Both the position numbers and the translations under genes were made by a program. Of a stretch of 33,328 nucleotides of DNA, positions 1-33,328 are shown one piece after another (the first letter of the stretch is position 1; each line of letters begins with the position of its first letter). This DNA is from Alphaproteobacteria bacterium (lineage in GTDB: Bacteria > Pseudomonadota > Alphaproteobacteria > Geminicoccales > Geminicoccaceae): contig JALUAG010000103.1 of NCBI GenBank assembly GCA_027045875.1, forward strand, positions 1 to 33,328, written 5' to 3'. Below the pieces are notes generated by a model. The model did not search any database. It was not told the origin of the DNA and saw only the letters and a program-made list of their open reading frames with translations.

Positions 1-2
1 GC

Positions 3-56
3 CAGGTCGCGCTGCTCCGGCGTATCGCGCGCGCGATCACGGATCTCGGGGAATAG
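3..56 (+). CDS. 3' end of an unidentified upstream phage gene (partial)
   Basis: The frame beginning at base 3 is open and reads QVALLRRIARAITDLGE before a TAG at 54-56, 11 bases before the transposase start. The position fits a small early gene such as Ner or another regulator that precedes A in Mu-like phages. Only 17 residues are visible, so no family can be named and the frame could be fortuitous. Confidence 0.35.
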   Translation, partial: QVALLRRIARAITDLGE

Positions 57-67
57 CGGATCCGGCG

Positions 68-2131
68 ATGATCGTCCCCTTCCGCCAGGCCGTGTCCGCC
101 ACCCCGTCACCTCCGCCGGCGCCGGCGACGCGCCGGCGGTGGTGGACGGCGGCGGAGCTGGCGGCGCTGGGTGTGGAGGGATGGCCGAAAACGCGCTGGA
201 ACATGTCCCGACGGCTGGCGGACCTTCCGCGTCGCACCCGCCGCGACGGTGCGCATCTCTACCGCATCGACGATCTGCCGGCGCCGCTGCGGGAGGCGGC
301 GCTGGCGGTGTCGGCGGCGGACGATCCCGCGCCGGCGGGCGAGGGCATCGACGGGGCCGATCCCGCCGATCGTCGGGCGGCGGCGCGGCTGGCGCTGCTG
401 GCCGAGGTCGACCGGCTGGCGCGGTCGCTGGGCAGTATCGTGCTGGCGCGCCGGAATCTCGTGGAAACCGTGCGCACCGGCAACGACCCGAGGCTCGCCG
501 CGCTCGCCCGCGAGGCCATGGCCCGCCGCCGGCGGCTGTCGGTGCGCACGCTCGAGCGCTGGGCGGAGCATCGCGACGATCCGGCGATGCTGGAGGTGCA
601 CGGGCGGGCGGCCGGCGTGCCGGACTGGCTGGACCCGTTCCTGGCGATCTGGTCGCGGCCGTCGAAGCCGAGCGTCGCCTTCTCCTACGAGACGCTGCGG
701 CGGCAGCGTCCCGATCTCGCTCTGCCGAGCGTGCGCACGGTGCAGCGGACGGTCGCGCGTCTGGGTGCGGTGACCCGTGCCCGCGGCCGCATGGGGCCGC
801 GCGAGCTGAAGACGGTGCGGCCCTACATCGCGCGCGATTTCCGCGAGCTGGAGCCGGCGGACGTCTACATCGCCGACGGCCACACCCACGATCAGCTGGT
901 GCTCCATCCGATCACCGGCAAACCGTTCCGGCCGGAGATCATCGCCGTCGTCGACGTCGCCACCCGGCGCTGCGTCGGCTGGTCGACGGGCATCGCCGAG
1001 AGCGCCTGGCTGGTGGCCGACGCGCTGCGGCACGCCTGCGGCACGGCGGTTCCCGCGGTGTTCTACACCGACCGCGGCAGCGGCTTCTGCAACATGCACA
1101 TGGACGATCCCGCGACCGGCGTGCTGGCGAGGCTGGGGATCCGCCACGAGACGAGCCTGCCCTACAACAGCCAGGCGCGGGGCGTGGTCGAGCGGTTCCA
1201 CGCCTCCTGCTGGATCCGCGGCGCGCGGCTGCACGCCGGCTACGTCGGCCGGGACATGGACCCGGAGGCCCGAAAGCGCGTCGACCGTGCGGTCAAGCGC
1301 GATCTCTGGGTACGCGGGACGACGGATCTGGTGCCCTCCTGGCGGGCCTTCGTCGCCTGGTGCGATGAGCAGGTGCGGGCCTACAACGCGCGGCCGCACG
1401 GATCTCTGCCGCGGATCGTCGATCCGGCGACCGGCCGCCGGCGGCACATGACGCCGGACGAGGCCTGGCGGGACGCCACGTCGAGGGGCTTCGTGCCGGA
1501 GGTTCCGGCGGCGCGGGAGCTGGACGCGCTGTTCCGCCCGCACGTCGAGCGCACGGTGCGGCGCGGCTGCGTCCAGCTGTTCGACGGCACCTACTTCTCG
1601 CGGGATCTGGAGGAATGGCACGGGCGGCGGGTACTGGTCGCCTACGACGTGCACGATCCGAAGACGGTCTGGGTGTCGGACGGCGAGGGCCGGCGGATCT
1701 GCACCGCCGAGCTCGACGGCAACCTCGTCCCCTACATGCCGAAGAACCGCATCGAGGCGGCGCGCGAGGCCCACGCCCAGGCGCGCCTGGCACGGCTCGA
1801 ACGGCGCGCGAAGGACGTTCGAGCGGAGCTCGGGTGCGCCTCGGAGATCGTGCCGATGCCGGCCGAGAGCGATCCCGAGCGTCGCCGCGAGATCGTCCGG
1901 TCCTTCGAACCCGCGGACGAACCCGAGGAGACGAGGACGGAGCGTTACCGGCGCTGGCGGACGATCGACCGCCGGCTGCGCCGGGGCGACGAGGTGCCGG
2001 ACGAGGATGCGCGCTGGCACGCGATCTGGCCGGAGACGCCCGAGGGGCGGAACATGCTGCTTCTGGTCGAGGAGTTCGGCGAGGAGCTGGTGTGCTGGGA
2101 GAGGAGATGCGCTACAGCATCGCACCGGTGA
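68..2131 (+). CDS. muA: Mu-type DDE transposase A
   Basis: The 687-residue protein, close to the 663 of Mu A, catalyses strand transfer at the phage ends for integration and replicative transposition. An N-terminal MuA-type DNA-binding region is seen at about residues 23-75 (RWWTAAELAALGVEG, then a basic segment). A second helix-turn-helix region lies at about 100-250. The integrase/transposase core follows, with D270 in YIADGHTH, D335 in FYTDRGSGF and E375 in GVVERF, matching the DDE triad of Mu A (D269, D336, E392 from family knowledge). A Mu transposase C-terminal beta-barrel region lies near 500-570 (RGCVQLFDGTYFSRDL), followed by a charged tail that in Mu contacts B. The ATG at 68 gives the complete N-terminal domain. 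The 3' end overlaps the B gene by 25 bases, implying coupled translation. Confidence 0.96.
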   Translation: MIVPFRQAVSATPSPPPAPATRRRWWTAAELAALGVEGWPKTRWNMSRRLADLPRRTRRDGAHLYRIDDLPAPLREAALAVSAADDPAPAGEGIDGADPADRRAAARLALLAEVDRLARSLGSIVLARRNLVETVRTGNDPRLAALAREAMARRRRLSVRTLERWAEHRDDPAMLEVHGRAAGVPDWLDPFLAIWSRPSKPSVAFSYETLRRQRPDLALPSVRTVQRTVARLGAVTRARGRMGPRELKTVRPYIARDFRELEPADVYIADGHTHDQLVLHPITGKPFRPEIIAVVDVATRRCVGWSTGIAESAWLVADALRHACGTAVPAVFYTDRGSGFCNMHMDDPATGVLARLGIRHETSLPYNSQARGVVERFHASCWIRGARLHAGYVGRDMDPEARKRVDRAVKRDLWVRGTTDLVPSWRAFVAWCDEQVRAYNARPHGSLPRIVDPATGRRRHMTPDEAWRDATSRGFVPEVPAARELDALFRPHVERTVRRGCVQLFDGTYFSRDLEEWHGRRVLVAYDVHDPKTVWVSDGEGRRICTAELDGNLVPYMPKNRIEAAREAHAQARLARLERRAKDVRAELGCASEIVPMPAESDPERRREIVRSFEPADEPEETRTERYRRWRTIDRRLRRGDEVPDEDARWHAIWPETPEGRNMLLLVEEFGEELVCWERRCATASHR

Positions 2132-2826
2132 AGAACATCGTGGCGCTGGGCGAGGCGGCGGACGCGCTGGTACAGCGCGCGGCCGGCGTGCCCGGCATGG
2201 GCCTCGTCTGGGGCCCGACGGGGTACGGCAAGACGACCGGGGCGGCCTGGCTCCGCAACAAGTGCGACGGCATCTACGTGCGGGCACTCGCGCTCTGGAC
2301 GCCCGCCTCGATGCTCGACGCCATCGCCCGCGAGCTCGGCGGCGCGTTCCGCGGCTCATGCGCGCGCACCATCGACTGGATCTGCGAGCGTCTGGAGCTG
2401 CGGCCGCGGCCGATCCTGGTCGACGAGGCCGATTACGTGCTGCGGACCGGCAGGCTCGTGGACACGCTTCGGGATCTACACGACCAGACGAGCTCGCCGG
2501 TGATCATGTTCGGCATGCCGGGCATCCAGCGCCAGCTCGTGCGCTGGCCCCAGGTGACCGGGCGCATCCTTCATGCCATCGAGTTCAGCCCCTGCGACGT
2601 CGAGGACGCGCGGGTGCTGGCGCGGGCGCTGTGCGAGGTCGAGGTGGAGGACGATCTGCTTGTGCGCCTGCAGCGCGAGGCCAAGGGCAGCGCCCGGCTG
2701 ATCGTGGTCGGTCTCGCCCGTCTCGAGACCCATGCCAGGACGCGCGGCATGCGGTCGATCGGCACCGAGCAATGGGGGCGGCGCGAGCTGTTCTTCGGCG
2801 AGGCGCCGGCCGGGAGGGCGACATGA
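2107..2826 (+). CDS. muB: MuB-type AAA+ ATPase, transposition target selector
   Basis: The 239-residue protein has a Walker A motif GPTGYGKTT at residues 36-44 and a Walker B motif ILVDEAD at 103-109. Its family role is to bind target DNA as an ATP filament, stimulate the transposase and give target immunity. It is shorter than Mu B (312 residues) because the N-terminal helix-turn-helix domain of Mu B is absent, as in other short AAA_22-type B proteins. The ATG at 2107 sits inside the end of the transposase gene with GAGGAG directly before it. An in-frame GTG at 2092, with GAGGAG at 2081-2086, is an equally well spaced alternative that adds five residues. The stop overlaps the next start (ATGA). 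Confidence 0.93.
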   Translation: MRYSIAPVKNIVALGEAADALVQRAAGVPGMGLVWGPTGYGKTTGAAWLRNKCDGIYVRALALWTPASMLDAIARELGGAFRGSCARTIDWICERLELRPRPILVDEADYVLRTGRLVDTLRDLHDQTSSPVIMFGMPGIQRQLVRWPQVTGRILHAIEFSPCDVEDARVLARALCEVEVEDDLLVRLQREAKGSARLIVVGLARLETHARTRGMRSIGTEQWGRRELFFGEAPAGRAT

Positions 2827-3038
2827 GCCCGGAGCTCGGGCGCGCGGTCGCGGCCGCGGTGTCGGCGATGACCGCATGGATCGAGGCCGAGCGGCGGTGC
2901 GAGCGCGGCGGCCTGCCGATCGAGACGGTGGAGCGGGCGATGCGGCACGCGGCCTCGTGCCGGGACCGACTGCTGGCGGCGGTACGGAACGAGGCCGAGG
3001 CGCGCTGCGACGGGCGATCCGCACGGGAGGCCGCCTGA
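2823..3038 (+). CDS. small hypothetical early protein
   Basis: This 71-residue, largely helical and charged protein has two cysteines near the middle and one near the C terminus. I recognise no family. It starts at an ATG overlapping the B stop by four bases and ends in a TGATG that starts the next gene, so it is an integral member of the early operon. Small uncharacterised proteins commonly follow B in Mu-like phages. Confidence 0.75.
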   Translation: MSPELGRAVAAAVSAMTAWIEAERRCERGGLPIETVERAMRHAASCRDRLLAAVRNEAEARCDGRSAREAA

Positions 3039-3370
3039 TGGGCCGGACGGTCGGATGCCGTATTCGCGCGCCGGCGACCTCAGGCTGCCGGTACCGGATA
3101 TGGCAGACCATACGGCTGTTTCGGAAGAGTGGCGGGGCCTGGAGGATACGGGAAATCGCCGCCGTGAGCGGTACCAGCGTCGACAGTGTCCGACGGTTCG
3201 TGGGGGGTCTGGTCCGCCACGGCTACGTCCTGGTCGTGAAGCCCAGTCAGCCGGGCGTGCTCATGGGAGATGCGCTCTACCGGCTGGTCAGGGACACCGG
3301 TCCTTATCCGCCCCGGATCCGTGTCGACGGCAGTCTGTACGACCCGAACACCGGGGAGGAGCTGCCGTGA
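3038..3370 (+). CDS. winged-helix DNA-binding protein of the early operon
   Basis: The 110-residue protein contains a helix-turn-helix at about residues 20-65: IWQTIRLF, then IREIAAVSGTSVDSVRRFVGGLVRHGYV. The spacing is that of a MarR/winged-helix reader with a wing around VLVVKPSQ. The C-terminal 30 residues are proline and glycine rich. A protein of this kind is frequent after A and B in alphaproteobacterial Mu-like phages and is presumably an early-gene regulator, although no target can be inferred. It starts at the TGATG junction with the gene before, and its stop overlaps the GTG start of the next gene. Confidence 0.8.
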   Translation: MGRTVGCRIRAPATSGCRYRIWQTIRLFRKSGGAWRIREIAAVSGTSVDSVRRFVGGLVRHGYVLVVKPSQPGVLMGDALYRLVRDTGPYPPRIRVDGSLYDPNTGEELP

Positions 3371-3726
3371 AGGCGCTGGAGCGCGCCAGGCGCGGCTGGG
3401 GCGAGCCGCCCGATTGGATCGCGGCCCTGGCACGGGAATGCGACCGCGGCACGCAGCGGGAGACGGCGGCACGCATCGGCTACAGCCCGGCGGTGGTCAA
3501 CCAGGTGCTGGGGCGCAGCTATCCCGGCGATTACGCATCCGTCGAGGCGGCCGTCCGTGGCGCGCTCATGGGCGCGCGCGTCGTCTGTCCGGTCTACGGC
3601 GAGATCGGCCGCGACTCCTGCCTCAGGAACCAGAAACTGCCGAAAGGACCGACCGGCGATCCGGCGCGGCGCGCGCTGCGCGCGGCGTGCCCGGTCTGCC
3701 CCCACCATCTCGGAGGCGACACATGA
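3367..3726 (+). CDS. HTH protein with cysteine-rich C terminus (putative regulator)
   Basis: The 119-residue protein starts at a GTG that overlaps the preceding stop (GTGA). Residues about 15-50 form a Cro/XRE-like helix-turn-helix (QRETAARIGYSPAVVNQVLGR). The C-terminal half carries CPVYGEIGRDSC and a later CPVCPHH, i.e. four cysteines and two histidines that could hold a metal ion. The combination resembles a recurrent small protein of Mu-like phages from alphaproteobacteria. Metal binding and regulation are inferences. It lies inside the early operon, and its stop overlaps the next ATG. Confidence 0.8.
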   Translation: MKALERARRGWGEPPDWIAALARECDRGTQRETAARIGYSPAVVNQVLGRSYPGDYASVEAAVRGALMGARVVCPVYGEIGRDSCLRNQKLPKGPTGDPARRALRAACPVCPHHLGGDT

Positions 3727-3983
3727 TCAGTACGGAACTGCGGAATCTGGCTCGGCTGCTGCAGCCGCTGGCGTCGGGTTCGCTGCCGGCGCGGCCCGAG
3801 GGCATCCGCTCGGTGACGGCCGTGCTGCGGGATCTCGCCGACCGGGTGGAGGCTTTGGAGAACGCGGCGGTGCCGGAGCCGGCGCGGTCGGTCGATGCGG
3901 GACAGGCCGCCGGCGTCGCCCGCCGGGTGATGGCGGAGCTCGAACGGATCGTCCGGGAGCAGGGCGGCGGAGAGCCGGCATGA
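3723..3983 (+). CDS. hypothetical early protein
   Basis: The 86-residue protein is mostly helical, with a leucine-rich first half (ELRNLARLLQPL and VTAVLRDLADRVEALEN) suitable for a short coiled coil. No family is recognised. It is coupled to both neighbours by four-base ATGA overlaps, which is the main reason for accepting it as real. Confidence 0.75.
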   Translation: MISTELRNLARLLQPLASGSLPARPEGIRSVTAVLRDLADRVEALENAAVPEPARSVDAGQAAGVARRVMAELERIVREQGGGEPA

Positions 3984-4369
3984 GCGGGCGGGACCGTTGC
4001 ACGGTGGGCATCACGAGCCGCAGCGGGCGGATATTCTTCGGCATCTTCTGCCGGGTCGGCATCGGCGATGCCGTCTACCGCGATCTGATCCGGGGCATGG
4101 ACACCCATGTCCGCCTGGCGCCGAGCCTCGCCGACGGCAAGCGGATCCGCATCGCCGCCTCCACCGGCGGATATTCGGTGGTGGGCCTGAGGGGGCGGCG
4201 CCGGTTCTTCAACTGGCGCATCGGCTCCGACGGCGAGCCCCACGTCGTGGAGAGCACCGTGGTGCCCTGGTCCTTCCAGGACGGCGTCCTGCTGCTGGAG
4301 CCTCCGGACAGGGTGCTGGAGGTGTTCCGAGCCCTGCACTGGCCGGTCGAGAAGGAGGCACGCACATGA
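3980..4369 (+). CDS. hypothetical early protein
   Basis: This 129-residue protein looks beta-rich: alternating hydrophobic stretches such as RIFFGIFCRVGIG, RIRIAASTGGYSVVGL and GVLLLEPPDRVLEVF are separated by basic loops. No signal peptide, membrane helix or catalytic motif is apparent, and no family is recognised. It sits between the small helical protein and the Gam-like gene with overlaps on both sides. Confidence 0.75.
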   Translation: MSGRDRCTVGITSRSGRIFFGIFCRVGIGDAVYRDLIRGMDTHVRLAPSLADGKRIRIAASTGGYSVVGLRGRRRFFNWRIGSDGEPHVVESTVVPWSFQDGVLLLEPPDRVLEVFRALHWPVEKEART

Positions 4370-4893
4370 CGACACTCGCGGATATCGAGGCACTGGCCCG
4401 GGAGTTCTCGGAGGCCAGGCGGAGGCTGGCCGATGCCGTGGCCGACCTGGAGGAGGAGGTGCGCCGCCTGAAGCGGCGGCGGCTGCCGCAGATCCGCCGG
4501 CTCGTCGACCGCGCGGCCACCGCCCGTGCCGAGCTGCATGCCGCGGTCGAGACGGCGCCGGAGCTCTTTCGCCGCCCGCGCACGGTGGTGTTCCACGGGG
4601 TCAGGATCGGCTGGGCCAAGGGGCGGGGCGAGATCCGCTTCGAGGACCCCAACCGCGTCGTCGAGCTCGTGCGCCGGCATTATCCGGAGCGCTTCGACGA
4701 GCTCGTGAAGACCAGTTATCGGCCCATCAAGACGGCCCTGAGCCGGCTGTCGGTGAGCGAGCTGCGGCGCATCGGCGTGACGGTGGTGGAGACCGGCGAC
4801 CAGGTGGTGATCGCACCGCAGGACGGCGAGATCGACCGGCTGGTGGATGCGCTTCTCAAGGACGAGGAGGAAGTCAGGGAGGCCGCGGAATGA
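4366..4893 (+). CDS. Gam-like host-nuclease inhibitor (DNA-end-binding protein)
   Basis: The 175-residue protein matches Mu Gam (174) in length and layout. A long N-terminal helical coiled coil spans about residues 1-65 (ADIEALAREFSEARRRLAD and on). It is followed by a mixed domain with GVRIGWAKGRG, a helix VVELVRRHYPERFDELV, a lysine-bearing helix KTALSRLSVSELRRIGV and a terminal VVIAP, parallel to the Mu Gam order of strand, helix, LL helix, GITV and IIP. Family knowledge: Gam binds double-strand DNA ends like Ku and protects them from host exonucleases. Its place in the early region after B agrees. The family call rests on pattern rather than alignment. Confidence 0.6.
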   Translation: MTTLADIEALAREFSEARRRLADAVADLEEEVRRLKRRRLPQIRRLVDRAATARAELHAAVETAPELFRRPRTVVFHGVRIGWAKGRGEIRFEDPNRVVELVRRHYPERFDELVKTSYRPIKTALSRLSVSELRRIGVTVVETGDQVVIAPQDGEIDRLVDALLKDEEEVREAAE

Positions 4894-5123
4894 CGACGAG
4901 AACGCCCATCGCGAGAGACATCGAGCAGCTGGCGACGGTGCTGCTCGGGCGTCTGATCGCCGGTGTGCCGGTCGCAGGCGCCGATCTCGAGGCGCTGGTG
5001 GAGCGGCTCAACCGCATCGCCGAGCGGGTGGCCGATGCGGAGCGCGACGGCGGCGTGGTGATCGACTTCACGGCGGCGAGGAAGCGCCGGTCGCTGCGCG
5101 CGGTCGACGCGTCGGCGGGATGA
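4890..5123 (+). CDS. hypothetical early protein
   Basis: The 77-residue protein has an amphipathic helical core (IARDIEQLATVLLGRLIAG, then LVERLNRIAERVADAE) and a basic end ARKRRSLRAV. No family is recognised. Its ATG overlaps the stop of the Gam-like gene, so it is likely translated with it. Confidence 0.7.
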   Translation: MTTRTPIARDIEQLATVLLGRLIAGVPVAGADLEALVERLNRIAERVADAERDGGVVIDFTAARKRRSLRAVDASAG

Positions 5124-5130
5124 CGGTGTC

Positions 5131-5358
5131 ATGCGCAGACTGACCCGCGGCGACGTCCTGTACCTGCTGCGCAGGATGGGCGCCGACGGCGCGACCGCCG
5201 ACGAGATCGCCGCCAATCTGGCGGACACGAAGAGGAACGTCGCCGCCGCCCATCTCCACGCCCTGGTGAAGATCGGAAAGGCAGCGAAGGCGGGGATGCG
5301 CGGCGGCCGCACCGTCTATGTGGCGGCCCGCCATGTCCGCGGACCGGAGGACGCATGA
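5131..5358 (+). CDS. small winged-helix DNA-binding protein
   Basis: The 75-residue protein is a compact winged helix-turn-helix: VLYLLRRMGADGATADEIA, then KRNVAAAHLHALVKIGKA, then a wing GGRTVYVAARH. It probably binds DNA, with target unknown. It begins seven bases after the preceding stop, and its own stop overlaps the ATG of the next (damaged) HTH gene. The two adjacent genes share the pattern ATADEIA-wing, suggesting they are distant paralogues. Confidence 0.75.
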   Translation: MRRLTRGDVLYLLRRMGADGATADEIAANLADTKRNVAAAHLHALVKIGKAAKAGMRGGRTVYVAARHVRGPEDA

Positions 5359-5632
5359 CGGCACCGGGCTGGAAGGGCCGCGACACCTCCCTGGCGGCGG
5401 CCGAGGAGATGGCCGCCCGCGCGCCGGGCATCCGCGAGCTCTCCTGGCGGAGATCGAGGGCGCCGGCGAGGAAGGGGCCACCGCCGACGAGATCGCGCGC
5501 TGGCTGGGCATGTCGCCGTTGTCGGTCCGGCCGCGCTGCACCGAGCTCGCGCGGACGGGCGCGATCCGGGATTCCGGCCGCCGGCGGCGGAACGAGCAGG
5601 GCAACCGGCAGATCGTATGGGTGGCGGGATGA
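5355..5632 (+). pseudogene. winged-helix phage protein, frame broken near 5441
   Basis: The coupled ATG at 5355 opens a frame reading MTAPGWKGRDTSLAAAEEM and on to GIREL at 5441. The recognisable continuation is in the -1 frame: LLAEIEGAGEEGATADEIA, then SVRPRCTELARTGAIRDSG, ending at 5632 where the next ATG overlaps. Joined at 5441 by re-reading one base, they give one 92-residue winged-helix protein of a familiar phage type (GWKxxDTSxxAA N terminus, SVRPRxxEL recognition helix). The sequence GAGCTCTCCTGG is one C short of GAGCTCCTCCTGG, which would restore the frame. There is no slippery heptamer, so a single-base loss or a sequencing error is more likely than programmed frameshifting. Confidence 0.72.
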
Positions 5633-6174
5633 GCAGCCTGTTCGGACGTCTGCCGGCCGCGACCGGATCGATCGCGGAATCCTTCGAGCGGTTCTGGAAG
5701 GCCTATCCGCGCCGGCGGCCGAACCCGAAGCCGCCGGCGGCCCGGGTGTTCGCCGATCTGGTCCGGCGCGGCATCGTCACGGCCGATGATCTCGTCACGG
5801 CCGTGGAGCGCTACGCGCGGGAGGTCGAGGAGCTGGGCATCCAGCCCTGCTTCGTGCCGCATGCGGTGACCTGGCTGCGGCAGCGGCGCTTCCTGGACTA
5901 TCTCGGCGAGGCGTGGGAGTCCGGCGGATCGGATGATGCCGCCGTCGGCCGGATAATGACACCACCGGAGCGAGACGATCTGCGTGCGGTCTGGGCCCGG
6001 ATCGGGCAGGTGCAGTACCGCAACTGGATCGCACCGCTGGAGATCGAGCGGCGGGGGCCGGAGGTGGTGATCACAGCGCCCACGCTCGCCCATCTCGACC
6101 AGTGCAAGTGGCGCTACGACCTGCTGCTGCGTCAGGCGCTGCGCTGCCAGCGGATCGTCTGGAGGCATCGATGA
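5629..6174 (+). CDS. replication-associated protein with DnaA domain I-like C terminus
   Basis: The 181-residue protein has two parts. Residues about 17-95 (SFERFWKAYPRRRPNPKPPA, then AVERYAREVEE, then FVPHAVTWLRQRRFLDY) match a segment common in phage replication proteins of the DnaD/helicase-loader kind. Residues about 110-175 (DDLRAVWARIGQVQYRNWI, PLEIERRGPEVVITAPT, and the helix KWRYDLLLRQAL) resemble the DnaA N-terminal domain (W, F/Y-xx-WI-xPL, vLxAPn, then a helix at the end). Family knowledge suggests a role in bringing host replication proteins to the phage. The ATG at 5629 overlaps the previous stop; an in-frame ATG at 5617 would add four residues. Confidence 0.7.
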   Translation: MSSLFGRLPAATGSIAESFERFWKAYPRRRPNPKPPAARVFADLVRRGIVTADDLVTAVERYAREVEELGIQPCFVPHAVTWLRQRRFLDYLGEAWESGGSDDAAVGRIMTPPERDDLRAVWARIGQVQYRNWIAPLEIERRGPEVVITAPTLAHLDQCKWRYDLLLRQALRCQRIVWRHR

Positions 6175-6452
6175 GACGGAAGAAGCGGGCCCGCGCACCG
6201 CAGACGCGCTTCGCCATTCTGTGGCCGGATCGTCCCCACGGCGAGCGGATCGAGGTTCTCGAGGTGTCGACGGCCGCCGATGCACTGGCCCGGGCACGGC
6301 CGGACGGCAGTGTGTTCGAGCTGCCGAGCAACACCGCGCAGGTGATCCATCTCCTGACGCGGCCGCCCGCGGAAGTCGCACGCAGGGACGCACCGGAGGC
6401 GCAGCGCATGCTCCTGAAATACGGCCGGCCCGTGACCGCGGAGGAAGCATGA
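6171..6452 (+). CDS. hypothetical early/middle protein
   Basis: This 93-residue protein starts with a very basic stretch (RRKKRARAPQTR) followed by a mixed alpha/beta segment (RFAILWPDRPHGERIEVLEV) and a charged helix. No family is recognised. Overlaps with both neighbours tie it to the replication-type gene before it and the endolysin after it. Confidence 0.7.
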   Translation: MRRKKRARAPQTRFAILWPDRPHGERIEVLEVSTAADALARARPDGSVFELPSNTAQVIHLLTRPPAEVARRDAPEAQRMLLKYGRPVTAEEA

Positions 6453-6970
6453 GCGACGACGCCGACGGCCTGGTGCTGGCCATGGCCTCCGAGCTGGTGC
6501 GCCTCCACGAGGGCTGGCGCCAGCGGGCCTACGACGATGCCACCGGCGAGCCCTTGCGGCCCGGCCATACCCTGGTGGGCAATCCTACCGTCGGCTGGGG
6601 TCGGAACCTGCGGGACGTCGGCATCCGCCGGCACGAGGCCGAGATCCTGCTGGCGGAGGACCTGAAGGAGGCGATTGCGCGGGCCCGTGCTTTCGCGGGC
6701 CGGGCGTGGGATGGCCTGTCCGCCGAACGCCGCGCGGTGCTGACCGACATGGCGTTCAACCTCGGCGGCAGGCCGAGCTCCTTCCGCCGCCTGCGCGCGG
6801 CCATCGAGACCGGCGACTTCGAGTCGGCGGCCCGGGAGATGCTGGATTCCCGCTGGGCGCGCCAGGTCGGCCGCCGGGCGCAGACGCTGGCCGCGATGAT
6901 GCGCGGCGGCGAACACGTTACCGTCGCCTACGCGACCGGCACGGGTGCGGCGATCGTACGGAGAGGGTGA
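6449..6970 (+). CDS. GH24-type endolysin (T4/P22-like muramidase)
   Basis: The 173-residue protein cleaves the glycan backbone of peptidoglycan at lysis. It has the phage lysozyme signature LHEGWRQRAYDD followed by TVGWGRNL. E21 is the expected catalytic acid, D29/D30 the aspartate position and T47 the threonine of the Glu-Asp-Thr triad. A typical GH24 core helix VLTDMAFNLGG and the C-terminal segment SRWARQVGRRAQTLA complete the family pattern. No signal peptide is present, so release should depend on a holin, and two small membrane proteins follow within 450 bases. The gene lies upstream of gemA and mor, outside the late block. Confidence 0.9.
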   Translation: MSDDADGLVLAMASELVRLHEGWRQRAYDDATGEPLRPGHTLVGNPTVGWGRNLRDVGIRRHEAEILLAEDLKEAIARARAFAGRAWDGLSAERRAVLTDMAFNLGGRPSSFRRLRAAIETGDFESAAREMLDSRWARQVGRRAQTLAAMMRGGEHVTVAYATGTGAAIVRRG

Positions 6971-6971
6971 C

Positions 6972-7241
6972 ATGGACGAGCTTGTAGAGATGGCCCGCCT
7001 GCTCGAGCGCATGGCGAGCAAACTGCGCCGCATGGAGAAGCGCATCGCCGAGCTGGAAAGACGGACGCCGGTGATGCCGATTCCGTTCCCCTATCCGATT
7101 CCGTCCCCTCACCCGGTTCCGTTGCCCGCGCGCCGGCGCGAATATGATTTCGGCGATCCGTGGCCACCGGTTCCGCAGCCACAGCCGTATTGGATCGGCC
7201 CGACGATCTGCCGCTCGCGGCTGCAGGGAGAATGCCGATGA
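6972..7241 (+). CDS. small coiled-coil protein with proline-rich tail
   Basis: The 89-residue protein has an N-terminal heptad-type helix (LVEMARLLERMASKLRRME, then KRIAELER) and then a run of alternating prolines and hydrophobic residues (PIPFPYPIPSPHPVPLP) continuing to PVPQPQPYW. It has no membrane helix. The function is unknown. Its place between the endolysin and two one-helix membrane proteins makes a lysis-related or regulatory part possible. The ATG begins one base after the endolysin stop, and its stop overlaps the next ATG. Confidence 0.65.
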   Translation: MDELVEMARLLERMASKLRRMEKRIAELERRTPVMPIPFPYPIPSPHPVPLPARRREYDFGDPWPPVPQPQPYWIGPTICRSRLQGECR

Positions 7242-7417
7242 GTTCCGACCGACAGGAGGCGGATGGCCTCGCGTTGCCGAGGCCTGTGGCGCAGTGGATG
7301 CGTGAGGATATCGAAAAGTGGCGCGGCGAGTACCGAACGATCGCCTTCATGGCCGTGGCATGGGGCGTGGGCATCGTCGTTCAACTCGTCCAGGTTGTCC
7401 TGGAGGTTCTGAAATGA
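7238..7417 (+). CDS. small membrane protein, possible holin/antiholin component
   Basis: The 59-residue protein has a charged N-terminal half (about 32 residues) and a single C-terminal hydrophobic helix (TIAFMAVAWGVGIVVQLVQVV). It lies between the endolysin region and a second one-helix protein, with stop/start overlaps to both. The size, topology and location suit a class III holin or its partner, but there is no sequence signature that proves it. Confidence 0.6.
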   Translation: MSSDRQEADGLALPRPVAQWMREDIEKWRGEYRTIAFMAVAWGVGIVVQLVQVVLEVLK

Positions 7418-7554
7418 TAAGTAACGACAGACTGGCCGCACGCTACGTCCTCGAAGCGAACAAGTACATCGAGTTCCTGCTGGTGCTGTGCATCATGGCC
7501 CTTGGAGGCTGGGCGACAGCGCTCATCCTCATCGCTGTGTTGTTGTGGCAGTGA
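7414..7554 (+). CDS. 46-residue one-helix membrane protein
   Basis: The protein has about 19 polar residues followed by one long hydrophobic helix (FLLVLCIMALGGWATALILI) that runs to the C terminus. Its start overlaps the stop of the preceding one-helix protein, and a 12-base gap separates it from gemA. It is a candidate holin subunit on grounds of size and position only. Confidence 0.55.
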   Translation: MISNDRLAARYVLEANKYIEFLLVLCIMALGGWATALILIAVLLWQ

Positions 7555-7566
7555 GGCATAGCTGAG

Positions 7567-7977
7567 ATGCCGCGCGCCGCAGCACGCAACTATGACCGGC
7601 GACGGCTTCTCGCCGCCGTGCACGCGGGCCGGCGCGCCCTCGACCTGGACGATGCGACGTACCGTGCGCTGCTGCAGCGGGTGACGGGGCGACGGAGCGC
7701 CGCCGGGCTCGTTCCCCGCGAGCTGCAGGCGGTGATCGAGGAGATGCGGCGACTGGGCTTCGCGCGCGCCGACTGGCGCCGGCTGGAGGAACCGCATCAG
7801 CGCAAGATCCTTGCGATGTGGCGGCGGATGCACGATGCCGGCCTCGTGCGGGAGCGGAACCCGGACCGGTTCGTGCGCAGGATGGCCGGTGTCGAGCGGC
7901 TGGAATGGCTGCGTGCCGAGGATGCGGCGCCGGTGATCGAGGCGCTGAAGGAGTGGTCGGAGCGCGGGCATGGCTGA
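7567..7977 (+). CDS. gemA: GemA-type regulator (Mu gp16, DUF1018)
   Basis: The 136-residue protein shows the gp16/GemA pattern: YDRRRLLAAVHAGRRAL near the start, LDDATYRALLQRVTG, then ELQAVIEEMRRLGF, and HQRKILAMWRRMHDAG in the C-terminal half. In Mu, GemA affects host gene expression and DNA supercoiling, and its gene lies immediately before mor, as it does here. It follows the two small membrane protein genes after a 12-base gap, and its 3' end overlaps mor by eight bases. Confidence 0.88.
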   Translation: MPRAAARNYDRRRLLAAVHAGRRALDLDDATYRALLQRVTGRRSAAGLVPRELQAVIEEMRRLGFARADWRRLEEPHQRKILAMWRRMHDAGLVRERNPDRFVRRMAGVERLEWLRAEDAAPVIEALKEWSERGHG

Positions 7978-8305
7978 CTTCGACCTCCTGGGCGACGTCG
8001 AGGAAGCGTTCGGGCCGGCGGCTGCCGCGAGGCTGGCCGCTCGTCTCGGCGGTCAGCGCATCTGGGTGCCGACGACCGCCGAAGGGCGCGCCCGACTCGC
8101 CGATCTGCTGATCGAGCGCTATGCGGGCATCGACGTCTACGTGCCGATGGCCATCAAGGAAACGCGCGCCCGGCGGGAAAGATGCATCGCCGAGATGGCG
8201 GCGCGCGGTCTCGGCACGCGCGAGATCGCGGCCCGGATCGGCTGCACGAGACGCACCGTCCAGCGGATCCTGGCGCGGGCGACCAAGGTCGCCTCGGGAG
8301 AATGA
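7970..8305 (+). CDS. mor: Mor-family middle transcription activator
   Basis: The 111-residue protein has the Mor/C family hallmark of a GG strand element followed by an aromatic-V-P turn (LGGQRIWVPTTAEGR, compared with GGGQVYIP of Mu Mor). A C-terminal helix-turn-helix follows (GLGTREIAARIGCTRRTVQRIL). The N terminus (FDLLGDVEEAFG) resembles the Mor dimerisation region. Family role: it activates the middle promoter in the absence of an intact -35 element. The gemA-mor order is that of Mu. No separate C homologue is seen downstream, so this protein may drive the late genes directly. Confidence 0.82.
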   Translation: MADFDLLGDVEEAFGPAAAARLAARLGGQRIWVPTTAEGRARLADLLIERYAGIDVYVPMAIKETRARRERCIAEMAARGLGTREIAARIGCTRRTVQRILARATKVASGE

Positions 8306-8350
8306 CGGCGCGGCACTAGCATCCGGTCGGCAACTTCCGGAGCTGGTGCC
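8306..8350 (+). promoter_or_regulatory. possible Mor-dependent promoter region
   Basis: This 45-base gap directly follows the Mor-type gene at the point where the middle promoter sits in Mu. It contains an inverted repeat TCCGG (8322-8326) and CCGGA (8337-8341) with ten bases between, and a weak -10-like TAGCAT at 8317-8322. The activator-binding role is an inference from position; the dyad is short. Confidence 0.25.
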
Positions 8351-8554
8351 ATGTTCTATTCCGGTGGCTTCCTGGCCGGCTACAAGACCTATCTGGTCTC
8401 GGCGCTGATCGTCCTGCAGGCGCTGGTGCGCTGGGCGGCCGAGGGGCAGATCACCTTCACCGAGTTCCTGGACGTCCTCTTCAGCACCGAGGTGCTGACC
8501 GGTCTGGGCCTCGCGGCCCTGCGCGCCGGCATCCGAAAGGGAACCGGCGCATGA
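8351..8554 (+). CDS. small membrane protein, holin-like
   Basis: The 67-residue protein has one clear hydrophobic helix (TYLVSALIVLQALVRWA) and a second, weaker C-terminal one (VLTGLGLAALRAGI). The pattern GYKTYLVSA with a terminal LGLAALRAGI is seen in small phage proteins annotated as holins or as unknown. It heads a run of small genes up to the terminase and begins after the only noncoding gap in this part. Confidence 0.6.
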   Translation: MFYSGGFLAGYKTYLVSALIVLQALVRWAAEGQITFTEFLDVLFSTEVLTGLGLAALRAGIRKGTGA

Positions 8555-8865
8555 CCGGCTGGCGAGCTGCCGTCGCCGCGATCACGCTCTCGGCCTGCGC
8601 CCGGCTGCCGACCGGTGATCCCGCGCCGATCGCGCCCGAGATGCAACTCGTCACGATCTGCTCGTCCATTGCCGTCGCCGAGGCCGAGCTCGCGCGAGCG
8701 ATCCGGGACGGCAGGCTCGACGAGGAGGAGATCGCCCGCGTGGCGGCCCTGAAGCCGGTGGCGGACGCCGCCTGTCTCGACGGCGAGACCGACCCCGTCG
8801 TGCTGCTCGGTCGGGCCCGCGACGCCCTCGCCGGCCTCGAGCGTATCGGGAGAAGCGCGCGATGA
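8551..8865 (+). CDS. small phage lipoprotein (possible outer-membrane spanin-type component)
   Basis: The 104-residue protein starts with a short signal sequence ending in a lipobox LSAC, with C16 as the expected lipidated residue. The mature part is helical and acidic. An Rz1-like spanin is one possibility because small membrane proteins surround it, but the mature chain is longer and less proline-rich than most Rz1 proteins. Superinfection exclusion is another possibility. Its ATG overlaps the previous stop. Confidence 0.6.
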   Translation: MTGWRAAVAAITLSACARLPTGDPAPIAPEMQLVTICSSIAVAEAELARAIRDGRLDEEEIARVAALKPVADAACLDGETDPVVLLGRARDALAGLERIGRSAR

Positions 8866-9068
8866 ACGTCGACCTCGTTATCCGCATCATCGACATCGCC
8901 AGCGCGCTGATGAGCATCGCCCCTCTGCTGGCGGCCGAGTTCCGGGATCTTCCCGAGGACGAGCGTCGCCGACGGCTCGAGGAATCGCTCCGCCGCATGC
9001 GGGACGTCTACGAGCGGGCGTCGGACGAGCTCGAGGCGGCGATCGCCGCGGCCGGGAGCCCGGAGTGA
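8862..9068 (+). CDS. hypothetical protein with hydrophobic N terminus
   Basis: The 68-residue protein has a moderately hydrophobic N-terminal helix (LVIRIIDIASALMSIAPLLAA) and a charged helical second half (DERRRRLEESLRRMRDVYERA). This could be a membrane-anchored coiled coil of the Rz type, but no family is recognised. It is coupled to the lipoprotein gene before and the DUF2730-type gene after. Confidence 0.6.
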   Translation: MNVDLVIRIIDIASALMSIAPLLAAEFRDLPEDERRRRLEESLRRMRDVYERASDELEAAIAAAGSPE

Positions 9069-9379
9069 CCTATCTCGCCGATTACGGCGCCGTCCTGTCG
9101 TTGCTCGTATCGACGCTCGTCGCCTGGGTGGCCTGGTCGATCAAGCGGGTGGCCGAAGCCGGCCAGACGCGCCTCGAAATCCGGATCGAGCGCATCGAGA
9201 ACGCGCTCGCTCATGTCGCCAAGCCGGGCGAGGTGGCGGCGCTGCGGGAATCGCTCGCCGAGCTGCACGGGGACATCCGGGCGCTCGGGGCCCAGATCGA
9301 GGCGCTGCGCCAGACCACGACCTCGCTCGGCGCCGCCGCCGAGCGGATCAACGACTATCTGCTGCACCGGGGACGATGA
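9065..9379 (+). CDS. DUF2730-type membrane-anchored coiled-coil protein
   Basis: This 104-residue protein begins at a GTG overlapping the preceding stop. It has an N-terminal membrane helix (GAVLSLLVSTLVAWVAWSI) followed by an extended coiled coil (RLEIRIERIENALAHVAK, then LRESLAELHGDIRALGAQIEALR) and a terminal NDYLLHRGR. This is the layout of the DUF2730 family found next to gp26/gp27 in Mu-like phages. Its function is not established. The gene just before the gp26-like gene is the usual place. Confidence 0.75.
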   Translation: MTYLADYGAVLSLLVSTLVAWVAWSIKRVAEAGQTRLEIRIERIENALAHVAKPGEVAALRESLAELHGDIRALGAQIEALRQTTTSLGAAAERINDYLLHRGR

Positions 9380-9672
9380 GCTACAGCGATTTCCTCGCCC
9401 AAGACCGGAGGCTGCGCATCCTGCAGCTGCTCGCACGCTCGCCCGGCTACGCCTCCAACGCGGTGCTGATCGGTACGGCACTGGAGGCGGTCGGACACAG
9501 CGTCAGCAGCGATACCGTCGTCTCGGATCTGGCATGGCTCGAGGAGCAGGGGCTCGTGCGCCGACGTGCCAACGCCGACGTGGTGGTGGCATCGATCACG
9601 CCCCGCGGGGCCGACGTGGCGCAGGGCAAGGCGGAGCTGCCCGGGGTCCGACGTCCGCGGCCGGGCGAGTAG
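9376..9672 (+). CDS. gp26-like winged-helix protein (VpaChn25_0724 type)
   Basis: The 98-residue protein contains a winged helix: DRRLRILQLLARSPGYASN, then the recognition segment SVSSDTVVSDLAWLEEQGLV and a wing VVVASITPRGADVA. It is the small protein that sits between DUF2730 and the small-terminase-like DUF3486 protein in Mu-like phages, corresponding to Mu gp26. The exact role in head assembly or packaging is not known. The ATG overlaps the previous stop. Confidence 0.78.
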   Translation: MSYSDFLAQDRRLRILQLLARSPGYASNAVLIGTALEAVGHSVSSDTVVSDLAWLEEQGLVRRRANADVVVASITPRGADVAQGKAELPGVRRPRPGE

Positions 9673-9673
9673 C

Positions 9674-10210
9674 ATGGGACGGAAGAGCTCGGTGGCCAGG
9701 CTGCCGCGCGAGGTGCGCGAAGAGCTGCACCGGATCCTGCGGGAGGGCGCGTACACGATCGACGAGATCGTGGCGCATCTGCGGCAGCTGGGTGCCGACG
9801 TCTCGCGCTCCGCGGTGCATCGCTACCGCCAGCGGTTCGATGCCGTCGCCGAGAAGATGCGGCAGGCCCAGGAGATCGCGGCGGTCTGGGTACGTCAGCT
9901 CGGCGAGGCGCCGGAGGGCGATGTCGGCCAGCTCTGCGCCCAGCTCCTCAAGACGATCTCGGCGCACACGCTCATGCAGATGCAGCTCGACGAGACCGAG
10001 GAAGGCGCGGATGCGAAGGAGATCATGATGCTCGCTCGCGCCATCAAGGATCTCGAGCAGAGCACCAAGCTCGCCATGGAGCGCGAGATGCGGGCGCGCG
10101 AGGCGGCCCGACGCGAAGCCGCCAAGGCGGTGGAGAAGGTCGCCCGGGAAGAGGGGCTGCAGTCGGAGACGATCGATGCCTTCCGGCGCGCGATCCTCGG
10201 CGTCGCCTGA
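9674..10210 (+). CDS. small terminase-like protein (Mu gp27, DUF3486)
   Basis: The 178-residue protein starts with the DUF3486 pattern (GRKSSVARLPREVREELHRI) and a helix-turn-helix (YTIDEIVAHLRQLGADVS, then SAVHRYRQRFD). It ends in long helices (AREAARREAAKAVEKVAREEGL). Its place directly before the large terminase supports a DNA-recognition role in headful packaging. The end overlaps the start of the large terminase gene by 35 bases. Confidence 0.85.
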   Translation: MGRKSSVARLPREVREELHRILREGAYTIDEIVAHLRQLGADVSRSAVHRYRQRFDAVAEKMRQAQEIAAVWVRQLGEAPEGDVGQLCAQLLKTISAHTLMQMQLDETEEGADAKEIMMLARAIKDLEQSTKLAMEREMRAREAARREAAKAVEKVAREEGLQSETIDAFRRAILGVA

Positions 10211-11774
10211 GGCTCCCCCTGTCCTGCTGCCCTATCAGCAGCGGCTTCTCGCCTGCCGCGACAATGTCGTCGTCTACGAGAAGAGCCGCCGCATCGGCGT
10301 CTCCTGGACGGCGGCCTGCGCCGCGGTGACCACCTCGGCCGCCTCGCGGGACGCTTCGGGCACCGATACCCTGTACATCGGCTACAACCTGGAGATGGCG
10401 CGGGAGTTCATCGACGACTGCGCCTTCTGGGCGCGCCATCTCGCCGCGTTCGCGGGACAGGTGCCGAAAGTCGAGGAGTTCGTCTTCCGGGAGGACGACC
10501 CCGACGGCGAGCGGGCCATCCAGGCCTTCCGGATCCGCTTCGCCAGCGGCTTCGAGATCGTGGCGCTGTCGAGCCGGCCGCGAAGCCTCCGCGGCAAGCA
10601 GGGCTTCGTCGTGATCGACGAGGCGGCCTTCCACGAGGACCTGCCGGGGCTGCTGAAGGCGGCGATGGCGATGCTCATCTGGGGCGGCCGCGTCTGGGTG
10701 ATCAGCACGCACAACGGGGCCGGCAATCCGTTCCACGACCTGGTCGAGGACGTTCGCGCGGGCCGCAGGCCCTACACGATCTTCCGCACCACCTTCCGCG
10801 AGGCGGTGGCCGAAGGGCTCTATCGCCGCATCTGCCTGCGGCTGGGCAAACGGTGGTCCGGGGAGGAAGAGCGGCGCTGGGTGGAATCCTTCTATGCCGA
10901 ATACGGCGACGATGCGGCCGAGGAGTTGGACGTCATTCCCGCCCTCGGCACCGGCCTCTGGCTGCCCAGGGCCACGATCGTCCAGTGCATGCACCGGAAA
11001 TGCGAGCTCGTCCATCTCGCCCTGCCGGACGGCTTCGTGCACGAGCCTCAAGATTACCGCCGCGGCTTCGTCGAAAGCTGGTTCGAGGCCGAGATCGCGC
11101 CCCGCATCGCCGGGCTGGATGCCGGCAAGCGGACCTTCGCCGGCGGCGACTTCGGGCGCAGCGGCCATCTCACCGTGATCAGCATCGGGCAGCCGGATGG
11201 CGGGATGCTGCCGGTCCCGCTGATGGTCGAGCTCCGGAACTGTCCCTTCAGCGAGCAGCGGTGGTTGCTGTTCGCGATCCTCGACGCGGTGCCGCGCTTC
11301 GCCGGCGGCGCGTTCGACGCCCGCGGCCTCGGCGCGCAGATCTCCGAGGAGACGATGCAGCGCTACGGGTCCGGCCGCATCCTCGAGGTCAAGGCGAGCC
11401 GCGAGTGGTACCGGACGGTGATGCCCAGGCTCAAGGCGATGTTCGAGGACCGCACGATCCTGCTGCCGGTCGACGACGACGTGGTCGCCGACCTCCGGGC
11501 GATCCGCGTCGACAAGGGCGTCGCGGTCATCCCGGAGACGCAGTACCGCTCCCTTCGCGGCGGCTTCCGCCATGCCGATGCCGCCGCATCGTTGGCGCTG
11601 CTCGTGCACGCGGTCGAGGAAGCACGGGGCCCGATCGAGTTCCGTTCCTCGGGCATCCGGCGTGCCGGCGCGACGGCATTCGACGAGGGCGCGACCTTCG
11701 AGCTCGACGGCATGGGCAGGGCGCGCCGGTCGCGCGGCCTGTCGCTGGCCGAACTGCGGGAGTACGGACTATGA
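10176..11774 (+). CDS. terminase large subunit (Mu gp28-like)
   Basis: The 532-residue protein is the packaging motor and headful nuclease. The N-terminal ATPase has the adenine-binding stretch LLPYQQRLLA, the divergent Walker A region EKSRRIGVSWTAA and the Walker B motif FVVIDEAAFHEDL, with a coupling-type ISTHNGAGNPF. The C-terminal RNase H-like nuclease shows FAGGDFGRSGHLTVI and GGAFDARGLGAQIS, which supply acidic residues. The ATG at 10176 lies within the gp27-like gene; no ATG, GTG or TTG occurs in frame before the conserved LLPYQQ, so this start is preferred. The stop overlaps the portal ATG. Confidence 0.93.
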   Translation: MPSGARSSASPEAPPVLLPYQQRLLACRDNVVVYEKSRRIGVSWTAACAAVTTSAASRDASGTDTLYIGYNLEMAREFIDDCAFWARHLAAFAGQVPKVEEFVFREDDPDGERAIQAFRIRFASGFEIVALSSRPRSLRGKQGFVVIDEAAFHEDLPGLLKAAMAMLIWGGRVWVISTHNGAGNPFHDLVEDVRAGRRPYTIFRTTFREAVAEGLYRRICLRLGKRWSGEEERRWVESFYAEYGDDAAEELDVIPALGTGLWLPRATIVQCMHRKCELVHLALPDGFVHEPQDYRRGFVESWFEAEIAPRIAGLDAGKRTFAGGDFGRSGHLTVISIGQPDGGMLPVPLMVELRNCPFSEQRWLLFAILDAVPRFAGGAFDARGLGAQISEETMQRYGSGRILEVKASREWYRTVMPRLKAMFEDRTILLPVDDDVVADLRAIRVDKGVAVIPETQYRSLRGGFRHADAAASLALLVHAVEEARGPIEFRSSGIRRAGATAFDEGATFELDGMGRARRSRGLSLAELREYGL

Positions 11775-13219
11775 GGCCTGTCTTCCGGGAGGTGGCGCCG
11801 CCCGAGGCCTATGCGCCCGTGCGCGGCTTTCTCGAGCCCCTGCGTCAGCCCCAGGACAGGATCATCGCCGCCCGGGGCTACGATTTCACCGCCTACGAGG
11901 AGATCCTGCGCGACGACCAGGTGCGGGCGACGTTCCAGCAGCGGCGGCTGGCGGTGGTCTCCCGCGAGCTCGTCGTCGAGGCCGGCGGCAATCGCGCGAT
12001 CGACCGGCAGGCGGCGGATTTCCTGCGGGAGCAGATCGAGGCCCTGCCGTTCGACGACATCACGGACAAGATGCTCTACGGCACCTTCTTCGGCTGGTCG
12101 GTGGCCGAGCTCCTGTGGTCGCGCCAGGGCCGGTGGATCGGCATCGATGCCGTCAAGGTCCGGAAGCGGCAGTATTTCCGCATCGACCTGGATGGCAGGC
12201 TGCGGCTGGTGACGGCCGCCAGCCCGCAGGGCCAGCTGCTGCCGGAGCGCAAGTTCTGGTGGTTCCAGATCGGCGGCGATACCGACGACGATCCCTACGG
12301 CCTCGGCCTCGCGCCGCATCTCTACTGGCCCGTCTGGTTCAAGCGGAACGGGCTCAAGTTCTGGCTCATCTTTCTGGAGAAGTTCGGCGCGCCCACGGCG
12401 GTCGGGAAATACCCGAAATCCGCCAACGACGACGAAAAGACCAGGCTGCGCGAGGCGCTGCAGGCGATCCAGACGGAGGCGACGATCGAGGTGCCGGAAG
12501 GGTTCGAGGTGAGGCTGCTCGAGGCGGTGCGCGGCGGCAACGCGACCTACCGCGAGTTCATCGCGGCGATGGACGCGGCGATCTCGAAGGTCGTGCTGAG
12601 CCAGACCATGACCACCGACCCCGGCTCCTCGCGGGCGCAGGCCGAGGTGCACATGGACGTGCGCCAGGAGGTGGTGAAAGCCGATTCGGACCTGATCTGC
12701 GGCAGCTTCAACGGCCAGGTGGCGAAATGGCTCACCGAGTGGAACTTCCCCGGCGCACGCACACCGAAGATCTGGCGGCGGGTCGAGGACGATCCGGACC
12801 TCGAGGCGATCGCGCGGCGCGACCGCATCATCCTGGAGCTCGGCTACCGACCCACCGAAACCTACATCCGCGAGACCTACGGCGAGGGCTACGAGCCCGT
12901 TTCGCCGGCGACGCAGCAGCAGCCTCCCGCGCTTTCCGAAGGGCATGCCTGTCCGCATTGCGGCGCGCTCGCCGAAGCGCCCTCCCGGGACGCGCTCGAC
13001 GGCCTCGCCGACGACGCGCTCGACGGCTGGGAGCCGCTGATCGCGCCGCAGATGGAAGCGATCCTCCGTTTCATGGAAGACGCGAGCAGCCTCGACGAGC
13101 TGCGGGCACGGCTCGGCGAAGTGCTGCCCGCGCTCGAGAACCGGGCCGTCGTGGAGCGGCTGTTCCGGGCCCGCCTGGCCGCGCGGCTGGCCGGCGAGAC
13201 GGGGGCGGAGATCCGCTGA
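11771..13219 (+). CDS. portal protein (Mu gp29, DUF935)
   Basis: The 482-residue protein forms the dodecameric portal at the head vertex. Recognised DUF935 segments include the opening around LRQPQDRIIAARGYDF, DDQVRATFQQRRLAVVSRE, the motif MLYGTFFGWSVAELLW, FEKFG-like FLEKFGAPTAVGKYP, and QTMTTDPGSSRAQAEVH. Length agrees with Mu gp29 (about 512). The C-terminal 90 residues hold a CPHCG pair of cysteines. The start overlaps the terminase stop, and the minor head gene begins at the very next base after its stop. Confidence 0.93.
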   Translation: MRPVFREVAPPEAYAPVRGFLEPLRQPQDRIIAARGYDFTAYEEILRDDQVRATFQQRRLAVVSRELVVEAGGNRAIDRQAADFLREQIEALPFDDITDKMLYGTFFGWSVAELLWSRQGRWIGIDAVKVRKRQYFRIDLDGRLRLVTAASPQGQLLPERKFWWFQIGGDTDDDPYGLGLAPHLYWPVWFKRNGLKFWLIFLEKFGAPTAVGKYPKSANDDEKTRLREALQAIQTEATIEVPEGFEVRLLEAVRGGNATYREFIAAMDAAISKVVLSQTMTTDPGSSRAQAEVHMDVRQEVVKADSDLICGSFNGQVAKWLTEWNFPGARTPKIWRRVEDDPDLEAIARRDRIILELGYRPTETYIRETYGEGYEPVSPATQQQPPALSEGHACPHCGALAEAPSRDALDGLADDALDGWEPLIAPQMEAILRFMEDASSLDELRARLGEVLPALENRAVVERLFRARLAARLAGETGAEIR

Positions 13220-14395
13220 ATGGCGATCCGGCTGCGGGCGCTGCCGGCGGCGGAGGCCGTCGCTTTCTTCCGCCGGAAGTTCCCGCTGCGGAGCTTCGAC
13301 TTCCGCGACGTCGAGGCGGAGGAGCACGCCGTCGCCTTCACCATGGCCAAGGCGATGCAGCTCGACGTGCTGCGCACCGTGCAGGAGGAGCTCGACCGCC
13401 AACTCCGCGAGGGACCGGATCTGCGCGCCTTCCGCGCGAATCTGGAACCGCGATTGCGCGCGCTGGGCTGGTGGGGGCGCCGGAAACGCGTCGATCCGCT
13501 CACCGGCGAGGAGCGCACGGTGACGCTGGGCACGCCGCGCCGCCTGGAGACCATCTTCCGGACCAACGTCCGCACGGCGTACGCGGCCGGGTCCTGGGAA
13601 CGCCAGAGGCGCCTGGCCGAACGCGCGCCCTGGCTGCTCTACGACGCCGTGCTCGACAGCCGCACGCGGCCGAAGCACCGGGAGTGGGACGGCACCGTGC
13701 TGCGCTGGGACGATCCCTGGTGGGGCACGCATTATCCGCCGAACGGATGGAACTGCCGCTGCTCGGTGATCCAGCTCGACGACGCCGATCTGCGCGAGCG
13801 GGGCCTGTCGCCCGGCGTGGCGCCGCACGAGACCGCGCGGCGGTGGGTGAACCCGCGAACCGGACGGGTGCGGGACGTGCCGGAAGGTGTCGACCCCGCC
13901 TGGGCGTATCACGTCGGCCGCGCCGCCGAGCGCCAGCCGCTCGAGGTGCTCGGCGACCGGGTCGAGCGGCTGCCGGAAGCGCTCGCCAGGATGGCCGTCG
14001 AGGACATCCTGCGGTCACGGATCTTCGAGGATTTCAGCGCCGGCCGCTTGGCCGGCTGGCTGCCGGTGGCGGTTCTGCCGCGGGATCTCCGGGAAGCGCT
14101 CGGGGTCCGCACCAGGACGGTGCGCATGAGCCGCGAGACCTTGCAGAAGCAGCAGGCGAGCCACCCCGATCTCACACCGTCGGACTATCTTCTGGTACAG
14201 GCGCTCGTCGACGGCGGATCGGTGTGGAAGGAAGGCTCACGTCATCTTTCGGCGATCTTGGGAATCAATGGCAGGCTTTGGCATGCAGTGGTGAAGCGCA
14301 CGCGGGACCGCACCGAAGCGATCCTCGTCACTCATCATCGCGCGTCACCGAAAAACATTCGCCGCGCCGAAAGGCGCGGCAAGAAGCTTCGTTGA
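13220..14395 (+). CDS. minor head protein (Mu gp30/F family) with C-terminal nuclease-like domain
   Basis: The 391-residue protein carries the Mu F/SPP1 gp7 head morphogenesis domain at about residues 1-270: AVAFFRRKFPL at the start, ETIFRTNVRTAYAAGSWER, DSRTRPKHREWDGT, and the closing PPNGWNCRCSV. The last 90 residues (about 300-391), with MSRETLQKQQASHPDLTP, a variable core and a terminal ILVTHHRASPKNIRRAERR, resemble the barnase/EndoU/colicin-like nuclease domains (PBECR group) attached to some phage head proteins. That part might be delivered with the DNA. A perfect 8-bp hairpin GCCGCGCC-GAAA-GGCGCGGC (14361-14380) lies within the last codons. Confidence 0.88.
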   Translation: MAIRLRALPAAEAVAFFRRKFPLRSFDFRDVEAEEHAVAFTMAKAMQLDVLRTVQEELDRQLREGPDLRAFRANLEPRLRALGWWGRRKRVDPLTGEERTVTLGTPRRLETIFRTNVRTAYAAGSWERQRRLAERAPWLLYDAVLDSRTRPKHREWDGTVLRWDDPWWGTHYPPNGWNCRCSVIQLDDADLRERGLSPGVAPHETARRWVNPRTGRVRDVPEGVDPAWAYHVGRAAERQPLEVLGDRVERLPEALARMAVEDILRSRIFEDFSAGRLAGWLPVAVLPRDLREALGVRTRTVRMSRETLQKQQASHPDLTPSDYLLVQALVDGGSVWKEGSRHLSAILGINGRLWHAVVKRTRDRTEAILVTHHRASPKNIRRAERRGKKLR

Positions 14396-14397
14396 TC

Positions 14398-14469
14398 GGG
14401 CACCCGGGGGGCCGAGATACACCCCCGCGGAGCCGCAGCCCCGGCTACCCGGATCTGACTCGGGTGCCC
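14398..14469 (+). repeat. structured repeat unit 1 (three-way junction, putative RNA element)
   Basis: The unit is 72 bases. Its closing stem is GGGCACCCG (14398-14406) with CGGGTGCCC (14461-14469). Inside are a second stem GGGGG (14407-14411) with CCCCC (14422-14426) over a variable loop, and a third stem AGCCG (14431-14435) with CGGCT (14442-14446) around a CAGCCC loop. GCGG joins stems two and three, and ACCCGGATCTGACT leads back to the closing stem. It starts two bases after the gp30 stop codon. The same arrangement recurs twice. Confidence 0.75.
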
Positions 14470-14503
14470 TCCACAATATGGCCGCTGCCCGGCTTCCTGT
14501 AAA

Positions 14504-14572
14504 GGCGCCGGGGGGCCGCTCTTTCACCCCCGCGGAGCCGCAGCCCCGGCTGAGCGGATCTGACTCGGCGCC
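14504..14572 (+). repeat. structured repeat unit 2
   Basis: This copy is 69 bases. Its closing stem is GGCGCCG (14504-14510) with CGGCGCC (14566-14572): compared with units 1 and 3, an A-T pair has become G-C and one C-G pair has been lost on both sides, so pairing is kept. The inner stems GGGGG/CCCCC (14511-14515, 14527-14531) and AGCCG/CGGCT (14536-14540, 14547-14551) and the GGATCTGACT strand are conserved, while the loop of the second stem differs. A 34-base unrelated spacer separates it from unit 1. Confidence 0.75.
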
Positions 14573-14607
14573 CATGCCAATCTGACACACGTGCCTCGGC
14601 TGTTGAA

Positions 14608-14679
14608 GGGCACCCGGGGGGCCGGTGTCACCCCCGCGGAGCCGCAGCCCCGGCTAACCGTACTGTGACTCGGGTGCCC
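14608..14679 (+). repeat. structured repeat unit 3
   Basis: This copy is 72 bases and has the same closing stem as unit 1 (14608-14616 with 14671-14679). The second stem is 14617-14621 with 14631-14635 over a shorter loop; the third stem is 14640-14644 with 14651-14655 around the unchanged CAGCCC loop. The returning strand differs most from the others (AACCGTACTGTGACT). A 35-base unrelated spacer separates it from unit 2. Confidence 0.75.
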
Positions 14680-14730
14680 GGGCGCATTCTCGCTTCTCCG
14701 AGGGCCGAGGTAAATCCCGGAAGGGTCGGA

Positions 14731-14882
14731 TTTTTGTTTAAATGATTGAGTTTACGACGAAAAGTGCCGTTCGGACCCAGCGTGCGTGTCGTCCGCGTGG
14801 AAGCCCGGCTCCGTAGGAGCCCCGTAGACGGCCGATTCGCATGCCGGACGACCTTCGGTACCCGAAAATCCTTAAACAAAAA
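14731..14882. repeat. AT-rich 11-bp inverted repeat enclosing about 130 bases
   Basis: TTTTTGTTTAA at 14731-14741 is the exact reverse complement of TTAAACAAAAA at 14872-14882. GTTTA recurs at 14750-14754 and TTAAAC at 14884-14889. The enclosed bases include the hairpin GGCTCC-GTA-GGAGCC (14807-14821). These are the most AT-rich bases of an otherwise very GC-rich window. They could be a promoter/activator region, the closing stem of an RNA, or the ends of a small inserted element. Confidence 0.5.
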
Positions 14883-15022
14883 ATTAAACAGGTTTGCGGC
14901 CCGTCTGGGGGCATTCCGGCACCGCTTCCTCGGCCGTGGGGTGGCCCCCGCCGGATCGGACGGCGCCCGACCGCGACCATCGTCGCCTTCGGCCGCATGC
15001 GCGGGCGTGAAACATCGGCACC

Positions 15023-16018
15023 ATGAAGATCGAGATCCTGCGCACCGGCAAGTTCCGCGACGCGGGCGGTCGGGACATCGTCGTCGACCGCGAGGCGCTC
15101 GCGCGGATGGCGTCATCCTACGATCCGCAGCTGCACGAGGCGCCCGTGGTGGTCGGCCATCCCGTCCACGACCAGCCGGCCTACGGCTGGGTGAAGCGTC
15201 TGGAGGCCCGCGACGACCGCCTGCTGGCCGAGCTCGGCGAGCTCGACCCCGGCTTCGTCGAGCTCGTGCGGCAGGGGCGTTTCAAGACCCGTTCCGTGTC
15301 GCTCTACCTGCCCGGCATGGCCAATCACCCGCGCTCCGGGGAGGGCATCTATCTCCGGCATGTGGGCTTCCTCGGAGCGCAGCCGCCGGCCGTCAAAGGG
15401 CTGCGGCCGGTGCAGCTCTCGGGCGACGACGATGCCGTCGCCGAGATCACGACGGACGTCGGCGGCGGGGCGGACCCGGTACCGAAGGGACCGGATGGCG
15501 ACACTCCCGAAACCCACGCGACCGGAACCGAATCCACAGCCGAGGGATCGAACATGACCGACACCGGACAGGATACCGGCAGCCAGGACGCCCTGGCCGA
15601 GCGCGAAAAGCAGCTCGAGGAGCGCGAGCGTCGGATCGCCGAACGCGAGGCGGAGCTCGAGGCGGAGCGCCGGCGCCTCGCGCGCGAGGCCCATGCCGCC
15701 TTCGCCGAAGGGCTGCTCGCCGAGGGGCGGATCGTTCCCGCCGACCGCGACATCGTGGTGGCCCTCCTGGAGGTCGCCGACACGGCGCCGGCCGAGTTCG
15801 CCGACGGCGAAACGGTGTTCGGCGAACGGCTGCGCAAGTGGCTGAGCTCCCTGCCGAAGCGGGTGGAGTTCGGCGAGCGGGCCGGCGGAGAGAAGCACGC
15901 CGAGCTCTCGGACCCGGAGACCATCGCCGAGCGGGCGATCGCCTATCAGGCCGAGATGAGACGCAAGGGCATCATCGTGCGCGCCGACGAAGCGGTGCGC
16001 CGGGTCGTCGGAGGCTGA
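15023..16018 (+). CDS. Mu I-type prohead protease with C-terminal scaffold (I/Z)
   Basis: The 331-residue protein begins with the Mu I-like protease domain at about residues 1-150: ILRTGKFRDAGGRDIVV, EAPVVVGHPVHDQPAYGWV, GRFKTRSVSLYL, and YLRHVGFLGAQPPAVKGL. H and S residues in these blocks are candidate catalytic positions. After a linker, residues 178-331 form a scaffold-like region with a strong coiled coil (LAEREKQLEERERRIAERE and on). An in-frame ATG at 15554 probably starts a separate scaffold, as Z does within I in Mu. The ATG at 15023 directly precedes the conserved start of the family; no strong ribosome site precedes it. Confidence 0.9.
   Translation: MKIEILRTGKFRDAGGRDIVVDREALARMASSYDPQLHEAPVVVGHPVHDQPAYGWVKRLEARDDRLLAELGELDPGFVELVRQGRFKTRSVSLYLPGMANHPRSGEGIYLRHVGFLGAQPPAVKGLRPVQLSGDDDAVAEITTDVGGGADPVPKGPDGDTPETHATGTESTAEGSNMTDTGQDTGSQDALAEREKQLEERERRIAEREAELEAERRRLAREAHAAFAEGLLAEGRIVPADRDIVVALLEVADTAPAEFADGETVFGERLRKWLSSLPKRVEFGERAGGEKHAELSDPETIAERAIAYQAEMRRKGIIVRADEAVRRVVGG
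15554..16018 (+). CDS. probable internal-start scaffold protein (Mu Z-like), same frame as protease
   Basis: An ATG at 15554 in the frame of the protease gene is preceded by GAGGGA at 15542-15547, six bases upstream. Translation from here gives 154 residues containing only the coiled coil (residues about 12-60) and the helical C-terminal part. In Mu the scaffold Z is made from an internal in-frame start of I; the same layout is inferred here from the linker, the ribosome site and the domain boundary. Confidence 0.6.
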   Translation: MTDTGQDTGSQDALAEREKQLEERERRIAEREAELEAERRRLAREAHAAFAEGLLAEGRIVPADRDIVVALLEVADTAPAEFADGETVFGERLRKWLSSLPKRVEFGERAGGEKHAELSDPETIAERAIAYQAEMRRKGIIVRADEAVRRVVGG

Positions 16019-16019
16019 C

Positions 16020-16400
16020 ATGAGCGGGCCCAACCCCACCCTCACCAAGAACTTCACCGCCGAGACCGCCGTCACCAGGTACCGCATCGTCAAGTTCGGA
16101 TCGTCGGACGGCCAGGTCGTCCAGGCCGCCGCCGCGACCGATGCCATGATCGGCGTCGCCGCCGAGCTGGACGCGGCCGGCGGCGAGCGGGTCGATGTCC
16201 ACCTCGCCGGTCTCGCGGAGGTCGAGTTCGGCGGCACGGTGACCCGCGGCGCGCTGGTCACCGCCGACAGCCAGGGGCGGGCCGTCGCCGCCGCGCCCGC
16301 GGCCGGCGTCAACAACCGCGTCATCGGCGTGGCGATGGTCTCGGCCGCCTCCGGGGACATCGCCTCCGTTCTGATCGCCCCGCAGCAGATCCAGGGATGA
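16020..16400 (+). CDS. capsid decoration/cement-like protein (DUF2190 type)
   Basis: The 126-residue beta-rich protein resembles the DUF2190 family of head decoration proteins: TAVTRYRIVKFGSSDGQVV, AAATDAMIGVAAELDAAGG, VDVHLAGLAEVEFGGTV, then RGALVTADSQGRAV and a GVAMVSAASGD segment. Such proteins add to the capsid shell after expansion. It sits between the protease/scaffold and the major capsid genes, as is common. The ATG begins one base after the protease stop, and the next gene starts four bases after its own. Confidence 0.82.
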   Translation: MSGPNPTLTKNFTAETAVTRYRIVKFGSSDGQVVQAAAATDAMIGVAAELDAAGGERVDVHLAGLAEVEFGGTVTRGALVTADSQGRAVAAAPAAGVNNRVIGVAMVSAASGDIASVLIAPQQIQG

Positions 16401-16404
16401 GCCC

Positions 16405-17340
16405 ATGACCACCGCGCCGTTTCCCGTCGATCCCGTCCTCGTCGGCATCACCCTCGCCTACCGCAATCCGCGCTACATCGCCGACGAGGTCCTGCCCCGC
16501 GTGCCCGTCGGCCGCGAGGAGTTCAAATACTGGAAGTACCCGGAGGACGAAGCGTTCCGGGTGCCGGACACCAGGGTCGGCCGGCGCTCGCGCCCCAACG
16601 AGATCGTCCTGACCGCCACCGAGAGCACGGCCTCGACCGAGGATTACGGGCTCGAGGATGCGGTGCCCAACGACGACATCAGGAACGCGCCCGCCAACCA
16701 CAGCCCGGTCGACCGGGCGACCGTGCAGCTGACCGAATACATCCTGATCGACCGCGAGCAGCGGGTCGCCAACCTCGTCTTCAACAGCTCGTCCTACGCC
16801 TCCGCCAACGTCACCACCCTGTCCGGCACCTCGCAATGGTCGGATCAGGCCAACTCCGACCCGGTGGACGCCATCACCGGGGCGCTCGACGTGCCGCTGG
16901 TGCGGCCGAACATCATGGTGCTCGGCCGGGCGGTCTGGACCAAGCTGCGGACCCATCCGAAGGTCGTGGCCGCGGTCAAGCCCGCCGGCGCCCGCGAGGC
17001 TTCGGGCGTGGCCATGCGCCAGGCCGTGGCCGAGCTCTTCGAGCTCGAGGAGGTCCTGGTCGGCGAGGCCTGGATCAACACCGCGAAGAAGGGCCAGGCG
17101 GCCTCGATCAGCCGCGTCTGGGGCAAGCACTGTGCACTGCTGTTCCGCGACCGCACGGCGGACACCCGCTCCGGTCTGACCTTCGGCTTCACCGCGCAGT
17201 TCGGCAGCCGCATCGCCGGCACCAGGCCCGATCCCGATATCGGTCTCAGGGGCGGCGTCCGCGTCCGGGTCGGCGAGTCGCTCAAGGAACTCGTGATCGC
17301 CAACCAGGCCGGATACCTGTTCCAGAACGCGGTGGCGTGA
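16405..17340 (+). CDS. major capsid protein (HK97-fold type, not the classic Mu gpT sequence)
   Basis: The 311-residue protein belongs to a capsid family found in several Mu-like and other prophages, recognised by VDPVLVGITLAYRNPRYIAD, VPVGREEFKYWKY, PDTRVGRRSRPNEI, NLVFNSSSYASANVTTLSG, the segment VLGRAVWTKLRTHPKVV, and the end VRVGESLKELVIANQAGY. It differs from the Mu T protein itself, so the head is only partly Mu-derived. Position after decoration protein and before head completion genes fits. The start follows an AGGGATG ribosome-type sequence. Confidence 0.9.
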   Translation: MTTAPFPVDPVLVGITLAYRNPRYIADEVLPRVPVGREEFKYWKYPEDEAFRVPDTRVGRRSRPNEIVLTATESTASTEDYGLEDAVPNDDIRNAPANHSPVDRATVQLTEYILIDREQRVANLVFNSSSYASANVTTLSGTSQWSDQANSDPVDAITGALDVPLVRPNIMVLGRAVWTKLRTHPKVVAAVKPAGAREASGVAMRQAVAELFELEEVLVGEAWINTAKKGQAASISRVWGKHCALLFRDRTADTRSGLTFGFTAQFGSRIAGTRPDPDIGLRGGVRVRVGESLKELVIANQAGYLFQNAVA

Positions 17341-17342
17341 CG

Positions 17343-17498
17343 ATGAAGGTCAGGATGGTGCACCGCGTCGTCCATGACGGGCGCGTCTACGAGACCGGCG
17401 ACGAGGCCGAGCTGCCCGAAAAGCACGCGCAGGCCCTGCTCGCGGTCGGCGCGGTCGTCAAGGTGCCGGCCCGACGCCGCGGCAAGGAGCCCTCGTGA
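17343..17498 (+). CDS. small hypothetical head-region protein
   Basis: The 51-residue protein has a short beta-type start (KVRMVHRVVHDGRVYETGD), a helix (PEKHAQALLAVGAVV) and a basic end PARRRGKEPS. Proteins of this kind (a VxxGxxYxxGxxxxLPxxxAxxLL pattern) often occur directly before gp36-type genes. Its role is unknown. It starts two bases after the capsid stop, and its stop overlaps the next GTG. Confidence 0.75.
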   Translation: MKVRMVHRVVHDGRVYETGDEAELPEKHAQALLAVGAVVKVPARRRGKEPS

Positions 17499-17923
17499 GC
17501 TACGCGACGCAGACCGATCTCGTCGAGCGGTTCGATCAGAACCAGCTCCTGGTCATCGCCGACCGTGACGGCGACAACCTGCTCGATGCGGACGTCGTCG
17601 CCAGGGCGCTGGCCGATGCCGACGCCGAGATCGACGCCTGGATCGGCAAGGTGCACGATCTGCCGCTGCCGTCGGTGCCCCCTCGCCTCGTGACGGTGGC
17701 CTGCGACATCGCCTTCTACCGTCTGCATCCGGCCGAGCCTCCGGAAGACGCCCGAAGGCGCTACGAGGACGCCCTCGCCTTCCTGCGGGCGGTGGCGGAG
17801 GGCCGCGCGGTGCTCGATGCCGGCGGTTCGCCGCCGCCGTCGGCCACCGGCGGGGTCTCCCATTCCGCCCCCGACCGCGTCTTCACGCGCGAGCGACTCG
17901 ACGACTTCGAGGGATTCCGATGA
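17495..17923 (+). CDS. head-tail connector protein (Mu gp36, DUF1320)
   Basis: The 142-residue protein starts at a GTG overlapping the preceding stop and shows the DUF1320 pattern: YATQTDLVERFDQNQLLVIA, ADADAEIDAWIGKVHDLPL, and VTVACDIAFYRLHP with the following RYEDALAFLRAVAEG. Family members are adaptor proteins between portal and tail. The gene is followed by the G-type and gp37-type completion genes with overlaps. Confidence 0.88.
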   Translation: MSYATQTDLVERFDQNQLLVIADRDGDNLLDADVVARALADADAEIDAWIGKVHDLPLPSVPPRLVTVACDIAFYRLHPAEPPEDARRRYEDALAFLRAVAEGRAVLDAGGSPPPSATGGVSHSAPDRVFTRERLDDFEGFR

Positions 17924-18411
17924 CCTTCGAGGTCGAGGTCGAGATCCGCAACGAGGAGCTGCTCGCGGCGTTCCGCAGGCTGGAGGCCACGGCCCGCGAC
18001 ATGAAGCCTGCGATGGAGCGCATCGGACGGTATCTCGAGGCCTCGACAAGGCTGCGGTTCCGAGACCAGACGGGACCCGACGGCGAACGCTGGCCGCCCA
18101 GCCGCAGGGCCATCGAGCAGGGCGGGCGGACGCTCGTCGACACCGGCACCCTGCGTAGCAGCATCACCTACGATGCCGGGCACGATCGCGTCGAGATCGG
18201 CACCAACGTCCCCTATGCGCCGGTCCACCAGTTCGGCGCCACCATCACCCCGAAGCGCGCCCGCTACCTGAAGTTCCGCACGCCCGACGGCGGCTTCGTG
18301 CAGACCACGCGCGTGACCGTTCCGACACGGCCGTTCCTGGGCATCGACGATCGCGACGAGCGCCGCATCCTCGAAATCCTCGAAGACGCCATCGCGGAGG
18401 CGGCGCGGTGA
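17920..18411 (+). CDS. virion morphogenesis/tail completion protein (Mu G family)
   Basis: The 163-residue protein shows the Phage_tail_S/Mu G pattern: a helical N terminus (ELLAAFRRLEATARDMKP), STRLRFRDQTGPDGERWPP, TLVDTGTLRSSITYDAG, VEIGTNVPYAPVHQFGATI and PTRPFLGIDDRDE. Such proteins cap and complete the tail or its joining to the head. In Mu the G gene lies between F (gp30) and I; here it is after gp36, while the Mu position is occupied by the structured repeats. Confidence 0.9.
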   Translation: MTFEVEVEIRNEELLAAFRRLEATARDMKPAMERIGRYLEASTRLRFRDQTGPDGERWPPSRRAIEQGGRTLVDTGTLRSSITYDAGHDRVEIGTNVPYAPVHQFGATITPKRARYLKFRTPDGGFVQTTRVTVPTRPFLGIDDRDERRILEILEDAIAEAAR

Positions 18412-18827
18412 TCGCGAGCATCGTCCAGCAGCTCTCCTCGGGCGTCTCCGCGCTCCGCACCGTGAAGTCGACCGCGGACATGGCCCTCGTGCTGGGCGGC
18501 AGGCTGCGTCATGCCCTGCCGGCGGCCTTCGTCCACCCGGTGCGCGACACGGCCGGCGAACCGCAGAGCTTCCCGGCCCACACCCAGATCATCCGGCGCC
18601 AGGTCGGCGTGCTGCTGCTGGTGGCAGCCCAGGGTGCGGACCGCGGCGCCGGCAGCCACGACGTGCTGGAGCCCCTCTTCGACGCGGTGCGGACCACCCT
18701 GGCCGGCTGGACGCCGTCCGGTGCCGACGAGCCGCTGCGCCTCGTCGGCGGCGAGATGGTCCGCGTCGCCGACGGCGTCGCCTGGTGGCTGGAGCTGTTC
18801 GAGACGGCGGAGCTGCTGCGGACATGA
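18408..18827 (+). CDS. tail terminator-like protein (Mu gp37, DUF1834)
   Basis: The 139-residue protein starts at a GTG overlapping the G-type stop. It has a helical start (IASIVQQLSSGVSALRTVK), then RRQVGVLLLVAAQGADRG, a helix LEPLFDAVRTTLAGWTP and the end VAWWLELFETAEL. The layout is that of gp37/DUF1834 and other tail terminators. Order after gp36 and G and before the tube protein supports the call. Confidence 0.75.
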   Translation: MIASIVQQLSSGVSALRTVKSTADMALVLGGRLRHALPAAFVHPVRDTAGEPQSFPAHTQIIRRQVGVLLLVAAQGADRGAGSHDVLEPLFDAVRTTLAGWTPSGADEPLRLVGGEMVRVADGVAWWLELFETAELLRT

Positions 18828-18994
18828 GAGAAGGCGGCCGATACGAGGTCGGCGAGGACGGCGAGCCGCGGCTCGTGGAGCGCACGGCCCCCGCTCCCGC
18901 GCCGTGGCAGCGTCGACCGCGGCCGCCGGCGACGTCCGCGCCCGAAGCCGCTCGGCCCCGGGAACCGGGGACCGAGCGTAGGAGGCGGAGCTGA
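18824..18994 (+). CDS. small proline/arginine-rich protein at the head-tail junction
   Basis: The 56-residue protein opens with GGRYEVGEDGEPRLVERTA and continues with a low-complexity proline and arginine tail. A short gene of this type is common before the tail tube in Mu-like phages and may correspond to Mu gp38, but its function is unknown. It overlaps the previous stop by four bases, and its 3' end contains the AGGAGG ribosome site of the next gene. Confidence 0.65.
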   Translation: MREGGRYEVGEDGEPRLVERTAPAPAPWQRRPRPPATSAPEAARPREPGTERRRRS

Positions 18995-19920
18995 TGGCCA
19001 AGCGCTGGAACAAGCGGATCCTGCTGGCCAAGGTCGAGACGAGCTACGGCACCGACGCGGCCCCCACCGGCGCCGCCGATGCCGTCCTGTGCCGCGATCT
19101 CGAACTCGGCGTCGAGGCGGAGCTGCTCGACCGCGAGCTCGTGCGGCCGACGCTCGGCGATCTTCCGGCGCTGTCCGCGCTGCGCCGGGCGACGGTCGAC
19201 TGCGAAATCGAACTCGCCGGATCCGGCGCCGCGGGCACCGCTCCCGCCTGGGGCACGCTGCTACGCGGCTGCGGCCTGGCCGAGACCGTCACCGCCGGCG
19301 TCAAGGTCCAGTACGATCCGGCATCCTCGAATCACGACAGCCTGACGCTCTACTGGTATGCCGACGGCCTCGTCCACAAGCTGGTCGGCTGCCGCGGCAC
19401 GGTGAGCCTGTCGCTCGAGGCCGGGCAGATCCCGACCATGCGCTTCCGGTTCACCGGTCTCTACCAGGACCCCACCGACGAGGCGCTGCCCAGCGCGGAT
19501 GTCAGCGCCTGGAAGACCCCGGCGGTCCCGAGCAAGGCCGCGACGCCCACCTTCACCCTGCACGGCGTCACGGCGATCGCCCGCAGCGCCGGCGTCGACC
19601 TCGCCAACCAGGTGACGTTCCGCGACATGATCGGCGCGAGCGACGTCAACATCGTCGACCGCTCCGTCACCGGCAGTGCCGTCATCGAGGCCGTGCCGGT
19701 CGCCACCAAGAACTGGCACAGTCTCGCCGCCGCCGGCACGCTCGGCGCGCTGAGCGTCGTCCACGGCACGCAGGCCGGCCAGATCGTCGAGCTCTCGGCA
19801 TCGGCGGTGCAGATCCGCGACGTCCGCTACGAGGAGCAGGACGGCATCATCTATCACGCGCTGGATCTCGGCTTCACCGAGACGTCCGGCGACGACGAAA
19901 TCGCTCTGATCGCGAGGTGA
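18994..19920 (+). CDS. major tail tube protein (siphovirus type)
   Basis: The 308-residue protein starts with LLAKVETSYGTDAAPTGAAD, typical of long phage tail tube proteins. It continues through a beta-rich body (CEIELAGSGAAGTAPAWG, WGTLLRGCGLAETV, SLTLYWYADGLVHKLVGC and GTVSLSLEAGQIPTMRFRF) to FTETSGDDEIALIAR. An AGGAGG at 18980-18985, eight bases before the ATG, is one of the strongest ribosome sites in the window, fitting a high-copy structural protein. Absence of any sheath protein implies a non-contractile tail. Confidence 0.85.
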   Translation: MAKRWNKRILLAKVETSYGTDAAPTGAADAVLCRDLELGVEAELLDRELVRPTLGDLPALSALRRATVDCEIELAGSGAAGTAPAWGTLLRGCGLAETVTAGVKVQYDPASSNHDSLTLYWYADGLVHKLVGCRGTVSLSLEAGQIPTMRFRFTGLYQDPTDEALPSADVSAWKTPAVPSKAATPTFTLHGVTAIARSAGVDLANQVTFRDMIGASDVNIVDRSVTGSAVIEAVPVATKNWHSLAAAGTLGALSVVHGTQAGQIVELSASAVQIRDVRYEEQDGIIYHALDLGFTETSGDDEIALIAR

Positions 19921-19923
19921 ACG

Positions 19924-20232
19924 ATGTTCCGAGTGGTGGAGAAGTTCACGTTCGCCGTCCCGGTCGAGGTGGTCCTTCCGGACGGCGAGAAACAGCCTTT
20001 CGAAGCCCGCTTCAGCGTCGGTTCCGAAGACATCGAAGAACTGCAGAATCCGGCAGCCATCGACGCGGCCCTGGCGCGGGTGTGGACCGGATGGTCGGGC
20101 GTCGTCGACGAGAACGGCGAGGAGGTCCCTTTCGACGAGGCCACCCGCGACCGTCTGCTGCGCTTCCCCTTCGTGCGGGTGGCGATCATCCGCGCCCTGG
20201 CGGGCGCCCTCGGAGGGTCGCGGGGAAACTGA
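19924..20232 (+). CDS. tail assembly chaperone, short form (lambda G-like)
   Basis: The 102-residue protein lies directly between tube and tape-measure genes, where siphophages encode the tail assembly chaperones. It shows a beta-type N-terminal half (VVEKFTFAVPVEVVLPDGEK, FSVGSEDIEELQNP) and a helical end. The gene ends CGG GGA AAC TGA, i.e. a GGGAAAC slippery heptamer at 20223-20229 directly at the stop. A -1 shift there would fuse it to the next frame and give a 213-residue long form. Conserved function: it coats the tape measure during tail assembly. Confidence 0.75.
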   Translation: MFRVVEKFTFAVPVEVVLPDGEKQPFEARFSVGSEDIEELQNPAAIDAALARVWTGWSGVVDENGEEVPFDEATRDRLLRFPFVRVAIIRALAGALGGSRGN

Positions 20233-20273
20233 TGCGCCGCATAGGCCGCCGCTGGGCACGAGGAGGCGGTGGC
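20223..20273 (+). promoter_or_regulatory. -1 ribosomal frameshift signal (GGGAAAC plus downstream hairpin)
   Basis: In the chaperone frame the sequence reads G GGA AAC TGA, the canonical X XXY YYZ heptamer (20223-20229). Slipping back one base gives GGG AAA CTG ATG and continues open to 20564. A possible stimulatory stem pairs GCCGCCGC (20245-20252) with GCGGTGGC (20266-20273), including one G-U pair. Lambda uses GGGAAAG between G and T at the equivalent place. Confidence 0.8.
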
Positions 20274-20564
20274 AGCGACGACATGGGCGACCAGCTGCGC
20301 ATGCTCGGGCTGCCGGCGGACATCGAAGCGCGTGACGAGCGGATCGAGATCCTGCCGGACATGATCGACGCCGTCCGCGTCGTCGGTGCCTGCGCCACCC
20401 AATGGCGGTTCCACCCGACGAGCGGGGTGCCGCTCGGGCTCGACTACGGGGCGGTGCGGGAGGCCGCGAGCTGGATGGGCATCGATCTCTCCGGACGCGT
20501 CTTCGACGACCTGCGTGGCATCGAGGCCGGCATCCGCGAGGAGCTGATGCGCCGATGGCACTGA
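20232..20564 (+). CDS. tail assembly chaperone extension (lambda T-like), probably made as a frameshift fusion
   Basis: The 110-residue frame starts at an ATG overlapping the short chaperone stop. It contains LRMLGLPADIEARDERIEIL, a central ACATQWRFHPTSGVPLGLDY and a helical end. The WRFHPTSGVPLGLDY type of segment recurs in second-frame chaperone or DUF1799-like proteins placed just before tape measures. It is probably made mainly as the C-terminal part of the -1 fusion, because the frame is open upstream of the ATG through the slippery site. Independent translation from 20232 cannot be excluded. The end overlaps the tape measure start. Confidence 0.7.
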   Translation: MRRIGRRWARGGGGSDDMGDQLRMLGLPADIEARDERIEILPDMIDAVRVVGACATQWRFHPTSGVPLGLDYGAVREAASWMGIDLSGRVFDDLRGIEAGIREELMRRWH

Positions 20565-22657
20565 AGCTCGCCGTCCTCCTCGCCGCCAACGCCCGGCCGC
20601 TGCTGCGCGCCGTCGAGCAGTCCCGGCGCGCCTTCGATTCCCTGGAGCGGGAGGAAAAGCAGCTCGCGCGCGCGGCCGACAGGATGGACCGCGAGCATCG
20701 CCAGGCCGCGACGGGCCTGCGCGGCGCGGCCTCGGAAGCGGTCCTGTTCGCCAATGCTCTGCGCGGCGCCGGGGCGTCTGCCGCCATCATCGGCGCGACC
20801 CTCGCTTCGCTCGCCGTGCCGATCGCCAGAGCCGGCGACCAGGTGAAGCTGCTGCGGGCCCAGCTGGATGCCCTCGGCGCCGGCGCCGTGCCTGTCGGCA
20901 CGCTGTTCGACGCCGCGAGCCGCCTCGGCGTCGAGGTCGACGCGGTGGCCGAATCGTTCCGACGCTTTTCGATCGCGCGCGACGAGCTCGGCCTGACGAA
21001 TGCGGAGGTGCTCCGTCTCACCGAAACCGTGATCGCGCTCGGCAGACTGTCGGGGGCCGGCGCCTCCGAACTCGCCGCGGGCTCGATCCAGCTCGCCCAG
21101 GCCCTGGCCTCCGGCAGGCTCCAGGGCGACGAGCTGCGCTCGGTGCTGGAGAACATGCCGCTGCTGGCCAAGGAACTGGCCAGGGAGCTCGGCGTTTCCG
21201 TCGGTCAGCTGCGCGATATGGGCGCCGAGGGAGAGCTGACCGGGCGGAAGATCGCCGAGGCCATCCTGCGCGCCGGCGAGCGCGTCCGGGACCAGTTCGA
21301 ATCGCTGCCGGACACCATGGAGACCGCCGGCGCCCGGCTATCGAACGCATGGTCGCAGCTGCTCGCTGCCCTGGATCGGAAGCTTCAGGCGAGCGAGCTC
21401 TTCGTGTTCTTCACGGACACGCTGGCGGGAGCACTCGATTCGCTGCGCCAGGAGATCTCCGGCCCGACCCGTGACGAGCTCGAGGGGATGATCGAGCGGC
21501 TCGAGGTGCGGCTCGACGATATGCGGAGAGAGCGGGAAGCTGGCGCGGGTCCGCTGGTCGATGCGGCCATCGCTCGCACGAAATTCCAGCTCGAGGCATT
21601 GCGGCGGGCCCTGGAGGCGACGACCGAGGCCGGGCGCATGGCCGAGGCGGTCGCGGCCGCAGACAGGAAGCAGCCTGTCGCGGTGCCCATGGGTGGGGCA
21701 GGCGGCGGAGTTCCGAAACCGGATTTCCTGCCTGCTCCGCCCCCGAATCGCGATGCGATCCTCGCCGAGCGGGCGGGCGAGGCGCGTCTGCGCATCGAAG
21801 AGAAGCTGGCGCGGGCGATGCGCCGGCGGGAGATCCTGGAGCTCAGGCTCGCCACCGTCGGCCAGGATGGGTCGGAGCAGATCGTCGCCGCCCGCGAGCG
21901 CGAGCTCGAGGTGCTCGATGCCGGCCTCTCGCTGCAGGACGAGACCGTCCGAAAATGGCTCGAGCAGGCGGCGGCGGTCGACGAGCTCAACGCCCGCTTC
22001 GAGGAGCAGCAGCGGAAGGTCGACGAGGCGAAGAGGAAGGCGCAGCAGTTCGGCGACACGATCGCCGGCGCATTCGAAAACGCCGTGTTCGAGGCCGGGA
22101 GCCTCTCCGACGCGGTGGCCTCGCTGGCCGAGGACCTCGCCCGCCTGGTATTCCGCCAGCAGATCACCCGGCCCCTCGCGAACCTCATCGCCGGGAAGCT
22201 TTCCGGGCTGTTCCAGCCCTCCGGCGCTCCCGCCGGCATGAACGCGATTTCCTTCGGCGGCGCTTCGATCTTCGCCGATGGCGGGGTCCTCGACCGCGGA
22301 AGCGTCGTGCCGTTCGCTCATGGCGGCATCGTCGACCGCCCGACGCTGTTTCCTCTCGCCGACGGCGCCGGCCTCATGGGCGAGGCCGGACCGGAAGCGA
22401 TCATGCCGCTCACCCGCCTGCCCGACGGCCGCCTCGGGGTGGAAGCGCGAGGCGGGGGCAGGCCCGTGACCGTCACCGTGCGGATCATCGACCAGCGCGG
22501 CAGCGACGATCCTCCCCTCGAGGTGTCGCAGCGCCGGACGGCGAACGGCGATGCGATCATCGACGCGGTCGTCAGGCGCGCGCTGTTCGGCATGGCCCGG
22601 CGCGGCGAGCTCGATGGGCTGATGAACGCGTTCGGCGCCCGACGCGTGCCGCAGTAG
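20555..22657 (+). CDS. tail tape measure protein
   Basis: The 700-residue protein sets tail length and is ejected with the DNA. Residues about 1-60 are a charged coiled coil (LEREEKQLARAADRMDRE). A hydrophobic stretch at about 65-95 (GASAAIIGATLASLAVP) is followed by the tape-measure N domain: AESFRRFSIARDELGLT, LASGRLQGDELRSVLENMP and GVSVGQLRDMGAEGELTG. Long coiled coils fill the middle (about 300-530). The C terminus has the typical FADGGVLDRGSVVPFAHGG and GEAGPEAIMPLTRLPDG. A tape of this length predicts a tail of about 100 nm by the usual 1.5 Å per residue rule. The ATG at 20555 overlaps the chaperone stop. Confidence 0.93.
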   Translation: MALKLAVLLAANARPLLRAVEQSRRAFDSLEREEKQLARAADRMDREHRQAATGLRGAASEAVLFANALRGAGASAAIIGATLASLAVPIARAGDQVKLLRAQLDALGAGAVPVGTLFDAASRLGVEVDAVAESFRRFSIARDELGLTNAEVLRLTETVIALGRLSGAGASELAAGSIQLAQALASGRLQGDELRSVLENMPLLAKELARELGVSVGQLRDMGAEGELTGRKIAEAILRAGERVRDQFESLPDTMETAGARLSNAWSQLLAALDRKLQASELFVFFTDTLAGALDSLRQEISGPTRDELEGMIERLEVRLDDMRREREAGAGPLVDAAIARTKFQLEALRRALEATTEAGRMAEAVAAADRKQPVAVPMGGAGGGVPKPDFLPAPPPNRDAILAERAGEARLRIEEKLARAMRRREILELRLATVGQDGSEQIVAARERELEVLDAGLSLQDETVRKWLEQAAAVDELNARFEEQQRKVDEAKRKAQQFGDTIAGAFENAVFEAGSLSDAVASLAEDLARLVFRQQITRPLANLIAGKLSGLFQPSGAPAGMNAISFGGASIFADGGVLDRGSVVPFAHGGIVDRPTLFPLADGAGLMGEAGPEAIMPLTRLPDGRLGVEARGGGRPVTVTVRIIDQRGSDDPPLEVSQRRTANGDAIIDAVVRRALFGMARRGELDGLMNAFGARRVPQ

Positions 22658-22672
22658 ACAGGAGACGGAGAC

Positions 22673-23047
22673 ATGGCCCTCACGCATGCCACCGCCACCA
22701 GGAACGCGTTGGCCGATCAGATCACGGCGAAGGTCGACACCGGCACCGGCACGGCGACGATCAAAATCAAGGACGGCGGCGGCACGGTGCTGGTGACCCT
22801 GAACCTGCCCAATCCCAGCTTCGGCGCCGCGAGCAACGGCAAGATCACCCTCAACGGCGTGCCGATCACCGCCAACGCCACGGCGGGCGGCACGGCTGCC
22901 ACCTTCGAGCTCTATGCGCGCGACGGCTCGCTGGTGCTGAGCGGCTCCGTCGGCACGAGCGGCGCCGACATGACGGTGGACAACACCAACATCGCCAACG
23001 GGCAGGAGTTCAAGCTCAATTCCATGACCTGGACGGCGCCGCAGTAG
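22673..23047 (+). CDS. small beta-rich tail protein, hypothetical
   Basis: The 124-residue protein is threonine-, asparagine- and glycine-rich with alternating strands (TGTATIKIKDGGGTVLVTL, GKITLNGVPITANATAGG, and ATFELYARDGSLVLSGSV). This suggests a beta-sandwich such as a decoration or tail-fibre-like domain. It starts after a good ribosome site (GGAGACGGAG at 22661-22670), 15 bases after the tape measure. A similar short protein occurs at this place in other Mu-like siphophages, but no function is known to me. Confidence 0.7.
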   Translation: MALTHATATRNALADQITAKVDTGTGTATIKIKDGGGTVLVTLNLPNPSFGAASNGKITLNGVPITANATAGGTAATFELYARDGSLVLSGSVGTSGADMTVDNTNIANGQEFKLNSMTWTAPQ

Positions 23048-23063
23048 GTCGCGGAACTGACCG

Positions 23064-24332
23064 ATGGCCGGATTCGCGCTGCATTCGTCCGAGAGCTCGA
23101 GCTCGTCCCAGACGACCTGGACCATCCCGGGCAAGACGCTGCCGGCGGGGACGCTCTATGTCGCCGTCGGCTGGTATCGATCCGCCGGATCGGCGCAGCG
23201 CACCCTGAACTCCATTGCGCACACGGCGATCACGTCAGCCGCCGTCGTGACCACGGACGATAATCAGACGGCTCGGCTGTTCTTCGACGATCCCGACCGT
23301 GTCGTGGGGCTGGAACTGTGGAAGGTCGAGAGCGATGGCGGCACCGGCGATCTCGTCCTGACCTTCAGCGCGTCGGTCTGGTCCCCCGCCATCGCCATCT
23401 ATACCGCCAGCGATGTCGACACGGCCCTCACGCTCGCGACGGGCACGCAAAGCGGGTCGCAGGGCGACGGAAAGTCGGTATCGGCCACCGCTTCCGACGG
23501 CAGCGCGCAATTCGGGCTCGCATTCGCTTATGCGAGCGTCACGAATGATACGGCCACGCTGTCGTCGAGCCCATGGTCGACCGGCCTCGTAGCGCTCGCG
23601 CCGAGCTCCTACCGGCGCTTTGCCGCCGTGGCCGACAACGCCACCACCGGGGCCGCGCAGTCGTTCTCGGTGAGTCCCGGTACCGCCGGTACCATCGATG
23701 CCGGTGCGGCGATGGAGGTGCTGTTCGGAGCCGTCGTCACCGCGGACGCGGTGGCGACGGCGGACGCAGTGGGATTCGCGACCGACGGTGGCCCCGTGGT
23801 GGCCGGTGGCGCCGCCCTGGCCGCCGCTGTCGCCGGTGCGGCCGCCGAAGGCCGCGGTATCATCGCCGCCCAGATCGCCATGACGGCGGCCGCGGCGGCC
23901 GCATCGAGCACGGCCGACAGTCCGGTCTCCGCATCGGCGGCAATGGGCGCCGGCGCGGCCACGGCGTCCTCGCTCGCGGGCCAGGACATCGTCAGCTGGC
24001 CGGGCTCCTTGCCGGATCCCCTCGTCGAGGGCCTGGTGCGCGATCAGATCCCGTATCCCCTGTCGTTCGCACCGGAACGCGGGCCGGCGATCCGTCATCG
24101 GCGCGCCGCAGGGACGTCCGAGCGGCGGCGCCAACAGCATCTGCTCGATTCGACGCAGCGCCAGACGATGCTGGATTTCTGGAAGAGCACCGGCTATGGC
24201 CGCGACCCCTTCACGCTGAACGACCCGCTCGGCGGCACCGTCACCGCCCACTTCGTCGGCGGCATCACCGACGAGCGCCGAAAGGACGATCTCTGGCGGG
24301 TCGGATACGAGCTGGAGCTGCTGTGGTCGTGA
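23064..24332 (+). CDS. distal tail protein with alanine-rich middle and C-terminal tail domain
   Basis: The 422-residue protein has three parts. Residues about 1-215 are beta-rich (TTWTIPGKTLPAGTLYVAV, VVGLELWKVESDGGTGDLV). Residues about 215-310 are a very alanine-rich, low-complexity stretch (VVTADAVATADAVGFAT and on). Residues about 315-422 (SWPGSLPDPLVEGLVRD, MLDFWKSTGYGRDPFTL, LWRVGYELELL) form a small tail domain that resembles the product of the next gene. The order suggests a distal-tail or hub component. The start at 23064 follows a CGGAACTGACCG gap with no strong ribosome site. The stop overlaps the next GTG. Confidence 0.65.
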   Translation: MAGFALHSSESSSSSQTTWTIPGKTLPAGTLYVAVGWYRSAGSAQRTLNSIAHTAITSAAVVTTDDNQTARLFFDDPDRVVGLELWKVESDGGTGDLVLTFSASVWSPAIAIYTASDVDTALTLATGTQSGSQGDGKSVSATASDGSAQFGLAFAYASVTNDTATLSSSPWSTGLVALAPSSYRRFAAVADNATTGAAQSFSVSPGTAGTIDAGAAMEVLFGAVVTADAVATADAVGFATDGGPVVAGGAALAAAVAGAAAEGRGIIAAQIAMTAAAAAASSTADSPVSASAAMGAGAATASSLAGQDIVSWPGSLPDPLVEGLVRDQIPYPLSFAPERGPAIRHRRAAGTSERRRQQHLLDSTQRQTMLDFWKSTGYGRDPFTLNDPLGGTVTAHFVGGITDERRKDDLWRVGYELELLWS

Positions 24333-24678
24333 AGGCGGCCTGGCCCTCGGATATATCGCCGCCGACCCGCCTGTCGCGGCGGTTCGAAGGTTCGAAGGAT
24401 CGTCGGTCACGCCCGAGCTCGGCGGGCCGGCGACGCCCTACGCCCCGCCGGGCGGGCCGGTGGAGGTGCTGGCCGTCGAGTGGCTGCTCGACGCCGGCGA
24501 ACGCGACTCCCTCCTCTCGTTCTACCGCACCACGCTGAAGCTGACCGGCTGGGTGGATCTCACCTCCTGGCTGCCGTCCACCGCCGGCTGGTACCGGTTC
24601 CGACGCGGTCCCGTCGACAGGCCGCTGCGCGGCGCGCGGTACTGGCGGGTCGCGGCCGAGCTGGAGCGTGTCGCATGA
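24329..24678 (+). pseudogene. tail protein gene disrupted by an 8-bp tandem duplication
   Basis: A GTG at 24329 overlapping the previous stop opens a frame reading VKAAWPSDISPPTRLSRRFEG, which then loses sense. A different frame takes over with FEGSSVTPELGGPATP, VEVLAVEWLLDAGERDSLL and the end RYWRVAAELERVA at 24678. GGTTCGAA occurs twice in tandem (24381-24388, 24389-24396); removing one copy joins the parts into one 113-residue protein through RRFEGSSV. The restored protein parallels the C-terminal domain of the preceding gene (WP start, helix with FY/FW, WRV at the end). Unless translation restarts at the GTG at 24460, only a fragment is made. A sequence or assembly error is possible. Confidence 0.7.
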
Positions 24679-25130
24679 CCGCCTGGCTGTCCGAGATCCT
24701 GGCATCGAGCTCCGACCGTCCGATCGTGCCGCTGCTCACCCTGTCCTCCGGCGGCTGGGCGACGCCGCTTCGCTATGCCCGCGACAGGACGACGACGTCG
24801 CGCGGCATGGTGTACGGGGCACGCGATTTCGATCTGCGCCGGCCGCTGGCGTCGATGGAAGGGATGCAGCCCGGGCTCCTCCGTCTGGCGGCCGATCCCG
24901 AGGTGTCGCGGCTGATCGAAGGTACGACGGTGCATCTCACCTGTCTGCTGGAGTTCGTCTGGGGCGACGACCCCGACATCCCCGCCTGGACGAGCCCTGC
25001 GATGCGCATCGTGGAGCCTCAGATCGATCCTGTCGTCATCGAGGCCGAATTGCACGTCCCCGTGTTCGCCGCCACCAAGTGGCGGCTCGGGATCTTCGGG
25101 CCTGCCCAGTTCCCGGGGATCATTCCGTGA
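24675..25130 (+). CDS. distal tail protein (DUF1833-like)
   Basis: The 151-residue beta-rich protein opens with a short helix (TAWLSEILASSSDRPIVPLL) and the sequence RYARDRTTTSRGMVYGARDFDL. It continues with a segment LLEFVWGDDPDIPAWTSPAM and ends KWRLGIFGPAQFPGIIP. The pattern of an S-G-x-x-Y-x-A-x-x-F motif, a central strand pair and a C-terminal PAQFPG fits DUF1833 proteins, which usually lie beside the NlpC/P60 gene in siphophage tail clusters. Overlaps join it to both neighbours. Confidence 0.7.
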   Translation: MTAWLSEILASSSDRPIVPLLTLSSGGWATPLRYARDRTTTSRGMVYGARDFDLRRPLASMEGMQPGLLRLAADPEVSRLIEGTTVHLTCLLEFVWGDDPDIPAWTSPAMRIVEPQIDPVVIEAELHVPVFAATKWRLGIFGPAQFPGIIP

Positions 25131-25495
25131 ACGAGTTGCTCGGCATTCCCTACGTGGCCGGCGCCGAGCGCCCTGACGGCGCCGACTGCTGGGGGCTCGT
25201 GCGTCTGGCCTCCCGGCAGCTGTTCGGTCGCGAGCTGCCCGAGGTCGGCCGCGATGGCGACCCGTGGGCGCATGCACAGCGACCCTCGGCCTGCGGATGG
25301 CGTCGCGTGGGCGGCCGCACCATCCCCGGCGACGTCGTGCTTCTGCGCATGCCGGGACGGACGCTCCATTGCGCTCTGATGGTCGAGCCCGGTCGCATGC
25401 TGCATGTCCTCGAGGGCGGTACGAGCCGGATCGACCGCCTGGATTCCGATCCCTGGCGCGGTGCTGTCGTGGGGGTCTACCGATGGACCGGGTGA
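25127..25495 (+). CDS. NlpC/P60-type tail peptidase
   Basis: The 122-residue protein begins at a GTG overlapping the preceding stop. The family core is visible: GIPYVAGAERPDGADCWGLV with C21 as the nucleophile, then IPGDVVLLRMPGRTLHCALM with H81 as the histidine, and a later MLHVLEGG. These cysteine peptidases cut peptide crosslinks of peptidoglycan and help DNA injection from the tail tip. The gene lies directly before the tail-tip protein, as lambda K and GTA orf14 do. Its 3' end overlaps the next gene by 13 bases. Confidence 0.88.
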   Translation: MNELLGIPYVAGAERPDGADCWGLVRLASRQLFGRELPEVGRDGDPWAHAQRPSACGWRRVGGRTIPGDVVLLRMPGRTLHCALMVEPGRMLHVLEGGTSRIDRLDSDPWRGAVVGVYRWTG

Positions 25496-28400
25496 TCCTC
25501 GCCACCCGACCCGACCCGTTCGAGCTCGCTCCGATCGTCCAGGAGCTCGACTACGGGTGCACCATCGCGGACATCGTCGATATCGCCGCGCCGGGTGTCC
25601 CGGCCGAGCATGTCGTGGTCATGCTCGACGGTCGCGAGGTACCACCCGGCGACTGGTCGATTATGCCGGGCGGCGGCTCGCGTGTCGCCGTCGTCGTCCG
25701 TCCGGCGGGCGGCAGCGTGGCGCGATCGGTCGCACTCTTCGCGATCGCCGTCGCCGCCGCCGGAACGGGCCAATGGTGGCTCGCCGCCGGCGGCTCCTAT
25801 TTCGGTGCCACCGTCGCCGCCACCAGCGTCGCGGTGATCGGCTCGCTCGCCGTCAACAGCCTCTTTCCGCCACCGCAGCTCGCAACGCGGAACTTTCGAG
25901 ATTCGCAGAACTGGTCCATCGACCGCATCGGCAATCGGCTCCGCCCGTACGATCCGATCCCCGTCGTCCTCGGCCAGGTGCGTGTCTTTCCGCCGCTCTG
26001 TGCGCAGCCGCGATGGTCGGTCGGCCAGGGAAACCAGGACGTCCGCCTGGCGCTGTGCTGGGGCTACGGACCGCTTCAGGTCACGAACCTGAAGCTCGGT
26101 AACACGCCGATCTCCTCGCTATCCAACGTCGCTCACGAGTTCTGGTCGGGCGATCGCAGGAACGGCGTTCCGACCTTCACGCTCTATTCGCAGGTCGCCT
26201 CCAACGAATCCGTCGACGCGCAGTTCCCCAACGCCGATTCCTCCTGGGTCCAGCGCCGGACCGCATCGGATGCCACCGAAGCAGAGTTGATCTTCGTCTT
26301 CACCGGCATGCTCCGGCTGGGTCGCAAGACCGGTGACAGACTCTTCGGTAATGCATGGCTCCAGATCGAGATCAGCCCCGCCGGCCTCGGCCAGTGGACC
26401 AGGGTGGTGGACGAGGTGGTCCGCGCCAGGACGGTCCAGCCCTTCCGGCGTTCGTTCCGGTTCCCCGTCTCGGGAGCCACGGACATCAGGGTCAGACGAT
26501 TGAGCTCGGGAGGACAGTCGGTCTCGCAGGGCGAGCACGCCCGATGGCTGTGGCTGGTGTCGCTGAAGGACCAGCAGCCGGTGACGTCGGCCGGAATCGC
26601 GGCTTCCGCTCTCCTGATCGAGGCCACCGACGACGTGTCGGGAGCGATCGACCGGATCTCCGGTCTCGTAACATCGGTGGTGCCCGACTGGGACGGTACC
26701 CGATGGGTGGAACGCGCGACCCGGAATCCGGCGTCCCTCGCACTCCACATCCTGCGCGGCGCCGACCGCTCGCCCATCGCCGATGACGACATCGACTGGA
26801 CGGCCTTCGAGATCTGGCACGACTACTGCGCGACGAACGGTCTGACCTGCGATCTCTACGTCGACTGGGCGGCGACCACCGACGAGCTGCTGCGGATCAT
26901 CGCGTCCTGCGGCCACGCGGCGCTCGTGCCGCTGGACGGGCGCTGGCGGCCGATCATCGACCGGGCCCGCAGCGCGGTCGCCGCCTTCACGCCGCGCAAC
27001 ATGGCAGGTTTCCGGCTCCGCCGACTGCTGGCCGAGGTCCCGCACGCGCTCCGCGTGCAGTTCGTGGACGCGGCCCGCGACTACGAACGCCACGAGATCC
27101 TCGTCTACCGCGACGGTTACGGCCCTGCGAACGCGAGCCTGTTCGACACCCTCGAGCTGCCGGGCATCACCGACGCCACGACGGCCTGGCGCACCGGCCG
27201 GCGGCGGCTGAAGGAACTCGAAACGCGGCGTGACCATGTCGCCTTCACGGCCGGCATCGATCACATGGCGGCCGCCGTCGGCGACGTCGTGCTGGTCTCG
27301 CACCACATGGTCGATCGCGCGATCGGCTATGGCCGGATCATCTCCATCACCACGGACCCATCCGGCGACGTGCTCTCGATCGCGCTCGACGCCGCTGTCG
27401 ACGACTACGAGCCCGGCACCTCGTACGCCGCCACGATCCGCTCGGTCGGCGGGATCGCGACCTGGCCGCTGGCCGCATCGAGCAGTGGCCGGACGCTCGA
27501 TTTCGCCTCGCCCGTGCCTGCCGCTTCCGCGCCGGCCGTCGACGATCTTGTGATCGTCGGCGAGACCGCCATGGCCACGCGCCAGATGATCGTCATGAGT
27601 GTCTCGCCCGGCGACGACGAGACGGCGACCGTCGAATGCGTGCCCTACGACACCACGGTCTATGCCTCGCTGACCGAAACTCCTCCTGCCGAAGTCACGG
27701 CGCCGCCCGTATTGGTGACGCCGGCCGCCCCCCTGATCCGCAGCATCACGGTGAGCGAATCGAGCGACGGCAGCGTGCGCGCGGTCCTCGCGCTCGAATA
27801 CCCCGATACGAGACCCGACGATGCCACCGGGGTCGTGATCCAGTGGCGCGCCCGGGATACCGGCGACGAATGGTCGGAGGTGCGCGTGGCGACCACGGCC
27901 CAGACGGTGACGCTCGCCGATCTCGTCCGTGACGCGATCCACGATGCCAGGGTGCGGTGGGAGAGCGCATCGGCCCCGGAATGGTCGTCGCTCGTGCCCT
28001 TCTTCGATACCACGATCTACTCGGCCGAAGATGCGACGCCCGAGGTGGTGACCGCCGACGGCACCGACCAGACGGCCGGTCTGTCGGCTTACCTGCAGGG
28101 AGCGTTGGGGGCCGGCGAGAACTACATCCGCTATGCGACCACGCCGGGGAAGAGGATCCGCGTCGACGGCATGGTGCGCATCGAGCAGCCCGACCCCGAC
28201 CGCTCCGTGACCATCGACCTGTCGCGCGCGTCGATCGACGCCGGCAAGGATTTCCGCCTGACCGTCCGTGGTAAGCCCGACGAACAGCCGGAGACCGGGC
28301 AATTCAAACTCGCCCGGGACGCGCTGAAGAATGCCGCCACGATCAGGGTCAGCACCAGCCCGCAGAACGGCGACGACAGCCTCCTGCAGGTCGGCCGGAG

Positions 28401-30516
28401 ACTGATCATTCGCGGCCAGAACGACGCCGCCGGCAACACGCTCGAAGGCCAGAAACACGAGTGCAGGATCACCTCGAAGACGACGGTCGATTCGACGACC
28501 GTCGATCTCGGGATCTCTCCTACCCTGCCGGCCGACTTCCTCGTCAGCTATCCGAACAGCGAATGGGTGGAGGACGGCGGCGGCGTCGACCAGACGCACA
28601 TTACCGTGCTGGTCGAAGTCGATCTATCGGAGGACGCAAGCGCCGGAGATACGAGCGTCGGCGTTGTCGGCGATCCGATTCCACTCGGACTCGCGGCCGG
28701 CGATTGGGTCGTCGTCATCGACGACCGCACGGCCGGCGACGTGCAGGGCAGCTCGAGCAACGAGATCCGGCGCGAGATCAACCGGATCCGGGCCATCCCG
28801 ACGTCCGGCACCGTCAGCCTCGAATATCCGCTCGAGCGGGACTTCACCACGGCATGGAATGCCCGGCTGGTGAGGGTGCGGCCAGCCTTCAACGTGACCG
28901 TGATCTGCCCGCGCGATTTCCGCTATGTCACGCCTTCGGACCCCGCGCCGGCCCAGCGTCGGCCGGCATTCGAGCTGCGCTACTCGGTGGGCTGTACGCT
29001 GATCGAGCCGACTCTCGACGAGGAAGCCACCGGCGTCTCGACCCGAGGCCAGCTCGTGCGCGTCGAGCACAGCTGGGGCTTCGATATCGTCCGTCCACGC
29101 CGCGTGGGGCGGCGGGACACGAGCGACGCCGGCAGCGGCGACCGATACGGTGTGTATGTCGCCCACTCCCGCAATGGCCGCATCATCGACGGCTATTTCG
29201 AGCGCTGCCGCCACGGCGTCGCCTGTACCGACAGCATCGACATCCGGTCGATAGGCGGCTCCTACGTGGACTGCCTGATCAACGGCTGGGACACGCACGG
29301 GGGGCACAGCGTGCGCTGCCGATCGATCGGCGAACACTTCTTCGCCGGCCCGAGCCGGCCTCCCGATGCGAACAACCAGAGCGCGGCCACGATCGGCAAC
29401 ACGAGCCATCGGGCCGGCGACTACGACTGCGGCGTGATCGGCGGCACGTTCCACGGGTTCACCGATTCCGACGGGGCCATCGAAGTCCGGATCCCGTCGC
29501 GCGGCTTCACGGCCCAATCCTGTACGTTCCACGGCTGCAAGCATGCCCTGGCCATACGCGAGACCGGCACGCTCGCCGGCGGCGAGCTGTTCGTCGACGA
29601 TTTCGTGCTGATCGGCTGTACCGGCTATGCGGTCAAGGACGATGTCGTCACCGCCGGGCTCTTCGACGCCGGAACCATTCACATCGGGACCGTGCAGCTC
29701 GACGGAACGGCCGCGGGGATACACGCGGAGGGCGCCGGCGGTCCGGCGAAGCGGCCGGATCTCGTGCCCGACAAGGGCTCGATCGTCTATACCGACATCG
29801 AGCTCGCGGGCACCACCGTCGATCTGACGACGGCCGAGCTGTCACGCCAGCGGGCCAAGGCGACATCGTTCGACGAGAAGGTGGTGCGCGTCTGGCCGAA
29901 ATCGCCCGGCGCTGATGCACTCATCTACAACCTGCCGAAGGACGCGCCCGCGGGAGCGAAACTCGAGATCGTCATTCCCTGGGAACAGACCGGCACCGTC
30001 ACCATCGGCCTGGTGGCCGGCGCTTCCTTCCGCGCCCAAGGCGTCACCTCGTACACGATGATGGGCCAGCCGGGCCCGAAATCGGACCGCAAGGTCGTGG
30101 CTGAATGCATGCGCAATCCGGACGGCGGGAGCGCGGTCTGGCAGATCGACGGCGACATCCTCTGGCCCGACGGCGCGGCGCTGCCGTTCGACCTGCGCCT
30201 GGTGCCCGGTGCCCTCGGCGAGCACGAGAACGAGGTGATCACCGTTTCGGGCGCGGCCACGCTCGGTGACGAGGCGATGGGCATGGTCGTCCGCTGCACC
30301 GGCAGTGCGCCCTACGCGGTGACGCTCGACGACACGAGCGGGAAGTTCCACCCGACCGCCGCCAAGAACTGCGCGATCTGCGAAATCCACAACGACACCG
30401 GCGGCAGCGTGACGGTGCAGGACAAGACGGGTGCCACCAGCGTCACCCTGACGGCCGGCCAGTGGGCGCGCGCCGTCAAGTTCGATTCCGCCACCCTACG
30501 TCTGCAGGTGATGTGA
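25483..30516 (+). CDS. giant tail-tip (J/TipJ-like) protein fused to a beta-helix receptor-binding region
   Basis: The 1677-residue protein starts MDRVILATRPDPFELAP. A hydrophobic segment spans about residues 84-128 (SVALFAIAVAAAGTGQWWLA and on). The tail-hub core begins near 137 with WSIDRIGNRLRPYDPIPVVLG and WGYGPLQVTNLKLG, as in TipJ/host-specificity proteins. Hub and fibronectin-like regions follow to about 890, and a beta-rich linker to about 1130. From about 1135 to 1440 a right-handed beta-helix is suggested by repeated short strands (NGRIIDGYFERCRHGVAC, GVIGGTFHGFTDSDG, RGFTAQSCTFHGCKHAL). The C-terminal 200 residues may be a trimerisation and receptor-binding part. The ATG at 25483 gives the full conserved N terminus. 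Confidence 0.88.
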   Translation: MDRVILATRPDPFELAPIVQELDYGCTIADIVDIAAPGVPAEHVVVMLDGREVPPGDWSIMPGGGSRVAVVVRPAGGSVARSVALFAIAVAAAGTGQWWLAAGGSYFGATVAATSVAVIGSLAVNSLFPPPQLATRNFRDSQNWSIDRIGNRLRPYDPIPVVLGQVRVFPPLCAQPRWSVGQGNQDVRLALCWGYGPLQVTNLKLGNTPISSLSNVAHEFWSGDRRNGVPTFTLYSQVASNESVDAQFPNADSSWVQRRTASDATEAELIFVFTGMLRLGRKTGDRLFGNAWLQIEISPAGLGQWTRVVDEVVRARTVQPFRRSFRFPVSGATDIRVRRLSSGGQSVSQGEHARWLWLVSLKDQQPVTSAGIAASALLIEATDDVSGAIDRISGLVTSVVPDWDGTRWVERATRNPASLALHILRGADRSPIADDDIDWTAFEIWHDYCATNGLTCDLYVDWAATTDELLRIIASCGHAALVPLDGRWRPIIDRARSAVAAFTPRNMAGFRLRRLLAEVPHALRVQFVDAARDYERHEILVYRDGYGPANASLFDTLELPGITDATTAWRTGRRRLKELETRRDHVAFTAGIDHMAAAVGDVVLVSHHMVDRAIGYGRIISITTDPSGDVLSIALDAAVDDYEPGTSYAATIRSVGGIATWPLAASSSGRTLDFASPVPAASAPAVDDLVIVGETAMATRQMIVMSVSPGDDETATVECVPYDTTVYASLTETPPAEVTAPPVLVTPAAPLIRSITVSESSDGSVRAVLALEYPDTRPDDATGVVIQWRARDTGDEWSEVRVATTAQTVTLADLVRDAIHDARVRWESASAPEWSSLVPFFDTTIYSAEDATPEVVTADGTDQTAGLSAYLQGALGAGENYIRYATTPGKRIRVDGMVRIEQPDPDRSVTIDLSRASIDAGKDFRLTVRGKPDEQPETGQFKLARDALKNAATIRVSTSPQNGDDSLLQVGRRLIIRGQNDAAGNTLEGQKHECRITSKTTVDSTTVDLGISPTLPADFLVSYPNSEWVEDGGGVDQTHITVLVEVDLSEDASAGDTSVGVVGDPIPLGLAAGDWVVVIDDRTAGDVQGSSSNEIRREINRIRAIPTSGTVSLEYPLERDFTTAWNARLVRVRPAFNVTVICPRDFRYVTPSDPAPAQRRPAFELRYSVGCTLIEPTLDEEATGVSTRGQLVRVEHSWGFDIVRPRRVGRRDTSDAGSGDRYGVYVAHSRNGRIIDGYFERCRHGVACTDSIDIRSIGGSYVDCLINGWDTHGGHSVRCRSIGEHFFAGPSRPPDANNQSAATIGNTSHRAGDYDCGVIGGTFHGFTDSDGAIEVRIPSRGFTAQSCTFHGCKHALAIRETGTLAGGELFVDDFVLIGCTGYAVKDDVVTAGLFDAGTIHIGTVQLDGTAAGIHAEGAGGPAKRPDLVPDKGSIVYTDIELAGTTVDLTTAELSRQRAKATSFDEKVVRVWPKSPGADALIYNLPKDAPAGAKLEIVIPWEQTGTVTIGLVAGASFRAQGVTSYTMMGQPGPKSDRKVVAECMRNPDGGSAVWQIDGDILWPDGAALPFDLRLVPGALGEHENEVITVSGAATLGDEAMGMVVRCTGSAPYAVTLDDTSGKFHPTAAKNCAICEIHNDTGGSVTVQDKTGATSVTLTAGQWARAVKFDSATLRLQVM

Positions 30517-33047
30517 TGGGTTTCGCCGGCTACGCCCGCTACTGGCAGGGGATCAAGTATCGACGTCGGGGCGGTAGTCCGGGCGATGCCCCGCCGAGCG
30601 GCTGGACCACGCAGCGATGGGTGCTGCTGCGGGGCAATCCGGCTGCGGGTCAGGCGGGCGCCATCGTGCTGCCCCTGCGCCTGTCCGGCATCCAGGCGGG
30701 AAAGGCGGACGGCACCGACATCCGGGTCGAGGACGGTGCCGGCAACCAGCTCGCGCACCGATTGGACACCTACGACGATGCCACCGGCGAGCTGAGCCTG
30801 TGGTGCGCCGTCGGCGCCCGCGATTGGCGGCAGCCGCTGCTGCTGAAGGTGGCCTACGGCAACGCGAACGCGGGCGATCAGCAGGCCGCCGCCAGCACGG
30901 TCTTCGGCAGCTGCACGGCTGCCTGGGACTGCTCGACGGGACAGGATCTCGGACCGAACGGCCTTCACCTCACGGTTTCCGGCGGCACCGTGGCGGACAT
31001 CGGCGGGTGGAAGGCGCGGAGCTTCAATGGCACCAGCGACGTTCTCACTCGCGATGCGGCATTCCTGAGCGGCATCTCGGACTGGACGATCATCGCCATC
31101 GTCCAGGCGGCCGATACCGGCTGGGGTGATCGCGGCATCCTCGGTCAGGGGCCGATCGGCTCCGGCAACAACCCCGACAACCCTGCCGCTTTCGGTCTCA
31201 CGCACCGGAGCTCGTCCGGGTCCTGGCTGGTGCACGCCAAGAGCGACACCACCAACTTCATCGGCGAATGGCGCTTTTCGGCACCGACTTCGCCGCATAC
31301 CAGTCCCTTCGTACTGGCACCCGGCTGCGTCAACGGTGCCAACCCGGATTTCGTGATCGACGGCGAGGAGTCGAACGGCTCCAGCGCCGGCGCGGATTCG
31401 GGGCTGGTCACGCCCACGAGCGATCCCTTTCGGATCGGCATCGCCGCGCGCGATTACTGGAACGGGAAGATCGGCACCGTGCTGCTGTTCGACAACTATC
31501 TGCCGGTGGAGCTCCGGCGCATGATCGCGGGGTGCCTGCTCGCCGACGACTACTGGATCGCGGTCGGGCCCGCCGAGACCGTTTCCAGCGGCTGGAAGCC
31601 CATTGCCTGCCGCAGCAAAGGGTCCGTGGCACAGGGCGCGACCTTGGATATCGACGTCGTCGATCCCGATGTCGCTGCGGATCCAGACGGCAATGCCGTG
31701 AGCCTCACGGGCGCGGGCACGCCGCCCGACGGAAGCGCCAGCATCGTCTCGGGCAAATTGCGCTATGACGCGACGGGCGCCGCTGTCGGCAGCAAGTCCT
31801 GGAACGTCACGATCTCCGACGGGGCCCAGACCAATACGGCACCCGTCGGAATCGAGGTGACGGCCGGAGGCGGCAGCAGTCAGGAATATCCTGCCCCGCT
31901 GCGGACCATCAACGTGAGCACGCGTGCCGAACTCGACAGCGCGCTGGCCGCGGCACAGCCCGGCGATCACGTCGTCATGGCCGCGGGCAGCTACGGCACC
32001 ACCAGGGTCGCGGTGCCATGCCAGGGCACACAATCCGCCCCCGTGGTGATCAGGGCCGCCAATGCGCTCGACGTATGGTGGCCCGGCTTCGATTTCGACG
32101 CGGCGAGCCGGGACGTCATTCTCTGGGGCATCGATCTCAAGGATGCCGAGAGCGTTCTCAGGGGCACCCGCAACATCGTCCGCCGCTGCCGCATCTGGCC
32201 GCCCTTCAAGGCGAGCGGCAATTCGACCGGGATCCATTGTCGGAAGGGTTCGGACTGCCGGATCGACTACTGCGAGATCCGCCTCTACACGACATCGGAA
32301 CTGGGTGGCGGGACACCCTGGAACACCGCGGTCTACACCGGCATCTGGGGCAACTATTGGGGCACCGCCTTCGCCGACGGGGACGTCATGAAGAACCTCG
32401 TCATCGAGCGCTGTCTCTTCACCGGCGGGCCGCACGATGTGCCCTACAGCAGACCCAACGCCCAGTTCGTCGAGGCCCAGGGGGACTATGCCAAGACCTC
32501 GCAGCAGGCGAACTGGCTCCACTGGACGATCCGGCTGTGCTACGGCGAGGTTCCCCGCGATCGTACCCTGATCGACTTCAAGGCCGGCAGGATGATCCTC
32601 GACCGGGTGCACATCACCTCCCCGGGCGACATCCAGCTCCGGGACGGCTGCTGCCACAGGCTCGATCGCTGCAGGTTCGATGGCGGCGCACGGATTGCGG
32701 TGACCCGACATGACCATGACATCTGGAACAGTGCGGTTGATACGATCCAGATCCTCGCCGGCAACGGCGCCTGGTCCGACCCGGACCCGAACCTGCATGC
32801 CGCCGCGCGCAACGTGCATCTGGCCAACACCAGCGCCACGACCCTGAAGATCGGCCACCAATACGACAGCAGCTACACCTATCCCGCCGACCTGACCCTG
32901 GTGGAGAACCATTCCGGCGGCATCGGCTACGGCAATCACACGAACACCACGATCCGGGGCAGCAGCAGCGTTCCCGTCGAGGCGCCGGTCCTCCTGTCCG
33001 CCGCCGAGGTGGGCCCGAACGCCCCTTGGGTGGGCGTCGAACCCTAA
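30516..33047 (+). CDS. tailspike with lectin-like and PL6-like beta-helix domains (probable depolymerase)
   Basis: The 843-residue protein begins with a short head (GFAGYARYWQGIKYRRRGG) and a DUF2341-like region at about 30-130 (WVLLRGNPAAGQAGAIVLP, LLLKVAYGNANAGDQQ). A LamG/concanavalin-like region (about 140-345, SDWTIIAIVQAADTGWGD, PVELRRMIAGCLLADDYW) and a cadherin-like segment (about 355-450) follow. From about 465 to 800 comes a parallel beta-helix whose entry (INVSTRAELDSALAAAQPG, DHVVMAAGSYG) is that of chondroitinase-B/alginate-lyase proteins (PL6). Such proteins digest surface polysaccharide for adsorption. The ATG overlaps the tail-tip stop. It is the last gene before the phage end. 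Confidence 0.8.
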   Translation: MGFAGYARYWQGIKYRRRGGSPGDAPPSGWTTQRWVLLRGNPAAGQAGAIVLPLRLSGIQAGKADGTDIRVEDGAGNQLAHRLDTYDDATGELSLWCAVGARDWRQPLLLKVAYGNANAGDQQAAASTVFGSCTAAWDCSTGQDLGPNGLHLTVSGGTVADIGGWKARSFNGTSDVLTRDAAFLSGISDWTIIAIVQAADTGWGDRGILGQGPIGSGNNPDNPAAFGLTHRSSSGSWLVHAKSDTTNFIGEWRFSAPTSPHTSPFVLAPGCVNGANPDFVIDGEESNGSSAGADSGLVTPTSDPFRIGIAARDYWNGKIGTVLLFDNYLPVELRRMIAGCLLADDYWIAVGPAETVSSGWKPIACRSKGSVAQGATLDIDVVDPDVAADPDGNAVSLTGAGTPPDGSASIVSGKLRYDATGAAVGSKSWNVTISDGAQTNTAPVGIEVTAGGGSSQEYPAPLRTINVSTRAELDSALAAAQPGDHVVMAAGSYGTTRVAVPCQGTQSAPVVIRAANALDVWWPGFDFDAASRDVILWGIDLKDAESVLRGTRNIVRRCRIWPPFKASGNSTGIHCRKGSDCRIDYCEIRLYTTSELGGGTPWNTAVYTGIWGNYWGTAFADGDVMKNLVIERCLFTGGPHDVPYSRPNAQFVEAQGDYAKTSQQANWLHWTIRLCYGEVPRDRTLIDFKAGRMILDRVHITSPGDIQLRDGCCHRLDRCRFDGGARIAVTRHDHDIWNSAVDTIQILAGNGAWSDPDPNLHAAARNVHLANTSATTLKIGHQYDSSYTYPADLTLVENHSGGIGYGNHTNTTIRGSSSVPVEAPVLLSAAEVGPNAPWVGVEP

Positions 33048-33068
33048 TTTCTGACGGGTGAAACCGGC

Positions 33069-33087
33069 CTTCAAGACGTCATTGAAG
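33069..33087. terminator. weak dyad after the last phage gene, possible terminator
   Basis: CTTCAA (33069-33074) and TTGAAG (33082-33087) form a 6-bp stem around GACGTCA, 22 bases after the tailspike stop. No T run follows, so it would be a poor intrinsic terminator; it could equally be a protein-binding site close to the phage end. The remaining bases up to 33150 show no gene. Confidence 0.25.
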
Positions 33088-33146
33088 CGGCATTCCGAGC
33101 ACCGCCGATCACAACCATGAGATGTGCCGAACCGAGGAGCGCGATC

Positions 33147-33328
33147 CTATGCGGATTCGCCATAAGCCTGTCGCGGATTCGCCATAGCAGTGTCGCGCAA
33201 CAGGTTGATGACGGCCCGGGCGTGGTAGCCGCGGTCGGCGACGACATCGCCAGCAAGCGCCAAGCCGTCGAGCAGCACCGGCGCGGTGGTTTTGTCGGAG
33301 GCCTGGCCGGGAGTGAGGACGAAGCGCA
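33147..33328 (-). pseudogene. IS5-family transposase, interrupted by the prophage (partial)
   Basis: On the - strand the frame entering from the window edge reads RFVLTPGQASDKTTAPVLL, then GDVVADRGYHARAVINLLRD, a typical IS5/IS427-type DDE transposase segment in which D of VADRGY is the second catalytic aspartate. Homology stops after LLRD at about 33190; the last residues TAMANPRQAYGESA come from the phage-end repeats and run into a TAG at 33147-33149. The missing C-terminal part with the catalytic glutamate should lie on the far side of the prophage, outside the window. Confidence 0.82.
33151..33189 (+). repeat. right phage end with two transposase-binding-type repeats
   Basis: GCGGATTCGCCATA occurs at 33151-33164 and again at 33173-33186, a period of 22 bp, followed by GCA ending at 33189. 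Read from the end inward, the phage strand starts TGCTATGGCGAATCCGC. Mu-type ends carry 22-bp A-protein sites containing a CGAA core and terminate in TG...CA, and both features are present here. The boundary is supported by the transposase frame that begins immediately outside. Confidence 0.7.

What the first reader, a model, noticed from the sequence alone, without database searches (positions are those of the whole stretch)
14398..14679. Three covarying ~70-nt three-way-junction repeats right after the minor head gene
Three copies (72, 69, 72 nt) separated by unrelated 34-35-nt spacers share three stems and a fixed CAGCCC loop. The closing stem covaries: GGGCACCCG/CGGGTGCCC in units 1 and 3 becomes GGCGCCG/CGGCGCC in unit 2, so an A-T pair changes to G-C and a base pair is lost on both arms together. 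The second-stem loop varies freely while its stem is unchanged. This is the signature of selected RNA (or single-strand DNA) structure rather than a random duplicate. The array starts two bases after a stop codon, where Mu carries gene G. It could be a set of processing/stability elements, an attenuator between head operons, a protein-binding or packaging signal, or an undescribed phage RNA. I cannot match it to a known motif.
Basis: partly seen in the sequence, partly recalled or inferred. Interest (0 to 1): 0.85.

Follow-up and report, generated by a model that had tools for sequence, protein, structure and literature searches.

The report
RNA antidotes beside phage RNase toxin
Next to a phage head protein whose tail end looks like an RNA-cutting toxin sit three copies of a small folded RNA, read from the opposite strand, and relatives of this RNA beside the same kind of toxin in other phages suggest that it is the antidote.

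Summary
The three repeats are real (14398-14469, 14503-14573, 14608-14679) and structured, but the RNA lies on the MINUS strand: promoter-like boxes before each copy, G.U pairs and homologues agree. Each copy is a ~70-nt pseudoknotted small RNA pointing at the stop codon of the Mu-F (minor head) gene. A covariance model of the three units found the same kind of RNA at the same place in other Mu-like phages. A wider sister class (ACACGGUG..CUCCC.GCCGUAG) lies opposite Mu-F in 144 of 144 loci where F was recognised, shows strong covariation and has no Rfam match. The RNA tracks the C-terminal domain of F, predicted to have a BrnT/RelE/CDI-like RNase-toxin fold: by fixed criteria it is in 19 of 35 F genes with the domain and 0 of 49 without; by eye in 8 of 10 evaluable places found through the domain alone, window included. 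RNA class clusters on the domain tree. Best explanation: a convergently transcribed RNA antitoxin (immunity RNA) of a virion-borne RNase toxin. It works like type III toxin-antitoxin, with another toxin fold and gene order. Neutralisation and toxicity are inferred; nothing was tested at the bench.

The parts
14398..14469 (-). RNA unit 1 (P1 GGGCACCCG/CGGGUGCCC, pseudoknot CCGGG/CUCGG, hairpin AGCCG/CGGCU, P2 GGGGG/CCCCC)
14503..14573 (-). RNA unit 2 (P1 shortened by one pair, outer G.U; pseudoknot CCGCUC/GAGCGG)
14608..14679 (-). RNA unit 3 (pseudoknot CGGU/ACCG)
14470..14503 (-). promoter-like spacer of unit 1: TTTACA, 17 nt, CATATT, 5 nt to the unit
   Evidence: (only promoter-like site in 3 kb; 0.2 expected)
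14574..14607 (-). promoter-like spacer of unit 2: TTCAAC, 17 nt, CAGATT, 5 nt (weaker match)
   Evidence: not reported by the consensus scan
14680..14714 (-). promoter-like stretch before unit 3: TTTACC, 17 nt, GAGAAT, 6 nt (weaker match)
   Evidence: not reported by the consensus scan
14359..14382 (-). terminator-like hairpin with T run after unit 1, inside the end of the F gene
13220..14395 (+). Mu-F minor head protein gene (391 aa; Phage_Mu_F at residues 53-184)
14000..14386 (+). C-terminal domain of F (residues 261-389), predicted RNase-toxin (BECR/BrnT/RelE-like) fold; proposed partner of the RNA

Best explanation
The array is three tandem small-RNA genes on the minus strand, each with a sigma-70-like promoter in the spacer before it, and a terminator in the end of the F gene. 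Each RNA folds into a closing stem (P1), a second stem directly on its 3' arm (P2), a hairpin, and a pseudoknot into the P2 loop. It is the antitoxin (immunity) RNA of the RNase-like C-terminal domain of F, whose gene ends 3 nt away. MuF toxins are thought to be packaged in the head and injected with the DNA. The RNA, made in the lysogen and during lytic growth, would bind the RNase domain and block its active site, perhaps by imitating its RNA substrate, and so protect the producing cell. Shown here by comparison: an RNA gene, its strand, its pseudoknot, and its linkage to the domain. Predicted: the RNase-toxin fold. Inferred: toxicity, packaging, binding, neutralisation, timing.
For: Minus-strand RNA gene: window spacers score 24 as promoters on the minus strand, 15 on the plus, shuffled mean 13.8, p 2e-4; in class A a -10 box 2-12 nt before P1 in 116 of 182 (shuffled 38-52, mirror control 27), and P1+P2 in 209 of 230 with G.U, 184 with A.C instead, 166 with Watson-Crick only, 57-75 after shuffling. 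Homologues at the F stop on the opposite strand. Covariation: 330 cells changed on both sides against 111 shuffled. Class B pseudoknot arms fit their own partner, p 0.0015 (0.02 with one window unit). Domain link: RNA in 19 of 35 F with domain, 0 of 49 without, p 1.2e-9; non-seed, non-window 6 of 13; 8 of 10 evaluable places found by the domain, 7 of 9 without the window; 153 of 237 class A loci have the domain ORF ending at the RNA, 153 of 153 on the opposite strand; stand-alone domain ORFs at the RNA in L274, L290, L327, where no F was detected. RNA labels need 8 changes on the domain tree, shuffled 14.8, none of 200 as low. Fold: model pLDDT 96, best solved match BrnT RNase toxin, Foldseek probability 1.00, E 2.7e-3, VIA Z 7.4, followed by TA and CDI toxins; 5 of 30 related domains match PBECR3. 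Tandem pseudoknotted repeats neutralising an RNase are the type III pattern (PMC5086642, passages).
Against: No experiment. No Foldseek match reaches E 0.001, and Z 7-8 can be reached by chance. The window domain has no Pfam, NCBIfam or PHROG match. 81 of 237 class A loci have no recognised domain, only 15 of them near the end of the held sequence. L088 has an intact-looking domain but no RNA found, and L384 and L387 lack one. Conserved residues are an imperfect guide: L084, L106 and L100 (no RNA) are degenerate, but K56 is also missing in class C and H61 in L091, L113, L130, L061, L070 and L118, which have an RNA. On the domain tree the window groups with class C (90/82), not with class B, and class B alone is weakly clustered (22 of 500 shuffles as low). 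Terminators are rare in class A (13 of 207, shuffled 0-2). Spacers 2 and 3 are weak promoters. Known type III antitoxins lie upstream in the toxin operon.
Confidence: 0.6

Rival explanations
1. Antisense regulator: the convergent RNA pairs with late mRNA reading through from F and lowers toxin or late-gene expression without touching the protein (type I or VIII-like control).
For: The RNA gene lies opposite the F transcript and ends at its stop codon.
Against: The units do not overlap the F coding region in the window (3 nt apart); an antisense RNA needs no conserved pseudoknot, yet structure is conserved by compensation; orphan RNAs exist.
Confidence: 0.12
2. RNA ligand or cargo: the domain is an RNA-binding (not toxic) module, and the RNA is a packaged or assembly RNA of the head, like a pRNA.
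For: Iyer et al. propose RNA binding for the inactive PBECR domain of Mu F (PMC5512222, passages). Same genetic linkage as for the antitoxin reading.
Against: In phage Mu F and G overlap, leaving no gap for such an RNA. Stand-alone domain plus RNA pairs were found without a detected F. The nearest folds are RNase toxins.
Confidence: 0.12
3. Small regulatory RNA or ribozyme moron: an accessory RNA in a variable spot of the phage genome, unrelated to the domain. Hammerhead and twister ribozymes are reported near genes of Mu-like phages (PMC10085705, passage).
For: Orphans in many genomes; a Hammerhead_II elsewhere in L089.
Against: Dependence on the domain (19 of 35 against 0 of 49) and clustering of RNA class on its tree. 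No known ribozyme family matched.
Confidence: 0.08
4. One reading: a plus-strand element of the late mRNA (processing, attenuation, packaging), or a DNA element at the place where Mu has its gyrase site.
For: Mu has a gyrase cut site, a terminator and a late promoter between G and I; the window array lies between F and the ORF in the place of I.
Against: Promoter-like boxes and G.U pairs favour the minus strand; the association follows the F C-terminal domain; in Mu the gyrase site lies behind G, not behind F.
Confidence: 0.04

Closest known systems
Type III toxin-antitoxin systems (ToxIN, CptIN, TenpIN)
   Same: Proposed endoribonuclease toxin and pseudoknotted RNA; tandem units in the window; RNA gene directly beside the toxin.
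   Different: Toxin fold BrnT/RelE-like by prediction and fused to a head protein; RNA convergent, behind the toxin, with its own promoters, not upstream in one operon; units of ~70-95 nt instead of 34-50; in 236 of 237 class A loci the pattern matched once or was not seen twice (L270 twice).
AbiF / RCd22 (Abi_2 family with ncRNA)
   Same: Phage-borne toxin neutralised by an RNA carrying two motifs (PMC12373285, passages).
   Different: HEPN/Cas13-like toxin (as described there); RNA upstream; another RNA motif; located in the lysis module.
MuF polymorphic toxins with protein immunity
   Same: F protein with a C-terminal toxin domain, gene behind the portal gene (PMC5576092, passages).
   Different: Immunity there is a small downstream ORF; here an RNA on the opposite strand.
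PBECR domains (PF18809-PF18812)
   Same: Predicted RNase domains on MuF proteins; 5 of 30 related domains match PBECR3, best 1.4e-7.
   Different: The window domain itself has no Pfam match; no partner RNA in the passages read.

Membership tests
Type III toxin-antitoxin | RNA antitoxin folded as a pseudoknot | tested here: met
   Pseudoknot arms fit their own partner in ten class B units, p 0.0015, 0.02 with one window unit; GGGAG partner kept in class A though only CUCCC was asked for. Predicted, not solved.
Type III toxin-antitoxin | Tandem repeats of the antitoxin unit | tested here: inconclusive
   Three in the window and two in L270, but a single copy in the other relatives examined.
Type III toxin-antitoxin | RNA upstream of the toxin in one operon, separated by a terminator | tested here: not met
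   RNA behind the toxin, on the opposite strand, with its own promoters.
Type III toxin-antitoxin | ToxN-like endoribonuclease toxin | tested here: inconclusive
   Nearest solved folds are BrnT, RelE/HigB and CDI toxins; ToxN was not among the rows shown, which does not exclude it.
Type III toxin-antitoxin | RNA binds and neutralises the toxin | not testable with these tools
   Needs experiment.
MuF polymorphic toxin | MuF domain followed by a C-terminal extension of 100 aa or more with a toxin domain | tested here: met
   Phage_Mu_F at 53-184, domain at 261-389, fold near RNase toxins. Toxicity not tested.
PBECR family (Pfam) | Match above the Pfam gathering score | tested here: not met
   Window domain: no Pfam family at E 0.01.
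Rfam 15 families | Match at or above the gathering score at the RNA | tested here: not met
   None in the window or at the RNA in 14 member loci; E-value mode gave only weak matches below gathering scores.

The most novel reading that the evidence does not exclude
A whole branch of polymorphic toxins carried in phage heads is paired with RNA immunity instead of protein immunity. Several RNA classes, some of them tRNA-like cloverleaves, are substrate-mimicking antidotes that are exchanged together with the toxin tip, and bacteria of several phyla keep orphan copies as protection against incoming phage toxins.
Probability: 0.35. Interest if true: 0.95.

Novelty: new variant of a known kind. Interest (0 to 1): 0.85.

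Why it matters
It would give a partner and a role to an RNA family seen in 237 held loci and without an Rfam match. It would extend RNA antitoxins to BrnT/RelE-like RNases and to toxins that sit in virions, could explain MuF toxins without an obvious immunity gene, and makes the question of what injected MuF RNases do directly testable. Orphan RNAs in bacterial genomes raise the possibility of RNA-based immunity against phage toxins.

Tried and rejected
Led nowhere: an exact 21-nt core and a gapped core in viral contigs, 0 hits; blastn of the array in phages (none) and plasmids (5 weak partial matches); F protein in genome contigs (no relative). No further copy in 30 other family genomes by blastn. 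In one search the relatives L015, L016, L021-L032 and L034-L037 gave no model hit at the F end; only L033 did. CM hits L038-L042, L069, L126 (+), L134 and L057 were set aside as chance (place, strand or no promoter-like box). blastn with two class A RNAs found nothing in annotated phages, and one of them nothing in E. coli genomes, so no cultured phage with class A was named. Profile search of the domain in PDB sequences: no credible relative. The descriptor does not discriminate by itself: its top row L079 is chance-like, minus mean 42.0 against plus 33.5 over 83 loci. Rejected: CRISPR-like array (spacers read as promoters); a repeated minus-strand protein (spacings 105 and 104 break the frame); ARAGORN finds no tRNA in L085. 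A likeness of class A to a permuted HDV-type double pseudoknot was noticed and not tested. Class A in DNA-level or SGS roles was not tested beyond position.

Weak points: the class A pattern fixes ACACGGUG, CUCCC and GCCGUAG, so helices 2 and 3 cannot covary, and its rows were chosen for P1 and P2 pairing (not P3). One search used 72 rows (71 distinct): 69 of 145 dereplicated sequences chosen for similar length, plus L023, L089 and L113. The two listings of 80 rows are capped at 120 and 117 stretches, so counts are lower bounds and organism titles were seen for 80 of 117; some may be misbinned contigs. The ten class B segments, the RNA labels, classes C, D and X, and the RNA calls are by eye. 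One search holds duplicates (L122/L123, L079/L080, L110/L112), counts class C as RNA-less, and leaves out L033 and L026.

Full report
Observation. The three units exist as described, with no comparable place elsewhere in the genome (next best E 0.063; the window is contig C103) or in 30 other genomes of its family by blastn. The window is a Mu-like prophage: Mu-type transposase at 68-2131, Phage_Mu_F at 13220-14395 and Phage_cap_E at 16405-17340 by Pfam; the ORFs before and behind F, called portal and protease here, have no Pfam match and are named by position. Single units fold with ordinary energies for GC-rich sequence, and window z-scores are modest, so folding alone would not carry the claim.

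Strand. Read on the minus strand, each spacer starts with a -35-like hexamer and has a -10-like hexamer 17 nt on, 5-6 nt before the unit: TTTACA/CATATT, TTCAAC/CAGATT, TTTACC/GAGAAT. Summed over the three this scores 24 on the minus strand and 15 on the plus; shuffled spacers average 13.8, p 2e-4. Only the first is found by the plain consensus scan, where it is the one site in 3 kb (0.2 expected). The loop of P2 pairs with the stretch behind P1 with 5, 6 and 4 pairs. The two non-Watson-Crick pairs noted, in the unit 1 pseudoknot and at the end of unit 2 P1, are G.U on the minus strand and A.C on the plus. A terminator-like hairpin with a T run follows at 14382-14359.

Homologues of the window type (class B). 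A covariance model of the three units (R1) was run on loci gathered by the F protein, not by the RNA. Five hits lie at the F stop codon on the opposite strand: L033 and L070, L113, L082 and L103. Their E-values are 0.007 to 0.55 over 873 kb, so place and strand carry much of the weight; other hits of that size (L069, L062, L126 and more) lie elsewhere. The sequences differ widely but keep P1, a G-A-rich start, pseudoknot, P2 and mostly the hairpin, with promoter-like boxes just before P1 by eye. L033 and L135, two copies in one genome, differ by compensation in the pseudoknot (CCAU/AUGG against CCUG/CAGG). R2, built from eight matches, added L135 and L061, and a hit in G404 without the domain (E 9.9e-5; L390). 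R1 in 289 class genomes otherwise gave weak hits (E 0.03-0.07) judged chance. In ten class B units the pseudoknot arms fit their own partner better than others' (p 0.0015; 0.02 with one window unit).

A wider class. Reading the F ends showed related convergent RNAs behind many Mu-F genes: class A (ACACGGUG..CUCCC.GCCGUAG...GGGAG; pattern hits in 15 held loci), class C (L102, L115, L116, L122), class D (L382, L383) and cloverleaf-like RNAs (L085, L386) that ARAGORN (L085) and Rfam do not call. L113 belongs to class A by pattern and was found by the class B model, which links the two; homology of A and B is likely, not certain. Titles seen (80 of 117) are mostly Proteobacteria and Desulfo- groups, with Nitrospirae, Nitrospinota, Bacteroidetes and single records of an actinobacterium and of verrucomicrobial, lachnospiral and archaeal MAGs. 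In 144 of 237 loci Mu-F was recognised; the RNA is opposite F in 144 of 144, and in 134 the motif starts -23 to 138 nt from the F stop, the other ten 159 to 2222 nt. On 72 aligned rows 88.8% of cells pair (shuffled 72.5%), 330 cells change on both sides (shuffled 111; slid controls 61-159), and all five hairpin pairs, not used in selection, change on both sides. P1+P2 are found in 209 of 230 loci, 57-75 after shuffling; G.U adds 43 loci to Watson-Crick pairing, A.C 18. A -10 box stands 2-12 nt before P1 in 116 of 182 (shuffled 38-52, mirror 27), most often 6 nt away. Terminator-like sites follow in only 13 of 207 (shuffled 0-2) (all). Rfam 15 has no match at the RNA.

What it goes with. F proteins beside the RNA carry a C-terminal extension. 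An HMM from 21 such ends, the window not among them, hits window F at 261-389 with E 7.6e-30. Of 84 F loci, 35 have the domain. By fixed criteria (class A pattern, or R2 at 19 bits or more at the F end) the RNA is in 19 of the 35 and in 0 of the 49 others (p 1.2e-9; 6 of 13 for loci neither seed nor window, p 2.8e-5). Of the 16 negatives five are class C by eye, L054 and L118 have unclassed candidates, L019, L020 and L024 carry PBECR2-type ends (two of them by clear Pfam match), and the rest show none. L108, L121 and L085 have an RNA-like element by eye without an HMM hit. Searching 398 phylum genomes with the domain alone gave 11 places; one runs off its contig, and of the other ten, window included, eight have a structured RNA at the stop on the opposite strand by eye; L384 and L387 (partial match) do not. 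In 237 class A loci the domain ORF ends within -60 to 200 nt in 153, always on the opposite strand; three are farther; 81 have none, 15 of these with under 400 nt held on that side. L274, L290 and L327 have a domain ORF at the RNA without a detected F. On the domain tree RNA labels need 8 changes (shuffled 14.8, none of 200 as low); class C is one clade (100/98), class A needs 5 (shuffled 10.2), class B 4 (5.7; 22 of 500 as low), and the window groups with class C (90/82), not with its own RNA class. Of four RNA-less domains in that alignment L084 and L106 lack the K56-H61 stretch and L100 has lost H61 and K105; L088 looks intact. But K56 is also missing in class C and H61 in six RNA-bearing rows, so this is only suggestive. 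In phage Mu, whose PBECR domain is described as inactive (PMC5512222, passages), F overlaps G and leaves no room for such an RNA.

The protein. The window domain is predicted with pLDDT 96. Foldseek gives no match under E 0.001; the best is the RNase toxin BrnT (E 2.7e-3, probability 1.00), then among weak rows a CDI toxin and a Salmonella toxin (0.82 each). VIA-align gives BrnT Z 7.4, 7vd7 7.3, CDI toxins 5.1 and 5.0, 3ao9 (a sequence-specific ribonuclease) 5.0 and RelE 4.9. Z of 7-8 can occur by chance; the run of RNase toxins among the top rows is the argument. 5 of 30 related domains match PBECR3, best 1.4e-7. Iyer et al. predicted RNase activity for such domains (passages); Jamet et al. 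described MuF toxins with small downstream ORFs as likely immunity genes and C-terminal extensions of unknown kind in proteobacterial phages (passages). Searches for MuF with 'RNA antitoxin', BECR with 'RNA antitoxin', and PBECR2 listed no paper whose title or abstract start reports an RNA partner; the library holds open-licence papers only.

Mechanism. A predicted RNase toxin tip on a head protein, a pseudoknotted RNA gene at its very end with its own promoter, clustering of RNA class with toxin phylogeny, and stand-alone pairs are what an RNA antitoxin would leave behind. Type III systems work so: an endoribonuclease held by pseudoknotted RNA repeats (PMC5086642, passages); AbiF/RCd22 is a phage-borne case with two RNA motifs (PMC12373285, passages). 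Three units in the window could raise the dose. Cloverleaf-like RNAs at the same place in L085 and L386 suggest substrate mimicry in some cases. By gene order and predicted fold it is not a known type III family. Orphans may be immunity kept by hosts, relics, or a sign of another function; of ten nearby ORFs scanned (nine loci) one is a Type ISP enzyme, one a Cas3 HD fragment, one an integrase, and the rest are housekeeping or without a match. Everything is comparative; toxicity, binding and neutralisation are untested.

Noticed in passing
L085 near the F stop at 7209 (minus); L386 at the domain stop (minus): Cloverleaf-like RNAs with a 9-bp closing stem and a T-arm-like hairpin in the place of the RNA; no Rfam match, and ARAGORN finds no tRNA in L085.
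   Followed up: partly
L102, L115, L116, L122 at the F stop (minus): Another structured RNA class with UCGG..CCGA hairpin and GAUGAUGAG..CUAGCG; the toxin domains of these four form one clade.
   Followed up: partly
L263, L322, L313 and other class A loci without the toxin domain: Orphan class A RNAs in bacterial genomes, one next to a Type ISP restriction enzyme, one next to a Cas3 HD fragment, one next to an integrase.
   Followed up: partly
L270 6201-6456 (minus): Two tandem class A RNAs with identical upstream sequence.
   Followed up: no
L089 12721-12785 (-) and 12350-12425 (+): A type II hammerhead ribozyme and a tRNA-Val gene in the same phage contig.
   Followed up: no
window 14730-14747 and 14867-14884: Imperfect AT-rich inverted repeat (11-bp perfect core TTTTTGTTTAA) in the 340 nt between the array and the next gene; Mu has a gyrase site, terminator and late promoter before gene I.
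   Followed up: no
L135 (G104:C306): Second, decayed Mu-F copy in the genome of L033 that still keeps its RNA with compensatory changes.
   Followed up: partly
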